Positions 1 through 64,000 of a stretch of DNA of 64,000 bases are shown here, in pieces. The translations under genes and the position numbers were made by a program. The stretch spans positions 8,602-72,601 of the forward strand of contig VYCW01000099.1 in NCBI GenBank assembly GCA_009843735.1, in the 5' to 3' direction. Numbering within the stretch: position 1 is the first letter of the stretch; the number at the start of each line of letters is the position of its first letter. Origin of the DNA: Acidimicrobiaceae bacterium. GTDB taxonomy: Bacteria; Actinomycetota; Acidimicrobiia; Acidimicrobiales; Aldehydirespiratoraceae. The notes beneath the pieces were generated by a model. It made no database searches, was not told the DNA's origin, and saw only the letters and a program-made list of their open reading frames with translations.

Positions 1-1008
1 CACCGGCACCCCCAGCTCGGTCTGCACCGAGACCACGATCCCGCCCTTGGCCGAGCCGTCCAGCTTGGTGAGCACCACGCCGGTGACGTTGACCGCCTCG
101 GTGAACTGCCGGGCCTGGGCCAGGCCGTTCTGGCCGGTGGTGGCATCCAGCACCAGGAGAGTCTCGGTGACGACGCCGGACCCCTTCTCGGCCACCCGCC
201 TCACCTTCTGGAGCTCCGACATGAGGTTCTGGGAGGTGTGGAACCTTCCGGCGGTGTCGGCGAGAACCAGGTCGGCTCTCCGGGCGGCGGCCGACTCCAC
301 CGCGTCGAACACCACCGACGCGGGGTCGGCCCCCTCCGCGCCCCGCACGATGTGGGCCGACGAGCGCTCCGCCCACATGGCGAGCTGATCGGCGGCCGCG
401 GCCCGGAACGTGTCACCCGCGGCCAGCACCACCAGGGCGCCGCGGTCGCTCTCGCGTTTGGCCAGCTTGCCGATGGTGGTGGTCTTTCCGGTGCCGTTCA
501 CGCCCACGAAGAGCCACACCGAAGGGCGCCGGCCGTCATCCCGCCGGGCCAGGGAGCGGTCGAAGCCGCTGAGACGCTCTCGCAGCTCGGCCTGGAGCGC
601 GGCCACCGCCTGCGCGGGCTCGTCGCTTCCGGTGGCGACCCGGGCCCTGGCCGCGCCCACGATCTCCGAGCTGACCGACAGACCGACGTCGGCCCGGATC
701 AGGGCCTCGGTGACCTCGGTCCAGGAGTCCTCGGAGACCGACGGCTTCTCAAGCGCCGAGGCCAGCGAGCCCGCCAGCGCGGTCCTGGCCTTGCCCAGCC
801 GGTCGCGCAGCGAGGGACTGGCCTCGGCCGCGGCTCCAGGGTCGCGCTCGGCCACCCGGTCGATCAGCCTGTCGGCGAGCTGGCCAACGGCCCCGCCGCC
901 ACCAGCGTCGGCCTGCGACCGGCGGCGCCGGCGTGCCACTACGACGACAACCGCCACCAGCACGGCGGCGGCCACGGCGGCCAGCAGGACGACGACAGCC
1001 GGCGTCAT
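1..1008 (-). CDS. ftsY: Signal recognition particle receptor FtsY (C-terminus truncated by window edge)
   Basis: Minus-strand translation from ATG at 1008: N-terminal TM segment, then GVNGTGKTTTIGKLA, LAAGDTFRAAAADQL, DTAGR, TKLDGSAKGG (SRP GTPase motifs). Confidence 0.95.
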   Translation of the reverse strand, partial: MTPAVVVLLAAVAAAVLVAVVVVVARRRRRSQADAGGGGAVGQLADRLIDRVAERDPGAAAEASPSLRDRLGKARTALAGSLASALEKPSVSEDSWTEVTEALIRADVGLSVSSEIVGAARARVATGSDEPAQAVAALQAELRERLSGFDRSLARRDDGRRPSVWLFVGVNGTGKTTTIGKLAKRESDRGALVVLAAGDTFRAAAADQLAMWAERSSAHIVRGAEGADPASVVFDAVESAAARRADLVLADTAGRFHTSQNLMSELQKVRRVAEKGSGVVTETLLVLDATTGQNGLAQARQFTEAVNVTGVVLTKLDGSAKGGIVVSVQTELGVPV

Positions 1009-2411
1009 TCGATGGCGTCCAGAACGGCGGTGGCGATGTAGATGTCGCCGCCTCGCCTGACGGTCAGCTCGACGGTCTCGCCCGGCAAGCGCAGCTTCAC
1101 CGCGGCTGAGAGTTCAAAGATGTCGTACATGGGCTCGGAGTCGATGCTAACGATGACATCGCCTTCCATCAGTCCCGCCTCTTCGGCCGGCGACTCGGGC
1201 ACGACCTCCATCACGACCACCCCGACGTCCCCGTCCCCGGCCGCCTGGCCGCTGATGCCCAGGTACCCGAGTTCCAGCGACTCCCCGCTCACGATGCGAG
1301 TGGCGATCAGCTCCACGGTGTCGCTGGGAACGGCGAACCCGAGCCCGATATTTCCCCCCGAAGTGGTCTGGATCATGGTGTTCATCCCGATGACCCGGCC
1401 CTGCCAGTCGGCCAGAGCGCCCCCAGAGTTGCCGCGGTTGATGGCCGCGTCGGTCTGGATCATCTCGATAGGCACCGGCGATTCAGGATCGGCCCCGCCC
1501 TGGACCTGGATTCGGACCGCGCTCACGATGCCGGCGGTGACCGTGCCCGTCAGCCCGAGAGGGCTGCCGATGGCCACCGCGAGCTGGCCCACCCTCACCG
1601 ACGAGGCCGGTGCGAACCGGGCCGCCATAAGGTCCAGTCCCTCGGGGTCGACCCGAACCACAGCCACATCGTGGGCGGTTGACCCCCCGACGATCTCGCC
1701 CTCGACGCTGACGCCGTCCGAGAGGACAATGTTGACGCTGGAGGCACCCTCGACAACGTGCTGGTTGGTCACGATGTAGCCGTTATCGGCGTCCCACACG
1801 ATGCCGGAGCCCAAGCCGAACCCGAACTCGGACGAGGACTCGATTTCCACCAGCACCACCGAGGGGCCGAGGGCCTCGGCCACCGCTACCACCGGCTCCT
1901 CGCCGACCGCGGGCGCCGGGTACAGGGGATCAGTCGGCGACGGGAGCGGCGCCGGGGAGGCATCGGCTGGGGACTCCGGAGCCACCTCCTCCGATGACCG
2001 GACCTCGCTCGCTCGAGCACCCTCGGCGCCGGCATCCCTCCCGTCGGGGGCGGTGGTGTCCGCGGGAGCCGGTCCGTCGGCGACCGCGGCCTCCTCGGGC
2101 GAGGCCAGCCTGATCGAGGGGGCGGGCTGGTCCTGGAGCAAGCCCTCTGAGATGACCCAACCGGTCAACGTCACCATCGTGCCGATCAAGCCGACGAGAA
2201 CCAGTGCGGCCAACACCCGGAAACCCGGCCCGCGGCGGGCTGGGGCCGGCGTTGGCCTGACACCGTCGGAACCGGCGGCGGGCCTGACGACCGCGGTGGG
2301 GCGCCGTCGGGGCGGTGGCGGGGGCGGCAGCGGGCTACCGGACAGAGGCCGGGAAAGCGGCTCAGGCGCGCGTTCAGCACCGCGTCCGTCGGTCGGATCG
2401 GCGCTGCTCAT
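1005..2411 (-). CDS. Membrane-anchored trypsin-like serine protease with PDZ domain (HtrA/DegP family)
   Basis: TM segment (VLAALVLVGLIGTMVTLTGWVI); catalytic motifs TNQHVVEGA, HDVAVVRVD, INRGNSGGAL; C-terminal PDZ. Stop overlaps ftsY start (ATGA). Confidence 0.93.
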   Translation of the reverse strand: MSSADPTDGRGAERAPEPLSRPLSGSPLPPPPPPRRRPTAVVRPAAGSDGVRPTPAPARRGPGFRVLAALVLVGLIGTMVTLTGWVISEGLLQDQPAPSIRLASPEEAAVADGPAPADTTAPDGRDAGAEGARASEVRSSEEVAPESPADASPAPLPSPTDPLYPAPAVGEEPVVAVAEALGPSVVLVEIESSSEFGFGLGSGIVWDADNGYIVTNQHVVEGASSVNIVLSDGVSVEGEIVGGSTAHDVAVVRVDPEGLDLMAARFAPASSVRVGQLAVAIGSPLGLTGTVTAGIVSAVRIQVQGGADPESPVPIEMIQTDAAINRGNSGGALADWQGRVIGMNTMIQTTSGGNIGLGFAVPSDTVELIATRIVSGESLELGYLGISGQAAGDGDVGVVVMEVVPESPAEEAGLMEGDVIVSIDSEPMYDIFELSAAVKLRLPGETVELTVRRGGDIYIATAVLDAIE

Positions 2412-2472
2412 GGCACTCGAAGGCTAGGCAGCCGAAGTGAGAGACTCGTGAGAAGGAGGCTACCGAGGCCCC

Positions 2473-5400
2473 TCAGGCGGCGTCCGAGACTCGTTCCGAG
2501 ACCACCATCGAGGATCCGCCCGGCTTCATCGACACCCCCTGCAGGCAGTCGGCAGCCTCCATGGTCCGCTTCTGGTGGGTGACGATCACCAGCTGGGCGT
2601 CGGAGCGGAACTCGTCCACGAGCTTCAGGAAGCGGTGCAGGTTCACGTCGTCCAGAGCGGCCTCCACCTCGTCCATCACGTAGAACGGCGAGGGTCGGCT
2701 GCGGAACACCGCGAACAGGAAGGCCAAGGCGGCCAGCGACCGCTCGCCGCCCGAGAGCAGCGACAGGCGCTTCACGTTCTTTCCCGATGGCTTGGCCGAG
2801 ATCTCAATGCCGGTGTTGAGCAGGTCGTCGGGGTCGGTGAGGGCCAGCCGTCCCTCGCCTCCCGGGAACAGCGACTCGAACAGCACCTCGAAGTTGGCGG
2901 CCACATCGGCGAAGGCCGAGCCGAACACGGTCTTGATCTCGCTGTCGATCGAGCGGATAACCCGGTTGAGGTCCCGCCGGGCGGCGCGGATGTCGTCCAG
3001 CTGACCCTTGAGAAGCTCGTGGCGCTCGTACAGCTCGTCGTACTCGGCCAGGGCCAGAGGATTGACCGGACCCATGATGTCCAGCTCCGCGGCCAAGTGG
3101 TCGGCCCGCTGCTGGGGCTCGATCCCCTCCTCCAGCGCGGGCAGGGTCACCTCCGCGGCGTCGGCGGGAGAGAGGCCGTAGGTGTCCCGCAGCCGCTCGA
3201 CGGCTCCCTGAAGCTGGGTCCGGACCTCGGCCTCCTCTATGTCGCGTCGCCCCTCAGCGGCCCGCAGGGCCTCGTAACGACGGTCGGCGTCGGCTGACCG
3301 CCGGCGCAGGTCGTCGAGCTCGGCCGCCAGTGCCCGAGCCACCTCGGAGTGCTCGCGGCGGATCTGGCGGATCTCCGTGAGGCCTGCCTCCACCGCGGCG
3401 GCTCGCGCCTGCACCGCTCGTCCGAGCGTCTCCAGCACCCTGGACTCGCGCTCCAGTGCGGCCAGGCGGCCCGTCGCAGCCGCCAGGGACGCGTCATGAC
3501 GGTCCAAACGCTCCTGCAACTCACCGAGGCGAGACTCGAGCATCTGCCTCCGCTGCTGGAGCCCGGCGTCGGTAGCGCCTCGCTCGGCGACCCTCTCCGC
3601 CAGCTGGAGGGCGCGCCGGTCTAGTTCGCTGCGAGCCTCCGACGCCTGGCGGCTGCTCTGCCGGGCCATGGCCTCGGCCGCCTCCAATCCGGGAAGGCGG
3701 GACTCGATCTCGGCGGTGCGGGCCACCGACTCATCGAAGCGGCGGGAGGTCTCCGCGAGATGGTCCCGCAGTTCGCTGATGGAGTTGTCGAGGTCGCGCC
3801 GCTCGGCGTCGAGGCGGCTGATGGCCTCGGTCGCCGATGCGGCCCCCGCCTCGGCCGCGGCCAGGCGCCGGCCGAGCTCATCGGCGCGGTCCCTCCTCTC
3901 CGCCAGCTCTGCCCGGGCCTGCTCGCAGGCCGCTCCGGCCCGCTCGCAGGCGTCCAGGGCCGCTCCGGCCTTCTCGGCGGCCTCGGTCAATGCGGGGCCC
4001 AGGCCGGCCGCGGAGTGCACGCCCAGCCTCCAGCCCCGGCCGCTCAGCCGGTCACCGGCCGCGGTCACGGCCACCAGATCGGAGGCACCCGTCCAGACGT
4101 CGGCCGCGCAACGCCAGTCACCCTCCACCAGCACGACGCCGGCGAGCAGCAGGTCGAGCAGCCTCGCCACGTCGGGATCGGAGGCGCGGACCCGGCCCCT
4201 AAGGGGCTCCGAGCGGGTCCCACCGGAGCCCGCGGTGATCGCGGTGGCGGCCGGCGGCTCGGCGGCCCCGCCGATGGCCTCCAGCGCGATCACGGCCGCT
4301 CCGGCGTCGTTGGCCTCCAGGCTGTCGAGCACGCGGCGGGCGGCGGCCACATCGCGCACCACCACCGCGCTGATGGTGTCGCCGACGGCGGCCGCGAACG
4401 CGGCCTCCAGGCCCTCGTCGACCTCCACGAGGTCGCCGAGCAGGCCGAGAGCACCTCCGGACGCGTCCAGCACCTCATCCGGCACCGGGCCCGCGGACTC
4501 CTCGAGGGCCATGGCCAGCGCCTCGCGCCTCGCCGTCCAGTGCCGGAGATCCCCCTCGGCCGAGGTGCTGGCCTGGACCGCGGCCTCCAGCGCGGCGGCG
4601 GCCGCCTCGTGAGCGCGGTCGGCCTCCGCGTGCTCGCCGCGCAGGCCGGCGATCTCGGACTCGCTCCGCCCGAGCTCGAGACGGCGCTGATCGGCTCGAC
4701 CAGCCAGATCCGCCATGCGGTCCTCGGAGTCCTGCAGGCGTTTAGCCAGACGGCTCCGCTCCGACTCGTTGAGGGTGGTCGCCGACCGCAGCGCCGACAG
4801 CTCACCCCGGGCCGCGGCCGCTTCGCTCACCTCTTCGGCGCCGAGCGATCCGGCGTCCCCCCACTCAGCATCGAACGCGCTCCGGTCCGCCTCCAGTCGC
4901 TCCTGCATCTGCGCCAGCCGGCTCCGGTCGCCGGCCGCGGCGGCGTCCGCCGAGGCGACGTCCTGAAGCTCCCGGCGGGACCGGTCCATCTCGTCTCTCA
5001 GTGCGGCGACCAGATCGTGATCGGTGAGGACGGCCCGCTCCCGCTCGAGGCCGCGCTGACGCTCGGCCGCCACCGCAGCCAGCCCGCCCGCCCGGGCTCG
5101 CAGCCCCTCTAGGCGGGCCAGCCGCTCAGAATGGTCATCCAAGCCGTGGCGGGCCAACCGCTGCTCGTTCTCGGCCACGCCTGCACCGACCTCCGCGAGC
5201 TCGGCCTGCAACTGGGCCTTCTCGGCAGCCCGGGCCTCCCCCACATCCTTGTGGGCGCGCAGCCGCTTCCGCAGCTCGGCGATCTCCTGACCGGCCAGGT
5301 ACACCCGCAGGGCCTCCAGCTCCGACAGCAAATCGGCATGGCGCCGGGCCGCCTCAGCCTGCTTCTCCAGGGGCCTCAGCCGTCGCCGGACCTCCGAGGT

Positions 5401-5982
5401 GAGGTCGCTGACGCGGGTAAGGTCGCCGTCGGTGCCCAGCAGGCGGCGCTCGGCCCGCTCCCGCCTCTTGCGGTACTTGAGAACGCCGGCCGCTTCCTCG
5501 ACCACAGCCCGTCGATCGACAGGGCGAGCGCTGAGCACGGCGTCGACCTGGGTCTGGGACACGATCATGTGCTGCTGGCGTCCGACCCCGGTGTCGGAGA
5601 GCAGCTCGACGACGTCGAGGAGCCGGCAGGGGGTGCCGTTCAGCGAGTAGCTCGACTCGCCGTCGCGGAACAGCGTGCGGGTTATGCGCACCTCGCTGGC
5701 CGCCGACGCGAGCATGCCGTCGGAGTTGTCGATCGTCAGCGACACCTCGGCCCTACCCAGGGGCGGCTTCCGGTCGGTGCCCGCGAAGATCACGTCGTCC
5801 ATCCGGGCGGACCGGACCGCGCTCGGTGCTTGAGCGCCGAGGACCCAGGCCACCGCGTCCACGACATTGGACTTGCCGCTGCCGTTGGGGCCGACGACCA
5901 CGGTCACGCCGGGCTCCAGCCGTATGGTGGCCGACTCGGCGAAGGACTTGAAGCCCTTCAGAGTCAGGGTCTTCAGATACAC
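2473..5982 (-). CDS. smc: Chromosome segregation ATPase SMC
   Basis: 1169 aa; MYLKTLTLKGFKSFAESATI, VVGPNGSGKSNVVDAV Walker A, coiled coils, hinge, LSGGERSLAALAFLFAVF signature, MDEVEAALDD Walker B. Confidence 0.97.
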   Translation of the reverse strand: MYLKTLTLKGFKSFAESATIRLEPGVTVVVGPNGSGKSNVVDAVAWVLGAQAPSAVRSARMDDVIFAGTDRKPPLGRAEVSLTIDNSDGMLASAASEVRITRTLFRDGESSYSLNGTPCRLLDVVELLSDTGVGRQQHMIVSQTQVDAVLSARPVDRRAVVEEAAGVLKYRKRRERAERRLLGTDGDLTRVSDLTSEVRRRLRPLEKQAEAARRHADLLSELEALRVYLAGQEIAELRKRLRAHKDVGEARAAEKAQLQAELAEVGAGVAENEQRLARHGLDDHSERLARLEGLRARAGGLAAVAAERQRGLERERAVLTDHDLVAALRDEMDRSRRELQDVASADAAAAGDRSRLAQMQERLEADRSAFDAEWGDAGSLGAEEVSEAAAARGELSALRSATTLNESERSRLAKRLQDSEDRMADLAGRADQRRLELGRSESEIAGLRGEHAEADRAHEAAAAALEAAVQASTSAEGDLRHWTARREALAMALEESAGPVPDEVLDASGGALGLLGDLVEVDEGLEAAFAAAVGDTISAVVVRDVAAARRVLDSLEANDAGAAVIALEAIGGAAEPPAATAITAGSGGTRSEPLRGRVRASDPDVARLLDLLLAGVVLVEGDWRCAADVWTGASDLVAVTAAGDRLSGRGWRLGVHSAAGLGPALTEAAEKAGAALDACERAGAACEQARAELAERRDRADELGRRLAAAEAGAASATEAISRLDAERRDLDNSISELRDHLAETSRRFDESVARTAEIESRLPGLEAAEAMARQSSRQASEARSELDRRALQLAERVAERGATDAGLQQRRQMLESRLGELQERLDRHDASLAAATGRLAALERESRVLETLGRAVQARAAAVEAGLTEIRQIRREHSEVARALAAELDDLRRRSADADRRYEALRAAEGRRDIEEAEVRTQLQGAVERLRDTYGLSPADAAEVTLPALEEGIEPQQRADHLAAELDIMGPVNPLALAEYDELYERHELLKGQLDDIRAARRDLNRVIRSIDSEIKTVFGSAFADVAANFEVLFESLFPGGEGRLALTDPDDLLNTGIEISAKPSGKNVKRLSLLSGGERSLAALAFLFAVFRSRPSPFYVMDEVEAALDDVNLHRFLKLVDEFRSDAQLVIVTHQKRTMEAADCLQGVSMKPGGSSMVVSERVSDAA

Positions 5983-6065
5983 GCCCGCGACGCTAGTTGG
6001 GGCCGCTGTCGACTCCGAGCATCCCCCGGCGGAGCCGGCCGCCCGCTGGCTCCGGTCGTCTCAGG

Positions 6066-6926
6066 TCAGACCTGGGTGTCGCAGTAGTAGGTCCAGACGC
6101 CCCGGAACCGGATGCGCTTGATCGGGGTCCTGGAGCGTTCGCTCAGATCTCCGTGACGGCCCCACACCTTCAGATGGGTGGCGTAGCCGCCCGGCTGACC
6201 GAACGGATCCACGAACGGGCGGTCCGGAACCGAGGTGCCGCGGTACTTCACGGCGTCGTGCATCGTGCCGACCAGCGACCGGTGCAGGCGCCGGATCTCC
6301 TGGGTGGACAGCGTGCTGCACACCCGGTCGTAGCGCAGCCCGGCCTCGAAGAGGATCTCGTCGGCGTAGATGTCGCCGACGCCCACCACGAACGTGTCGT
6401 CGGTCAGCAGAGCCTTGAGCTTGTCGCTTCGCTGCAGCAGCATCCGACCCATCTCGGTCCAGGAGATGGGGGTGGCAACGGGGTCGAGGCCGTAGCCGGC
6501 CAACTCCGGCACGGCCGCGTCGAGGTCGTCGTCGGACACCACGAACAGTTGCCCGGTTCCCTCGGTGTCGACGAAGCGAAGCTGGCCGTACTGCGTGAAC
6601 GAGATCACGACCTCGGTGCCGGCGACCCTGGGGTTCTTGTTGGCGTTGCGGCGGGGTGAGCCCGACGAGCCCAGCGACAGCACCAGCAGCTGCTCCGTGC
6701 TTAGCTCGATCACGAGATACAGGCCCACCCGCCTGACGTCGACGATCTTCGCTCCCTCCAGCTGGGACGTGAACGCCTTGCGGGTGTGGTAACGGCGCAG
6801 GCACTTCATGCTGGCGGCCTCGGCCGCCTTGACCTTGCGGCCGATTATCTCCCGCTCGAGGTCCCGCCTGATGGTCTCCACCTCGGGAAGCTCGAAGTCG
6901 AGAGTGTGGGCGCGGGAGGAGCTCAT
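6066..6926 (-). CDS. Fpg/Nei (MutM) family homologue with degenerate active site
   Basis: FELPEVETIRRDLE, VVGVGDIYADEILFEAGL, SLSTQEIRRL and FGQPGGY match the Fpg fold; N-terminal Pro, Lys57-equivalent and zinc-finger Cys residues are not conserved. Located between rnc and smc. Confidence 0.9.
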   Translation of the reverse strand: MSSSRAHTLDFELPEVETIRRDLEREIIGRKVKAAEAASMKCLRRYHTRKAFTSQLEGAKIVDVRRVGLYLVIELSTEQLLVLSLGSSGSPRRNANKNPRVAGTEVVISFTQYGQLRFVDTEGTGQLFVVSDDDLDAAVPELAGYGLDPVATPISWTEMGRMLLQRSDKLKALLTDDTFVVGVGDIYADEILFEAGLRYDRVCSTLSTQEIRRLHRSLVGTMHDAVKYRGTSVPDRPFVDPFGQPGGYATHLKVWGRHGDLSERSRTPIKRIRFRGVWTYYCDTQV

Positions 6927-6960
6927 GGTCGGACCTCGACTGGTGAACGGGATTCGAGAA

Positions 6961-7668
6961 TCATGACGGGAACTTGGCCGTGAGGGAGGCGTAGGCGACC
7001 TCGGCCGCCCGCTGCTCGGCGTCCTTCTTCGTGCTGCCCGCGCCCACTCCGGCCTCGTCGCCGGCCCACACCTCGGCGCGGAACCGACGATGGTGCGCCG
7101 GGCCGCTGGTGGTCACTTCGTAGGAGGGGGGATCCAGACCGAGGCGGGCAGCCAGCTCCTGCAGCCTGGTCTTGAAGTCGGCGTGCCCGGGAGAGCTCGC
7201 CACTGCGTCCAGCCGGTCGCCGAGCAGCCGTCCGACCGCGTCGTCTGCCGCGCCGATGCCCCCATCGAGATAGACCGCACCGATTACGGCCTCCACCGCG
7301 TCGGCCAGGATCGACGGCTTGGCCCGGCCACCGGAGACGTGCTCCCCCCGGCCGAGGCGCAACTGCTCGCCCAGCCCCACCGACCGGCCGACCTCGGCCA
7401 GGGTGGCCGAGTTCACGAGCGAGGCGCGGGCCTTGGCCAGATCGCCCTCGGCCCAGTCCCCGAAGCGCTCGTACAGCCTCCCGGTCACGACCAGGCTCAG
7501 CACGGCGTCACCCAGGAACTCCAGCCGCTCGTTCGAGGAGGACCCGGAGTGCTCCGCACACCAGGATCGGTGCGTCAGGGCCAACTCCAGCAGGGCAGGG
7601 TCGTTGAATCGATGACCCAGCCGGTCCATGAGCACCGAGGCGCCCGCCGGGGCGGTCTGGACCGTCAA
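6961..7668 (-). CDS. rnc: Ribonuclease III
   Basis: 235 aa; LALTHRSW, NERLEFLGDAVL signature, ILADAVEAVIGAVYLD, C-terminal dsRBD. Confidence 0.97.
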   Translation of the reverse strand: MTVQTAPAGASVLMDRLGHRFNDPALLELALTHRSWCAEHSGSSSNERLEFLGDAVLSLVVTGRLYERFGDWAEGDLAKARASLVNSATLAEVGRSVGLGEQLRLGRGEHVSGGRAKPSILADAVEAVIGAVYLDGGIGAADDAVGRLLGDRLDAVASSPGHADFKTRLQELAARLGLDPPSYEVTTSGPAHHRRFRAEVWAGDEAGVGAGSTKKDAEQRAAEVAYASLTAKFPS

Positions 7669-7955
7669 CCGAGCTTCGCCACGACGTAGTCGACGGCGTC
7701 GCGCACCGACCGCAGGTCCTCCAGGTCCTCGTCCTCGATGCGGAAGCCGACGGCGCGCTCGGCCAACTCCTCCTCGATGCCCTCGACGAGCTCGATCAGC
7801 GCCAACGAGTCGGCGTCGAGGTCGTCGGCGAAGGAGGCTCCCTCAGCGATGTCCGAGGGCTCTATCTCGAGGATGTCCGCGAGCCGGTCGCGAATGAGCG
7901 CCAGAACCTCGTCTCGTCCCATGGGCGAGTGCTCCACATGTGTCTCTGCGGGCAT
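7665..7955 (-). CDS. acpP: Acyl carrier protein
   Basis: 96 aa from ATG 7955 (shorter than the track ORF); DDLDADSLALIELV phosphopantetheine attachment site. Confidence 0.93.
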   Translation of the reverse strand: MPAETHVEHSPMGRDEVLALIRDRLADILEIEPSDIAEGASFADDLDADSLALIELVEGIEEELAERAVGFRIEDEDLEDLRSVRDAVDYVVAKLG

Positions 7956-8041
7956 CGGCGCCTCCGTGCGGGGATATCGATCGATGCAGTCCGACAACCC
8001 TACCGGCGCGTCCGAGGAGGCCACCCCGGATGGATGTGGGG

Positions 8042-9028
8042 CTATCGGCGGGCGACGGCCGCGATGTGTTCCACCATGCCCGCGGCGACCATCTCGCGGG
8101 CCACCCCTATGGCGTTCATGATTGCAGCCGCGCTGCTGGCACCGTGAGAGATCACGCAAACGCCCCGTACTCCGAGCAGCAGCGCCCCCCCGACTCCATC
8201 GGGGTGAAGCTCCCGCGCCATCTCGTCGAGGGCGGGGGCCAGCATCTGTCCCGCCTCCCGCGAGATGTCGTCGGTGTCGATGGCCACCAGCATCCGGCCG
8301 AACAGCGCCCGCAGAGCACCCTCGAGGGCCTTGAGGGTCACGTTCCCGGTGAACCCGTCGGTCACCACCACGTCGATGTCGGGCGTCATGATGTCGCGAC
8401 CCTCGACGTTGCCGACCCACTCCGCACCGACATCTCTGGCCCAGCCGCCGTCGGCGAGCCGCTTGAACACCGCCTTGGTGAAGTCGTTGCCCTTGCCGGC
8501 CTCCTCGCCGATCGACAGCAGGCCGACGCGGGGGCGCTCGATGCCGAAGCGGTCGCGGGCATAGACGGAGCCCATCCGGGCGAACTGCACGAGCCATTCG
8601 GGACGGCACTCGGCGTTGGCGCCCGAGTCGAGCATCGTTGTGGGGCTGGACCCGGGAGTGGGGATCGGCGTTGCGATAGCGGGACGGGTGATTCCCCGAA
8701 TCCGCCCCATGCGCAACAGCGCCGAGCCCATCGCAGCACCCGTGTTCCCGGCGGACACCATGGCCGAGGCCCGCCCGTCGCGGACAGCCTCAGCCGCCCT
8801 CACCAGCGACGAGTCCTTCATCGTGCGGACGCTCGAGCCCGGCTCGGCGTCCATGGGAATCACCTCGGAGGCTTCGATCACCTCCAGCCCGCCGGTGTCG
8901 CCGATCTCGTCCGGTCGCCCCACCAGCACCACCGGGATCCCGAGCTCGTCCGCGGCGCGCCGGGCCCCGGCCACAATCTCGGCGGGGGCCCGGTCGCCCC
9001 CCATCGCGTCAACGGCTACCGGTTCCAT
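8042..9028 (-). CDS. plsX: Phosphate acyltransferase PlsX
   Basis: 328 aa; VAVDAMGGDRAPAEIV, GNTGAAM, ATPIPT, GVRGVCVISHGAS. Confidence 0.96.
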   Translation of the reverse strand: MEPVAVDAMGGDRAPAEIVAGARRAADELGIPVVLVGRPDEIGDTGGLEVIEASEVIPMDAEPGSSVRTMKDSSLVRAAEAVRDGRASAMVSAGNTGAAMGSALLRMGRIRGITRPAIATPIPTPGSSPTTMLDSGANAECRPEWLVQFARMGSVYARDRFGIERPRVGLLSIGEEAGKGNDFTKAVFKRLADGGWARDVGAEWVGNVEGRDIMTPDIDVVVTDGFTGNVTLKALEGALRALFGRMLVAIDTDDISREAGQMLAPALDEMARELHPDGVGGALLLGVRGVCVISHGASSAAAIMNAIGVAREMVAAGMVEHIAAVARR

Positions 9029-9104
9029 GTCTCGTTCAGACCGTTCAACGTCGACAAAGGTTCCATAGACGATCCGGGCGATGAACCCCGGGGCCTCGAT
9101 CGAG

Positions 9105-9284
9105 CTATTCGACGTCTATGGCCTGCCGGTCGCGGTACCAGCCGCAGTTGCCGCACACGCGGTGGGGTCGCTTGACCGCTCCGCACCGGTTGCAGGCGCT
9201 GCGCCCGCCCGGGCGGATGCGCCATGCAGAGGCCCGCCGGCTGCGGCCCTTGGCCTTGGAGGTCTTCTTCTTGGGAACAGCCAT
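9105..9284 (-). CDS. rpmF: 50S ribosomal protein L32 (zinc-ligand Cys-containing form)
   Basis: 59 aa MAVPKKKTSKAKGRSRRASAWRI...CNRCGAVKRPHRVCGNCGWYRDRQAI; not in the supplied track but read directly from the minus strand. Confidence 0.96.
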   Translation of the reverse strand: MAVPKKKTSKAKGRSRRASAWRIRPGGRSACNRCGAVKRPHRVCGNCGWYRDRQAIDVE

Positions 9285-9353
9285 GGGTTCTTCGACCTTC
9301 GACGCGAGACCGGCACGATTGCGGCCTGCGATCCTACCGGCGAGCTGACCGCC

Positions 9354-9812
9354 CTACACGTCGGCGTCGTCGGGCTGTGCGGCGGCCGGACCGGTCGGGA
9401 AACGGTCCGGCACCGGACCCGCGCAGTCCAGCGAGCACAGCGGCGCCAGCGGCAGGGCCAGGATCGCGGTCTCACGCACGGCAGGACCCACGTCAATGCG
9501 CTGATCGACGATCGGCCAGGTCTCACCATCGGTGGGCTCCCACTCGAACACCTCCCGCAATGCGGTGTCGATCGGGCCGCGCACCTCCTCGAGGCACCGG
9601 CGGCACTCGGCCGCCCACTCGCCCGTGACCCGACCGGCGGCAACGAATGAGCTGCCGGCGGCGGTCACCTCCAGATCGAGGTCGATCGCTCCGTCCACGA
9701 CATGGGCGCCGTGCACGCCGGCGTCGTCGAGCACCCATCGCCGCCGGAGCGGAATGCGGTCGACCGAGACACCCTGGAGCCGGACGCAGTCGACGATCAG
9801 CTTGTTGGCCAC
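9354..9812 (-). CDS. DUF177 (YceD-like) protein
   Basis: 152 aa; CRRCLEEV...D...PLCSLDCAGPVP motifs; immediately upstream of rpmF. Confidence 0.88.
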   Translation of the reverse strand: MANKLIVDCVRLQGVSVDRIPLRRRWVLDDAGVHGAHVVDGAIDLDLEVTAAGSSFVAAGRVTGEWAAECRRCLEEVRGPIDTALREVFEWEPTDGETWPIVDQRIDVGPAVRETAILALPLAPLCSLDCAGPVPDRFPTGPAAAQPDDADV

Positions 9813-9822
9813 GGCTTCTGAT

Positions 9823-10410
9823 TCAGCCCACGTCCTGATCGAACACGTCGTCGTCGACTGGAGGTCTCGGTGCGGGCGCCTCGGGCCTGGGCAACTGGGT
9901 GTCCTGCAGCCGCTGGCGTCCCGTCGTCACCGTGTTGAGGGTCTTGTGCAGCATCGCCTCGAAGGTGGCCAGGCGCTGGTCGCACCAGTCCTCGGTCTCC
10001 AGCTTCATGCGGCCGGCCCGCTCCTCGGCCTCCGACAATGTGCGCCGGGCCCGCAGCTCCGCGGCCTTGACCACCTCGCTGCGCTGCACCATCTGCTCGG
10101 CCCGGGCCCGGGCTGCGGCGATTATCTCCTCGCCTTCCCGCTGGGTGCGCAGACGCATGTCGTCACGTTCCTTGAGCATCCAGCGAGCGGCCCGCAACTC
10201 CTCGGGGAGTGCTGTGAACGCCCTCTGGAGGATCCCCAGCAGCTCCTCACCATTGATCATCACCGAGGTGGAGAACGGCATGGGCCGCGACCGCTCCACG
10301 ATGCGGATGGCCTGCCCCAGCAGCTGCTCGACGGCCAGCCGGCGGGCCTCCGAGGAACTCTCGGCCTGGCCGGAGCCGGACTGCGGGACGGGACTTCCGG
10401 CGGAGCTCAT
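9823..10410 (-). CDS. DivIVA/SepIVA-like coiled-coil protein
   Basis: 195 aa, coiled coil with Glu/Arg-rich heptads (LRARRTLSEAEERAGRMKLETEDW); locus between coaD and DUF177-rpmF. Confidence 0.75.
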   Translation of the reverse strand: MSSAGSPVPQSGSGQAESSSEARRLAVEQLLGQAIRIVERSRPMPFSTSVMINGEELLGILQRAFTALPEELRAARWMLKERDDMRLRTQREGEEIIAAARARAEQMVQRSEVVKAAELRARRTLSEAEERAGRMKLETEDWCDQRLATFEAMLHKTLNTVTTGRQRLQDTQLPRPEAPAPRPPVDDDVFDQDVG

Positions 10411-10892
10411 CTCTCCTGCTCAAGACGGCTCACCAGCCGCTCACGCACCGGCGCGGGCACCATCGACGACACATCCCCGCCGAGGCGAACAACCTCGCGG
10501 ATCAGCTTCGAGGCGACGAACGACCGCTTGCTGGCCGACGGGATGAAGACCGTCTGCACGCCCGCGAGTGCGTGGTTCATCTGCGCCATCTGCAGTTCGT
10601 TCTCGAAGTCCGACACTGCCCGCAGCCCCTTCACGATGAAGTCGGCGTCGAGGTCGCGGGCCAGACTGACGACCAGGTTGGAGAACATCGCGACCGAGAC
10701 GTTGGGGAGGTGAGCGCAGCACTCCTTGATCATCTGCTCGCGCTCGTCGAGGCTGAACATGCCCTCCCCCTTCTGGGGATTCCGCATGGCCGCGACGACG
10801 ACCTCGTCGAACAGTCCGGAGATGGTCTCGATGATTTCGAGATGGCCGTAGTGGATCGGGTCGAAGGATCCGGGGTACAGCACACGGGTCAC
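10407..10892 (-). CDS. coaD: Pantetheine-phosphate adenylyltransferase
   Basis: GTG start; VLYPGSFDPIHYGHLEII, VKGLRAVSDFENELQMAQMN, SSKLIREVV-like motif. Confidence 0.97.
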   Translation of the reverse strand: MTRVLYPGSFDPIHYGHLEIIETISGLFDEVVVAAMRNPQKGEGMFSLDEREQMIKECCAHLPNVSVAMFSNLVVSLARDLDADFIVKGLRAVSDFENELQMAQMNHALAGVQTVFIPSASKRSFVASKLIREVVRLGGDVSSMVPAPVRERLVSRLEQER

Positions 10893-10900
10893 TGATGGCT

Positions 10901-10919
10901 CCCTATCCGCTCGGCCTCT
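10901..10919 (-). repeat. Solo terminal motif of the intergenic repeat family
   Basis: CCCTATCCGCTCGGCCTCT, identical 19-mer to 19827-19845. Confidence 0.75.
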
Positions 10920-11448
10920 GGGCAGCTTGTGCGAACGTCACCACGGTACCGCCGTGACGCTTGTGATGGTGGATGGCGAAGCCGGGCCCCACGTCGACGG
11001 GGCGATCCGACTCGGCCACGACCAGTTCGGCCGGAACCCGCGACAGCAGGTCGGGCCAGTCATCGAAGGCGTAGGGCGGGTCCACGAGGGCCACATCGAA
11101 GCGAGGGCCGCGAGCCAGCCGGATGAGGGCGGCGTCCGCGTCGACGACCATGACGGCGGCCCGGTCGGCCAGACGGGTGAGTTCCAGGTTGTCCCGCAGC
11201 AAGCCGGCCACAGCCGGGTCGTTCTCGACGAACACCGCCTCGGCCGCGCCCCGACTCAGCGCCTCGATGCCCATAGCGCCGGTCCCGGCGAACAGGTCGA
11301 GCACCCGCGCCCCCTCGACGGCGTTGAGCGAGTAGAGCGAGTTGAACACAGCCTCGCGCACCCGGTTCGGCGTGGGTCGGCTGGCGTCGGTGGGAGGCGA
11401 CGCCAGCCGCCGGCCCTTGGCCGTTCCCGCCACGACGCGAATGCTCAC
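10903..11448 (-). CDS. rsmD: 16S rRNA (guanine(966)-N(2))-methyltransferase RsmD
   Basis: RVVAGTAKGRRLASPPTDASRPTPNRVREAVFNSL, DLFAGTGAMGIEALSRGA, DPPYAF. Confidence 0.96.
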   Translation of the reverse strand: MSIRVVAGTAKGRRLASPPTDASRPTPNRVREAVFNSLYSLNAVEGARVLDLFAGTGAMGIEALSRGAAEAVFVENDPAVAGLLRDNLELTRLADRAAVMVVDADAALIRLARGPRFDVALVDPPYAFDDWPDLLSRVPAELVVAESDRPVDVGPGFAIHHHKRHGGTVVTFAQAAQRPSG

Positions 11449-11457
11449 AAGCGCCGT

Positions 11458-13605
11458 CTAACTCTTCAGCAGGTACTCGGCGTCGGTGTCGCCGAGCAGC
11501 AGTTCGATCTCGTCGGCCAGATCCCGGTGGCCTTGCAGGTCGGGGTCGGCGTCGAGCATCTCGATGGCGACGTCGCGGGCTATGGCCACCCACTCCTTGT
11601 CCCGGCGCAGCGAGGCCAGCCGCAGGTCGTTGCGACCCTTCTGGCGCTCACCCATGATGGTGCCCTCGCCCCGCAGATCGAGGTCGGCCTCGGCCAGCTC
11701 GAAGCCGTCGTTGGAGGCCACCACCGCCTCCAGCCGGGCCGCGGCGTCCGCAGTGACGGCCTCGCCCAGCAGGTGGCAGCTGGACGCGAGGTGGGAGCGG
11801 CCCACCCGACCCCGCAACTGGTGGAGCTGCGCTATGCCGAACCGGCCCGCGTCGACAATGACCATGACGGTCGCGTTGGGCACGTCCACGCCGACCTCGA
11901 TGACGGTTGTGGCCACCAGCACGTCCAGGCGGCCGGACCGGAACAACTCCATGGTCGCCTCCTTCTCCGCGGAAGAGACCCGTCCGTGAAGGAGACCGAC
12001 CCGCAGGCCCGCAAGCTCGCCGCCGTCGCCGGTCAGGCCCTCGTGCGTCTCGATGACCGAGCGAACATCGAGGACCTCGGACTCCTCGATGACAGGACAC
12101 ACCACATAGGCCTGGCGGCCTTCGGAGACGGCAGCCCGAACCTCCGCCCAGACCTGGGCCTCCTCCAACGGGCCGCGCGCCCAGGAGGTGACCACCGGCA
12201 AGCGGCCCTCCGGCAGCTCGTCGAGCACCGACACGTCCAGGTCGCCGTAGACAGTCATGGCCGCGGTGCGGGGAATGGGCGTGGCCGTCATCACCAGCAG
12301 GTCGGGCAGCACCGAGCCGGGCCCACGATCCCGCAGCACCGCCCGTTGCTCGACCCCGAAGCGGTGCTGCTCGTCGATCACCACCACGCCTAGGCTCCGG
12401 TACTCGAGGCCCTCGGAGATCAGCGCGTGGGTGCCGACCACGATGTCGACGTCGCCGGTGGCGAGCCCCGCGTGGGTCCGGCGCCGGTCGGCTGCGCCCC
12501 GGCTCCCCGACAGCAGCTCGACCTTGAGGGGCCGCTCCCCTCCCAGCCGCCTCTCGTCGGGCACTGTCAGGTCGTCGAGGAGCGTGAGCATCGTGTCGAA
12601 GTGCTGTTCGGCCAGCACCTCTGTGGGCGCCATCAAAGCCCCTTGGAAGCCACCCTGCACCGCGGTCAGCAGCGCGCACAGGGCCACCACCGTCTTGCCC
12701 GCGCCCACGTCGCCCTGCATGAGCCGGTGCATGGGGTACGGCTGGGCCAGGTCGCCGGTGATCTCGTCGATGACTCGCTGCTGGGCGACGGTAAGGGGGA
12801 ACGGCAGGCGGGACAGGAACCGATCGACCAACTCGCCCCCGGTGGCATGGGACAGGCCGGCCGTATTCCGCTCGAGCCGGCGCTTGCGCCTGACCAGCTC
12901 GAGCTGCACCCGTAGGAGCTCGTCGAACATCAGGCGACGCCGAGCCTCGCCCGATTCTGCCATCGAGTCGGGCCGGTGGATCCCGTCGAGCGCGGTGTGC
13001 CGGCCCACGAAGTCGAACCTCAGAAGTACGGCCGTAGGAACAGGATCGGCAATCCCGCGATCCTGGCAGCGGTTGAGGGCCTGCTCGACGAACTTGGCGA
13101 TCTCCCATGTGCTCACGCTCGCCTTCTCCGATTGCGGGTACACGGGAAAGAAGCGACCGGTGCGGTCCCCGACCAGATCAACCACCGGGTTCGTCATCTG
13201 GAGCGCGCCCCGATACAGCGTCGGACGACCGTGGACGACTACGTGGCGGCCCGGTTGCAGGCTGTTCTCCTGCCAGGGCTGATTGAAGAAGGTGAGCTTG
13301 AGCCGGCCGGTCTCGTCGGAGATGACCACTTCGACCAGTGTGCGGCGCTGCTTGATGCGCCTCGACGAGCTTCGCTGCACACAGCCCTCCACGAAGACCT
13401 CCTCGCCTTGGGCGAGCTCCGCGATGCGGGCCTGCTTGGTGCGGTCGATGTAGCGACGCGGGTAGTGCTGCAGTAGGTCCAGCACCGAGTTGATCTCCAT
13501 CTCAGTGAGCGAGGAGGCCCGCTTGCGGCCCACATTTCGCAGACGGGTGATGTCGATGTCGTGGAGGTCCCGAAGGGTTAGGGGCGGATCGCCGGCCGGC
13601 ATCAC
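11458..13605 (-). CDS. recG: ATP-dependent DNA helicase RecG
   Basis: 715 aa; wedge domain, MQGDVGAGKTVVALCAL Walker A, DEQHRFGVEQR, MTATPIPRTAAMTVYGDLD, QLRGRVGR. Confidence 0.97.
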   Translation of the reverse strand: MMPAGDPPLTLRDLHDIDITRLRNVGRKRASSLTEMEINSVLDLLQHYPRRYIDRTKQARIAELAQGEEVFVEGCVQRSSSRRIKQRRTLVEVVISDETGRLKLTFFNQPWQENSLQPGRHVVVHGRPTLYRGALQMTNPVVDLVGDRTGRFFPVYPQSEKASVSTWEIAKFVEQALNRCQDRGIADPVPTAVLLRFDFVGRHTALDGIHRPDSMAESGEARRRLMFDELLRVQLELVRRKRRLERNTAGLSHATGGELVDRFLSRLPFPLTVAQQRVIDEITGDLAQPYPMHRLMQGDVGAGKTVVALCALLTAVQGGFQGALMAPTEVLAEQHFDTMLTLLDDLTVPDERRLGGERPLKVELLSGSRGAADRRRTHAGLATGDVDIVVGTHALISEGLEYRSLGVVVIDEQHRFGVEQRAVLRDRGPGSVLPDLLVMTATPIPRTAAMTVYGDLDVSVLDELPEGRLPVVTSWARGPLEEAQVWAEVRAAVSEGRQAYVVCPVIEESEVLDVRSVIETHEGLTGDGGELAGLRVGLLHGRVSSAEKEATMELFRSGRLDVLVATTVIEVGVDVPNATVMVIVDAGRFGIAQLHQLRGRVGRSHLASSCHLLGEAVTADAAARLEAVVASNDGFELAEADLDLRGEGTIMGERQKGRNDLRLASLRRDKEWVAIARDVAIEMLDADPDLQGHRDLADEIELLLGDTDAEYLLKS

Positions 13606-15284
13606 TCCAGACCGAAATAGTAGGGGTACAGGGGCTGGCCGCCTTCGGTCACGTCGACCTCCACGTCAGGGTGATTCTCACCGACATGCGCCACGATCGC
13701 TTCGGTGGCGGCCTCATCGGAGTCGGCGCCGGTGAGCACGGTGAGGAGTTCGTGATCATCGTCGATGATGGCACTGAGCAGCACGGTCGCGGCCGCGGCA
13801 GGATCGGACTCGACGGCCATGATCCCGTCGGGGCCGATGCCGAGCCAGTCCCCGGTGCTGATGGGCCCGGCCGAGCTGGTGGCGTCCCGCACCGCCTGGG
13901 TGACCTCGGCCGCGGTCACCGCGGCGGCGGCCTCGGCCATCCCGGCGACGTTGTCGGCCGCGGTGGCGTCCACCGAGAAGGCCATCAGGCTGGAGATGCC
14001 CTCGACAACGCTGCGGGTGGGCACGACGCCGACCGTGCGCTCAGTCTCGCCGTCGACCTGCTCGGCCACCGGGATGATGTTCTTGTTGTTGGGCAGCACC
14101 ACCACATGCCCGCTGGGCAGCGAGTCGACGGCAGCCAGCAGCTCGGCGGTGGAGGGGTTCATCGACTGCCCACCGGCGACGACGCGACTCACCCCCATCG
14201 ATGTCAGGATGGCCTCCACCCCCTCACCGGCGCCGACCGCCACCACCGAGCAGCGGTCGGCCTCGGTAATCGCCGCCGGCGCCAGCGACGATCCGCCCTC
14301 GTCGGCGGCCCCGGCGGGCTCCAGGAACGACTCCGAGTGCTCGGCGGCCTGGTCGAGCAGGTCGGTGACCTGGATCCGGTGGGGTCGCCCGACCGCGATC
14401 CCGGCTTCGATGGCGGCCCCGATGTCGTCGGTGTGGATGTGGCAGTTCCAGATGCCGTCGCCGCCCACCACCACGATGGAGTCTCCGACCTCGGTCCAGG
14501 CCTGCTTGAACCCGTCCACCGAGGAGTCGGGCGCGTCGAGCAGGAACATCACCTCGTAGCGGAGATCGGCGATGGAGGACTCCTCGACGTCGGTCGCCGC
14601 GCCGGCCGAAGTGATCGGCGCGGGGCCGGCGGCAGCCTCGGGCGGGACGGGCATGGGCCGGCCGTCCAGCTCGGTCAGGCAGGCGTCGAGCAGCAGCAGC
14701 AATCCGGCCCCGCCAGCGTCGACCACGCCAGCCTCGGCCAGGACGGCCAGCATCTCGGGGGTGCGGTCGAGGGCGTCGTATCCCTGGTCGCGGGCCGCGT
14801 CGAGAACCTCCACCAGTCCTCCTCCGGCCTCGGCCGCAGCCCGGGCCGAGTCCGACGCCTCCCGTATGACGGTGAGGATCGTGCCCTCCACGGGGCGGGC
14901 CACCGCGGTGTAGGCGCCCTCGCTGGCCGCGGTCAGCGCCCGGGCCACGACCGGGGCGTCGGGGTCCTGGCCGGCGGAGGCCGCGTCCCGGAGCACGCCG
15001 GAGAAGCCCCTGAGGATCTGGGCCAGGATGACCCCGGAGTTGCCCCGGGCCCCCATGAGCGCCCCATGGGCGACGGCCTGGCACAGCGGCTCCAGCTGGT
15101 CGTCGACGCCGTCGAGCCCCTCGGTCACGGACCGGATCGTGAGGGTCATGTTAGTGCCGGTGTCGCCGTCGGGGACCGGGTACACGTTCAGGTTGTCGAT
15201 GACCTCGCGATGCTCCGACAGGGCATCGTGAAAGCCGACGATGACGCGGCGCAGCACGGCCGCGTCGAGAGTGAGCGGTGCCAT
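13602..15284 (-). CDS. DAK2/DegV-like kinase domain protein (FakA/YloV family)
   Basis: NLNVYPVPDGDTGTNMTLT, GARGNSGVILAQILRGFS, GAGLLLLLDACL; C-terminal YloV-like domain. Start taken as MAPLTLDAAV. Confidence 0.92.
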   Translation of the reverse strand: MAPLTLDAAVLRRVIVGFHDALSEHREVIDNLNVYPVPDGDTGTNMTLTIRSVTEGLDGVDDQLEPLCQAVAHGALMGARGNSGVILAQILRGFSGVLRDAASAGQDPDAPVVARALTAASEGAYTAVARPVEGTILTVIREASDSARAAAEAGGGLVEVLDAARDQGYDALDRTPEMLAVLAEAGVVDAGGAGLLLLLDACLTELDGRPMPVPPEAAAGPAPITSAGAATDVEESSIADLRYEVMFLLDAPDSSVDGFKQAWTEVGDSIVVVGGDGIWNCHIHTDDIGAAIEAGIAVGRPHRIQVTDLLDQAAEHSESFLEPAGAADEGGSSLAPAAITEADRCSVVAVGAGEGVEAILTSMGVSRVVAGGQSMNPSTAELLAAVDSLPSGHVVVLPNNKNIIPVAEQVDGETERTVGVVPTRSVVEGISSLMAFSVDATAADNVAGMAEAAAAVTAAEVTQAVRDATSSAGPISTGDWLGIGPDGIMAVESDPAAAATVLLSAIIDDDHELLTVLTGADSDEAATEAIVAHVGENHPDVEVDVTEGGQPLYPYYFGLE

Positions 15285-15344
15285 GGCGCCGATGATACCC
15301 ACCCGCGGCAGTGCGACTGGAAGCCTGCGATACCCTTGGACGCC

Positions 15345-15566
15345 GTGCAGGGCGTCATCAAGAGCTACGACCCCTTGACCGGTGACGGTGTTCTGGTCAA
15401 CGAGGCCGACCTCGCCGATGTGGACCTCGCCGACGACGCTCTGGAGGGCTCGGTCTTCCGGATGCTGCGCCAGGGCCAGCGAGTGCAGTTCGATCTCGAC
15501 GGCGACGGCAGGGCCACCCGGCTGCGTCTGGGCTCGGAGGTCGACATGGGAACACCCACGCTCTAG
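15345..15566 (+). CDS. Cold-shock-domain-like small protein with degenerate RNP motifs
   Basis: GTG-start 73 aa: VQGVIKSYDPLTGDGVLVNEADLADVDLADDALEGSVFRMLRQGQRVQFDLDGDGRATRLRLGSEVDMGTPTL; MQGxxKSxD...GQRVxF pattern. Confidence 0.75.
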   Translation: MQGVIKSYDPLTGDGVLVNEADLADVDLADDALEGSVFRMLRQGQRVQFDLDGDGRATRLRLGSEVDMGTPTL

Positions 15567-15602
15567 CCCAGCCTCCTGGCAACCGGCCCGCCGGCCGGGT
15601 CG

Positions 15603-17285
15603 TCACATCGCGGCGGCTATCCCCATCTGGGCGTATCCCTGCTCGCGGTAGTTGGCCCGGAACATGTCCCGGAGCCGGCGCGCCGCCGCGTCGTAGGCGT
15701 CCGGAACCTCCCACGTGCTGCCCGGATCGAGGATCCCGTCGTCCACGCCCTCGCACGACACGGGCATTCTCAGCCCCAAGATGGGATGGATGCGGGTGTC
15801 GACGTCGTCGAACTCCCCCGACAGGGCGGCGTCGAGGAGCCGGCGAGTCACGGACAGCGACATGCGCTTGCCGGAGCCGTAGGCGCCGCCCGACCAGCCG
15901 GTGTTCAGCAGCACGCAGCGGGCCTGGTGCTCGTGCATGCGCTGCTTGAGCAGCCGGGCGTAGACGTCGGGCTTGCGGGCCATAAATGGCGCCCCGAAGC
16001 AAGGCGAGAACGTGGCCGCGGGCTCGGTGACGTCCACCTCGGTGCCGGCCAGCTTGGCGGTGAACCCCATGACGAAGTGGTACATCACCTCCTCAGGGTC
16101 GAGGATCGCCACCGGCGGCAGCACCCCGAAGGCGTCGGCGGTGAGCAGAACGATGGTCGTCGGGTGCGGCCCCTGATGGCCGGGGGCAACGTGGGGATTG
16201 CACTCCAGCGGGTAGGCGAAGCGGGTGTTCTCAGTGATCGACCGGTCCCGCAGATCCAGATCCTGGGGATGGGTGTCAGCCAGGTTCCGGCCGTAGAGGG
16301 GCGGGACGTTCTCGATCAGCGTTCCCTTCATCGACAGAGCCGCGGCGATGACCGGCTCGGCCTGCTTGTCGAGGTCGATCAGCTTGGCGTAGCAGCCGGC
16401 CTCGTAGTTGGCGATCCCGGCGTCGGTCCAGATGTGCTCGTCGTCGCCGATGAGATCGCGGTCGGGATCGGCCGACAGGGTGGTCTTGCCCGTGCCCGAC
16501 AGCCCGAAGAGGATGGCACTGTCCCCGCCGGAGCCGACGTTGGCTGAGCAGTGCATGGAGAGCTGCCCCTTGCCGGGCTTCACGAAGTTCATCACCGTGA
16601 ACATGGTCTTCTTGTTGACGCCGCAGTAGTCGGCCCGCCCCAGCACCAGAGCCAGGCGGCGCTCCATGTCGATGATCACCGCCCGCTGCGCGAGGGTGCC
16701 GTCACGGTCGGGGCTGCAGCGGAACGACGGCACGTTGAGCAGCGTCCATCCGTGCTCCCGGTGCTTCTCGGTGCCGTTGAGGCGAGCCGGCAGCATGATG
16801 TTGCAGAAGTAGGCGTGGGTGGCGTACTCGCCCACGAACCGGCAGGGCTCGGCGAAGTCGGGGTCGGCACCGCAGTACACGTCGGTCACGTAGAGCCGGG
16901 CCCGCCGCTCGTTCAGGTGAGCTGCGACCCGTTCCACCAGCGGGTCGAACGCGGCCGCCTCGAAGCGAGCGAAGCCGTCCTTCCACCACACCTCGTCACT
17001 GATCGACGGGCGGTCCACGCAGAAGGTGTCGTGCACCGGACGGCCCGTGCAGGACGGATCCGAGTAGAAGATGAGCGGGCCGTCGGAGCCCAGGACGGTG
17101 CCGTGGGCCTTGTGCTCGTTGTCGGGCCCGCCGGGGCGCACCCGACCCAGATCGCCCTCGATGGCGGCCGTGAACAACTCGTCCTGGGACAGGCCGTAGC
17201 GAAGGTCGACGCTCGTGAGCCCGAGGTCGGCGTAGAGGTCTGCAGCTACATCGGCAGCGGTGACAATGGTGGTCATAGACATGCT
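15603..17285 (-). CDS. pckA: Phosphoenolpyruvate carboxykinase (ATP)
   Basis: ILFGLSGTGKTTLSADPDRDLIGDDEHIW, NTGWSGGAYGSGKRMSLSVTR, FGAPF; ATP-type family motifs. Start region ambiguous (MSMTTIVTAADV). Confidence 0.95.
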   Translation of the reverse strand, partial: SMSMTTIVTAADVAADLYADLGLTSVDLRYGLSQDELFTAAIEGDLGRVRPGGPDNEHKAHGTVLGSDGPLIFYSDPSCTGRPVHDTFCVDRPSISDEVWWKDGFARFEAAAFDPLVERVAAHLNERRARLYVTDVYCGADPDFAEPCRFVGEYATHAYFCNIMLPARLNGTEKHREHGWTLLNVPSFRCSPDRDGTLAQRAVIIDMERRLALVLGRADYCGVNKKTMFTVMNFVKPGKGQLSMHCSANVGSGGDSAILFGLSGTGKTTLSADPDRDLIGDDEHIWTDAGIANYEAGCYAKLIDLDKQAEPVIAAALSMKGTLIENVPPLYGRNLADTHPQDLDLRDRSITENTRFAYPLECNPHVAPGHQGPHPTTIVLLTADAFGVLPPVAILDPEEVMYHFVMGFTAKLAGTEVDVTEPAATFSPCFGAPFMARKPDVYARLLKQRMHEHQARCVLLNTGWSGGAYGSGKRMSLSVTRRLLDAALSGEFDDVDTRIHPILGLRMPVSCEGVDDGILDPGSTWEVPDAYDAAARRLRDMFRANYREQGYAQMGIAAAM

Positions 17286-17428
17286 CAATCCGGCGCTTTC
17301 GGCGTGCGGACGGTAACCGGCCACATGCTCCAACGCTCACGCGGGCCGACCCCTGCGTTTGTAGCCGACACGACCGGCCGCGCCGCGGATGGGCATGACC
17401 GGCCCGCTGCCCGGCCGGCGAGCCCGAC

Positions 17429-17818
17429 TCAGCCGAAGGAGTCCAGGATCATCGCCCGGATTCCGAGACCCATCAGGAACAGCCCGGTGCAGCCGTACAG
17501 CAGGCAGACACGGTCGCGGAGCTGGTGGCGGTAGCTGTAGGCAATACCGACCGCGACCAGCGTCGAGAACCCGTACAGGGCGTGAAGGTCACCGGCGTCG
17601 CGCCCCTCCGCGGCCATGAGCCACGTTCCGAGCCCGGCCTGGACGAACACGGTTGCCTGCGCCACCGCGGTGGACACCCACAGGGCGCGGCCCCTCAGCC
17701 GGGGGCGCCGGTGGGCCCCCAGCGCCCACAGCCCGACCAGCGCGTTGGACACGACCACAACCCAGGAGAACCAGTCGTGGACTCCGCCCACCGCGGAAGC
17801 GGGCTCCACGACGCTCAC
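17429..17818 (-). CDS. Small polytopic membrane protein
   Basis: 129 aa from GTG 17818 with about four hydrophobic segments; 4-nt overlap with the upstream PIG-L gene. Confidence 0.7.
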   Translation of the reverse strand: MSVVEPASAVGGVHDWFSWVVVVSNALVGLWALGAHRRPRLRGRALWVSTAVAQATVFVQAGLGTWLMAAEGRDAGDLHALYGFSTLVAVGIAYSYRHQLRDRVCLLYGCTGLFLMGLGIRAMILDSFG

Positions 17819-18678
17819 GATTCGGGCGCAGGGTCTGACCGCGCCTCGAGCGCCGCGAACAGGTCGGTGGCCGGAGGGTCGGCGGCGGACTGGCCCCGCC
17901 GGATGAACCACTCGGTGCCGAAGGCCAGCTCGAAGGCCTCATCCGGGAGCGACACCATGAACGAGTCGGAGGGGATCTGGGAGGCGTGGGCCCGGAAAGC
18001 GGCCCGCTTGCAGTCGAGGGTCGCACTCACATCGATGTAGTGGGTGACTCGAGCGCCCTCCACTCCGATGGAGCCCTCGTCGAGCTCGGCTTCGAACTCT
18101 GACTGGTCCTGGTCGCCGGAGAGATCGAAGCCGGCCTCCGCGGCCAGCCGCATGAGCTCCTTCATCGAGTCACGGAAGTGGTCGCGGTGCAGCGTCGCCT
18201 CGTAGACCAACCCGACGCCGGCCAGTTCGGCCGCCCGCACCCCCACCCGGTGGACCATCACGTGGTCGGGGTGCCCGTACGTGCCGTTGGAGTCGTAGCA
18301 GGTGATCAAGTCGGCCTGCTCCTGCGTCAGGATCGCGGCCAGGCGCCCGGCGGCCTCCTCGAGGTCGGCCTGCCAGAAGCAGTTGGGATCCTCATTGGCG
18401 GGGTCGTCCCGCATGCCCGAGTCGCCGTAGCCGAGCATCACAAGCCGGTGCACGCCAAGCAGGTCGGCCGCGGCCTGAAGCTCAACCGCCCGGATGGCCG
18501 CGAGCTCTTCGGCGGTCGGCGACTCCGAGCCGTCCAGGCCCGGCGTCTCACCCCGCGATCCGTCGGTGGCGCAAACCAGCACCACCCGGTGGCCGGCCCG
18601 GGAGGCCAGCAGCATCGTCCCGCCGGTGGAGAGGGCCTCGTCGTCTGGGTGGGCGTGGAAGAAGACGGCCGTCGCCAT
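17815..18678 (-). CDS. PIG-L/LmbE family deacetylase
   Basis: VFFHAHPDDEALSTGGTM, GYGDSGM, YGHPDHVMVHRV zinc-ligand motifs. Confidence 0.92.
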   Translation of the reverse strand: MATAVFFHAHPDDEALSTGGTMLLASRAGHRVVLVCATDGSRGETPGLDGSESPTAEELAAIRAVELQAAADLLGVHRLVMLGYGDSGMRDDPANEDPNCFWQADLEEAAGRLAAILTQEQADLITCYDSNGTYGHPDHVMVHRVGVRAAELAGVGLVYEATLHRDHFRDSMKELMRLAAEAGFDLSGDQDQSEFEAELDEGSIGVEGARVTHYIDVSATLDCKRAAFRAHASQIPSDSFMVSLPDEAFELAFGTEWFIRRGQSAADPPATDLFAALEARSDPAPES

Positions 18679-19820
18679 CAGGCGACAGCTCCAACCTCAC
18701 GCAGGGCGTCGATCGCGTCCGCTTCGAGGCCCAGCTCACTCAGCAGCTCGTCGGTGTGCTGGCCAGCGTGGGGCGGGGGGCGCCGGATCGCCCCGGGCGT
18801 TCGGCTGTACCGGGGAGCCGCGGTCGGCTGGACCACCCCGGCCACCTCAGTGAACGTTCCCCGCTCCTGGTTGTGGGCGTGCTCGGGCGCCTCGGCCAGC
18901 GACAGGACCGGGGCGAAGCAGGTGTCCGTCCCCTCCAGCAGGTCGCACCACTCGTCGCGGGTTCGCTGGCGGACCACCGCCGCCAGCTGCTCCTTCAGTT
19001 CGGGCCAGCGGGTGCGATCCATCTGGTTGTCCCATTCGGGACCGTGCAGCCCGAGCCGCTCCCGCAGCTCCGCATAGAACTGGGGCTCGATCGGTCCCAG
19101 CGAGACGTAGCGCCCGTCGGCGGTCTCGTACACGTTGTAGAAGTGGGCGCCGGTGTCGAGCATGTTGGTGCCCCGCTCCTCGGACCAGAATCCCGAGCCG
19201 GCCATCCCGTAGAAGGCCGTCATCAGCGAGGCCGCCCCGTCGACCATGGCCGCGTCCACCACCTGGCCCCGGCCCGAGTCTCGGGCCTCCAGCAGGGCGC
19301 ACACCATTCCGAAGGCTAGGTACATGCCGCCGCCCCCGAAGTCGCCGACGAGGTTGAGCGGCGGCACCGGGGCTTCGCCCTGGCGGCCGATGCCGTGCAA
19401 CGCGCCGGCCAGCGCGATGTAGTTCAGGTCGTGGCCCGCGGATGAGGCGTAGGGGCCCTCCTGGCCCCACCCGGTCATCCGGCCGTAGACCAGGCGAGGG
19501 TTGCGGTTCAGGCAGTCCTGGGGCCCGATCCCGAGCCGCTCGGCCACACCGGGCCGGAATCCCTCCAGCAGGGCGTCGGCTCCCTCGACCAGCGACATCA
19601 CGACCTCGACCCCCTCGGGAGACTTGAGGTCCACGCCGACCGAGCGCCTTCCCCGGTTGAGCAGGTCCCGCGGCGGGTGGTCGGGGTCGCCGCCGCGCAC
19701 CGCCGAGGCCCGGTCGACCCGGACCACATCGGCGCCCATGTCGGCCAGCATCATGGCGCAGAACGGACCCGGTCCGATGCCCGCGATCTCGATGACCCGT
19801 ATTCCCGTCAGCGGTCCCAT
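18678..19820 (-). CDS. CoA transferase family III (CaiB/BaiF)
   Basis: [75 protein letters not shown]. Confidence 0.95.
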
Positions 19821-19826
19821 GCCGTC

Positions 19827-19845
19827 CCCTATCCGCTCGGCCTCT
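19827..19845 (-). repeat. Solo terminal motif of the intergenic repeat family
   Basis: CCCTATCCGCTCGGCCTCT, identical 19-mer to 10901-10919. Confidence 0.75.
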
Positions 19846-19902
19846 CCGGCGAGACAGTGTACGGGCGGGCCTGCGAGCGTCCGGGGGCGCCGTGAGAGGC
19901 GC

Positions 19903-20730
19903 TCACCAGGAGACGCGGGCCGACAACGCGGTCACGGCGCTGATGATGGGGGCCCACACCTGGGGCGGCAGCTCGTGGCCCATGCCCTCGATCTCCAGGT
20001 ACTGCGCGCCCGGGATCACCTCCGCGGTCCGCCGGCCCGCGTCGGGGCCGATCAGCGTGTCGATGCCGCCGTGGACCACCAGCGCCGGCACGTCGAGCCC
20101 GCCCAGCGCCCCGGCCCGGCTGCCGCTGCGGGCCGCGGCCTTGAACTGGCGCTGCGACGCCCCCGGGTGCCACGCCCGCCGGTAGCTGCGCTCCAGGTAC
20201 TGGCGCTCGGCCTCCTCGTTGCGCCACTCCGGGTTGGACCAGACGCGGTAGCCGGCCAGGTCGGCCTCGATCTGGGCGTCGATGGTCGCGGCGGGTGGCG
20301 CGGTCAGGGCGGCAAGCGCCTCAGGAGTGGGATCACCGACGCCGGGATCGCCGGTGTGCGACGAGATCGACACGAGGCCGGCCACCCGGTCGCCGAAAGC
20401 CGCGGCCGCAGCCTGGGCGACCATGCCTCCCAGCGAGTACCCGCAGACGACGGCCCGACGGCAGCCGGCAGCGTCGAGCACCGCCATGACATCGCCGGCC
20501 ATGTCCTCAAGGGTGTAGCGGGCGCCGTCGGGCAGCACGGTGGAGAGACCGGAGTCGCGGTGGTCCATCCGCAGCACGAAGAAGCCCCGGTCGACGAAGC
20601 CCGCGCACATGTCCTCCGGCCACACGAGCATGCTCGAGCCGAGGCCGTGGAGCAGGATCAGGGGCGGATCGAGGTCGCTTCCGAAGGTCTCGTAGACGAT
20701 CTCGATCTCGCCGTTGCGAGCCGTTTGCAT
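19903..20730 (-). CDS. Alpha/beta hydrolase
   Basis: [36 protein letters not shown] nucleophile elbow, GMGHELP. Confidence 0.93.
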
Positions 20731-20740
20731 GAGCCGATGT

Positions 20741-21997
20741 CTAGACCACGGCGGCGGCGCGGTCGGTGAATGCGATCGGCAGTGTCCGAAGTCCCGAGAG
20801 CCGGTTGGTGCGGGTCCAGGTCGGCTCTCCGGTGGTCTCGATTCCGTGCCAGCGGTCCAGGATTGCGTTGAGCATCACATCGATCTCCAGCCGGGCGAGG
20901 TTTGCGCCCAGACAGAAATGCGGCCCGTGCCCGAACCCGACGTGAGGATTGGGACTGCGATCGATGCGGAACTCGAACGGCTCCTCGAACACGGCGCCGT
21001 CCCGGTTGGCCGACATCTCCCACACGACCACCTTCTCGCCGGCCCGGATCCGGTGCCCGCCGAGGACGGTGTCGGTGGTGGCGGTGCGGCGCTTGTACAC
21101 CGACGGTGTAGTCCAGCGGACGATCTCCTCGACGGCGGCCGGCATGAGCGCCCGATCGGCTCTGAGGGCCTCCATCTGCTCCGGCCGCTTCGAGAGCTCC
21201 CACACGCCGGTGGCTATCGCCTTGCGGGTGGTCTCGGCCCCCGCGGTGAACAGCAGGCTCCAGAACATCGCCACCTCGGTCCCGTCGAGGCGGGGCGGCT
21301 CCTGGTCGGGCATCTCGGCGTGGATCACCACCGACAGCAGGTCGTCGCGGGGCTCCGCGGTGCGGGCCGCGATCAGGCGCTGACCGTACTGGAAGAGGTT
21401 GACGCTGGCCTCGGCCCGTGCCGACCGCGGGACCTCGTCGCTGAAATCCGACGAGGTGACGTCCACCCATTCGCACAGCGAGTGGCGGTCCTCGCCGGGC
21501 GCGCCCAGCAGCAGGCAGATGGCCTGAAGCGGCAACTCGGCGGCCACATCGACCACCAGGTCGCACGTCCCCCTCTCCCCCGGGCCGGGCGCCACCGAGT
21601 CGAGCGTGCGCTCGCTGATGGCCTCGAGCTCGCCCCTCAGGCGCGCGATCCGCTTGGGGGTGAACCCCTTGCTAACGAGCCGCCGGATGCGCTGGTGGCG
21701 GGGGTCGTCCATCATGTTGAGCAGCTTCCCGCTCATCTCCATGTCGTTGATCATGGTGCCGCCGTGGGGCCGGTCGCCGCCGGTGTGCGACGAGTAGGTC
21801 CGGGGATTGCGGAAGACCTCGACAACCAGCTCATGGGTGCTGACACACCAGAAGCCCTCGCCGTCGGGAGTGCGCTCCGTCGGCTCGTGCCACCACACCG
21901 GCGCGTGCTGGCGCAGTTGCACGAAGGCGCTGTGGGGGAAGCCGCTCACGAACGTCTCGTAGCTGCTGAGGTCAGGGATGCTGGGTGCGACGCTCAC
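20741..21997 (-). CDS. Cytochrome P450
   Basis: LFTAGAETTRKAI I-helix, ERLR-like region, FGHGPHFCLGANLARLE heme-Cys motif. Confidence 0.96.
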   Translation of the reverse strand: MSVAPSIPDLSSYETFVSGFPHSAFVQLRQHAPVWWHEPTERTPDGEGFWCVSTHELVVEVFRNPRTYSSHTGGDRPHGGTMINDMEMSGKLLNMMDDPRHQRIRRLVSKGFTPKRIARLRGELEAISERTLDSVAPGPGERGTCDLVVDVAAELPLQAICLLLGAPGEDRHSLCEWVDVTSSDFSDEVPRSARAEASVNLFQYGQRLIAARTAEPRDDLLSVVIHAEMPDQEPPRLDGTEVAMFWSLLFTAGAETTRKAIATGVWELSKRPEQMEALRADRALMPAAVEEIVRWTTPSVYKRRTATTDTVLGGHRIRAGEKVVVWEMSANRDGAVFEEPFEFRIDRSPNPHVGFGHGPHFCLGANLARLEIDVMLNAILDRWHGIETTGEPTWTRTNRLSGLRTLPIAFTDRAAAVV

Positions 21998-22899
21998 GAC
22001 TTGTTCATGTCCGGAGGGACCGGAGCGACGAAGCCCGCTTCGGCCTCCAGCGTCTCCATCGCGCCGATGAAGAACTTGTCGCCCAGCCCTTCCTCGAGCG
22101 AACGGGCCAACACCCGATGGGCCGCCTCGGTCAGCGGCAGCGGGGTGCCTATCTCCTCAGCAGACTCAAGAGCGAGCCTGAGGTCCTTCTCAGCCAGTGA
22201 CAGGTCGTAGTTGGACGACTCCCACTGGCGCTTGACGATCATGTCGGCCAGGGGCATGTACAGGCCCGCGGAGCTGGCTCGCAGCACGGCGAGGAACGAG
22301 CCGATGTCGAGCCCCGCCTTGGCCGCGAGCAGGTATCCCTCACCGAACACCTGGGTGGCGACCAGGAACACTTGATTGTTGATCAGCTTCACCAGGGTGC
22401 CGGTGCCGCAGGGCCCGAGCCACTCGGTGCTGTCCTTGCCGAAGCACACCAGCGCGTCGCGCACCCGGGCGAAGGCGGCCTCGTCGCCCGACGGCATCAG
22501 GGCCAGATCGCCGCGATCGGCCCCCCACGCTCCCCCCGACACCGGGCAGTCGATGTAGTCGACCTCGGCCTGGCGGCACCGCTCGAACAGCATTCTGGCC
22601 ATCCCCACCGAGTTGGTCGAGAGGTCCACCACGACCAGGCCGGGGCGGCTTGCGGCCAGCAGGCCACCGTCGCCGGCCACGACGGCCTCGGAGGCCTCGG
22701 GAGTCGGCAGCGACAGGAACACGGCCTCGCTCGCCGCAGCCACGCCTGCCGTCGATCCCGCGGCTCCGGCGCCGAGCTGGACCATCCGGTCGACTGCGCC
22801 CCCGTCGATGTCGAAGACGGTCACCCGGTGCCCGGCCTCGACGAGATGCCGGGCGCAGGGCCCGCCGATGTTGCCCAGCCCGATGAATCCGAGGTCCAT
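21994..22899 (-). CDS. NAD(P)-dependent oxidoreductase, 3-hydroxyisobutyrate dehydrogenase family
   Basis: LGFIGLGNIGGPCARHLVEAGHRVTVFD, DCPVSGGAWGADRGDLALM, GTGTLVKLINNQ. Confidence 0.93.
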   Translation of the reverse strand: MDLGFIGLGNIGGPCARHLVEAGHRVTVFDIDGGAVDRMVQLGAGAAGSTAGVAAASEAVFLSLPTPEASEAVVAGDGGLLAASRPGLVVVDLSTNSVGMARMLFERCRQAEVDYIDCPVSGGAWGADRGDLALMPSGDEAAFARVRDALVCFGKDSTEWLGPCGTGTLVKLINNQVFLVATQVFGEGYLLAAKAGLDIGSFLAVLRASSAGLYMPLADMIVKRQWESSNYDLSLAEKDLRLALESAEEIGTPLPLTEAAHRVLARSLEEGLGDKFFIGAMETLEAEAGFVAPVPPDMNKS

Positions 22900-22972
22900 G
22901 CCTCCGCCAAGCTATCCCGCGGTCCCTCCGGGCGATAGCGTCGGTCAGTGACCTGCATCGCAAGACGAACCC

Positions 22973-24244
22973 GTGACGGCTGAGACTTCCTCACAGGCCT
23001 ACAACCGCGCCGCGGTCCAGCGCCGCACCACCGCGGTGGCGATGGGCGCCGTCGTCCCGACAACCGCGGCCATGGGAGCGTCGTTCGCGGGCTCAGCCGT
23101 TCTCGCCGAGGACATCACCGGCAGCGTGATACTCGCCACCCTGGCCGCGGGCTCGATGTCGATCGGCAGCATGGTCGCCGCAGTCCCCCTGTCCCGGCGC
23201 ATGGCCCGCCTGGGCCGGCGGAGGGGCCTGGTCGCGGGATGGGCGATCGGTGCAGCGGGGGCGGTGGCCGCCGTGCTGGCAGCCGTGCTGAACCTGTATC
23301 CGCTGGTGGTGCTGGGAATGATCGGGGTCGGAGCAGGCCAGGCCACCAACCTGGCCGCCCGCTACGCGGTGGCCGATCTTGCCCCCGACGATCGCCTGGC
23401 CCGCTCCATCGGAATGCTGGTGTGGGCTTCCACCTTCGGCGCGGCCGCGGGACCGACGATCGCTCTGGGGCCGGTCGCCGACTTCGCGGGCTTCATCGGC
23501 CTACCGGAGCTGTCCGGCCCCTATGTGCTGGGCACTGCGATGTTCGTGGCCGGACTCACGATCACGCACACATGGATGCGCCCCGACCCGCTCGAGGTCC
23601 TCGGCACGATCGGCTCGGAGGCGCCCCGCCCGGCGTCGCCCGTGACCGTCATCCGGCGGATCGCGGCTGTGCCTGCGGCCAGGCTCGCCCTCCTGGCCAT
23701 GCTGGTAGGCCAGATGGTGATGGTGGCCGTCATGACGGCCACACCGCTGCACATGACCAGCGGGGATCAGGACATCGCCGTGATCGGCCAGGTCGTCTCG
23801 CTGCACATCATCGGGATGTACGCCTTCTCACCGGTGGTGGGGTGGCTGGTGGACCGTCTGGGGACTCACACCGTCATCATCCTGGGCGGTCTGATCCTGT
23901 TCGTGGGCGCGGAGCTGGCGGGGCACACCGACCCCGAGCACAGCGCCGGGCTGTTCAGCGGCCTGACCCTGATCGGCATCGGCTGGAGCTGCGGACTGAT
24001 CGCGGGCAGCGCGCTGCTGACTAACTCGTTCCCGGTGCACCAGCGGGTGGAGGTCCAGGGCGGCGCGGACTTCGTGATGATCACCGGAGGAGCGGTGGGC
24101 GGGATGTCGTCGGGTGCGTTCGTGGAATGGCTCGGCTTCCAGTCGCTCAGCCATTACTCCGGCATCGCCGCGCTGCTGCTGGTGGCCGCAGCCGTCGGGG
24201 CCTGGTTCACGGCCCGAATGGCCCGGACCCGGCAGCTCGCCTGA
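22973..24244 (+). CDS. MFS transporter
   Basis: 423 aa, about 12 hydrophobic segments, MARLGRRRGLVAGW loop motif. Confidence 0.88.
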   Translation: MTAETSSQAYNRAAVQRRTTAVAMGAVVPTTAAMGASFAGSAVLAEDITGSVILATLAAGSMSIGSMVAAVPLSRRMARLGRRRGLVAGWAIGAAGAVAAVLAAVLNLYPLVVLGMIGVGAGQATNLAARYAVADLAPDDRLARSIGMLVWASTFGAAAGPTIALGPVADFAGFIGLPELSGPYVLGTAMFVAGLTITHTWMRPDPLEVLGTIGSEAPRPASPVTVIRRIAAVPAARLALLAMLVGQMVMVAVMTATPLHMTSGDQDIAVIGQVVSLHIIGMYAFSPVVGWLVDRLGTHTVIILGGLILFVGAELAGHTDPEHSAGLFSGLTLIGIGWSCGLIAGSALLTNSFPVHQRVEVQGGADFVMITGGAVGGMSSGAFVEWLGFQSLSHYSGIAALLLVAAAVGAWFTARMARTRQLA

Positions 24245-24252
24245 GTATTCCG

Positions 24253-25257
24253 CTAGGAGCTGAGGCCGGCGATCTTGGCGGGGTCGATGGCGTAGCTGAG
24301 CCGGTCGCCGGTGGCGGCGGGATGGGGGTCCCTCACCAGCAGTTCGAAGTCCCCTGGGTCGGTGCGCAACCTCAACTCGAAGCGGTCACCGCGGAAGCGG
24401 ACGTCGGCCACGGTCCCGGTAACAACCGGGTCGTCCCCCGGAACCGAGTCGTCGACGCGGCTGAACGCGTCGGCGCGCACGACGGCCGGGCCTGCCGGCG
24501 CCGGCACGCGACCCCAGGGCACCGCGCCGCCCTCGCCGACGGTCACAACGTTGGCATGTCCCAAGAACCGGGCCACCCCGGCCCGGCGGGGGTCGTGCCA
24601 GATGTCGGCGGGTGTTCCGATCCTGGCGATGCGACCGGACTGCATTACCGCCACCCGGTCGGCCACCGCGAAGGCCTCGTCGTGGTCGTGGGTCACGTGC
24701 AGCACGGTCACGCCGACGCGGCGGAGCAGGGTCCTGAGCTCCTCGGTGAGCTCGTCGCGGCGAGGCCGGTCGAGCGAGCCGAGAGGCTCGTCGAGCATCA
24801 GCAGGCGGGGCTCCGGCGCCAGCGAGCGGGCCAGAGCCACCCGTTGGGCCTCGCCGCCCGACAGGGTGGCGATCTGGCGCTCCTCGAAACCGGCCAGTCC
24901 CACCAACCCCAGCACTTCCCGGACCCGCTGACGCCGGACGGGGGCCTCCATCTTCTGCATCCGCAGGCCGAAGGCGACATTGGCGGCCACGTCGCGGTGG
25001 GAGAACAGCGCGTGCTCCTGGAACATCAGCCCGAAGTCGCGGCGGTGCACCGGCAGGCCGGCCAGGTCCTCGCCGTCCCAGCAGACCTCCCCGGCGTCCA
25101 GGGGTTGAAGGCCGGCCACCGCCCTCAGCAGCGTGCTCTTCCCGCAGCCGCTCGGTCCGAGGATGGCCACGACCTCGCCGGTAGCGACCTGCAGGTCGAT
25201 GCGGTCGAGGGCTGTCACCCTTCCGAAGGCGACCGTCGCACCGCTAACCGTCAGCAT
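24253..25257 (-). CDS. ABC transporter ATP-binding protein (putative thiamine importer)
   Basis: LGPSGCGKSTLLRAVAG, LSGGEAQRVALARSLAPEPRLLMLDEPLGSLD; downstream of ThiP-like permease and TPP riboswitch. Confidence 0.9.
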   Translation of the reverse strand: MLTVSGATVAFGRVTALDRIDLQVATGEVVAILGPSGCGKSTLLRAVAGLQPLDAGEVCWDGEDLAGLPVHRRDFGLMFQEHALFSHRDVAANVAFGLRMQKMEAPVRRQRVREVLGLVGLAGFEERQIATLSGGEAQRVALARSLAPEPRLLMLDEPLGSLDRPRRDELTEELRTLLRRVGVTVLHVTHDHDEAFAVADRVAVMQSGRIARIGTPADIWHDPRRAGVARFLGHANVVTVGEGGAVPWGRVPAPAGPAVVRADAFSRVDDSVPGDDPVVTGTVADVRFRGDRFELRLRTDPGDFELLVRDPHPAATGDRLSYAIDPAKIAGLSS

Positions 25258-25266
25258 CTAGAGGTT

Positions 25267-25363
25267 CCCGCTCTTGTTCGCTGCGCTCACGGGCCGCTCG
25301 GGCCACGGCCTCGCTAGGTGCCTCACAGAAACCGCCATGGTCGCTCCAATCCGCTCGGCCTCT
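25267..25363 (-). repeat. Intergenic repeat copy A (48-bp core + spacer + terminal GCTCGGCCTCT motif)
   Basis: + strand CCCGCTCTTGTTCGCTGCGCTCACGGGCCGCTCGGGCCACGGCCTCGC at 25267-25314; CGCTCGGCCTCT at 25352-25363. Confidence 0.92.
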
Positions 25364-27012
25364 CAGAACACTCCCCGGCGGGCGTCGCCCCACAGGTCCA
25401 TGACGAAGACTGCCACAGCGGTGAGGGCCATGAGGGCCACCGCCAGCGCCATGGCCTGGCCGCGGAGCGTCTCCCCCGGCGTGCCCAGCAGCCGGAACAG
25501 GGCCAGCGGGGCGGTGAGAGTCTCGGGCCGGCGGGGGATGAACGATGTAGCCCCGAACTCCCCCAGCGACACTGCGAAGGCGAAGCCGGCCCCGACAGCG
25601 GTGCCGCGCGCCGCCACTCGCAGGTCCACCTCGCGGCGGACCCGGCGGGGAGAGGCGCCGAGCACGGCCGCGGCCTCCCGGATGCGGGGGTTCACCGTCC
25701 GCAGCATCGGCACCAGCGTGCGCACCACGAACGGGATCCCCACCACGGCGTGGGCGATGGGAACGACGAGGACGGAAGTGCGGATGTCGATCGGTCCACG
25801 GTTGAGAACGAGCAGGAACCCGAGACCGACCGTGACCGCGGAGGTACCCAGTGGGAGGGTCAGGCCGATGTCGAAGGCCCGTCCGATCGGGCGGCTGCCC
25901 CCGCGGCCGGCGCGCACTATTGCCAGGGTGGCCGCTCCGCCCACCGCCAGGGCCAGGGCCGCGGCCGGCACCGCGAACATGAGCGAGTTCCCCAGCGCCG
26001 CCAGGGCGGTGTCGGGCAGCAGGTTGATGCGCTCGGCCATGGCCGTGTAGTTGCGCAGCGTGTAGCCGCCGCTGCGGCCGGCGGACAGGGAGCGCTCCAC
26101 CAGCACAGCAACCGGCAACCCCAGGATCACCGCCATGAGGGCCAGGTTGGCGACCAGGCCCGGGCCCCGGCGCCGGGGCGCGGCGGCGGGCGACGAGACC
26201 GGCTCGGCGACGGCCCGGCGGCGCTCGAGGGCGTTGGACACGACCACGAGCGCGATCACCGCCACCAACTGCACCACCGCCAGCGCCGCCGCGGTGGCCA
26301 GGTCGAGCCGGACCACGGCGTACCGGTAGATCTCGGTCTCGATGGTGGCCCGGGTGGGGCCTCCCAGCACCAGCACGACCCCGAACGAAGTGAACGAGAA
26401 CAGGAACACGATGGCCGAGGCCGCCGCGATCGACGGCGTCAGCCGGGGCAGTACCACACGGCGGAAGACCTCGAGCCGCGACGCCCCGAGCACCCTCGCC
26501 TGATCCTCCACCCTGGCGTCGAGGGCGGACCAGTGGGCGCCCACGGTTCGCAGCACCACCGCGTAGTTGAAGAAGACGTGGGCCATCAGGATGGCCCAGA
26601 CCGTGTGGCGAAGGCTGACAGCTCCGCCGCCGGCCAGGCCGAACCGGTCGAAGAGACCCTCGAAGGCGGCCGCCACCACCACGGTGGGCAGCACGAACGG
26701 CACGGTCGCCAGCGCCCGCAGTAGCCGCTGCCCCCGGAAGTTCAGGCGAGCCATGGCCCCCGCGGCGGGCAGGGCCACGGCCACGGTGAGAACTGTCGAG
26801 ACGGCCGCCTGCCAGACCGTGAACCAGATGACCGAGCGCTGCGCCGCCGAGCCGAGCACGTCGCCCAGCACCGCGGCCGGGCCGGTCCCGCTCAGGCCCC
26901 GGGCGATCACACCGCCAATGGGCCACACGAAGAACAGCGCCATGAATCCCCCGACCGCCGCGACCGGAAGCACGCCGGCGACGCCCCTGGCGAGGCGGGT
27001 CGCGACGGGCAT
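25363..27012 (-). CDS. ABC transporter permease, ThiP-like (two permease domains)
   Basis: 549 aa, two binding-protein-dependent permease modules; operonic with thiamine-binding-like SBP. Confidence 0.88.
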   Translation of the reverse strand: MPVATRLARGVAGVLPVAAVGGFMALFFVWPIGGVIARGLSGTGPAAVLGDVLGSAAQRSVIWFTVWQAAVSTVLTVAVALPAAGAMARLNFRGQRLLRALATVPFVLPTVVVAAAFEGLFDRFGLAGGGAVSLRHTVWAILMAHVFFNYAVVLRTVGAHWSALDARVEDQARVLGASRLEVFRRVVLPRLTPSIAAASAIVFLFSFTSFGVVLVLGGPTRATIETEIYRYAVVRLDLATAAALAVVQLVAVIALVVVSNALERRRAVAEPVSSPAAAPRRRGPGLVANLALMAVILGLPVAVLVERSLSAGRSGGYTLRNYTAMAERINLLPDTALAALGNSLMFAVPAAALALAVGGAATLAIVRAGRGGSRPIGRAFDIGLTLPLGTSAVTVGLGFLLVLNRGPIDIRTSVLVVPIAHAVVGIPFVVRTLVPMLRTVNPRIREAAAVLGASPRRVRREVDLRVAARGTAVGAGFAFAVSLGEFGATSFIPRRPETLTAPLALFRLLGTPGETLRGQAMALAVALMALTAVAVFVMDLWGDARRGVF

Positions 27013-27044
27013 GGGGCGGGGGCTCAGGCGCTAGGCGAAGAGGG

Positions 27045-28154
27045 TCACCGCAGGACGATCTCCACCCAGCGGTCGGTCCAGGCGTTCCGTTGGGCCTCGA
27101 CCTCGGCCGGGTCGAGCATGAACGGATCGTCCGCTATCTGGGCGTGGGCCACGAACTCCGGCGGGAGGGTGGCCGATTCGAGCACGGGGAACACGAACAT
27201 GTTGAGCGGGACATCGTTCTGGAACGTCTCGGTGAGCATGAAGTCGATCAGCGCCTGGGCGCCTCCGGGGTTGCCCGCTCCCGCGAGCACGCCCGCGAAC
27301 TCGATCTGGCGGTAGCAGCTGGCCGTGACCACGCCGGTGGGCGGCTCGTCGACGGGCGGATCGGCGTAGATGACCTCGGCGGGCGGGCTGGACGCGTACG
27401 AGACCACGATCGGGCGATCGCCCCCGCCGGCGGTGAACTCGCCGTAGTAGGCGTCCTCCCACCCGGCGGTGACGGCCACGCCGTTGTCTCGCAACCCGGC
27501 CCAGTAGTCCTCCCAGCCGTCGCCGTAGCGGGCGATGGTGGCCAGCAGGAAGGCCAGCCCCGGCGACGAGGTCTCCGGGCTCTGGACTACGAGCATTCCT
27601 GCGTAGGCGGGGTCGATCAGGTCGTCGAGCGACGACGGCGGGGGCGGCGAGCCGTCGAAGGCGTCGACCCAGTAGTTGAGGCACACGTCGCCGAAGTCGA
27701 CGGGCGTGACCCGGTGCTCTCCGTCGAACTCGAAGTGGTCGGGCACTGCTGCGAGGTTGGGCGACTGGTAGGGCTCGAACATGTCGCAGTCGAGTCCCCG
27801 CTGCAGGAAGGTGTTGTCGATCCCGAAGAGCACGTCACCCAGCGGTTCGCCGGCGGTGAGGCACGCCTGGGCCACGAGCGCTCCGGCATCGCCGGAGGCC
27901 AGATGGTCCACCTCGATGCCGGTCTGGAGGGTGAACGCCTCGAACGTCTCCGGCGACAGGTAGAACGAGTCGTGGGTTAGCAGCGTCACGGTGGTGCCGG
28001 AGAGGTCCCCGGAGTCCTCGGAGCGGTCACCGCTGCACGCCGCCGCAACCACGGCCAGGACGGCTGCCGCCGCGGCGACGGCTCTGGCGAGCCCGCGGGC
28101 TCTGTGGCGCGACGCGCCGGAGTGGGCCGGGACTTGGGCAGATGGTTGATCCAT
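27045..28154 (-). CDS. Thiamine ABC transporter substrate-binding lipoprotein-like protein (ThiB/TbpA family)
   Basis: Signal/lipobox (AVLAVVAAACSGD), TVTLLTHDSFYLSPETFEAFTLQTGI; ATG 28154 directly follows the TPP riboswitch. Confidence 0.88.
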   Translation of the reverse strand: MDQPSAQVPAHSGASRHRARGLARAVAAAAAVLAVVAAACSGDRSEDSGDLSGTTVTLLTHDSFYLSPETFEAFTLQTGIEVDHLASGDAGALVAQACLTAGEPLGDVLFGIDNTFLQRGLDCDMFEPYQSPNLAAVPDHFEFDGEHRVTPVDFGDVCLNYWVDAFDGSPPPPSSLDDLIDPAYAGMLVVQSPETSSPGLAFLLATIARYGDGWEDYWAGLRDNGVAVTAGWEDAYYGEFTAGGGDRPIVVSYASSPPAEVIYADPPVDEPPTGVVTASCYRQIEFAGVLAGAGNPGGAQALIDFMLTETFQNDVPLNMFVFPVLESATLPPEFVAHAQIADDPFMLDPAEVEAQRNAWTDRWVEIVLR

Positions 28155-28157
28155 GGG

Positions 28158-28252
28158 TCTTCCTCCGCTGGCATTACCCAGATCAGGTCGGCGGGTCGAC
28201 ACCGCTGCGATCGCGTGGATGCCCTCTCAGCCCGGCTGCCCCGAGCTCCCCG
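28158..28252 (-). ncRNA. TPP riboswitch (THI element)
   Basis: Minus strand: CGGGGAGCTCGGGGCAGCCGGGCTGAGAGGGC...GACCTGATCTGGGTAATGCCAGCGGAGG, matching conserved CTGAGA and ACCTGATCTGGRTAATGCCAGCG THI-box segments. Confidence 0.95.
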
Positions 28253-28338
28253 GTCGGTTGTCACCGGGAACTATATGCCGGTGTTCGGTACGGAGCCAGG
28301 TCAAGGCATCGGAGCCCGCGGCCTCTAGCGTCGCAGTC

Positions 28339-29499
28339 GTGCGGATCTCGGTGATCATCCCGACCTATAACGAGGCCGACAACATCGTCGAGGTCATCGA
28401 CCGGCTACGGCGCGCCCTCAGCGACCAGTCCCACGAGATCATCGTCGTCGACGACGACAGCCCCGACGGCACCTGGCAGGTGGCCCGCCGCCACAGCGAG
28501 GGCGATCCGGCCGTGCGGGTAATCCGGCGGATCGGCGAGCGGGGGCTAGCCACGGCGGTCCTCGACGGCATGGCCGCGGCCGAGGGCGACGCCCTCGCGG
28601 TGATGGACGGCGACCTCCAGCACGACGAGGCGGCGCTGCCGGCGATGGTCGGGGCCGTGCTGGACGGCGAAGCCGACGTCTGCGTGGGAAGCCGCACCGG
28701 CGAGAGCGGGTCCTTCGGCGACCGGTCCAGGCTGCGTCATTGGCTGACCGCGGCCGGCACCGCGCTGGTGGAGCGGCTGCTGCCGCGCCTGCGCCGCACC
28801 AGCGACCCGCTCAGCGGCTTCTTCGTCGTCAGCAGGGGCCTCTACGAGCGGACCGCTCCGAGGATCAGCCGAGGGCTACGGGAGTACAAGATCCTGTGGG
28901 CCTTCCTCGCCAGCAGGAAGGATCTCTCCGTCACCGAGGTCGGCTACGACTTCCGGCCCCGGGGCGGGGGCGAGACCAAGCTGTCAACCGCGGTGCTGCT
29001 CGACGATCTCGTCAGCGCGCTGGTCCTCCGGTTAGGCCGGGTCGTGTCGCCGCTGTTCGTGAAGTACTGCCTGGTCGGCGCGAGCGGGGTGGCCGTGAGC
29101 CTGGCGGTGTACGGCCTCGGCGAACTGGCCGGCCTTCCCACCGTCAGCCTCAGCATCACGCCCGACCTGAACCCGATCTACATCTCGGCTCTGCTGGGAA
29201 TCCAGGCCAGCATCATCACCAACTTCCTGGCCAACAACTTCTTCACCTTCTACGACCGCCGCTACCGCCGGTGGGGGCTGCTGGGCGGGCTGCTGCTGTT
29301 CCAGGCCGTGTCGATCGTGGGGGTCTTCGTGCAGCTGGCCGTGTTCCAGTTGCTGCACCGCAACGGCTTTCCCACATCTTCGACGAACGCCGATGTGGCC
29401 GCCGCCGTCAACAACGGCATCGGCCTGGCCGTGGCCACGCTCACCAACTTCTTCCTGAACGTGTCGATCACCTGGAACCGCGCGCGAGGGTCGAGCTAG
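28339..29499 (+). CDS. Family 2 glycosyltransferase (DPM1-like) fused to GtrA-like membrane domain
   Basis: VRISVIIPTYNEADNI, VVDDDSPDGTW, MDGDLQHDE, RPRGGGETKL; C-terminal FVKYCLVGASGVAVSLAVY...NFLANNFFTFYDRR GtrA. Confidence 0.94.
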   Translation: MRISVIIPTYNEADNIVEVIDRLRRALSDQSHEIIVVDDDSPDGTWQVARRHSEGDPAVRVIRRIGERGLATAVLDGMAAAEGDALAVMDGDLQHDEAALPAMVGAVLDGEADVCVGSRTGESGSFGDRSRLRHWLTAAGTALVERLLPRLRRTSDPLSGFFVVSRGLYERTAPRISRGLREYKILWAFLASRKDLSVTEVGYDFRPRGGGETKLSTAVLLDDLVSALVLRLGRVVSPLFVKYCLVGASGVAVSLAVYGLGELAGLPTVSLSITPDLNPIYISALLGIQASIITNFLANNFFTFYDRRYRRWGLLGGLLLFQAVSIVGVFVQLAVFQLLHRNGFPTSSTNADVAAAVNNGIGLAVATLTNFFLNVSITWNRARGSS

Positions 29500-31928
29500 G
29501 GAGCCTCGCAGAACTCCAGACCCAGCGTGTCGAGATCGTCGGCCAGGGTTTCGAGCGCCTCCCAGGCCGCAGGGAGGCACCCGGTCAGGGAGTTGGTGCC
29601 GCCCAGGATGATCTGCTCAAGGCCGGTCAGCTCGCCCAGCTCAGCTCGGATCTCGCCCGTCAGCTGGTTGTCGTGCAGCCACAGCCGCTTGATGCTGGCC
29701 AGGTTCCCCAGATGTGCCGGGATCTCACCGGTGAGCTGGTTGCCGTCGAGGTAGAGCCGCCGGAGTCTGGTCAGGTTGCCGAGGTGTGGCGGGATGGGGC
29801 CGGACAGGTCGTTGCCCCTGAGCCACAACTCGGTCAACAGCGTTAGGTCGCCGAGCTCCGTCGGGATCGGGCCCGACAGCATGTTGTCGTCGAGGTCGAG
29901 CCGGGTGAGGTTGGTGAGCCGGCCGAGCTCAGCCGGGATCTCGCCGGTGAGCTGGTTGTGCCACAGGTTCAACTGCTTGAGGCTTGCCAGGTTGCCCAGC
30001 TCGGCCGGGATCTCGCCCGAGAGCTCGTTCCAGCGGAGCCTGAGGATCCTGAGGTTGGCGAGCTGTCCGAGTTCTTCGGGGATCTCACCGTCGAGGAAGT
30101 TGAAGCTGAAGTACATCGCCTCGAGGCCGGCGAGGTCCCCGAGCTCCGGCGGGATCGGGCCCGACAGCGAGTTGCGGCTGAGGTCCAGCCACTCGAGCTG
30201 GCTGAGGTCGGCCAACGACTCTGGGATCTCCCCGTTCAGCAGATTGTCGCCGAGCCTCAGTTGGACCAGGTTCGAGAGGCCTCCGATGCTGTCGGGGATG
30301 GCCTGCGACAGCCGATTGCTTCTCAGGTCGAGCACCTCGAGGGCATCCAGGTCGCCGATGGCCTCCGGGATCAGGCCCGACAGCAGGTTGTTCTGAAGCC
30401 TCAGCCGCTTGAGCTTGCCCAGTTCGCCGATCCCCGTGGGGATCGCGCCAGTGAGCGAGTTGCTGCGCAGGTCGAGCTCTTCGAGCCTCTTCAGACGGCC
30501 GATTCCGTCGGGGATCAACCCTGACAGCTCGTTGTCGCTCAGGTCCAAGTGCTGCAAGTCGCTGAGGTTCGCCAGTTGCTCAGGGATCTGGCCGTGGAGC
30601 CAGTTGCCGGCGAGGCTGAGGTGCTCCAGATTGGCGAGGCTGCCCAGAGTCGGGGGAATCTGTCCGGACAGATCGTTGCCGTCGAGGCGCAGCCGCTCCA
30701 GATGGACCAGGTCGCCGACCGATGCCGGGATGTCGCCGGAGAGCCGGTTGTCGTGGAGGTACAGGCTCCGCAGCGGCCGAAGCTGGCCGAGTTCAGCGGG
30801 AATGGGGCCTGACAGCCGGTTGCCTTGAAGCCACAGGTCTCGGAGAAGGCGCAGGTCGCCGATCTCAGCGGGTATGGGCCCGGACAGCTCGTTGTAATCG
30901 AGCCATAGGTACCGCAGCCGGCCCAGCCGGCCGAGCTCGGCGGGAATGGGCCCCGACAACTGGTTGTAACCGAGCCGCAGCCGCTGAAGCCCGGTCAGCC
31001 TTCCCAACTCGGGCGGGATCGTGCCGGACAGGTCGTTGAGGCCGACGCTCAGATCCTCCAGCGAGGCGAGGTCGCCCAACTCGGGGGGTATCTCCCCGGT
31101 GAGACCGTTGCGCCACAGGCTCAGCGTCTTGAGCCGGGACAGGCGGCCGAGTTCGGCCGGGATCGGGCCCGAAAGGCTGTTGGAGTTGAGATCGAGCCAG
31201 GTCAGGTTGGCCAGACCGCCAATCTCGGGGGGAATCTCGCCCGACAGCGAGTTGCGGCTCAGGTCCAGCCAGACGAGGTTCTCCAGCCGCCCCATCCCGG
31301 CCGGAATCGCGCCGGACAGCCGGTTGTCGCTGAGCATCAGGCGGGTCAGGCTGGCGAGGTCGCCGACCGAGTCTGGCAACGCGCGGGAGAAACCGTTGCC
31401 TCGCAGGTCGAGGACCCTGAGGCTGGCGAGGGCACCGATCTCTGCGGGGATGGCCCCGAACATCACATTGTGCTTGAGATCCAGCACCTCCAGATCGGCG
31501 AGGCCGCCTATCTCGGCCGGGATCGGGCGGTCAAGCCGGTTGCTCCGGAGGTCCAGGTGCCTCAGGTTGGCCAGATCGCCGGTCTCGGCGGGGATCTCTC
31601 CGTACAGGTCATTGTCGCCCAGGTCCAGGTGCTCCAGGGCGGCGAGAGTGCCGATGGAGGCCGGGAGCTGTCCGAAGAGTCCGTTGGAGGGCAGCACGAG
31701 GCCCACCACCCGGCCCGTGCTGTCGGCGTCGACGCCGTACCACCGGGCAAGGGGCAGGCTCGAGCCCCAGTTGTCGCTTCGATCCCAGCCGTCCCCGCCG
31801 GTGGCCGCGAAGAGTTCCATCAGCGCTTGCCGGTCGGAGGGTTCTTCGTCTTGGGCCAGAGCGGTTGACGGCACGGTGAGCGACGCAAGCAGGACCGCGG
31901 CGGCCATTGCACGGGTAGCGATGTTCAC
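29496..31928 (-). CDS. Secreted leucine-rich-repeat protein (30 plant-type 24-aa LRRs)
   Basis: GTG 31928 with Sec signal (VNIATRAMAAAVLLASLTVPSTALAQD), N-cap LMELFAATGGDGWDRSDNWGSSLPLARWYGV, tandem LxxLxLxxNxLSGxIPxxLGxL, C-cap ...LGLEFCEAP. Confidence 0.93.
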   Translation of the reverse strand: MNIATRAMAAAVLLASLTVPSTALAQDEEPSDRQALMELFAATGGDGWDRSDNWGSSLPLARWYGVDADSTGRVVGLVLPSNGLFGQLPASIGTLAALEHLDLGDNDLYGEIPAETGDLANLRHLDLRSNRLDRPIPAEIGGLADLEVLDLKHNVMFGAIPAEIGALASLRVLDLRGNGFSRALPDSVGDLASLTRLMLSDNRLSGAIPAGMGRLENLVWLDLSRNSLSGEIPPEIGGLANLTWLDLNSNSLSGPIPAELGRLSRLKTLSLWRNGLTGEIPPELGDLASLEDLSVGLNDLSGTIPPELGRLTGLQRLRLGYNQLSGPIPAELGRLGRLRYLWLDYNELSGPIPAEIGDLRLLRDLWLQGNRLSGPIPAELGQLRPLRSLYLHDNRLSGDIPASVGDLVHLERLRLDGNDLSGQIPPTLGSLANLEHLSLAGNWLHGQIPEQLANLSDLQHLDLSDNELSGLIPDGIGRLKRLEELDLRSNSLTGAIPTGIGELGKLKRLRLQNNLLSGLIPEAIGDLDALEVLDLRSNRLSQAIPDSIGGLSNLVQLRLGDNLLNGEIPESLADLSQLEWLDLSRNSLSGPIPPELGDLAGLEAMYFSFNFLDGEIPEELGQLANLRILRLRWNELSGEIPAELGNLASLKQLNLWHNQLTGEIPAELGRLTNLTRLDLDDNMLSGPIPTELGDLTLLTELWLRGNDLSGPIPPHLGNLTRLRRLYLDGNQLTGEIPAHLGNLASIKRLWLHDNQLTGEIRAELGELTGLEQIILGGTNSLTGCLPAAWEALETLADDLDTLGLEFCEAP
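29553..31715 (-). repeat. 72-bp-period coding tandem array encoding 30 LRRs
   Basis: 29 units of exactly 24 codons plus one final 25-codon unit; unit count is consistent with the CDS coordinates. Confidence 0.9.
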
Positions 31929-32041
31929 GAGTGGACTTCCAATCCTTCGGGCAGGCGAAGCAGCCGCAACGTACACACCCGTGCGGGGCCGGCCGCGGAC
32001 CCTCGCTCGCCCCGGGGACACGCCGCCATTAGCGTCTGCCC

Positions 32042-33559
32042 ATGAGCGGGCCCAACATCCTGGTCGTCATGGCCGATCAACTGGCGCCCCACTTCACGGG
32101 CGCATACGGCCACCCTCTGGTGCAGACGCCGGCGCTGGAGGCGCTGGCCGAGAGGGGCACCCGTTTCGACGCCGCCTACTGCCACTCGCCGCTGTGCGCG
32201 CCGGCCCGCCTCTCGATGCTGTCGGGCCAGCCGGTCTCCGCCATCGGGGCATGGGACAACGCCGCCGAGTTCCCGGCGTCGGTACCAACTCTCGCTCACG
32301 GACTGCTGCTCGCCGGCTACCGCACCATCCTTTCAGGGAAGATGCATTTCGTGGGGCCCGACCAACTGCACGGGTTCGACGAGCGCCTCACCACCGACAT
32401 CTACCCGGCCGACTTCGCCTGGACCCCCAACTGGGACGAGTCCGACGCCAGGATCGACAAGTGGTACCACAATATGGACAGCCTCTCGGAGGCGGGCCAG
32501 GCGCTAGCCACCTACCAGATCGACTACGACGAGGAGGTCGGGTTCGCAGCCGTGCGCCGCCTGTACGACTTGGCCCGGGACCCCGACGAGCGGCCCTTCT
32601 TCCTGGTGGCGTCGTTCATCCATCCCCACGACCCCTACGTGGCCCGGCCCGAGTGGTGGAGCCTCTACGACCACGACGACATCGACTTGCCCGAACCGAT
32701 GCCCGACCACGCGTTGGACCCCCACACCCGGCGGATCCGTCGGGGCATCGAGGCCGATACCGTCGGCTATAGCACCGACCAGTGCCGTAACGCCCGCCAC
32801 GGCTACTACGCCAACACGAGCTACTTCGACTCATGGGTGGGCCGCCTCGTGCAGGTCTTGGACGAGACCGGGCGCATCGACGACACCGTGATCATCGCCA
32901 CCAGCGACCACGGCGACATGCTGGGTGATCGGGGAACGTTCTTCAAGATGTCGTTCTTCGAGCGGTCGGCCCGGGTGCCGCTGATCATGGCCGGGCCCGG
33001 CATTGCCAACCGCTCGGTGGCCAACGTGTGCTCACACCTCGACCTGCTGCCCACCCTGCTGGACATCGCCACCTCCGGTGGAGCCCGGCCCAAGCTCGGT
33101 GCCCCCGTCGCCGGACGCAGCCTCTGGGAGCTCGCGACCGGCGGTACGGACCCGGTCGACGAGACCACCGGCGAGTACATGGCCGAGATGACCTCCCACC
33201 CGATCTTCATGATCCGCCGGGGCCGCCACAAGTACATCCACTGCGACACCGATCCTCCCTTGCTCTACGACGTCGTCGCCGATCCCGCTGAACGCACCGA
33301 CCTGGCGGACGATCCCGACTCCGCCGACCTGGCCGCCGCCTTCGCAGCCGAGACGGCCCAGCGCTGGGACAGCACCGAGATCCGTGAGCGCGTGCTCCAC
33401 TCGCAGCGCTCCCGTCGAGTGCTGCACGCCGCTGTCGAGTCTGATACGTCGCTCTCGTGGGACTACAGCCCGGTCCGCGACGCGGCCGACGAGTACGTCC
33501 GCACCCACATGGACTGGGCCGAGGCGGGTCCACGCAGCCGCTTCCCTCGTCTCGACTGA
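32042..33559 (+). CDS. betC: Choline-sulfatase family sulfatase
   Basis: NILVVMADQLAPHFTGAYG, formylglycine motif CAPAR, AWDNAAEFPAS, GKMHFVGPDQLHGF, C-terminal VLHSQRSRRVLHAAV...WDYSP...YVRTHMD...SRFP typical of BetC. Confidence 0.85.
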   Translation: MSGPNILVVMADQLAPHFTGAYGHPLVQTPALEALAERGTRFDAAYCHSPLCAPARLSMLSGQPVSAIGAWDNAAEFPASVPTLAHGLLLAGYRTILSGKMHFVGPDQLHGFDERLTTDIYPADFAWTPNWDESDARIDKWYHNMDSLSEAGQALATYQIDYDEEVGFAAVRRLYDLARDPDERPFFLVASFIHPHDPYVARPEWWSLYDHDDIDLPEPMPDHALDPHTRRIRRGIEADTVGYSTDQCRNARHGYYANTSYFDSWVGRLVQVLDETGRIDDTVIIATSDHGDMLGDRGTFFKMSFFERSARVPLIMAGPGIANRSVANVCSHLDLLPTLLDIATSGGARPKLGAPVAGRSLWELATGGTDPVDETTGEYMAEMTSHPIFMIRRGRHKYIHCDTDPPLLYDVVADPAERTDLADDPDSADLAAAFAAETAQRWDSTEIRERVLHSQRSRRVLHAAVESDTSLSWDYSPVRDAADEYVRTHMDWAEAGPRSRFPRLD

Positions 33560-33591
33560 TCCGCACCGCCGACTGCCGGTGGCCGCGAACG

Positions 33592-33930
33592 TCAGTCCCA
33601 GCCGAGATCCTCCAGCGTGTCGTCGTCGATGCCGAAGTGGTGGGCCACCTCGTGGACGACCGTGACAGTTATCTGATCGAGGAGCTCCTCCTCGCTGTCG
33701 CAGATCGCGCAGATCGGCAGCCGGTAGACGGTTACCCGATCGGGCATGGCCATGCCGCCGTAGTCGCCCCGCTCGGTCAGAGGCACGCCCTCGTACAGGC
33801 CGAGGAGGTCCTCGTCGCCGTGGACGTCCTCCACGACCACGGCGACGTTCTCCATCATCTCGCCCAGTTCCAGCGGCAGCGAGTCGAGAGCCTCCCCCAC
33901 TAGCCGCTCGAAGCGCACCTCGTCGATCAT
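33592..33930 (-). CDS. Zincin-like metallopeptidase (HExxH)
   Basis: 112 aa; VVHEVAHHFGIDD. Confidence 0.9.
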   Translation of the reverse strand: MIDEVRFERLVGEALDSLPLELGEMMENVAVVVEDVHGDEDLLGLYEGVPLTERGDYGGMAMPDRVTVYRLPICAICDSEEELLDQITVTVVHEVAHHFGIDDDTLEDLGWD

Positions 33931-34007
33931 GAACACCGCCCCAGACAGTACCGAACCGCTGCCAGGGCCAACCGCTCGCCGCAGGCGCGGCCCGGCTCTA
34001 GGGTCGG

Positions 34008-35759
34008 GTGGTGGCCGACTCCGTACATCCGCTGCTGGCCGGCTTGACCGTTGAGCAGAGCGACGCGGTGACGACCCGGGCATCGCCGATGTGCATCATT
34101 GCCGGCGCCGGCTCGGGCAAGACCCGGGTCCTGACCCGGCGAATCGCCTGGCAGGCCAGCCAGGGCAGCGCCGATCCCCGGCGCACCCTCGCGGTGACAT
34201 TCACCAGGCGGGCGGCCCGGGAACTGCGGGCCCGCCTGCGCAGGCTCGGCCTCAACGACGAGGTGCGGGCCGGGACGTTCCACGCGGTCGCGCTGGCCCA
34301 ACTCCGTCGCCACGCGGCCGACGCGGGCCGCCGGCCGCCCCGGATCCTGGAGAACCCCGGTGGGCTCATCGCCGAGTTGCGGCCCAAGGCCGACCGCGCC
34401 GCGGTAACCGACATCGTCAACGAGATCGGCTGGTGCCGGGCCCGTCTCGTCATCCCGGAGGAGTACACGGCCGAGGCACGGGCCGCGGGCAGGCGCCCAC
34501 CGTGGGGCCGAGCCGACCGCTTCGCCCAGCTCTACGCGGACTACGAGTCGGCCAAGCGCAGGCGACGGGTGTTCGACTTCGACGACGTGCTCTCCCGCTC
34601 CCTGGAGCTGATGGCCACCGAGCCCAAGCATGCGGCGGCTCACCGCTGGCTGCACAAGCACGTGCTCGTCGACGAGTTCCAGGACATCAACCCGCTGCAG
34701 TTCGCCCTGCTGCGCTCCTGGCTGGGACCGGACTCGACGCTCGTGGTGGTCGGCGACCCGGACCAGGCCATCTACGGCTGGAACGGGGCCGATCCCGGCC
34801 TGATCGACGCCGTCGGCGAGCACCTGCCCGGCTGCGCGGTGCTGCACATGCGCACCAACTTCCGGTCGACGCCGGAGGTGATGGCCGCGGCCGGACGGCT
34901 GCTGGGCCGCTCACCGCAGCCCGCGGTGCGGCCGCCGGGCGACGAGCCCACTGTCACCGTCTGCGACGGCTCCGACGAGGCCTCGGTGCTGGCCAGGGCC
35001 GTGCGGCACCGCCACCGTCCCGGCTCGCGGTGGCGCCGCCAGGCAGTGCTGGCCCGGACCAACGCCCAGCTCGAGCCGCTGCGGCGGGCGCTGCTGCGCC
35101 ACGGCATCCCGGTGGCCGCCCCGAGTGAGCGCAGCCTGATCCGCAAGCCGGAAGTCGCGGCCCTGCTCGGGGCGTGGCCCGCCGACGCGAGCCTTGCCTC
35201 CTGCGTTGCCGGTATCGACCGGGAGGGGCGCGACCCAGAGTTCGCGGCCACTCCGGTGGCCGGCGGGCCTGTCGAGGACACACCCGAGGCGCGAGCAACG
35301 GTCGAAGCCTTCCTGGAGTTCGCCAACGACCATCTGACGCTGGATCCCGACTCCACCGTCGCTGCCTTCCGCACCGCGCTGCGGGCCGACGACCGCGCCG
35401 CCGCGCCCTCCGACGGCGTCGACCTCATGACCTTCCATGCAGCCAAGGGACTGGAGTGGCCCGTAGTCCATCTCGTCGGCATGGAGGACGGGTACGTCCC
35501 GATCGCCCACGCCCGCACCGCCGCGGCCCAGGCCGAGGAGCGCCGCCTGCTGCACGTGGCCGTCACCCGGGCCGAGCAGGAACTGCACGTCCTGTGGTGC
35601 GACCGGCGTGACCTCGGAGGCGACCGCGTCGACCGCGAGCCTTCCCCGTGGCTGGAGATGATCGGCAGCTCGCGGCGCTCCGACGACATCGAATCGCGGA
35701 GGACCCGGAACCTGGAGGGCGTGGCCCGGGCCCGCAGGGCGAAGATGGGCTCGGACTAG
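34008..35759 (+). CDS. UvrD/Rep-family superfamily 1 DNA helicase
   Basis: LTVEQSDAV Q-motif, IAGAGSGKTRVLTRRI, VDEFQDINPLQ, GDPDQAIYGWNGAD, MTFHAAKGLEWPVVHLVGMEDG, VAVTRAEQELHV. Confidence 0.94.
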   Translation: MVADSVHPLLAGLTVEQSDAVTTRASPMCIIAGAGSGKTRVLTRRIAWQASQGSADPRRTLAVTFTRRAARELRARLRRLGLNDEVRAGTFHAVALAQLRRHAADAGRRPPRILENPGGLIAELRPKADRAAVTDIVNEIGWCRARLVIPEEYTAEARAAGRRPPWGRADRFAQLYADYESAKRRRRVFDFDDVLSRSLELMATEPKHAAAHRWLHKHVLVDEFQDINPLQFALLRSWLGPDSTLVVVGDPDQAIYGWNGADPGLIDAVGEHLPGCAVLHMRTNFRSTPEVMAAAGRLLGRSPQPAVRPPGDEPTVTVCDGSDEASVLARAVRHRHRPGSRWRRQAVLARTNAQLEPLRRALLRHGIPVAAPSERSLIRKPEVAALLGAWPADASLASCVAGIDREGRDPEFAATPVAGGPVEDTPEARATVEAFLEFANDHLTLDPDSTVAAFRTALRADDRAAAPSDGVDLMTFHAAKGLEWPVVHLVGMEDGYVPIAHARTAAAQAEERRLLHVAVTRAEQELHVLWCDRRDLGGDRVDREPSPWLEMIGSSRRSDDIESRRTRNLEGVARARRAKMGSD

Positions 35760-37984
35760 CCGGTCTCGGCGCGGGGCATGGCCACTACCGCCACGTTGGC
35801 GGTACAGCGCTCCAGAACCGTCTCGACGGTGTGGCCGAGGAAGGGGCGACCGTCAACGTTGCGCAGCGACGCTCCCAGGACCACGAGGTCTGCCTCCTGC
35901 TCCTCGGCCACCGACACCAGCGTCGACGCCGTCGACGAGCCCGACTGCACCAGCGTGCGGGCCTCGACCCCCATCTCCGCCCCCCGTGCCCTGGCGGCGT
36001 CCACGAGCGCATCGACCACCGGTCGAGCCGCTTCGGGGTGGGCTTCGCCGAGCACGCGGGTCGCCAGCCTGCTGCTGGTCAGCCGCTTGGGCAGCATCCG
36101 CAGCTCCGGCCACTGCCGTTGCACGACGTGGGTCAGCACCACCTCGGTGCCCAACTGGCTGCTTACCCCGAAGGCCACCTCCTGAGCGGCCCTCGATGAC
36201 CGCGTGCCGGTGACGGGCACGATGGCCCGGGTGAAGGCGCCGGGCAGCGGAGTCTCAAGACCCTCGGCCCGCCTGACGATCACCACCGGCAGCGGCGAAT
36301 GCAGCAGGAGCTCGTCGACCAGGGGCGAATAGAGCTGGCCCTCGTGGCGGCCGGCCACCCCGACGCAGATCGCCCCGTAGCCGAGGCGGGCCTCGGCCAC
36401 GATGGCTGCCGCGACAACTGCGCCGGCTGCACTGGAGGCCCTCACTTGGCGATGATCGACCTCCCGCCCGTCGAGCACGTTGCGGACGATGGTGATGTCG
36501 GGCCACTGGCCCCTGGTCGCGCCGTCGGAGTGGTAGGAGCCGTCACCGAGGCTCTCGGGCGCCACTGAGATCACGGTGGCGGGCACCTGCACCGGCCAGG
36601 CGAAGTGCATGAGCTGCGCGGCCGCGATGGACGCCGGTTCGGCTCGCGAGGCGAGAAGCAGCCGCGACGAGCGCACCACCAGGTTCCGGCTCAGCGCCTC
36701 CTCGCGCTCGAGGCGCTCACGCTCCGCGGGAGACCCCATCCAGTCCCGCACCGCCAGGCGCAGACTGACGGCGGCAAACACCGAGGTCACGAGGGGCACG
36801 ATCACGATGACGGTGTAGGCCGTCTCGCTGAACACGCCCAGCGACAGCCCCACCGAGGCGATGACGATCTCCAAGGCACCCCTGGCGTTCAGGCCTGCCC
36901 CCAGGGCCACCGCAGCCCGCTGAGACTGCCCGGCCAGTCGCGCGCCCACGAAGGCACCGGCGAACTTGGCCACGATGGCCACCACCATCACAACGCCCGC
37001 CCATGCCAGTGCATCGCCCTCGCCGAGCAGGGAGAGGTCAACCCGCAGTCCGGCCATGGCGAAGAACACCGGGGCGAGGAAGGCGTTGGTGAGCGACTCG
37101 ATGTGATGGACGACCTCGTGCTGCTGGAAGCGCGACCGGTTCAGCACCACCCCGGCCACGAAAGCCCCGAGCACCGCCTCGATGCCCAGCGCCTGGGTGG
37201 CCACGCCGAAGGCGAGCATCGTGAACACCGCGACGCCGAGCGCGCCGTGCAGGTTGGGGCCGTCGCGCCTGACGCGCCGCAGGCCGGCGTCGACGGCGCG
37301 CTGGCCGAGAGTCATGGCCAGCGCCAGGAACGCGGCCAGGCCGATCACCGTCCGCAGCGTTCCGGTCACCGACACCTGGCCTGCGGTGGCGAAGCCCGTG
37401 AACACGGCCAGCATCACCCAGCCGACCACGTCGTTGGCCATCCCGGCGGCCACCGTGATCTGGCCGAAGTCGCGCCTCATCAGCCCGAGCTCCGACAGGA
37501 TCCGGGCGATCACGGCCAGGGCCGACACCGACAGCGCCAGCGCCACGAACAGCGCGAACACGGTGCGGTCGGCACCCCCGCCAACGAAATCCGCCGGCAG
37601 CAGGAGACCGGTCGCGAGGCCTCCCGCCAGCGGCACGAGGAGGCTGAATCCGGTGACCAGCGCGGCGGCGCGCCCCAAGCGCCGTATCAGTGCCAGGTCG
37701 GTCTCGAACCCGGCCGTGACCAGCAGCAGCGCCACCCCGATCCAAGTCACCGCGAACAGCGCGCCCGAGGAGATCTCCTCCTGGGGGATGAACCACTCGA
37801 ACCCGCTCGGCCACACCGCTCCGAACACCGAGGGCCCGAGGACGACGCCGGCAGCCAGCTGGCCGACTACCGACGGCAGCCCGACCCTCCGCATGGCGTA
37901 TCCCACCGCCCGAGCCGCCACGACCAGCACCAGCAGCTGCGTCCAGAAGACGAGCAGGGCGTGCTCGTCGAGCGGGGTCAGCAT
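35756..37984 (-). CDS. Cation/proton antiporter (Kef/CPA2-type) with C-terminal universal stress domains
   Basis: 742 aa from ATG 37984; GQLAAGVVLGPSVFG, multi-TM; C-terminal USP (AIVPVTGTRSSRAAQEV...VVLGASLRNVDGRPFLGHTVETVL). Confidence 0.9.
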   Translation of the reverse strand: MLTPLDEHALLVFWTQLLVLVVAARAVGYAMRRVGLPSVVGQLAAGVVLGPSVFGAVWPSGFEWFIPQEEISSGALFAVTWIGVALLLVTAGFETDLALIRRLGRAAALVTGFSLLVPLAGGLATGLLLPADFVGGGADRTVFALFVALALSVSALAVIARILSELGLMRRDFGQITVAAGMANDVVGWVMLAVFTGFATAGQVSVTGTLRTVIGLAAFLALAMTLGQRAVDAGLRRVRRDGPNLHGALGVAVFTMLAFGVATQALGIEAVLGAFVAGVVLNRSRFQQHEVVHHIESLTNAFLAPVFFAMAGLRVDLSLLGEGDALAWAGVVMVVAIVAKFAGAFVGARLAGQSQRAAVALGAGLNARGALEIVIASVGLSLGVFSETAYTVIVIVPLVTSVFAAVSLRLAVRDWMGSPAERERLEREEALSRNLVVRSSRLLLASRAEPASIAAAQLMHFAWPVQVPATVISVAPESLGDGSYHSDGATRGQWPDITIVRNVLDGREVDHRQVRASSAAGAVVAAAIVAEARLGYGAICVGVAGRHEGQLYSPLVDELLLHSPLPVVIVRRAEGLETPLPGAFTRAIVPVTGTRSSRAAQEVAFGVSSQLGTEVVLTHVVQRQWPELRMLPKRLTSSRLATRVLGEAHPEAARPVVDALVDAARARGAEMGVEARTLVQSGSSTASTLVSVAEEQEADLVVLGASLRNVDGRPFLGHTVETVLERCTANVAVVAMPRAETG

Positions 37985-38775
37985 GGCAAGGCGCCCTCGT
38001 CCAGGTCGACGTACATGGGCGCGTGGTCGCTGGGCGGGTCGTACTTGGGACCCTTGCGCTCGTTGCGGTCGATGAGCACGAAGCCGGCCGCGTCGGCAAC
38101 CGGGCGGGTCGCCAGCGCGAGGTCGATGCGCATGCCCTTGCGCTTGTGGAAGTCGCCGCCCCGGTAGTCCCACCACGTGAACAGCCCATCGTCGGGGTAG
38201 TGCTCGCGGAACAGGTCGACCAGTCCCCACTCGAGCAGGCCGGCCAGGCGCTCCCTCTCGGCCGCGCTGGTGTGAGTGCTGTCGGTGAAGGCGGCGGGGT
38301 CGTACACGTCCCGGTCTTCGGGGGCGATGTTGAAGTCGCCGCACACCAGCGCGGGGGCGCCGGGATCGGCCTGGACCTCCAGCGAGGCCCGCAGGCGCTG
38401 GAGCCAGTCGAGTTTGTAGTGGTAGTGGTCGTGGTCCAAGGCCCGGCCGTTGGGCACGTAGCACGACGCCACCCGCACGCCCCCGCAGGTGGCCCATGCC
38501 AGCCGGGCGTCGGGGTCCGGGTCGATGCCGTCGCCGAACCCGGCCACCGGATCGGTGAGTCCCACCCTGCTCAACACGGCCACGCCGTTCCAGCGGCCCT
38601 CACCGTTGTGGAAGCAGTCGTAGCCGAGCGATTGGAAGGCCAGCGTCGGGAAGGCGTCGTCGGCCAGCTTGGTCTCCTGGAGGCACATCACGTCGGGCGA
38701 GAAGGCCTCGATCCAGCGCTGCACCCGGTCCAGCCGCGCCTTGAGGGAGTTGACGTTCCAGGTGACGACCCGCAC
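37978..38775 (-). CDS. xth: Exodeoxyribonuclease III
   Basis: MRVVTWNVNSLKARLDRVQRWIEAF, PDVMCLQETKL, VCGDFNIAPEDRDVYDP, RIDLALATRP, SDHAPMYVDL. Confidence 0.96.
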   Translation of the reverse strand: MRVVTWNVNSLKARLDRVQRWIEAFSPDVMCLQETKLADDAFPTLAFQSLGYDCFHNGEGRWNGVAVLSRVGLTDPVAGFGDGIDPDPDARLAWATCGGVRVASCYVPNGRALDHDHYHYKLDWLQRLRASLEVQADPGAPALVCGDFNIAPEDRDVYDPAAFTDSTHTSAAERERLAGLLEWGLVDLFREHYPDDGLFTWWDYRGGDFHKRKGMRIDLALATRPVADAAGFVLIDRNERKGPKYDPPSDHAPMYVDLDEGALPC

Positions 38776-38814
38776 ACGGCGACCCTATACGCGCCGACAA
38801 CTAGCATTGTCGCC

Positions 38815-41800
38815 ATGACCGACTCGATCCGCACCGAGCCGAGCGACGACCTGGGCGCCAATGCTTGGGTCGTCGACGAGATGCGCGACCTCTGGGCGGC
38901 CGACCCCGCTTCGGTGGACGAGGCCTGGCGAGCCCTGTTCGAGGGCGAGACGCCGGATTCGCCCGCCGGCAAGGCCGGTCCTCCGGCCCCGGCCGCCGCG
39001 TCCCGTACCACCATCGACACCACCGCCACCGACGTGACCGCGCCCGGCGCACCGGCCGAGAGCGCGACCCCACCACCGGCTGCGGCCGCGGCCCCGCCGC
39101 GGACCCCAGCGGCGGAAGCGGCTCCGCCCGATGCCGGCCGGCAGCGACGGCCGCGCTCCCCGAAGGCTCAGCCCGACGGCGACGATGCTCCCATCGGCGA
39201 GCCGATAAAGGGGGTCGGGGCCCGGATCGTCTCCAACATGGAGGCCAGCCTGGCCGTACCCACGGCCACCAGCTTCCGCGAGGTGCCGGCCAAGCTCCTC
39301 GAGGTCAACCGCAAGATCATGAACGGCCACCTCGGCCGGAAGATGGTTCGCAAGATCTCGTTCACCCATTTCATCGGCTACGCCGTGGTGCGAGCCATCA
39401 CCGACACCGTCCCGGCGATGAACAACATCTACGTCACCGACGCCGCGGGCAAGCCCAGGATCGTGCGACCCGATCACATCGGCCTCGGAATCGCGGTCGA
39501 CATCGCCCGCGACGACGGCACCCGCTCGTTGATGGTGCCGTGCATCCGCGACGCCGACACTCTCGACTTCGCCGGCTTCGTGGACCGCTACGACGAGCAG
39601 ATCGCCAAGATCCGCGAGAACCGCCTGACCGCGGACGACATGCGGGGCGTGACCGTCACCATCACCAACCCGGGCACGATCGGCACGCAGCAGTCCGTGC
39701 CCCGGTTGATGACCGGGCAGGGAACCATCGTCGGGGTCGGAGCGCTGGCCTTCCCCACCGAGTACGAAGCGGCCGACCCGTCGCTGCTGGCCGATCTCGG
39801 CGTGAGCAAGCTGGTGACGATCAGCAGCACCTACGACCACCGCGTGATCCAGGGCGCGGAGTCGGGACTGTTCCTGCAGAGGGTCCACGACCTGCTGCTG
39901 GGCGCCGACGACTTCTACGACGGCGCGTTCCGGGCGCTGCACATCCCGTACTCGGCGGTTCAATGGCGGCGCGACTTCAACCCGGTCGACCGCGAGGCGG
40001 CCATGCTCGAGAAGCAGGCCAAGGTCAACCAGCTCATCAACCAGTACCGGGTGCGGGGCCATCTGATCGCCGACCTCAACCCGCTGCGGGACGAGGCTCC
40101 CCAGATGCACGCCGAGCTTGACCCGGCCACCTACGGGCTGACCATCTGGGACCTGGACCGGGAGTTCCTGACCGGCAGCGAGACCGGGATATACGCCACC
40201 GTGGGCGGGACCCGCCGGATGAAGCTCGGCGACTTGCTGGGAGTGCTGCGCGACGCCTACTGCCGAACCGTCGGCGTGGAGTACATGCACATACAGGAGC
40301 CCGAGGAGAAGAGGTGGATCCAGGAGCAGATCGAGGGCACCGACACCACCCTCTCCGGTGCGGACCAGCGCCACATCCTCAGCCAGCTCAACGCGGCCGA
40401 GGCCCTAAGCAGCTTCCTCGGGACCAAGTACGTGGGCCAGAAGCGCTTCGGCCTGGAGGGGGCCGAGTCGACCATCCCGCTGCTGGACGCGGTGCTGACC
40501 TGCGCGGCCGACGAGCCCCTGGCGGAGGTGGTTATGGGGATGGCCCACCGGGGCCGGCTCAACGTGCTCGTCAACCTCGTGGGCAAGAGCTACCACGAGC
40601 TCTTCAAGGAGTTCGAGGGGGCCATCACCGAAGACCAGATCCAGGGCAGCGGCGACGTCAAGTACCATCTGGGCCAGATCGGTGCCTACGAGAGCCCGTC
40701 GGGCAAGCACCTGCTGGTCGAGATGGCTGCCAACCCCTCCCACCTCGAGGCGGTCGATCCGGTGGTCGTGGGCATGGCCCGGGCCCGGATGGACAACATC
40801 CCGCCCGACAGTACCTACGGCCCCTACCCGGTGATGCCGTTGCTGATCCACGGCGACGCTGCATTCGCGGGCCAGGGCGTGGTGGCCGAGACGTTCAACC
40901 TGAGCTTGATCAGGGGCTACCGGGTCGGCGGCACGATCCATCTGGTCATCGACAACCAGCTCGGGTTCACCACCACCCCGGACGCGGCCCGCTCCACCCA
41001 GTACTCCACCGACGTGGCCAAGATGGTGGGCGCGCCGATCTTCCATGTGAACGGCGACGACCCCGAAGCCTGCGTTCGGGCCGCCCGCCTGGCCTTCGCA
41101 TACCGGCAGCGGTTCAACAAGGACGTCGTGATCGACATGATCTGCTACCGGCGCCACGGGCACAACGAGGGCGACGACCCCAGCTACACGCTGCCGGAGA
41201 TGTACCGCCGCATCAATGCCAAGCCCACGGTGCGCACCCAGTACCGGGAGTCGCTGCTGAAGCGGGGCGACATAAGCGCCGAGGACGCCGACGCCTCCCT
41301 GGCCGAGTTTCGCGACCAGCTCCAGGCCGCTCTGGACGAGACCCGCGACGCCGCGCCCGGCCACAACATCCGCGCCCGGCGTCCGCCCGAGCCGATGGGG
41401 GTGATGCCCCACGTCCGCACGGCCATCGACTCGGTAACCGTCGAACGGATCTACGAGGCCCTCAACACCGTGCCCGAGGGCTTCACCGTGCATCCCAAGC
41501 TGGCCCGGCAGTTCGAGCAGCGCAACAAGATGTTCCGCAGCGGCGAGTTCGACTGGGGCGTGGGCGAGGCGATGGCCTTCGGATCGCTGCTCATGGAGGG
41601 CACTCCCGTCCGGCTCAGCGGCCAGGACAGCCGCCGGGGGACCTTCTCGCACCGGCACTCCACCCTGGTGGACTATGTGACCGGCGACGAGTACGTGCCC
41701 CTGTCGACCGTGTGCGCCCGCGAGGCCGACCTGTGGATCTACGACTCGCTGCTGTCGGAGTACGCCGCGCTGGGCTTCGAGTACGGCTACGCGGTGGCCA

Positions 41801-42585
41801 AGCCGGAAGCGCTGGTCATGTGGGAGGCCCAGTTCGGCGACTTCGCCAACGGCGCCCAGATCATCATCGACCAGTTCCTGGTGGCGGCCGAGGACAAATG
41901 GGACCAGCACTGCGGGATCGTCCTCCTGCTGCCCCACGGCATGGAGGGCCAGGGCCCAGAGCACTCATCGGCCCGTATCGAGCGCTTCCTGACGCTGGCC
42001 GCAGAGGACAACATGCACGTCTGCCAGCCCACTACCGCGGGGCAGTACTTCCATCTGCTGCGCCGGCAGATGATCCACCGGGTCCGCAAGCCCATGATCG
42101 TGTTCACGCCCAAGTCGCTGCTGCGGTCCAAGGCCGCCCGGACCAAGGTCGACCACCTGTCGTCGGGAACCTTCGAGGAGGTGCTGGGCGACCCCGCAGC
42201 CGAAGCGGGCACCCTCGATGCGGAGGCGGTCACCAGAGTCGTCTTCTGCAGCGGCAAAGTGGGCTACGCAGCCATGGAGCTGCGCGACGAGCGCAACGCC
42301 CCCCTCGCGGTGTGCCGGGTGGAGCAACTCTTCCCGTGGCCGTACGGAGCGGTGGACTACGAGCTTCGCCGGTACCCCAATGCCACCGAGATCGTCTGGC
42401 TGCAGGAGGAGCCCGAGAACATGGGCGCCTGGAACGGGATCAAGGGACGGCTCTACGAGGCCCACGGGGACGACTACGAGATCCGCCGGGTCAGCCGTCC
42501 CGAGTCGGGCAGCCCGGCCGGCGGCAGCCCCACCGTCCACGCGCAGGAGCAGCAGGACCTTCTCGAAGCCGCGGTGCTGGCCTGA
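38815..42585 (+). CDS. kgd: Multifunctional 2-oxoglutarate dehydrogenase E1 / E2-like (Kgd/SucA)
   Basis: 1256 aa from ATG 38815; E2-type acyltransferase N-half (MTGQGTIVGVGALAFP...YDHRVIQGAESG) plus thiamine-dependent E1 half (MGMAHRGRLNVLVNLVGKS, GDAAFAGQGVVAET). Confidence 0.96.
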   Translation: MTDSIRTEPSDDLGANAWVVDEMRDLWAADPASVDEAWRALFEGETPDSPAGKAGPPAPAAASRTTIDTTATDVTAPGAPAESATPPPAAAAAPPRTPAAEAAPPDAGRQRRPRSPKAQPDGDDAPIGEPIKGVGARIVSNMEASLAVPTATSFREVPAKLLEVNRKIMNGHLGRKMVRKISFTHFIGYAVVRAITDTVPAMNNIYVTDAAGKPRIVRPDHIGLGIAVDIARDDGTRSLMVPCIRDADTLDFAGFVDRYDEQIAKIRENRLTADDMRGVTVTITNPGTIGTQQSVPRLMTGQGTIVGVGALAFPTEYEAADPSLLADLGVSKLVTISSTYDHRVIQGAESGLFLQRVHDLLLGADDFYDGAFRALHIPYSAVQWRRDFNPVDREAAMLEKQAKVNQLINQYRVRGHLIADLNPLRDEAPQMHAELDPATYGLTIWDLDREFLTGSETGIYATVGGTRRMKLGDLLGVLRDAYCRTVGVEYMHIQEPEEKRWIQEQIEGTDTTLSGADQRHILSQLNAAEALSSFLGTKYVGQKRFGLEGAESTIPLLDAVLTCAADEPLAEVVMGMAHRGRLNVLVNLVGKSYHELFKEFEGAITEDQIQGSGDVKYHLGQIGAYESPSGKHLLVEMAANPSHLEAVDPVVVGMARARMDNIPPDSTYGPYPVMPLLIHGDAAFAGQGVVAETFNLSLIRGYRVGGTIHLVIDNQLGFTTTPDAARSTQYSTDVAKMVGAPIFHVNGDDPEACVRAARLAFAYRQRFNKDVVIDMICYRRHGHNEGDDPSYTLPEMYRRINAKPTVRTQYRESLLKRGDISAEDADASLAEFRDQLQAALDETRDAAPGHNIRARRPPEPMGVMPHVRTAIDSVTVERIYEALNTVPEGFTVHPKLARQFEQRNKMFRSGEFDWGVGEAMAFGSLLMEGTPVRLSGQDSRRGTFSHRHSTLVDYVTGDEYVPLSTVCAREADLWIYDSLLSEYAALGFEYGYAVAKPEALVMWEAQFGDFANGAQIIIDQFLVAAEDKWDQHCGIVLLLPHGMEGQGPEHSSARIERFLTLAAEDNMHVCQPTTAGQYFHLLRRQMIHRVRKPMIVFTPKSLLRSKAARTKVDHLSSGTFEEVLGDPAAEAGTLDAEAVTRVVFCSGKVGYAAMELRDERNAPLAVCRVEQLFPWPYGAVDYELRRYPNATEIVWLQEEPENMGAWNGIKGRLYEAHGDDYEIRRVSRPESGSPAGGSPTVHAQEQQDLLEAAVLA

Positions 42586-42638
42586 CACCAGTGCTCCGAC
42601 CTTCCGTTCGATGACGGCCACCCACCGCCCCCAGGTCG

Positions 42639-43403
42639 TTGAGCGCTGAGCGTCGTCCCGCCGACGACCACCGTCTGGCGGCCGACCTAGCCCGCCGCGC
42701 CGGCGAGCTGCTGGTCGAGCTGCGGGCGCGGCTGGCCGCCGACGGCGCACCCGCCGCGGTAGTGCGGGCCGAGGGCGACCGCCAGGCTCACGAGCTGCTA
42801 GTCACCGAGCTGGCCGCGACCCGGCCGGCCGACGCCGTGCTGTCGGAAGAGGGCGCCGACGACACCTCCCGGCTCGACGCCGAGCGGGTGTGGATCGTCG
42901 ACCCGCTCGACGGCACCCGCGAGTACTCCGAGCCGGGTCGCACCGACTGGGCCGTGCATGTGGCGCTGGTCGTCGCCGAACGCCCGGTGGCCGGCGCGGT
43001 GGCCCTGCCCGCTCTGGGGCTCACCCTCTCGACGGCTGACCCTCCCCGGCTTCCCGAGGCCCGGCCCGGGCCGCCCCGGCTGGTGGTGTCGCGTTCCCGC
43101 CCGCCTGAGCAGGCCGACATTGTGGCCGCCGCACTAGGCGCCGAGGTGGCGCCGCTGGGCTCAGCCGGGGCCAAGGCGATGGCCGTGGTCCGGGGCGAGG
43201 CCGACCTCTATGTCCACGCCGGCGGCCAATACGAATGGGACTCCTGCGCGCCCGCGGCGGTGGCCGCCGCGGCCGGATGCGCGGTGAGCCGCCTCGACGG
43301 CTCCGACCTGCGCTACAACCAGCCCGACCCCTATCTGCCCGACCTGGTCATCTGCCGTCCCGAACTGGCCGGACCGGTCCTGGCGGCACTGGCAGCCGCA
43401 TGA
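42639..43403 (+). CDS. 3'(2'),5'-bisphosphate nucleotidase CysQ / inositol monophosphatase family
   Basis: VLSEEGADD, VWIVDPLDGTREYSEPGRTDWAVH, YEWDSCAPAAVAAAAG. Confidence 0.93.
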   Translation: MSAERRPADDHRLAADLARRAGELLVELRARLAADGAPAAVVRAEGDRQAHELLVTELAATRPADAVLSEEGADDTSRLDAERVWIVDPLDGTREYSEPGRTDWAVHVALVVAERPVAGAVALPALGLTLSTADPPRLPEARPGPPRLVVSRSRPPEQADIVAAALGAEVAPLGSAGAKAMAVVRGEADLYVHAGGQYEWDSCAPAAVAAAAGCAVSRLDGSDLRYNQPDPYLPDLVICRPELAGPVLAALAAA

Positions 43404-43452
43404 CCGGTGCCCGACGGCCAGCGCTCGGTGGCCGCGTTGGTAGGGTCGCCCG

Positions 43453-44232
43453 ATGAGACGGTTCGAGAACCAGGTGGTGGTGATCACCGGCGCGGCCACC
43501 GGGATCGGGGCGGCCACGGCGCGGCGGTTCGCCGCCGAAGGGGCCTGGATCGCCTGTCTCGACATCAACGACGCCGACAACGAGGCCACCGCCGCCGCGG
43601 CCCGGGCCGAGGGGGTCGAGGCGCTGGCGCTGCCCTGCGATGTGCGGTCCAGCCACGACCAGCAAGCCGCCTTCGACCGGGTGATTTCGGCCTGGGGGCG
43701 CATCGACGTGCTCGTCGCCTGTGCCGGCATCTACGTCGGCGGACCCCTGTCCGAGATTCCTCTCGACCGGTGGGAGGACATCGTGGCCGTCAACCTGACC
43801 GGGGTCCTCGTCTCGAACAGCCTGGCCGCGCCCGTTATGACGACTCAGGGCCGGGGCTCCATCATCAACATCGCGTCCATGGCGGCCAAGACGAGTTGGC
43901 CCTACTCCGCCGAGTACTCGGGCACCAAGAGCGGGGTGGTGGGGATCACCCGCTCGGCCGCCATGGAGCTGGGCCCCCACGGCATCACCGTCAACGCGGT
44001 GTGTGCGGGCAACACCCTCACCGACATGGTCCGCAAGGTGGCCACCGAGATCGGGGCCACGCTGGGCATGACCGCGAAGGAGTGGCTGGACATGCGGGCC
44101 AACGACACCGCCCTCAAGCGGCTGGCGCGGCCGGAGGAGATCGCCGGGGTGGTGGCCTTCCTGGCCAGCGAGGACGCCCGCTACCTCACCGGACAGGCCA
44201 TCGAGGTCGACGGCGGCCTCGTGCTCAGCTGA
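43453..44232 (+). CDS. SDR-family oxidoreductase
   Basis: VVITGAATGIGAATARRF, VACAGIYVGG, SAEYSGTKSGVVGITR (intact YxxxK). Confidence 0.95.
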   Translation: MRRFENQVVVITGAATGIGAATARRFAAEGAWIACLDINDADNEATAAAARAEGVEALALPCDVRSSHDQQAAFDRVISAWGRIDVLVACAGIYVGGPLSEIPLDRWEDIVAVNLTGVLVSNSLAAPVMTTQGRGSIINIASMAAKTSWPYSAEYSGTKSGVVGITRSAAMELGPHGITVNAVCAGNTLTDMVRKVATEIGATLGMTAKEWLDMRANDTALKRLARPEEIAGVVAFLASEDARYLTGQAIEVDGGLVLS

Positions 44233-44254
44233 CGGGCAGGGACGCCGACCAGTC

Positions 44255-45262
44255 TCAGGCGATCCGGTCGAACATGTCGGGCCGGATCTCGTTGATGGCC
44301 GGCTGACCGGCCAGGTAGCGGCAGACCTCCTCGGTGGCCATCTCCCCCATGCGGTGGCAGTTGTCGATGCAGCCCGCGATGTGAGGCGTCACCACCACGT
44401 TCTCCAGGCGCCGCAGCGGGCTGTCGGGAGCCGGTGGCTCGGGGTCGGTCACGTCGAGGAAGGCGAAGATGCGGCCGGTGGCCAGCTCGTCGACCAGAGC
44501 CGTCTCGTCGATGATGCCGCCCCGGGCGGTGTTGATCAGCACGGCGCCATCACCTAGACGGCTCAACTCGGCGGCACCGATCATGTGCCGGGTCTGGGCG
44601 GTCTCCGGGGCGTGGATGGACACGACATCGCTGCGTTCCATCAGGCCCGCGAGATCGACCTTCTCCACTCCGAGCGATGCGGCGTCGTCGTCACTGAGGT
44701 ACGGATCGGCGACCAGGATCGTCACCGAGAACGGAGCGAGCAGCTCGATCACGTGGCGGCCGACATTGCCCGCGCCGACAAGGCCCACCGTCGAGCGGTG
44801 CAGCTCCCGGGCGTCCCACCGGTCCCACACCGCGCTGTCCCGCCATCCGCCGTCGCGTACGTGGTTGCCGAGAGGCCAGATCCGTTTGCGGCCCACGATC
44901 ATCAACCCGAGGGTGGTCTCGGCCACATCCCGGGCCAGCGTGATGGACGCGCTGGTGACCCTTATGCCGCGGGCCCACACCGCGTCGGACACGAAGCGCT
45001 TCACGCTGCCGCCCATGTGAGCCATGTGTCCCAGCTGGGGCGCGGCCGCCACCACGTCGGCGTCGAGTTGGGCCACTCCCCAGCCGGTGATGCAGGCGTC
45101 GGCCCCGGACAGAACGGCCATCAGGTCCTGCTTGCCGGCCGGCTCGTTGCCAGCATGGTGCACGATCTCGGCCGCGGCCGCGAGGTCCTGGAGAGCCGCG
45201 GCGCTGAACATCCGACCGTAGTGGGACTGCCCGATGGTGATGGCGACTATCGGTCTGGTCAC
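44255..45262 (-). CDS. D-isomer-specific 2-hydroxyacid dehydrogenase
   Basis: GTG start 45262; VGLVGAGNVGRHVIELL, INTARGGIIDETALVDELATG, VVTPHIAG. Confidence 0.94.
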   Translation of the reverse strand: MTRPIVAITIGQSHYGRMFSAAALQDLAAAAEIVHHAGNEPAGKQDLMAVLSGADACITGWGVAQLDADVVAAAPQLGHMAHMGGSVKRFVSDAVWARGIRVTSASITLARDVAETTLGLMIVGRKRIWPLGNHVRDGGWRDSAVWDRWDARELHRSTVGLVGAGNVGRHVIELLAPFSVTILVADPYLSDDDAASLGVEKVDLAGLMERSDVVSIHAPETAQTRHMIGAAELSRLGDGAVLINTARGGIIDETALVDELATGRIFAFLDVTDPEPPAPDSPLRRLENVVVTPHIAGCIDNCHRMGEMATEEVCRYLAGQPAINEIRPDMFDRIA

Positions 45263-46500
45263 GCTGCCCCTCCTAAAGGCGCCCACCCTAGGGCCGCCCC
45301 GGCCAGCCGGGCCGCGCCAACGGCCGCCAGACTGGCATCGGACCGCGAAACCACCGGCCGGTCGATGGTGGCGGCAATCACCTCGACGAGTTCGTCGAAC
45401 CGGGTTCCGCCTCCCACCATGACCAACTCGCCGCCGCCTGCTACCTCGCCGGCGCCGTCGAGAGCCCGGCGCACATTGAGCGCACAGGTCTTGAACGCGG
45501 TTGCCATACCTGCCAGGGATGTGTCGGCCAGCATCGCCCCCAGACCGCCGAGATTCCGCGACGCGGTCCAGCGCCCGGGCACCACGTGGGGGCTGAGGTT
45601 CAGACCGGCGGGCAGGGCGGCGACGTCGGCGTGTCCGGTCACCAGGGTCAACACCCACGAGGTACCGGCCGACAGGAACAGGTCGCCGGGGTCGGCCACA
45701 CCAAGCCCCAGAGCCGCGCAGGCCTGGTCGTGGCCGCCGACGACGACCGGGGTGCCGGCCTCCAGGCCCAGCGCGGCCGCGGCCTCGCCTGTCAGCGCTC
45801 CTGCAACCGTGCCGGACTCCCGGATCGACGACAGCGCGCTCTGTTCGATGCCGGCGACCCGGCACAACTCCGGGCTCCAGCTGCGGGTTGCGACATCCAT
45901 CAACTGCATCCCGGAGGCGTTGGACGGGTTGGTGGCCCACTGCCCGGTCAGGCAGGACATGAGGTAGTCGTCCACCGAGGCCCACCGGTCCACGGGGCCC
46001 GGACTCCCCTCGGCGCTCGGGTCTGAACCGGCCGCCTGCAGCCAGGCGATGGTCGGCAGGCCGGCCCCCGGCGCGGGTGCCCAGCCGCTGACAGCCCTGA
46101 TCCGCTCGGCCGCGTCGCTGGGCCAACTCTCCACCACAGCCCGGGATCGGGTGTCCATCCAGGTGATGGCCCGCTCTGGACGGCCGCCGGACGGCACCGG
46201 GATCACCGAGCCGCTCTGGGCGGCCACGGCCAGCGCAGCCACCCCGACACCGGGGTCGAGAGCCCCTGCTGCGGATCGGCTCGCGGCTGCCAACGCTCGC
46301 CAGATCTCGCCGGGATCCTGCTCGCTGCCTCCCTCTGGTGTCGAGCGGGTGGCGATCGGATCCGATCTGGCGGTGGCCAGGATCCGGCCCGTCCGGTGTA
46401 CGGCGAGGGCCTTGGCCGAGGTGGTGCCCGCATCCAGTCCCAGGACAACCTCAGCGGTGGAGTCGCCGCCGGAGGCTCGGCCGGACCCAGCCGCACTCAC
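45259..46500 (-). CDS. FGGY-family carbohydrate kinase
   Basis: [56 protein letters not shown]. Confidence 0.93.
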
Positions 46501-46504
46501 CGGA

Positions 46505-47284
46505 TCACCCTCCGAGAATCGTGAGGGCGTCCTCGACGCTTGCGCCGTCGTGCACGACCGCGGCCACCGCCCGGGTCATGGCCGTGGGGTTCTCGCTCTG
46601 GAACACGTTCCGACCCATGGCCACGCCGGCCCCGCCCGCATCGACCGCGTCGGAGATGCTGGCCAGGGCGGCGGCCTCCGACCCCTTGGAGCCTCCCAGG
46701 ATCACCACCGGCGCGAAGGTCGAAGAGGTGACCCGGACGAAGTCCTCGCAGTAGGGGGCCTTGATGAAGTCGGCCCCCAACTCGGCTCCCAGCCGGGCAG
46801 CGAAGGCCACCGCGTCAGGGCCGCGAAGCTCCGGAGGTGAGTCGAAGCCGCCGGGCACCATCTCGGCCATCACCGGCAGGTCCGATCGATGGGCCTCGCC
46901 GATGGTGCGGGCCAGGGTGCGCAGGGTGGCCGCCTCCGCGGGGGAGCCGGGCAGGGCGGTGACCGCCAAGGCGTCGGCTCCGACCCGGAGCGCGTCCTCG
47001 ACCCCGAAGAACTGCCCGACCGAACCGCTGCTGGGCGTGCCGAGGTTGCTCTCCGAACCGTCACTTCGGAGAATGAGCCCGACCCCCTCCAGCTCGGCCG
47101 CGAACCTCGCGGCGATCCCGTAGGACGTCAGGATGGCGTCGGGACCGCCCGCCACCACCGCCGCGATGGTGTCGCCGGGCCGCTCGAAGCCGGAGCAGGG
47201 TCCGTCGATGAGCCCGTGGTCCAGGGCGATGATCACCGCCCGCCCGTCGGCGCCGAATATGCGGTCGAGATGCCGTGAGGCCAT
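46505..47284 (-). CDS. Class I aldolase, DeoC/FbaB/LsrF-like family
   Basis: [36 protein letters not shown] (Schiff-base Lys), [24 protein letters not shown]. Confidence 0.9.
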
Positions 47285-47293
47285 AGGAAGAAT

Positions 47294-48262
47294 CTAGGGC
47301 CGCGCCCCGGCGATGATGGGCAGCGAGTCGGCCAGCACCGCGAGGTTCTCGTCGAGTTCGGACGACAGGGCGTCGATCAGCACGCCCGACAGGCCGTGGG
47401 CACGCGACAGCCGCTCCACCTCGATCCGGCACTCCTCGGCGGTTCCCGACACCTGGTATCGCCGGAGCAGGTCGCCGGTCACCAGCCCGTCCACGAGCCC
47501 GGGCTGGTTGCTGGCCGCGGCGTGCTCCACCACCGCGATCTCGTCGGGAGCCAGGCCTAGAGACTCCAGCACCCGCCGGGGCGAGTCCATCAGCACGAAC
47601 GACAGGGTGCGGCGCTGACCTTCCAGCAATTCGGGCGTGTAGCAGATCCGTCCTAGGTAGAAGCGGCTCGGCTCGGGCCGGCCCGCGGCCGCTGCCTTCA
47701 CGAGGCTCAGGGCCGCTCCGAGGTCGGGCTTGACGGTGAGAACGACGCCGTCGGCCTGCTGCCCGGCCAGCTCGAGCAGGCGCGGGCCCCGGCTCGCGAT
47801 CCAGATCGGGATGGGCTGAGGCCCCATGCCGAGCTGGGCCCGGTCGAGGGAGCACGTCCGGCCCCTCCAGCTCACCTCCCGGCCCGACCACAGCCCCTTG
47901 AGCACCTCCAGGGTGTCGGCCACCACTCGGGCCGGGCGGGCTCGCTCGATCCCCATCGGGCTCAGCACCATCGACCCTCCGGCCAGTAGGACGACCACGA
48001 GCCGCCCGCCCGACAGCTCGTTGACGGTGGCCGCGGCCGCGGCGGTCACGGCCGGATGGCGGGTATAGCCGTTGGTCAACACGCCCAGGGTGATCCGTTC
48101 TGTGGCCCGGGCGATGGCGCCCAGGCAGGCATAGACGTCGGGATGGAACCCCTCGTCGGCCACCAGGCAGTAGTCGTATCCGAGCCGCTCCGCCTCGGCG
48201 GCCACCGCGATGACGTCGCCCGACGACATCAGCGGCACGATGTGGACCCCGGCGGCGACCAT
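47294..48262 (-). CDS. LLM-class (F420-dependent-like) oxidoreductase
   Basis: VAAEAERLGYDYCLVADEGFHPDVYACLGAIARATERITLGVLTNGYTRHPAVTAAAAATVNELSGGR. Confidence 0.92.
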   Translation of the reverse strand: MVAAGVHIVPLMSSGDVIAVAAEAERLGYDYCLVADEGFHPDVYACLGAIARATERITLGVLTNGYTRHPAVTAAAAATVNELSGGRLVVVLLAGGSMVLSPMGIERARPARVVADTLEVLKGLWSGREVSWRGRTCSLDRAQLGMGPQPIPIWIASRGPRLLELAGQQADGVVLTVKPDLGAALSLVKAAAAGRPEPSRFYLGRICYTPELLEGQRRTLSFVLMDSPRRVLESLGLAPDEIAVVEHAAASNQPGLVDGLVTGDLLRRYQVSGTAEECRIEVERLSRAHGLSGVLIDALSSELDENLAVLADSLPIIAGARP

Positions 48263-48289
48263 GCTCCGGTACAGGCGTCAGCGGCCCGA

Positions 48290-49042
48290 TCAGCCGTGGG
48301 CGTGCTTGCGGTGCCCGTAGCGCTGGCCGCCGTCCACGGTGAGAACCTCGCCCGTTATGTAGTCGGCCTCGATCAGGAACTGGACCGCCTGGCCCATCTC
48401 AACGGGGGTGCCCCACCGCCCCACGAGAGTCTCGTCGGCCACCCGCTGGTAGGTGGCGTCGTCGTAGTCGGCGGGGCGCAGTGCCGGGCCCGGGACCACC
48501 GCGTTGACCCTGATGGCGGGGGCCAGATCCAGGGCCAGCTGGCGGGTCAGGGAGATGATCGCCCCCTTGCCCACCGAGTGGCCGGCGAACCCCGGCCAGG
48601 GCTCGAACGCGCTCAGATCACCGATGCTGACGATCACTCCGGAGCCGTTGGCCAGCATGACCGGAGCCACCCGGTTGGCGCAGTAGAAGGGGCCGTGGAC
48701 GAGAGTGTCGATCGACCGGTGCCACACGGTCAGATCGTCGGTCGGGAACTCTCCGAAGGCGAAGGTGGACGCATTGTTGACCAGCACGTCGATGGTGCCG
48801 AAACGGTCGGTCGCGGCCGCCACCATGGCCTGGACCTGGCCGTCGTCGGTGACATCGGCCGCTACCGGCAAGGCCTGCACGCCCAGTGCCTCGGCATCGG
48901 CTGCGGTGCGGCGAGCCTCGTCGGCCGAGGTGTTGTAGTTGATCACCACGTTGGCCCCGGCCCGGGCCAGGGTCAGGGTGATGCCCCGACCGACCCGCTT
49001 GGCTCCCCCGGTCACGAGGGCCGTCCGGCCGGCAAGATCCAT
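48290..49042 (-). CDS. SDR-family protein with His in place of catalytic Tyr
   Basis: [56 protein letters not shown]-terminal [16 protein letters not shown]. Confidence 0.92.
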
Positions 49043-49107
49043 CGGGCGAGTATGCCACCCGGGCCGGCGCCGCAGGTCAGCGGGGCGGGCGCGCTAGTTT
49101 GCTGGCG

Positions 49108-49776
49108 GTGCGGCTCGTGATCGCCCGCTGCACCGTCGACTACGACGGCCGCCTGCAGGCCCCCCTGCCCCCGGCCGTCCGCCTCATCATGGTCAAGGCC
49201 GACGGCTGCGTGGCCGTCCACGCCGACGGTGGCGCCTACAAGCCGCTCAACTGGATGAACGCCCCGAACCGGCTGGTGATCGACGAGGCGGCCGGCGTTT
49301 GGAGCGTCACCGCGCCCGGCCGCAGCGACTCTCTCGTCATCAGGATCGAGGAGATCCTCCACGACAGCACCCACGAGATGGGCACCGATCCCGGTCTGCG
49401 GAAGGACGGCGTCGAGGCGCAGATGCAAGCGCTCCTCGCAGAGAATCCGGACGCCATCGAGGACGGCTTCATCCTGGTGCGCCGCGAGTTTCCTACCGCC
49501 ATCGGCCCCGTGGACCTGCTGTGCCGCGACGCCTCCGGCAACGCGGTGGCGGTAGAGGTGAAGCGCAACGGCGAGATCGACGGCGTGGAGCAGCTGACCC
49601 GGTACCTGCACTACCTGAACTCCGACCCGAGCCTGGCGCCGGTCCGGGGCGTGTTCGTGGCCCGGACCATCAAGCCCCAGGCCAGGGTGCTCGCGGCCGA
49701 CCGCGCCATCGACTGCGTTGAGGTGGACTACGACGAACTGCGCGGCATCGAGTCCCCGGAACTCCGTTTGTTCTGA
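49108..49776 (+). CDS. nucS: Endonuclease NucS (EndoMS)
   Basis: GTG 49108; [70 protein letters not shown]-terminal SPELRLF. Confidence 0.96.
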
Positions 49777-49838
49777 CCCTCGCGGCCTACTACGAGCGGG
49801 GATTGATCGGCAGTCCCTCGCGGCGCAGAGTGGTCATT

Positions 49839-49927
49839 CCCGCTCTTGTTCGCTTCGCTCACGGGCCGCTCGGGCCACGGCCTCGCGCCGTATGGATCGC
49901 ATTGCTCCATCTACTCGCTCGGCCTCT
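49839..49927 (-). repeat. Intergenic repeat copy B
   Basis: Core 49839-49886 identical to copy A except one base; CGCTCGGCCTCT at 49916-49927. Confidence 0.92.
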
Positions 49928-49973
49928 TGGACGGAAGTCCGGTGGCGTCACCGGGTGCGAGTACCCTCGCATC

Positions 49974-51869
49974 GTGCTGAGACGGCTGCGGCGGCCCGAT
50001 GTCCGGTACTCGCGGCTGTGGCAGGTCATCGTCGGGCTCGCGGTGCTCCTAGCCGCGCTGATCGTCGGGTGGCAGGTGTACGAGTCGGGCCAAGACTCCG
50101 AGATCCGTGAGGGCGCGGTCGTGGCCGGGGTGGACATCGGGGGGCTGGAGCCCGAGGAGGCAGTCACCGCGCTCGAACCAGTCGTCCAAGAGGTCGCCGA
50201 GACCACCGTCGAGCTGCAGTTCCTGGATCAGACCATCACCGTGACCGCCGCCGAACTAGGAATCTCCGTGGATGCGGAGCGGACCCTCGCCGAGGCCGAC
50301 AACCCTCCCCCGCCAGTGGTGCGGCCGGCGGCATGGCTCTACGACCTGTTCGCCAGCCGGGATGTGGATCTCGCGGTCACGACCGACTTGGGAACGCTGG
50401 CCAGCACCGTCGACCCCTACACCGACCCCGAGACCCCCCGGATCGAGCTCGTCGATGGAGCCTTCCGGCCGGTGTTGAGCACCGACGTGCCGGTGCCCGA
50501 CATGGATCTGCTGGCGCAGCGGCTGGAGGCGGCCGTGCTCCGGAACGTGGGCGGCAGGGTTGCGGTCGAGGTACCGATCGGCGGCATGGAGCCGGCCGAT
50601 CCGATCGCGGTGGCTCTGGCCACGGCCTTGGCGGTGCGGGCCAACGACATCACCGCGGGCGGGGTGACGCTCCAGCTCGAGGGGACCGCCGAGACGTTCA
50701 GCATCGGCGAACTGCAGCTGCGCCACTTCATGGTTCTCGAAGGCGAGCAGCACGACACGCAGCTGGCTCTCGACTCGAGGATCGCAGGCACCCTCGCCAG
50801 CCTCTTCGTGGGCATCGGCGCCGAGGGGATACCGGCCACTCTCGGCCTCGACGAGGCCGGCAGCGTCACCATCTCCGACGGCGTGCCCGGGTTCAGGTGC
50901 TGTCACGAGACCGCAGCCGAGGTGCTGCTGGCCGGGTTGATGGAGGATCGGGACCCGGTGATGCTGCCAGCCGCCCCCGCACCCCATCCCCGGGGGCGGG
51001 AGTGGGCCGAGTCGATGGGAATCACCCACCTGGTCGCCGAGTTCACCACCCCCTTCACACCAGGCCAGGACCGGATAATCAACATCGCCCGCATCTCGGA
51101 GTTGACCCGCGGCGTGGTCATCGAGCCGGGCCAGCGCTTCTCGGTCAACGAGTACGTCGGGCCCCGCACGGTCGCCAACGGGTTCGTCCCGGCCGCGATG
51201 ATCCTCGACGGCGTGTTCGTGGACTCGGTGGGCGGAGGAATCTCGCAGTACGCGACCACGCTGTTCAACGCCGCCTTCTTCGCGGGACTCGACTTCATCG
51301 ACTACCAGAGCCACTCGATCTATCTCAGCCGCTACCCCTACGGGCGCGAGGCCACCGTCTCGTACCCGGCCCCCGACCTGATAGTCGAGAACAACACGCC
51401 CTACGGGGTCATGTTGTGGCCCACCACCGGCGACAGCTCGATCACGGTGCGGCTCTACTCGACACCCTGGGTTCTGGCCGACCAGACCAACCAGTGGTCC
51501 GAGCCCCGGGGAACGTCGTGTACCCGAGTGGTCACCGAGCGCACCCGGACCTGGCTCGAGGACGGGCGGAGCGAGACCGACACGGTGCGGGCCCTATACC
51601 GCCCCGAGGGCCTCAACTGTGACGGAACCCCGTCGGTCACAACAACAACCACCACCACAACGACCATCGCGCCGGAGTCGACCATCCCTCCAGAGGGAAG
51701 CGAGTACGAGGGGGCCGGCGGGGGCGGGAGCGACCAGCTCGAGCCCGCCGGCAGCGGCGACGGGTCCCAGAGCGGCGAAACCACCGGCAGCGACAACTCC
51801 CCGAGCGGCGAGACCAGCAGCGGCGACGACACCGGCAGCACCCCTGCCACGACCATTCCTGACGAGTGA
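49974..51869 (+). CDS. VanW family protein with N-terminal TM and Thr/Ser/Gly-rich C-terminal tail
   Basis: VIVGLAVLLAALIVGWQVY TM; peptidoglycan-binding-like repeats; VanW core (EFTTPFTPGQDRIINIARISELTRGVVIEPGQRFSVNEYVGPRT...GGGISQYATTLFNAAFFAG). Confidence 0.93.
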   Translation: MLRRLRRPDVRYSRLWQVIVGLAVLLAALIVGWQVYESGQDSEIREGAVVAGVDIGGLEPEEAVTALEPVVQEVAETTVELQFLDQTITVTAAELGISVDAERTLAEADNPPPPVVRPAAWLYDLFASRDVDLAVTTDLGTLASTVDPYTDPETPRIELVDGAFRPVLSTDVPVPDMDLLAQRLEAAVLRNVGGRVAVEVPIGGMEPADPIAVALATALAVRANDITAGGVTLQLEGTAETFSIGELQLRHFMVLEGEQHDTQLALDSRIAGTLASLFVGIGAEGIPATLGLDEAGSVTISDGVPGFRCCHETAAEVLLAGLMEDRDPVMLPAAPAPHPRGREWAESMGITHLVAEFTTPFTPGQDRIINIARISELTRGVVIEPGQRFSVNEYVGPRTVANGFVPAAMILDGVFVDSVGGGISQYATTLFNAAFFAGLDFIDYQSHSIYLSRYPYGREATVSYPAPDLIVENNTPYGVMLWPTTGDSSITVRLYSTPWVLADQTNQWSEPRGTSCTRVVTERTRTWLEDGRSETDTVRALYRPEGLNCDGTPSVTTTTTTTTTIAPESTIPPEGSEYEGAGGGGSDQLEPAGSGDGSQSGETTGSDNSPSGETSSGDDTGSTPATTIPDE

Positions 51870-51871
51870 CC

Positions 51872-52396
51872 ATGGGATCCGGCGACGAGAGGATCGACAG
51901 CATCGACCAGGCCATCGACGAGTGGTGGGACCGCCGGCTCAGGGACAGGCCCGCGCTCGACCGTCTCATGTACTCGGCATCGGAGGCGGCCAACCACTCG
52001 ATGCTCTGGTACGCGCTGGGGGCGGCACAGGCCGTGGTGCGCCGGGACGCCCGCCCCGCCTGGCAGCTGGGCGTGGCGCTGCTGGGGGAGGCTGCGCTGG
52101 TCAACGGCATCATCAAGACGATCTTCGGGCGCCGCAGACCGGTGTTCAAGGGGCCGCGGCCCCATTCGCTGCGCCAACCGCTCACCAGCAGCTTCCCCAG
52201 CGGCCACGCCAGCGCGGCCATGGTGGCCGCCTCGCTGCTGTCGCGCCGCAGCCCCTGGGCCCCCGCGTATTACGCCCTGGCCCTGGTCGTGGCGCTCAGC
52301 CGGATCCACGTGCGTATCCATCACGCCAGCGACGTGACCGCGGGCATGGCCGTCGGCGCGGTGCTCGGCGCTACGGCCCGCCGGCTGCTGCGCTGA
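51872..52396 (+). CDS. PAP2-superfamily phosphatase
   Basis: KTIFGRRRPVFKGP, SFPSGHASAAM, SRIHVRIHHASDVTAG. Confidence 0.95.
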   Translation: MGSGDERIDSIDQAIDEWWDRRLRDRPALDRLMYSASEAANHSMLWYALGAAQAVVRRDARPAWQLGVALLGEAALVNGIIKTIFGRRRPVFKGPRPHSLRQPLTSSFPSGHASAAMVAASLLSRRSPWAPAYYALALVVALSRIHVRIHHASDVTAGMAVGAVLGATARRLLR

Positions 52397-52467
52397 GGCC
52401 GCGTGGGCTCGGGCGACGCCGGCTGCGCCGCGGCGTCACGCTCGGGACAATAACTAGGATCGGCTTC

Positions 52468-53280
52468 GTGCAACTCCAAGGTGCGGTCGCGGTCGTCACC
52501 GGTGCCGCCAGCGGCATCGGGCGATCTCTGGCCAGGGCACTCGCGCTCGAGGCCGGCAGCGTGGTGGTGGTGGCTGATGTCGACGGATCCGGAGCGGAGG
52601 CCGTTGCGGGTGAGATCGCGGCGGAGGCCGGGCCCGGCGGGACAGGCGGGTTCGCGGCCGGCATCGACGTCACCGACGAGGACGCCGTCGTCTCGCTGAT
52701 CGAACAGGTCGAATCGAGCCTCGGTCCGATCGAGCTGTGGTGCGGCAATGCCGGCATCTCCCGCCTCGGTGGGGTCGAGCGGCCCGACGACGAGTGGAAC
52801 CAGGTCTGGGACGTGAACGTGATGGCCCACGTGATCGCCTGCCGGCATCTCGTTCCGCGATGGGTGGAGCGAGGATCGGGCCATCTGCTCGTGACCGCCT
52901 CGGCCGCGGGGCTGCTGACGAACTTCGGGACCGCCTCCTACGCGGTCACCAAGCATGCTGCCGTGGGGCTGGCCGAGTGGATCGCGATCACCCACGGTGA
53001 CGACGGCGTGAGGGTCTCGTGCCTGTGCCCCCAGGGTGTGCGCACGCCGATGACCGAGAACGAGGGCGCGGTGGCCGTCGACCAGGTGAAGGCGCTCGGG
53101 CTGATCGAGCCCGAGGAGGTGGCCACGGTGACCCTCGAAGCGCTGCGCGAGGACCGGTTCCTGATACTGCCGCACCCCGAGGTGGCCACCTACGAACTGC
53201 GCCGGGCCGGTGACCGGCAGCGCTGGTTGGACGGCATGCGCAGGATGCAGAGACGCCTGCTGGGCTCCGAGGACGGTTAG
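52468..53280 (+). CDS. SDR-family oxidoreductase
   Basis: GTG 52468; AVAVVTGAASGIGRSLARAL, WCGNAGIS, ASYAVTKHAAVGLAEW. Confidence 0.93.
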   Translation: MQLQGAVAVVTGAASGIGRSLARALALEAGSVVVVADVDGSGAEAVAGEIAAEAGPGGTGGFAAGIDVTDEDAVVSLIEQVESSLGPIELWCGNAGISRLGGVERPDDEWNQVWDVNVMAHVIACRHLVPRWVERGSGHLLVTASAAGLLTNFGTASYAVTKHAAVGLAEWIAITHGDDGVRVSCLCPQGVRTPMTENEGAVAVDQVKALGLIEPEEVATVTLEALREDRFLILPHPEVATYELRRAGDRQRWLDGMRRMQRRLLGSEDG

Positions 53281-53296
53281 GGGACCCTCAGCGGGT

Positions 53297-53426
53297 GCGC
53301 GGGTAGCCGCAACCGGGTCACGTTGCAGCGGGGTATCTCCCGCTCTCGTTCGCTTCGCTCACCGGCCGCTCGGGCCACGGCCTCGCCCGTACGAGCCGGA
53401 TTCGCTCGTTTACCGGCTCGGCCTCT
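53297..53426 (-). repeat. Intergenic repeat copy C (long form)
   Basis: Core 53339-53386; GGCTCGGCCTCT at 53415-53426; extra left arm GCGCGGGTA...CGTTGCAGCGGGGTATCT shared with copy D. Confidence 0.92.
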
Positions 53427-54406
53427 CAGGGAGCGGAGGGGGCCAGAGCCCTCACAACATCGAAGGCGTCGACACCCTCGGCCGGCAGCACCATCGGGGC
53501 CGGGCAGGTCACCCCGCTGTCGATGAAGCGCTGGATGTGCCGGCGGCACTCGTCGGGCGATCCGTGGACCAGCAGCTCGTCCACCACGTGTTCGGGGATC
53601 TTCTCCAGCGAGCCCCTCCGGTCGCCCGCGTCCCACTGGTCCCAGTGCTCGCCAAGGGCATCAGTCCGTCCGAGCCAGGCGTGGAAGGCCCGGTAGACCG
53701 GCACATTGATGTAGGCGGCCAGCAGCCGCCGCCCCGCGGCCAGGGCCGCCTGCCGGTCGGACGTGGGCAGCACGAAGATGCGGGCCACGATCTCTGCCGT
53801 CGGGCTCTCCTCCCTCACGATTCCGCAGACCCCTACTGCGTCGGATGCCGACAGCCAGTTGATGATGGCGCCGTCGCTCTCGCGGGCCGCGAGGCGCAGC
53901 ATCCGCTCCCGCAGGGCGGCCACGAAGATCGGCACCGGCTCGTTTACCGGAACCCCAAGCCGGAATCCCCGCACCGAGAAGGTGTCGTAGTTTTCGGTGA
54001 CCTTCTCACCGCTCAGCGCCGCCCGCAGGAAGCGGACCGTGTCCCGCACCCGCTGGTAGGGCCGATCGAAGGGGACCGCGTTCCAGTGGCTGACAATTAC
54101 CTCGGAGGATGTGCCGATGCCGAGGACGAAGCGTCCCGGCGCGGCCGAGGCCAGCGACGCAGCCGATTGGGCCATGAGGGCCGGACCGCGTGTGTTGGCG
54201 GGCACCACCGCCGTACCGAGCCGCAGGAACGGTGCCCACACCGAGGCGAGAGCAAGTGTGGTGAAGCCGTCGAAGCCGTTCGCTTCCGCCGACCAGACGT
54301 CGGTATAGCCCAGGTCGACGAGCTCTTCGAAGAGCGGGCGCTGGGCGTGCAGGGGGCCCATGAACGGGACCGTGATGCCGTATCTCTGGGCAGGGGCCTG
54401 GCTCAT
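53426..54406 (-). CDS. LLM-class (F420-dependent-like) oxidoreductase
   Basis: LVDLGYTDVWSAEANGFDGFTTLALASVWAPFLRLGTAVVPANTRGPALMAQSAASLASAAPGRFVLGIGTSS. Confidence 0.93.
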   Translation of the reverse strand: MSQAPAQRYGITVPFMGPLHAQRPLFEELVDLGYTDVWSAEANGFDGFTTLALASVWAPFLRLGTAVVPANTRGPALMAQSAASLASAAPGRFVLGIGTSSEVIVSHWNAVPFDRPYQRVRDTVRFLRAALSGEKVTENYDTFSVRGFRLGVPVNEPVPIFVAALRERMLRLAARESDGAIINWLSASDAVGVCGIVREESPTAEIVARIFVLPTSDRQAALAAGRRLLAAYINVPVYRAFHAWLGRTDALGEHWDQWDAGDRRGSLEKIPEHVVDELLVHGSPDECRRHIQRFIDSGVTCPAPMVLPAEGVDAFDVVRALAPSAP

Positions 54407-54444
54407 ACGGACAGGATGTCACACCCCCTGGCCATCATGTGTAC

Positions 54445-54639
54445 ATGTCCGATCAACTGGTTCTCATAGACATCGCCACCCCCGGCCAGCCCGATTCTCA
54501 GCAGACCTGGCAACTTGACTCCGCCACATGCGAGATCGGCCGGCGCGGCGTGGCCCGGGCCCGCAGAGCCCTGCAGGCCGCACGCACTCCCATAGAGGTC
54601 GATACCGTCGACGGCGGCGACCTCCCCGCCGCAGCCTGA
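54445..54639 (+). CDS. Hypothetical small protein (64 aa)
   Basis: Only open frame in an otherwise empty intergenic interval; ATG 54445; no recognised family. Confidence 0.35.
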   Translation: MSDQLVLIDIATPGQPDSQQTWQLDSATCEIGRRGVARARRALQAARTPIEVDTVDGGDLPAAA

Positions 54640-54708
54640 CTCCGGGCGCGAGCCCCAATCGCACCGGCCGTGAACCTGCCGGATGCCACCTTCAGCCGAA
54701 GCGAGTGC

Positions 54709-54729
54709 CCCATATACCCCACATATGGG
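54709..54729 (+). promoter_or_regulatory. Perfect 7-bp inverted repeat upstream of nuclease lipoprotein (possible operator)
   Basis: CCCATAT-ACCCCAC-ATATGGG, locally AT-rich, 19 bp before ATG 54749. Confidence 0.4.
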
Positions 54730-54748
54730 TCGCGGAGGAGCATGCCTT

Positions 54749-55324
54749 ATGGGGAGCAACTGTGGATCGCTGCATTGGCGCCGTTGGGCGGGAGTGCTCG
54801 TGCTGGTGCTCGTCAGTTCATGCAGCACCCCACCAGTAGTAGCCACGATTGGCGGCGAGGTGTCGGTCGGCACGGACGACGAGCACCAGTGGGCTCCCAA
54901 CGCCACCGTCGAGCGGGTTGTGGACGGAGACACCATCGACGTACTGGTAGGGGACCGTCAGGAGACGGTGCGCCTCATCGGTATCGACGCCCCCGAGTCG
55001 GTGGCGCCCACCCGCCCGGTGCAGTGTTTCGGCAAGGAGGCGTCGTTGCATCTTGAGGCCGTGCTCCCCGAGGGCACCGAGATCACCCTGGTGCGCGACG
55101 TTGAGGCCCGGGATGTCTACCAGCGTCTCCTCGGCTACGTGGTGCGATCCCGCGACGGCCTCTTCGTCAACCTGGAACTCGTGGCAGCCGGCTACGCCGC
55201 GGTGCTGAACTACCCGCCCAACGACCATTACGCCAGCGTTCTTGCTCGGGCTGAGGCGGACGCGGCCGCAGCCGGCCGCGGCTTGTGGGGCCACTGCGGC
55301 GGCCCCGACGTTCCGCTGGGCTGA
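54749..55324 (+). CDS. Secreted thermonuclease-like (SNase-fold) lipoprotein
   Basis: ATG 54749 with GGAGGAG upstream; lipobox VLVLVSSCS; VERVVDGDTIDV, VRLIGIDAPESVAP, FGKEASLHLEAVL, YVVRSRDGLFVNLELVAAGYA. Confidence 0.93.
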   Translation: MGSNCGSLHWRRWAGVLVLVLVSSCSTPPVVATIGGEVSVGTDDEHQWAPNATVERVVDGDTIDVLVGDRQETVRLIGIDAPESVAPTRPVQCFGKEASLHLEAVLPEGTEITLVRDVEARDVYQRLLGYVVRSRDGLFVNLELVAAGYAAVLNYPPNDHYASVLARAEADAAAAGRGLWGHCGGPDVPLG

Positions 55325-55389
55325 GGCCGGCTCCTTGACGGCGGGGCTTCGGGTGAGATGCGGCCCCCCAGTCAGATACGGTCAAGGCC

Positions 55390-56229
55390 GTGGAATCGCT
55401 GGTAGAGCGCCTCGGACACCCCCCTGACGCCAAGCTCGTGATCGTCAGCGCGGACCGCATCGGCACCACCCACTCCTCCACCGCCGCCGGCTACCAGGCG
55501 TTGCGGGAGGGCGCGGCCACGACCGGCACGATCGTGATGCCAGGGGTGTGGGCCCGCCACGCGGCCGAGCTCTACCGGGGCGAGGACCTCGGGGTCCACC
55601 TGACGCTCAACTCCGAGCTCGACTGCTTCCGGTGGGGGCCGATCACCAACGCCCCGAGCCTCCTCGACGGCGACGGAGGTTTCCCCCGGACTCTGCAGGA
55701 CCTGTGGGACCATGCAGACCTCGACGAGGTCCGGCGCGAATGTCGCGCCCAGCTCGAGCGGGCCGTGTTGTGGGGATTCGACGTGACCCACCTCACCACT
55801 CACATGGCCGCCCTGCAGCAGCGCCCGGAGTTCTTCGACGTGCTGATGGACCTCGCGGTGTCATTCGACCTGCCGGTGCGTCTCGAAGGCCCCGAGGCCG
55901 AGGCCAACGCCGGATTCCCGTTCCGATCGCTGGCCCAGTCCGAGGGCATCGTCTTCCCCGACCACTTCCGGCTCGTTCGAGGAGACGCCAGGGACCATGT
56001 CTTCGAGCAACTGGCCGGCCTGGCGCCCGGGGTCACCGAACTGTCACTGTGCCCGGCGCTCGACGAGCCCGAGATCCACGCCATCGATCCTTCCGCGAGC
56101 GGCCGGGTCGACGACCTGGCGCTGGCCCTGTCCCGCGAGATGGCCGACCTGATCGAGCGATCCGGCGCGGTCGCGGTCGGATACCTCGCTCTGCGCAGCG
56201 CGCAGAGGAGGGCCCGGCACCGCACCTGA
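55390..56229 (+). CDS. YdjC/ChbG-like carbohydrate deacetylase family protein
   Basis: LVIVSADRIGTTHSSTAAGYQAL, GEDLGVHLTLNSEL, FDVTHLTTHMAAL, VRLEGPE. Confidence 0.82.
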   Translation: MESLVERLGHPPDAKLVIVSADRIGTTHSSTAAGYQALREGAATTGTIVMPGVWARHAAELYRGEDLGVHLTLNSELDCFRWGPITNAPSLLDGDGGFPRTLQDLWDHADLDEVRRECRAQLERAVLWGFDVTHLTTHMAALQQRPEFFDVLMDLAVSFDLPVRLEGPEAEANAGFPFRSLAQSEGIVFPDHFRLVRGDARDHVFEQLAGLAPGVTELSLCPALDEPEIHAIDPSASGRVDDLALALSREMADLIERSGAVAVGYLALRSAQRRARHRT

Positions 56230-56235
56230 CGGGGA

Positions 56236-56610
56236 CTACCGGAGCGCGGCCAGAGCCTCCCTCAGCGCCTTCGATCGCAGCAACGGGCGCCATCCGTCGA
56301 ACAACAGCACCTGGTCGCCCTCGAGCTTCATCCGGCCCGTCATATAGGCCGCCTCCACTGACAGCTCGCCCCGCCACGCCTGCACGAAGTCCGGGTAAGT
56401 CCATCCGGCGACCAAGTCGGGCTGCGAGTGCCGCCCCGTCGACAGGCTCACCCGCCCGGCCTCGACAACCGCGTGGAAGGCGACCCCGCCCCCGGGTGCG
56501 CCGCTCACCGTGACCTGGGCCACCCCGTCGGCCGCGCCAGAGGCATCGACAGCCTCCAGGGCGACGGCGACTGCCTCCAGCCACCCATCGTCGAGAGGCT
56601 CCGGAGCCAC
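56236..56610 (-). CDS. SCP2-like sterol-carrier-domain protein
   Basis: About 124 aa from GTG 56610; VAFHAVVEAGRVSLSTGRHSQPDLVAGWTYPDFVQAWRGELSVEAAYMTGRMKLEGD typical of SCP2. Confidence 0.78.
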   Translation of the reverse strand: MAPEPLDDGWLEAVAVALEAVDASGAADGVAQVTVSGAPGGGVAFHAVVEAGRVSLSTGRHSQPDLVAGWTYPDFVQAWRGELSVEAAYMTGRMKLEGDQVLLFDGWRPLLRSKALREALAALR

Positions 56611-56611
56611 G

Positions 56612-57499
56612 TCAGCCGGCGTCGCCGGCCGGCTCCGGCCGCAGCCCCTCGAACAAGTCGCGCTCGGGCAGCGTCGCCGGACGCGGCCCCCGGGCCAGCA
56701 CATAGTCGTCGTATGGATGGATCGACCGCTCGACCTCGGCGGGCAGCCCGAACCAGAACGTCGACTCCGGGTCGATCTGGGTGGCGTGGGCCAGCAGTCC
56801 CTCGATGCGGGCGTCGATGAACCCGTCCACGGGAACTTGAGTCGTGATCTTGTCGTCGGTGGACGGTCGCTTGAACCACCACTCGTTGTACGGCGATTCC
56901 AGGCCGAGATCCTGGAACGCCTGGTGGCGCTCCTCGATGCGCTTGCGCGACCACAAGGTGTAGTAGAGCTTGGCCGGCGCCCAGGGCTCACCCAGGTCGG
57001 GACGGTACGCCGGGTCGCCGGCCCGCTCGTAGGCGGGCAGGGAGACATCGTGCACCCGAATGTGGTCCGGATGCATGTACCCGCCCTGATCCTCCGGATA
57101 GGTCACGATGACGTGGGGCCGGTGACGGCGTATCACCGCCACTAGCCGGGCCACCGCCTCCTCAAGGTCGGCCCGGGCGAAGCAGTCGGGATGGTTGTTG
57201 GCCTCCGACCCCTCCATGCCCGAGTCGCGATAGCCGAGCATCTCGACCTCTTCGTAGCCGATCACCTCCGCAGCCCGGGCCAGCTCTGCCGCCCTTATCT
57301 CGGCCAGCTTGTCGGCCATGGAGGGATCGTCCAGCGTCGGGTTGAGGATCTCGCCCTCCTCTCCGCCGGTGCAGCACACGAGCACGGTCCGGATTCCCTC
57401 GGCGTGGTAGCGAGCGATCGTGGGCGCACCCTTCGACGCCTCGTCGTCCGGATGAGCGTGGACGGTTAGGAGACAGAGCCGTTCCGCTGGAGTTGCCAT
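56612..57499 (-). CDS. mca: Mycothiol conjugate amidase Mca (PIG-L family)
   Basis: LTVHAHPDDEASKGAPTIARYHAEGIRTVLVCCTGGEEGEILNP, YRDSGMEGSEANNHPDCF, YPEDQGGYMHPDHIRVHDVS, KLYYTLWSRKRI. Confidence 0.92.
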   Translation of the reverse strand: MATPAERLCLLTVHAHPDDEASKGAPTIARYHAEGIRTVLVCCTGGEEGEILNPTLDDPSMADKLAEIRAAELARAAEVIGYEEVEMLGYRDSGMEGSEANNHPDCFARADLEEAVARLVAVIRRHRPHVIVTYPEDQGGYMHPDHIRVHDVSLPAYERAGDPAYRPDLGEPWAPAKLYYTLWSRKRIEERHQAFQDLGLESPYNEWWFKRPSTDDKITTQVPVDGFIDARIEGLLAHATQIDPESTFWFGLPAEVERSIHPYDDYVLARGPRPATLPERDLFEGLRPEPAGDAG

Positions 57500-57565
57500 C
57501 GCCGGTGAAGCTATCCCCGTAGCGGCCGCGAGCGCTCCACAGCCGACCGGTTGCCTACACGCAAC

Positions 57566-58804
57566 TCACGAGGCCGGCGCAGATGCCAGCGGCTCCAGGA
57601 CCATGGCCGTGTCGTCGTCCCGGTCCGTGAGCAGCCAACCGCAGATCTCGGCCAGGCGCTCGCGCCCCTCGTCCGGGCCGCTGGCGATCAGAGCGTCACC
57701 GGGTTCGAGCCTGACAATGCCGCCCGGCCGGTACCGGTACTGACCGCCGCGCCGGATGGCCAGGACCGTGAACCCGGGCTCGATGTTCAGCCTGAGATCA
57801 CCCAGCGTCCGGCCGTCGGCCTCGGAGCCCTCAGCCACCGGTACGTGCACGACGACCTCGTCGCTGTCGCCGAGTGCCACCGCCAGTATCGGGTGGATCT
57901 GCTCCTGGCGCTCAATGATCCACACCATTTGCTGGGCCTGATCGCCAAGATCCTCCGCGGCTTGAGACAGGTGCAGCAGGCCCCGCAGGCCCGGCTGGTC
58001 GGCGTGCTCCCTGGCCGCCCCGAGCACCCACTCCTCCAGACGGTCCTTCATCTCGTCTAGTCGGTCCTCGAGGTGGCGCACCTCAGCGGCCAGGCTCTCG
58101 TCTCGCAGCACCAGCGCCGAGTAGGCCAGACCCACGGCCACCTCCGAGAGATCCTTCATCTCCACAAGCACGTTGGTGGCCCGCCGCAGGTCTGAGACTC
58201 GGGGCCCGGCCGGCTCCTCCGGAGGGGACCACTCGGGCGACCCTGCCAGCGTGCGCAGTTCGACGATCCCGTCGGGCGACCCCCGCAGGAACAGCACGTC
58301 GTCGGGCACGAGCACGGTGTCACCGCCCACATCGGTGATCCACTCCCGCTCGCGGCGCACAGCCATCACCCGCATACCCATCTTGGCCGGCATCTCATGG
58401 TCGGCCAGGTGCCGGTGCGCGAGCAGCGAGCCGTCGGACACCAGCACCCGGTGCGACACCTCCTCGGCCGCGCTCAGCTCGGCCACCAGTTCGGGCGGTA
58501 TGCCTACCCGGTGGGTCACGATGCGGGCGATGTCAACCGCGTCGTTGGCGATGCGCTCGATGGCCGAGATCACCTGGAGCACCGACGACATGCCGTCGGC
58601 GTCGCGAGGATGGCGGACCGCCAGGATGCACACCGCCCTCATGTCCTGCACGAGGTCGCTCATGCGCTCCTCGAGCTCGCTCACCTCGTCGGCCATGTCG
58701 GGATCACCGAAGTACAGCGCCGCGTAGGCGAGGTCCACCATCAACTCGGAGGTGTCCTTGGCCTCCGCCAGCATCTCCCGCAGATTGCGAGGTCTGTCTT
58801 CCAT
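57566..58804 (-). CDS. PhoU-like / TrkA-C domain regulatory protein
   Basis: 412 aa: repeated PhoU-type helices (LRDESLAAEVRHLEDRLDEMKDRLEEWV...) and TrkA_C-type strands (VMAVRREREWITDVGGDTVLVPDDVLFLRG; VLAIRRGGQYRYRPGGIVRLEPGDALIASG). Confidence 0.85.
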   Translation of the reverse strand: MEDRPRNLREMLAEAKDTSELMVDLAYAALYFGDPDMADEVSELEERMSDLVQDMRAVCILAVRHPRDADGMSSVLQVISAIERIANDAVDIARIVTHRVGIPPELVAELSAAEEVSHRVLVSDGSLLAHRHLADHEMPAKMGMRVMAVRREREWITDVGGDTVLVPDDVLFLRGSPDGIVELRTLAGSPEWSPPEEPAGPRVSDLRRATNVLVEMKDLSEVAVGLAYSALVLRDESLAAEVRHLEDRLDEMKDRLEEWVLGAAREHADQPGLRGLLHLSQAAEDLGDQAQQMVWIIERQEQIHPILAVALGDSDEVVVHVPVAEGSEADGRTLGDLRLNIEPGFTVLAIRRGGQYRYRPGGIVRLEPGDALIASGPDEGRERLAEICGWLLTDRDDDTAMVLEPLASAPAS

Positions 58805-58841
58805 CAGGTCTCTCCCGAGATCATAGGTTTCGCAGCGGCCG

Positions 58842-60026
58842 TCATGCCACGCCCACCACGACGACGGCCACGATCAGGGTGAACGCACCGACCAGGTCCA
58901 GCGATGAGGTGACCATGGGAATCCCGTACGTGTCGGGGTCCACCCCGAACCGCACCGCCGCGAGCGTCCCGTAGTAGGCCACGATCACGACCAGCACCGT
59001 GGCCAGCAGACCCCCGAGCAGGGCCACGCCCACCAGCCCGCCGAGCGACGGCCCGGCGTGGCCGCTCAGACCGCCCGCGATCGAGGCGACCAGGCCGAGC
59101 AGCACGAACACTGGTATGGCCAGCGCAAAGGTGGTGGCGAGGTCAACTCGGGCGGCCCCCGACGGCAAGGCTGACGGTCGCGCCAGTCCGAGGTGCAGCT
59201 TGGTGGACAGCCTGCTCGACAGCACGCCGCCGAGCGCGCCCGCGGTGGCCAGGTATCCCGGCAGCAGCACGAGCAGGACGGGGAACTCGAGGAAGTCGTC
59301 GATCCGCTTCTCCACCGTTATCCCGGCCACTAGGTCGAGTAGCCCGGCGACGGTCAGAACCGGAAGCGACTCCCGCATGATGGCCCGTAGCTCGTCCAGC
59401 CTGCTCCGCAGCCCCCAGAGCACCGAGACGACCGCCATCGCGGTGAGCGCCCACGCGATCGACGGCGTGAGGACGTCCACGCCGGCGAGCTCGGCCGCCA
59501 CCACCAGCGAGGGCAGGGTCACCACGTCGCCAGCGACCGTCACCATCGGAGCTACGACGTTGTCGAGGTCCCAGCCGAAGCGAACCGCGCCGGCCGTGGT
59601 GGCCAGGGTGATGGCTAGGACCACGAACGCGGCCAGCAGGCACCCCAGCGCCGAGATCACCACGAAGTCGGCCAGGCTCATCGTCGGCGAGACGTTGAAG
59701 GCCAGGGCTGTTCCCTTGGCCATCACCGCCAGCACAACGCCGAGGACCAGGCTGAGGCCCACCGACGCGATGGCGTTCTGCATCATCACCGAGTCGCGGC
59801 CTCCGGAGCGGAAGGTGCCGGCATGGATGGCCGTGCCGAGCCGGCTGCCCAGCGCGCCGAAGATGTTGCCCTTCACCGCGATGGCAGCCGGCACTAGAAG
59901 CAGCAGGCCCGGCAGCTTCTCGAGGGTGCCAGTGATGGACGCGAGGATCAGTCCGGCCACCAGGCTCGCGACAGCCGCCATCACCAGGGCGCCGAAGGCG
60001 CTGCGGACCGCGAGCAGGTCCTGCAC
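58842..60026 (-). CDS. Tandem MgtE-type (SLC41-like) divalent cation transporter
   Basis: Two copies of the MgtE membrane module: LLLLVPAAIAVKGNIFGALGSRLGTAIHAG and LLVLLPGYLATAGALGGVLSSRLSTKLHLG; probable GTG start 60026 (longer ORF runs into repeat). Confidence 0.85.
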   Translation of the reverse strand: MQDLLAVRSAFGALVMAAVASLVAGLILASITGTLEKLPGLLLLVPAAIAVKGNIFGALGSRLGTAIHAGTFRSGGRDSVMMQNAIASVGLSLVLGVVLAVMAKGTALAFNVSPTMSLADFVVISALGCLLAAFVVLAITLATTAGAVRFGWDLDNVVAPMVTVAGDVVTLPSLVVAAELAGVDVLTPSIAWALTAMAVVSVLWGLRSRLDELRAIMRESLPVLTVAGLLDLVAGITVEKRIDDFLEFPVLLVLLPGYLATAGALGGVLSSRLSTKLHLGLARPSALPSGAARVDLATTFALAIPVFVLLGLVASIAGGLSGHAGPSLGGLVGVALLGGLLATVLVVIVAYYGTLAAVRFGVDPDTYGIPMVTSSLDLVGAFTLIVAVVVVGVA

Positions 60027-60054
60027 CCAGCGTGCTGCCGCTCGCCTGATAGCG

Positions 60055-60185
60055 CGCGCGGGTACGTGTGCACCGGTTGCGTTGCGGCGGGGTGTCTCCC
60101 GCTCTTGTTCGCTGCGCTCACGGGCCGCTCGGGCCACGGCCTCGCCCGTATGGGCCGGATCACGGCGCCTACCCGCTCGGCCTCT
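60055..60185 (-). repeat. Intergenic repeat copy D (long form)
   Basis: Core 60098-60145; CGCTCGGCCTCT at 60174-60185; left arm GCGCGGGTA...CGTTGCGGCGGGGTGTCT matches copy C. Confidence 0.92.
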
Positions 60186-60307
60186 AGGCGTCACTGATGC
60201 GCGACTGCGTGCAGCCATGAGGCAAGTGTGCTCCGTTGGAGGGAACTTCGGCGCGATCCGGCGCACGGCCTCGCCTAGAGCGTGTGCGGGTGGCTACCGT
60301 TCAGGAT

Positions 60308-61102
60308 GTGGCAGTTATCGCTCTGGTCAACCAGAAGGGCGGCGTCGGGAAGACGACCACCGCTCTCGGACTGGCATCGGCCGCATGGGTGCGACGGATC
60401 CCGAGCGTTGTGGTCGACTTGGATCCGCAGGGCAACGCCACCACGGGGTTGGGGGTGTGGGAGCCGGCCGCAACCGTGGACGAGGCCCTGGAGTCCGACC
60501 GGCCGGGAATCCTGGAGAACCTGGCCGAACCGTCGGGGTGGCCCGAGGACAAGGGCCTCCCACCCCGGATCGTACCGTCGACGCCGGCATTGGCCGGGCG
60601 TGAGCGCCAGATGCTCTCAGACCCCGTGGGCGCACAGGACAGGCTCCGTGTCGCCCTGTCAGGACAGCAGAGTCTGGTGCTGATCGACTGTCCCCCATCG
60701 CTCGGCCTCCTGACCATCAACGCGCTGTTCGCGGCCGACGCCGCCCTGGTAGTGACCGAACCGAGCGCGTGGGCCTCCGACGGCGTCAGCGAGATCCTGC
60801 GAACCATCGATCGCGTCGACACCAGGAAGCCAGCCGGACTCGCCGTGGCGGGCGTAGCCGTCAACCGCCTGGCCCGCACCCGGGACTCGCGCTACTGGCA
60901 CGAGCAGCTGGTCACCGACCACGGTCGGCTGGTCCTGCCGCCTGTGCGCCTGCGGGCAGCCGTGACCGAAGCGGCGGCCCGCTCGATGCCGATACACGCC
61001 CTTCCGCCCCGGCGGGGCGCAGCAGAGGCGTGCACCGAGTTCGACGAGATCTACGATCGTGTGGTCGGCGAGCAACGTCCGGAGGACCCCGATGGCCTAT
61101 GA
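60308..61102 (+). CDS. ParA-family ATPase (orphan)
   Basis: GTG 60308; VAVIALVNQKGGVGKTTTALGLA deviant Walker A, VVVDLDPQGNATTGLG, VLIDCPPSLGLLTINAL. Confidence 0.93.
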   Translation: MAVIALVNQKGGVGKTTTALGLASAAWVRRIPSVVVDLDPQGNATTGLGVWEPAATVDEALESDRPGILENLAEPSGWPEDKGLPPRIVPSTPALAGRERQMLSDPVGAQDRLRVALSGQQSLVLIDCPPSLGLLTINALFAADAALVVTEPSAWASDGVSEILRTIDRVDTRKPAGLAVAGVAVNRLARTRDSRYWHEQLVTDHGRLVLPPVRLRAAVTEAAARSMPIHALPPRRGAAEACTEFDEIYDRVVGEQRPEDPDGL

Positions 61103-61358
61103 CCCCCAGCGTGACCGGCCCCGGCACCGGCCCGGTCCCCGGGAGGCGTCGGCCGTCGATTCCATCCTCGACACCGAGGTGGCCCCGCCGCCGCGGCCCA
61201 GACCGGAACCCGATGCCGTCGCGGCCTCGGACGCAGCACCGGTGCCGACGGGCTCCTGGAGCGACCGGTTGCTGTACTCCGCAGGAATCTCCACCCTGCT
61301 GGGCGCGGGAGCCGCGCTGGTGACCCTCTGGTGGTTGTGGAGGCGCTTGAGGCGGTGA
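61092..61358 (+). CDS. Small single-TM protein overlapping parA
   Basis: 88 aa: charged/Pro-rich N-terminus then LLYSAGISTLLGAGAALVTLWWLWRRLRR; ATG lies inside the 3' end of parA. Confidence 0.72.
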   Translation: MAYDPQRDRPRHRPGPREASAVDSILDTEVAPPPRPRPEPDAVAASDAAPVPTGSWSDRLLYSAGISTLLGAGAALVTLWWLWRRLRR

Positions 61359-61380
61359 GGCCCGCGGGGCGCGCTGTGTC

Positions 61381-62271
61381 TCAACCCGCGAGTCTCTCCA
61401 GGCACTCGTCCTCGGCGGCTCGCAGTTGCGCCCGCCGGAGGTTCTCGGCCTGACCCTCCGGGCAGTGCTCGGCGTAGGCGCAGTAGCCGCAGAGCGGGCC
61501 TGGCCGGGGCGGGAAGTCGTCGATGTCACAGGCGTCCGCGATCGCACTCCAAGTCGACTCCAGCCGACCGACCGCGCCGCTGATCTCGACAGGCGTCACC
61601 GCGGTAGCCACGATCCGCTGGCCCAGGTACAGCAGCTGGGCTCTAACCGGTGGCTCGCCCGTCTCCTCGGCGACGGCCGCCGCGTAGAGCAACACCTGCT
61701 GCAGGCGCTCGGGTGCGTGGCGAGCTGTGGGAGCCCGCCCCGACTTGTAGTCGCTGACGACGAGGCCGTCGTCCTCCCTCTCAAGACGGTCCACCACACC
61801 CCTGAACGGCACATCGCCCAGCGTCACCGACACCTGCTCCTCGGTCGCTTCCACCTCGATGGCGGCCGGGTCCTCCAAGTGCCACAGACCCTCGATGGCG
61901 CGCCAGGCCCGCCATCGGAACTCCCGAGCCTCGTCGTCGCTCAACTCCAGGTCCCGGTAGTCGTCGCCGCCGGCCAGCTCGGGCCACACCGCTCTGGCGA
62001 TGCCCTTGGCCTCGTCCTGGCTGCGCCGCGACGGCTCTCGCTGCATCAGCAGTTCCAGCACCCGGTGGGCGAACGTTCCCACCAGCGCCTCAAGTCCGGG
62101 CGGCTCAGGAAGGCGCTCGACGTAGCGGAACCTCCACCGGCGGGGGCACTGCTCGAACGTGGATGCCCCGGACGGCGACAGCCGCTGCGGCGGGGCGGGG
62201 GCGCCGTCGTCATCCAATGCACCGGTGGCGCCCGGGTCGAGGATGTCGCCCGGGTCGAACTCCAGCTGCAT
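61381..62271 (-). CDS. RecB-like PD-(D/E)XK nuclease with Fe-S-type Cys ligands
   Basis: LSPSGASTFEQCPRRWRFRYVERLP, GTFAHRVLE, LVVSDYKSGRAP, CGYCAYAEHCPEG. Confidence 0.93.
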   Translation of the reverse strand: MQLEFDPGDILDPGATGALDDDGAPAPPQRLSPSGASTFEQCPRRWRFRYVERLPEPPGLEALVGTFAHRVLELLMQREPSRRSQDEAKGIARAVWPELAGGDDYRDLELSDDEAREFRWRAWRAIEGLWHLEDPAAIEVEATEEQVSVTLGDVPFRGVVDRLEREDDGLVVSDYKSGRAPTARHAPERLQQVLLYAAAVAEETGEPPVRAQLLYLGQRIVATAVTPVEISGAVGRLESTWSAIADACDIDDFPPRPGPLCGYCAYAEHCPEGQAENLRRAQLRAAEDECLERLAG

Positions 62272-62355
62272 TCCTCAGTTCTAGCTCACCGGTGTGACGC
62301 CGGCCCGGATGCCCGGACGTAGCCGGGTACCCGGGAGTGCTGCCTGCACGGCTGC

Positions 62356-64000
62356 TCAGATGTCGAGCGTCGCCTCGTCCACCAGAGACGAGTTCTCGAC
62401 CAGATAGTCGCGGCGCTGGGCGACGTCGTTGCCCATCAGGACTTCGAACATGTCGGCCGCGGCCGCGGCCTGCTGAGCGTCGGCCATGGTGAGCCGGCGC
62501 AGGGTCCGGGTGTCGGGATCCAGCGCGCAGTGGCGCAGCTCGTCGGTGTTCATCTCCCCGAGACCTTTGAAGCGCTGCCACTTGATGCTGTCGCGGCTGC
62601 GCCTGCCTCGTGTCAGCTCGGCCGTCATCCGGTCCCGCTCCTCGTCGGAGAAGGCCCGCAGGGTCCGGTCGCCCACTCGGGCGGTGTAGAGGGGCGGCTG
62701 GGCCGAGAAGACCCGGCCCTGGGTGAGCATCTCCCGCATGTAGCCGTGGATCAGAGTGAGCAGCAGGCAGCGGATGTGGCTGCCGTCGACGTCGGCGTCA
62801 CAGAGGATGACGATCCGGCCGTAGCGGGCGGCCTCAATGTCGAAGGCGTCTCCTGCGCCCGCGCCCATGGCGGTGAAGATGGCCTGCGCCTCAGCATTGT
62901 CGAGCACCTGTTTAGGGCTCGCCTTGGCCGCGTTCACGATCTTGCCCCGCAGCGGCAGGATGGCCATGAACTCCGAGTCGCGGCCCCGCTTGGCCGGCCC
63001 GGCGGCCGAGTCGCCCTCCACCAGCACCAACTCGGCCCGGTCACCGTGGATGCGGCAGTCGGCCAGCTTGTCGGGCATGCCGGTTGAGCCGAGGCTGGCC
63101 GCCTTGCGCTTGGTGTCGAGCATCTGCTTGGAGGCGACCCGGTTCGTCACCGCGGCGGCCACCTTGTCGCTTATGGCCTTGACCTGGGTCCGGGGTCCCC
63201 CGCCGGGCTCGAACCACTCCTTGAGCTGCTCGTAGGTGACCCTGGCCACGATGCCCTCGACTGCGGGCGTGCCCAACTCCTGCTTGGTCTGACCCCGGAA
63301 CTGCGGCTCGGAGAAGGTCACCTTGACTGCGGCGACCAGGCCCTCACGCACGTCGTCCTTGGTGGCGTTGGTCTTGCCGTTCCTGGCTCCCGCGCCGCCG
63401 CGGGAATCGCGGGCCAGCCGGGCGAGCTTCCGGTTGTCCTTCAGCAGCACGCCGTTGACCACCCGGGTGAGGGCCTTGTCGAACCCGGCGAGGTGGGTGC
63501 CGCCCGAAGTGGTGGGGATCGTGTTCACGAATGACACCACGTCACTGTCGTATCCCGCGATCCAGCGCAGCGCGATGTCGACGGTGCACTCCCGTTCGAC
63601 CTCGGTGATCTTGCCGTCGACGGGGACCTTCTCGGTGAACGTCTCGATGCCGTTGGCGGTGATCACACCGCTCACGGCATCCTCCCCGGCGCTCTCGGAG
63701 CGCTCCCTCACCATGTCGCCGAGCCCGCCCCTGCTCACGAAGACGAAGGGCTCGCCTGCCGCGCCGGGGCGGCGGTCGTCCACCGTCATCTTCAGGCCGG
63801 GAACCAGGAAGCACATCTGGCGGACCCGGTGGCGCACCTCATCGGCGTCGATGCGCGCCTCGGGATAGAACAGCGCCATGTCCGGCCAGAACCGAACGGT
63901 GGTGCCCGTCGCCTTGGTTCGCCGGTTCACCGGCCGCACGTCGCTGCTGGCCCTGAACCTGCCAGCGACGAAATGGCCGGGCTCCTGGTTCGAGAAGCTC
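62356..64000 (-). CDS. Type II DNA topoisomerase B subunit (GyrB/ParE), N-terminal part beyond window edge
   Basis: NTIPTTSGGTHLAGFDKAL, LVEGDSAAGPAKRGRDSEFMAILPLRGKIVNAAKAS, ILCDADVDGSHIRCLLLT, QRFKGLGEMN; reading frame stays open to 64000. Confidence 0.95.
   Translation of the reverse strand, partial: SFSNQEPGHFVAGRFRASSDVRPVNRRTKATGTTVRFWPDMALFYPEARIDADEVRHRVRQMCFLVPGLKMTVDDRRPGAAGEPFVFVSRGGLGDMVRERSESAGEDAVSGVITANGIETFTEKVPVDGKITEVERECTVDIALRWIAGYDSDVVSFVNTIPTTSGGTHLAGFDKALTRVVNGVLLKDNRKLARLARDSRGGAGARNGKTNATKDDVREGLVAAVKVTFSEPQFRGQTKQELGTPAVEGIVARVTYEQLKEWFEPGGGPRTQVKAISDKVAAAVTNRVASKQMLDTKRKAASLGSTGMPDKLADCRIHGDRAELVLVEGDSAAGPAKRGRDSEFMAILPLRGKIVNAAKASPKQVLDNAEAQAIFTAMGAGAGDAFDIEAARYGRIVILCDADVDGSHIRCLLLTLIHGYMREMLTQGRVFSAQPPLYTARVGDRTLRAFSDEERDRMTAELTRGRRSRDSIKWQRFKGLGEMNTDELRHCALDPDTRTLRRLTMADAQQAAAAADMFEVLMGNDVAQRRDYLVENSSLVDEATLDI

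Follow-up and report, generated by a model that had tools for sequence, protein, structure and literature searches.

A catalytically degenerate Fpg/MutM homologue between rnc and smc in Acidimicrobiia, probably retained for a non-glycosylase role

The gene between rnc and smc in an Acidimicrobiaceae genome encodes a full-length Fpg/MutM homologue that lacks key catalytic and DNA-contact residues and is held by purifying selection. Judging from its sequence and those of its relatives, this protein is probably an Fpg pseudoenzyme retained for a role other than base excision, with the binding of a partner, either a protein or a nucleoprotein, as the probable function. Fpg is a textbook housekeeping repair enzyme, and we know of no established second job for it. 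The repeated loss of the chemistry with retention of the protein, at one locus and with a spare Fpg present, provides a natural separation-of-function experiment and makes testable a second role of this classic enzyme that would otherwise go unseen. Homology annotation will name the dead copies glycosylases, and for many Acidimicrobiia and related actinobacterial genomes this gives a wrong account of repair capacity at the locus.

Gene organization and loss of active-site residues

The window, the whole stretch of 64,000 nucleotides that was analysed, carries the gene in the following surroundings:

6066..6926, minus strand: dead Fpg (pseudo-Fpg) ORF, 286 aa, ATG at 6926
6934..6937, minus strand: GAGG, Shine-Dalgarno-like, read in the sequence 7 nt 5' of the ATG
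6961..7668, minus strand: rnc, ribonuclease III (TIGR02191), directly upstream of the dead fpg with a 34 bp gap
2473..5982, minus strand: smc (SMC_prok_B, TIGR02168), directly downstream with an 83 bp gap
8042..9028, minus strand: plsX, further upstream in the same gene run
10407..10892, minus strand: coaD, further upstream of the dead fpg

The motifs of this ORF read MSSSRAHTLDFELPEVET, RRVGLYL, SLGSSGSP, DTEGTGQ, VGDIYADE and SERSR...YYCDTQV. All motif changes on which the first-pass annotation had based its description of a dead glycosylase are present, at these positions:

6894..6896, minus strand: Phe at codon 11, inside the chain, at the position of the Pro nucleophile (P1)
6720..6722, minus strand: Leu at codon 69, replacing the beta-hairpin Lys (K57 in E. 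coli, K60 in B. stearothermophilus)
6666..6677, minus strand: SLGS, codons 84-87, for HLGM (phosphate-contact His, void-filling Met)
6555..6563, minus strand: EGT, codons 122-124, for RTF/RRF (void-filling Arg, wedge Phe)
6372..6374, minus strand: Asp at codon 185, for the phosphate-contact Asn (N168/N174)
6069..6143, minus strand: former zinc finger, codons 262-286

The protein has no N-terminal proline nucleophile, and Phe11 is internal after a 10-residue extension. An alternative start restoring an N-terminal Pro was considered and rejected, as there is no further start codon from M1 up to F11. The DNA-phosphate contacts Lys57, His70, Asn168 and Arg258 are replaced by Leu69, Ser84, Asp185 and Val277, the last of these at the position of the finger Arg (R258/R264). 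In the former zinc finger two Cys have become Ser (262 and 265) and one more Cys is lost; its beta strands are still predicted. Two glutamates survive, the catalytic one (E2 in E. coli Fpg) as E12 and E5 as E15, a point absent from the first-pass annotation. With its key catalytic residues gone, we infer that the protein would be inactive in vitro.

Family membership and predicted fold

The window protein is a genuine Fpg homologue over its whole length, scoring 77.5 bits against Pfam Fapy_DNA_glyco (cut-off 25.5) and 63.4 bits against H2TH (cut-off 34.7). It falls below the cut-offs of two models of active Fpg, with 178.4 against 203.3 for the TIGR00577 equivalog and 186.8 against 212 for NF002211. 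An AlphaFold model built from a 46-sequence alignment has a mean pLDDT of 92.9 and a pTM of 0.89, and its best PDB matches are MutM/Fpg structures, the leading ones at TM 0.85-0.91. According to this confident model the full Fpg fold is kept, as had been surmised from the surviving motifs.

Distribution and purifying selection

A match at E 1e-50 or better was found in 50 of the 51 genomes of the family; the sole genome without one, G319, is an assembly that is 81% complete and spread over about 590 contigs. A scan of GTDB genomes returned 80 named loci, nearly all from MAGs titled Acidimicrobiales or Acidimicrobiia and a few under broader or conflicting titles (e.g. Actinomycetota, Acidobacteria), and the gene is inactivated at every one of them. 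Named loci read to their end share a C-terminal motif of the type (L/M)SxR(S/A/N)R...CxxQV, and in the dead clade the motif GxLSPRSRxPI..WTYYCxTQV is near-invariant. Motif states were read in more than 120 orthologues, and the same inactivation extends over a large clade spanning many Acidimicrobiia families. The strict arrangement with rnc upstream and smc downstream holds at 64 of the 80 named loci; at the remaining 16 there is a contig end, smc is more distant or unseen in the stretch, or match and rnc overlap. In a few dead-clade genomes extra genes separate the dead fpg from smc (L088:6829-8496, L103:6860-7696), strict adjacency thus being sometimes lost, and L103 has a TetR-like ORF on the other strand between the two genes.

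Across the dead pairs tested in the main clade, dN/dS is 0.02-0.18, and two independent dead lineages give 0.036 (L239/L252) and 0.15-0.19 (L233/L253/L234); values for intact pairs are 0.03-0.09. At about 0.1, not 1, these figures bear out the earlier proposal of selective retention rather than decay. A check for an intact locus copy in close relatives found none, all family orthologues with motifs read being dead. Recent decay in one MAG was rejected, since the same inactivation is seen in the family orthologues read and in MAGs from independent projects. It is furthermore highly improbable that the gene is decaying and owes its open frame to the operon alone: several catalytic motifs are gone and a redundant genome would free the enzyme to decay, but the low dN/dS over many pairs, the open frame with its near-universal retention in the family and the near-invariant C-terminal motif of the dead clade all argue against it. 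A retained fold, missing catalytic residues and purifying selection over long times, the marks of a pseudoenzyme, are all seen here.

Because rnc is directly followed by smc without Fpg at seven loci (L331, L333, L335, L336, L341, L343 and L345) from distant families in the class, f31 and f40, the slot gene can be lost and is not universally needed, a point that counts against the proposed retained role. No full-scoring Fpg was found in the f31/f40 genomes lacking the locus gene, or in an f29 genome. In this f29 genome an unrelated ORF, asparaginase-II-like by eye, occupies the place of fpg between rnc and smc (L339:2185-3120).

Comparison of dead and intact locus copies

Dead copies, 58 sequences after dereplication, were compared with 39 intact Fpgs that likewise lie at the rnc-smc locus. 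P1, K57, H70, M73, R108, F110, N168 and R258 are invariant in the 39 intact copies and variable in the 58 dead ones, and the first two zinc cysteines have become Ser in 57 and 49 of the dead sequences, respectively. A three-way comparison that included second Fpgs from elsewhere in the genomes identified 25 positions lost in the dead set, with nearly all known catalytic and DNA-contact sites among them. From the intact copies to the dead clade the median net charge falls from +8 (pI 9.3) through +5 to -2 (pI 6.2); the window protein has shifted less far, being mildly basic (net +3, pI 8.7).

These losses bear on the suggestion, made in the first-pass annotation, that the protein still binds DNA lesions or structures. 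A sensor that binds DNA without cutting would be in line with the retained H2TH fold, the mildly basic character of the window protein and the K155 equivalent (K171 in the window protein), which is invariant in the main dead clade. However, all four residues that contact phosphates (K57, H70, N168, R258) and those that intercalate (M73, R108, F110) are lost and free to vary, and the clade median has turned acidic. Because the DNA contacts in particular have been lost, a role as a DNA-lesion sensor is disfavoured, and lesion binding by the dead Fpg appears unlikely. In dead copies that branch early the zinc finger is still present, as is P1 in half of them, but K57 and most DNA contacts have disappeared; because of this, DNA gripping seems to have eroded before the nucleophile. 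The same order appears in L272, an independent lineage that has kept P1 and K57 and lost the DNA contacts.

At the active site, all 58 dereplicated sequences of the main dead clade retain E2 and E5 (E12 and E15). This invariance runs counter to the pseudoenzyme reading in that it would fit some residual active-site use. It would also suit a new enzyme whose E2 and E5 serve a different reaction or act on a different substrate, RNA or a nucleoside for instance, and a role in RNA base chemistry has been proposed for the Fpg-related NFACT-N (PMC6514570). In dead copies of other classes, however, E2 is also lost in six of nine cases, being replaced by H, Y, Q, A or G. Because E2 itself is replaced there, a shared E2-based reaction is unlikely in those classes, and we consider a new enzymatic activity very unlikely overall.

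A total of 29 sites show conservation among locus copies, whether intact or dead, that the second Fpgs do not share. We do not claim a partner surface from them; because most of these sites are not conserved in deeper locus Fpgs, they do not form a convincing one.

A second Fpg elsewhere in the genome

The genome of the window (G000; 84.6% complete, 140 contigs) encodes three further H2TH proteins. The search for an intact fpg paralogue, proposed in the earlier annotation as a check, led to a complete Fpg on contig C40 (L001/L223), which has P1, K57, HLGM, RRF, N168 and CxxC..CxxC and scores 238.6-241.7 bits with TIGR00577. The other two of the three, Fpg/Nei-like paralogues on G000:C72 (L002) and G000:C133 (L004), look Nei-like; the motifs of this pair are PEIIEVE (Nei2-like), and PELPEVAAH with an unusual HLMQAG and no RxF loop.

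Scored with TIGR00577 at its curated cut-off, a second full-scoring Fpg is present in none of the 39 class genomes with an intact locus copy and in 38 of the 41 with a dead one (Fisher p about 1e-19, kinship ignored). The corresponding counts in other classes are 0 of 11 and 7 of 9, the other two dead-locus genomes having partial or broken second copies, and over all sampled genomes 0 of 50 intact-locus and 45 of 50 dead-locus genomes have one. In a kinship-controlled independent-pairs sign test, which has too few pairs for significance, about four of five pairs agree, none disagrees and one is a tie (p 0.125); the coupling of the dead copy to a second Fpg is consistent, not independently significant. 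Those second Fpgs that were read carry active-site motifs. Most of them, including those of other classes, fall into one clade; those of G118 and G106, where inactivation was independent, form another, and that of G016 stands alone.

This almost perfect co-occurrence could indicate that the dead copy works like a prozyme, binding the active second Fpg and regulating it, and dead paralogues that activate a live partner are known elsewhere (PMC5201418). Against this, the dead copy is not always accompanied by an active paralogue: no other Fpg over the cut-off was found in G169, G211 and G223, nor in the f5 genomes G235, G102, G267 and G055, which are small (1.4-1.7 Mb). The second Fpgs, moreover, come from at least two unrelated clades. 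Because seven genomes hold the dead copy alone, a mere helper of the second Fpg is disfavoured, and we regard the prozyme explanation as quite unlikely. Genomes with only the dead copy may have no 8-oxoG excision by Fpg at all. Either the second Fpg was gained before the inactivation, or an old pair was resolved with one member staying active; the asymmetry is the same under both histories, in that it is the rnc-smc gene that is retained when dead.

Recurrence of the inactivation

Inactivation of Fpg at the rnc locus is recurrent across the phylum; this recurrence and the coupling to a second intact Fpg lay outside what the first-pass annotation could see. In a tree calculated without the motif columns, the dead copies of the class form one group plus one further independent loss. 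Denser sampling of family f5 resolved two loss lineages, g22 (G106, G118) and a g14 set (G235, G388, G102, G267, G055), with G360 intermediate. The dead g14 lineage, which is without any second Fpg, has long branches that could reflect slow decay. Intact locus Fpgs of f5 g14 (e.g. L263:1501-2397) are about 299 aa long, with an insertion of ~20 residues between the N-terminal domain and the H2TH.

Among the 20 orthologues read outside the class but within the phylum, each of them adjacent to rnc, 11 are intact and 9 dead. The joint tree, again excluding the motif columns, has 8 state changes, at least 5 of them forced by starred branches; the trees are quick searches with many weak branches, and the exact number of changes is uncertain. 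A single ancient inactivation was rejected by the AU test (p-AU 0.0008 for a single origin).

Proposed role and relation to known systems

In the proposed mechanism, the gene product would keep the entire Fpg/MutM fold but have no glycosylase/AP-lyase chemistry, and the side chains with which Fpg grips, kinks and everts damaged DNA have been lost. The glycosylase duty would have passed to a second, distantly related Fpg gene (on C40 here), and purifying selection would hold the rnc-smc copy for a catalysis-free job. Most likely it is to bind a partner that is a protein or a nucleoprotein, by analogy with the reused NFACT-N domain, and such binding would be the most economical remaining reading. 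Gene order may hint at partners in the RNase III or SMC pathways, the neighbouring SMC having been named as a possible partner in the first-pass annotation. We put forward more tentatively, at somewhat below even chances, that the Fpg linked to rnc in Actinomycetota has an old second function other than that of a glycosylase, active forms included, and that its active site and DNA-binding surface have eroded at least five times, whenever glycosylase duty was carried by another Fpg or dispensed with.

The NFACT-N domain of RqcH/Rqc2/NEMF is related to Fpg and acts in ribosome quality control, not base excision (PMC6514570). It belongs to a larger protein of several domains, and its sequence is far removed from that of the window protein, which matches Pfam NFACT_N at a non-significant E of 0.33.

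The fold and family are already known; in the open-licence literature we found no description of a conserved dead rnc-linked Fpg or of its recurrence, which appear to be new. NEIL1 and plant FPG/MMH are still active glycosylases with the nucleophile and the finger Arg, unlike the window protein, which has neither. They resemble it in a beta-hairpin without zinc-binding cysteines, the zincless finger (PMC9266487, PMC3188539).

Fpg/MutM itself (TIGR00577, NF002211; B. stearothermophilus MutM 1R2Y and others) is a bifunctional 8-oxoG/FapyG DNA glycosylase. The window protein shares its full-length fold, the H2TH, the ELPEVE start of the first helix, E2, E5 and the K155 equivalent, and its genomic position is that of active Fpgs linked to rnc, M. 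tuberculosis Fpg1 (PMC2734929) among them. In contrast to Fpg/MutM, it has no P1, K57, H70, M73, R108, F110, N168 or R258 and no full set of zinc cysteines. M. tuberculosis Fpg2 (Rv0944) is likewise a degraded actinobacterial Fpg paralogue, described as being without its N-terminal part (PMC2734929). Rv0944 is truncated and lies at another locus, whereas the window protein is full length, has lost its residues by substitution and is found at rnc-smc. A full-length version of Fpg2 is present in M. smegmatis.
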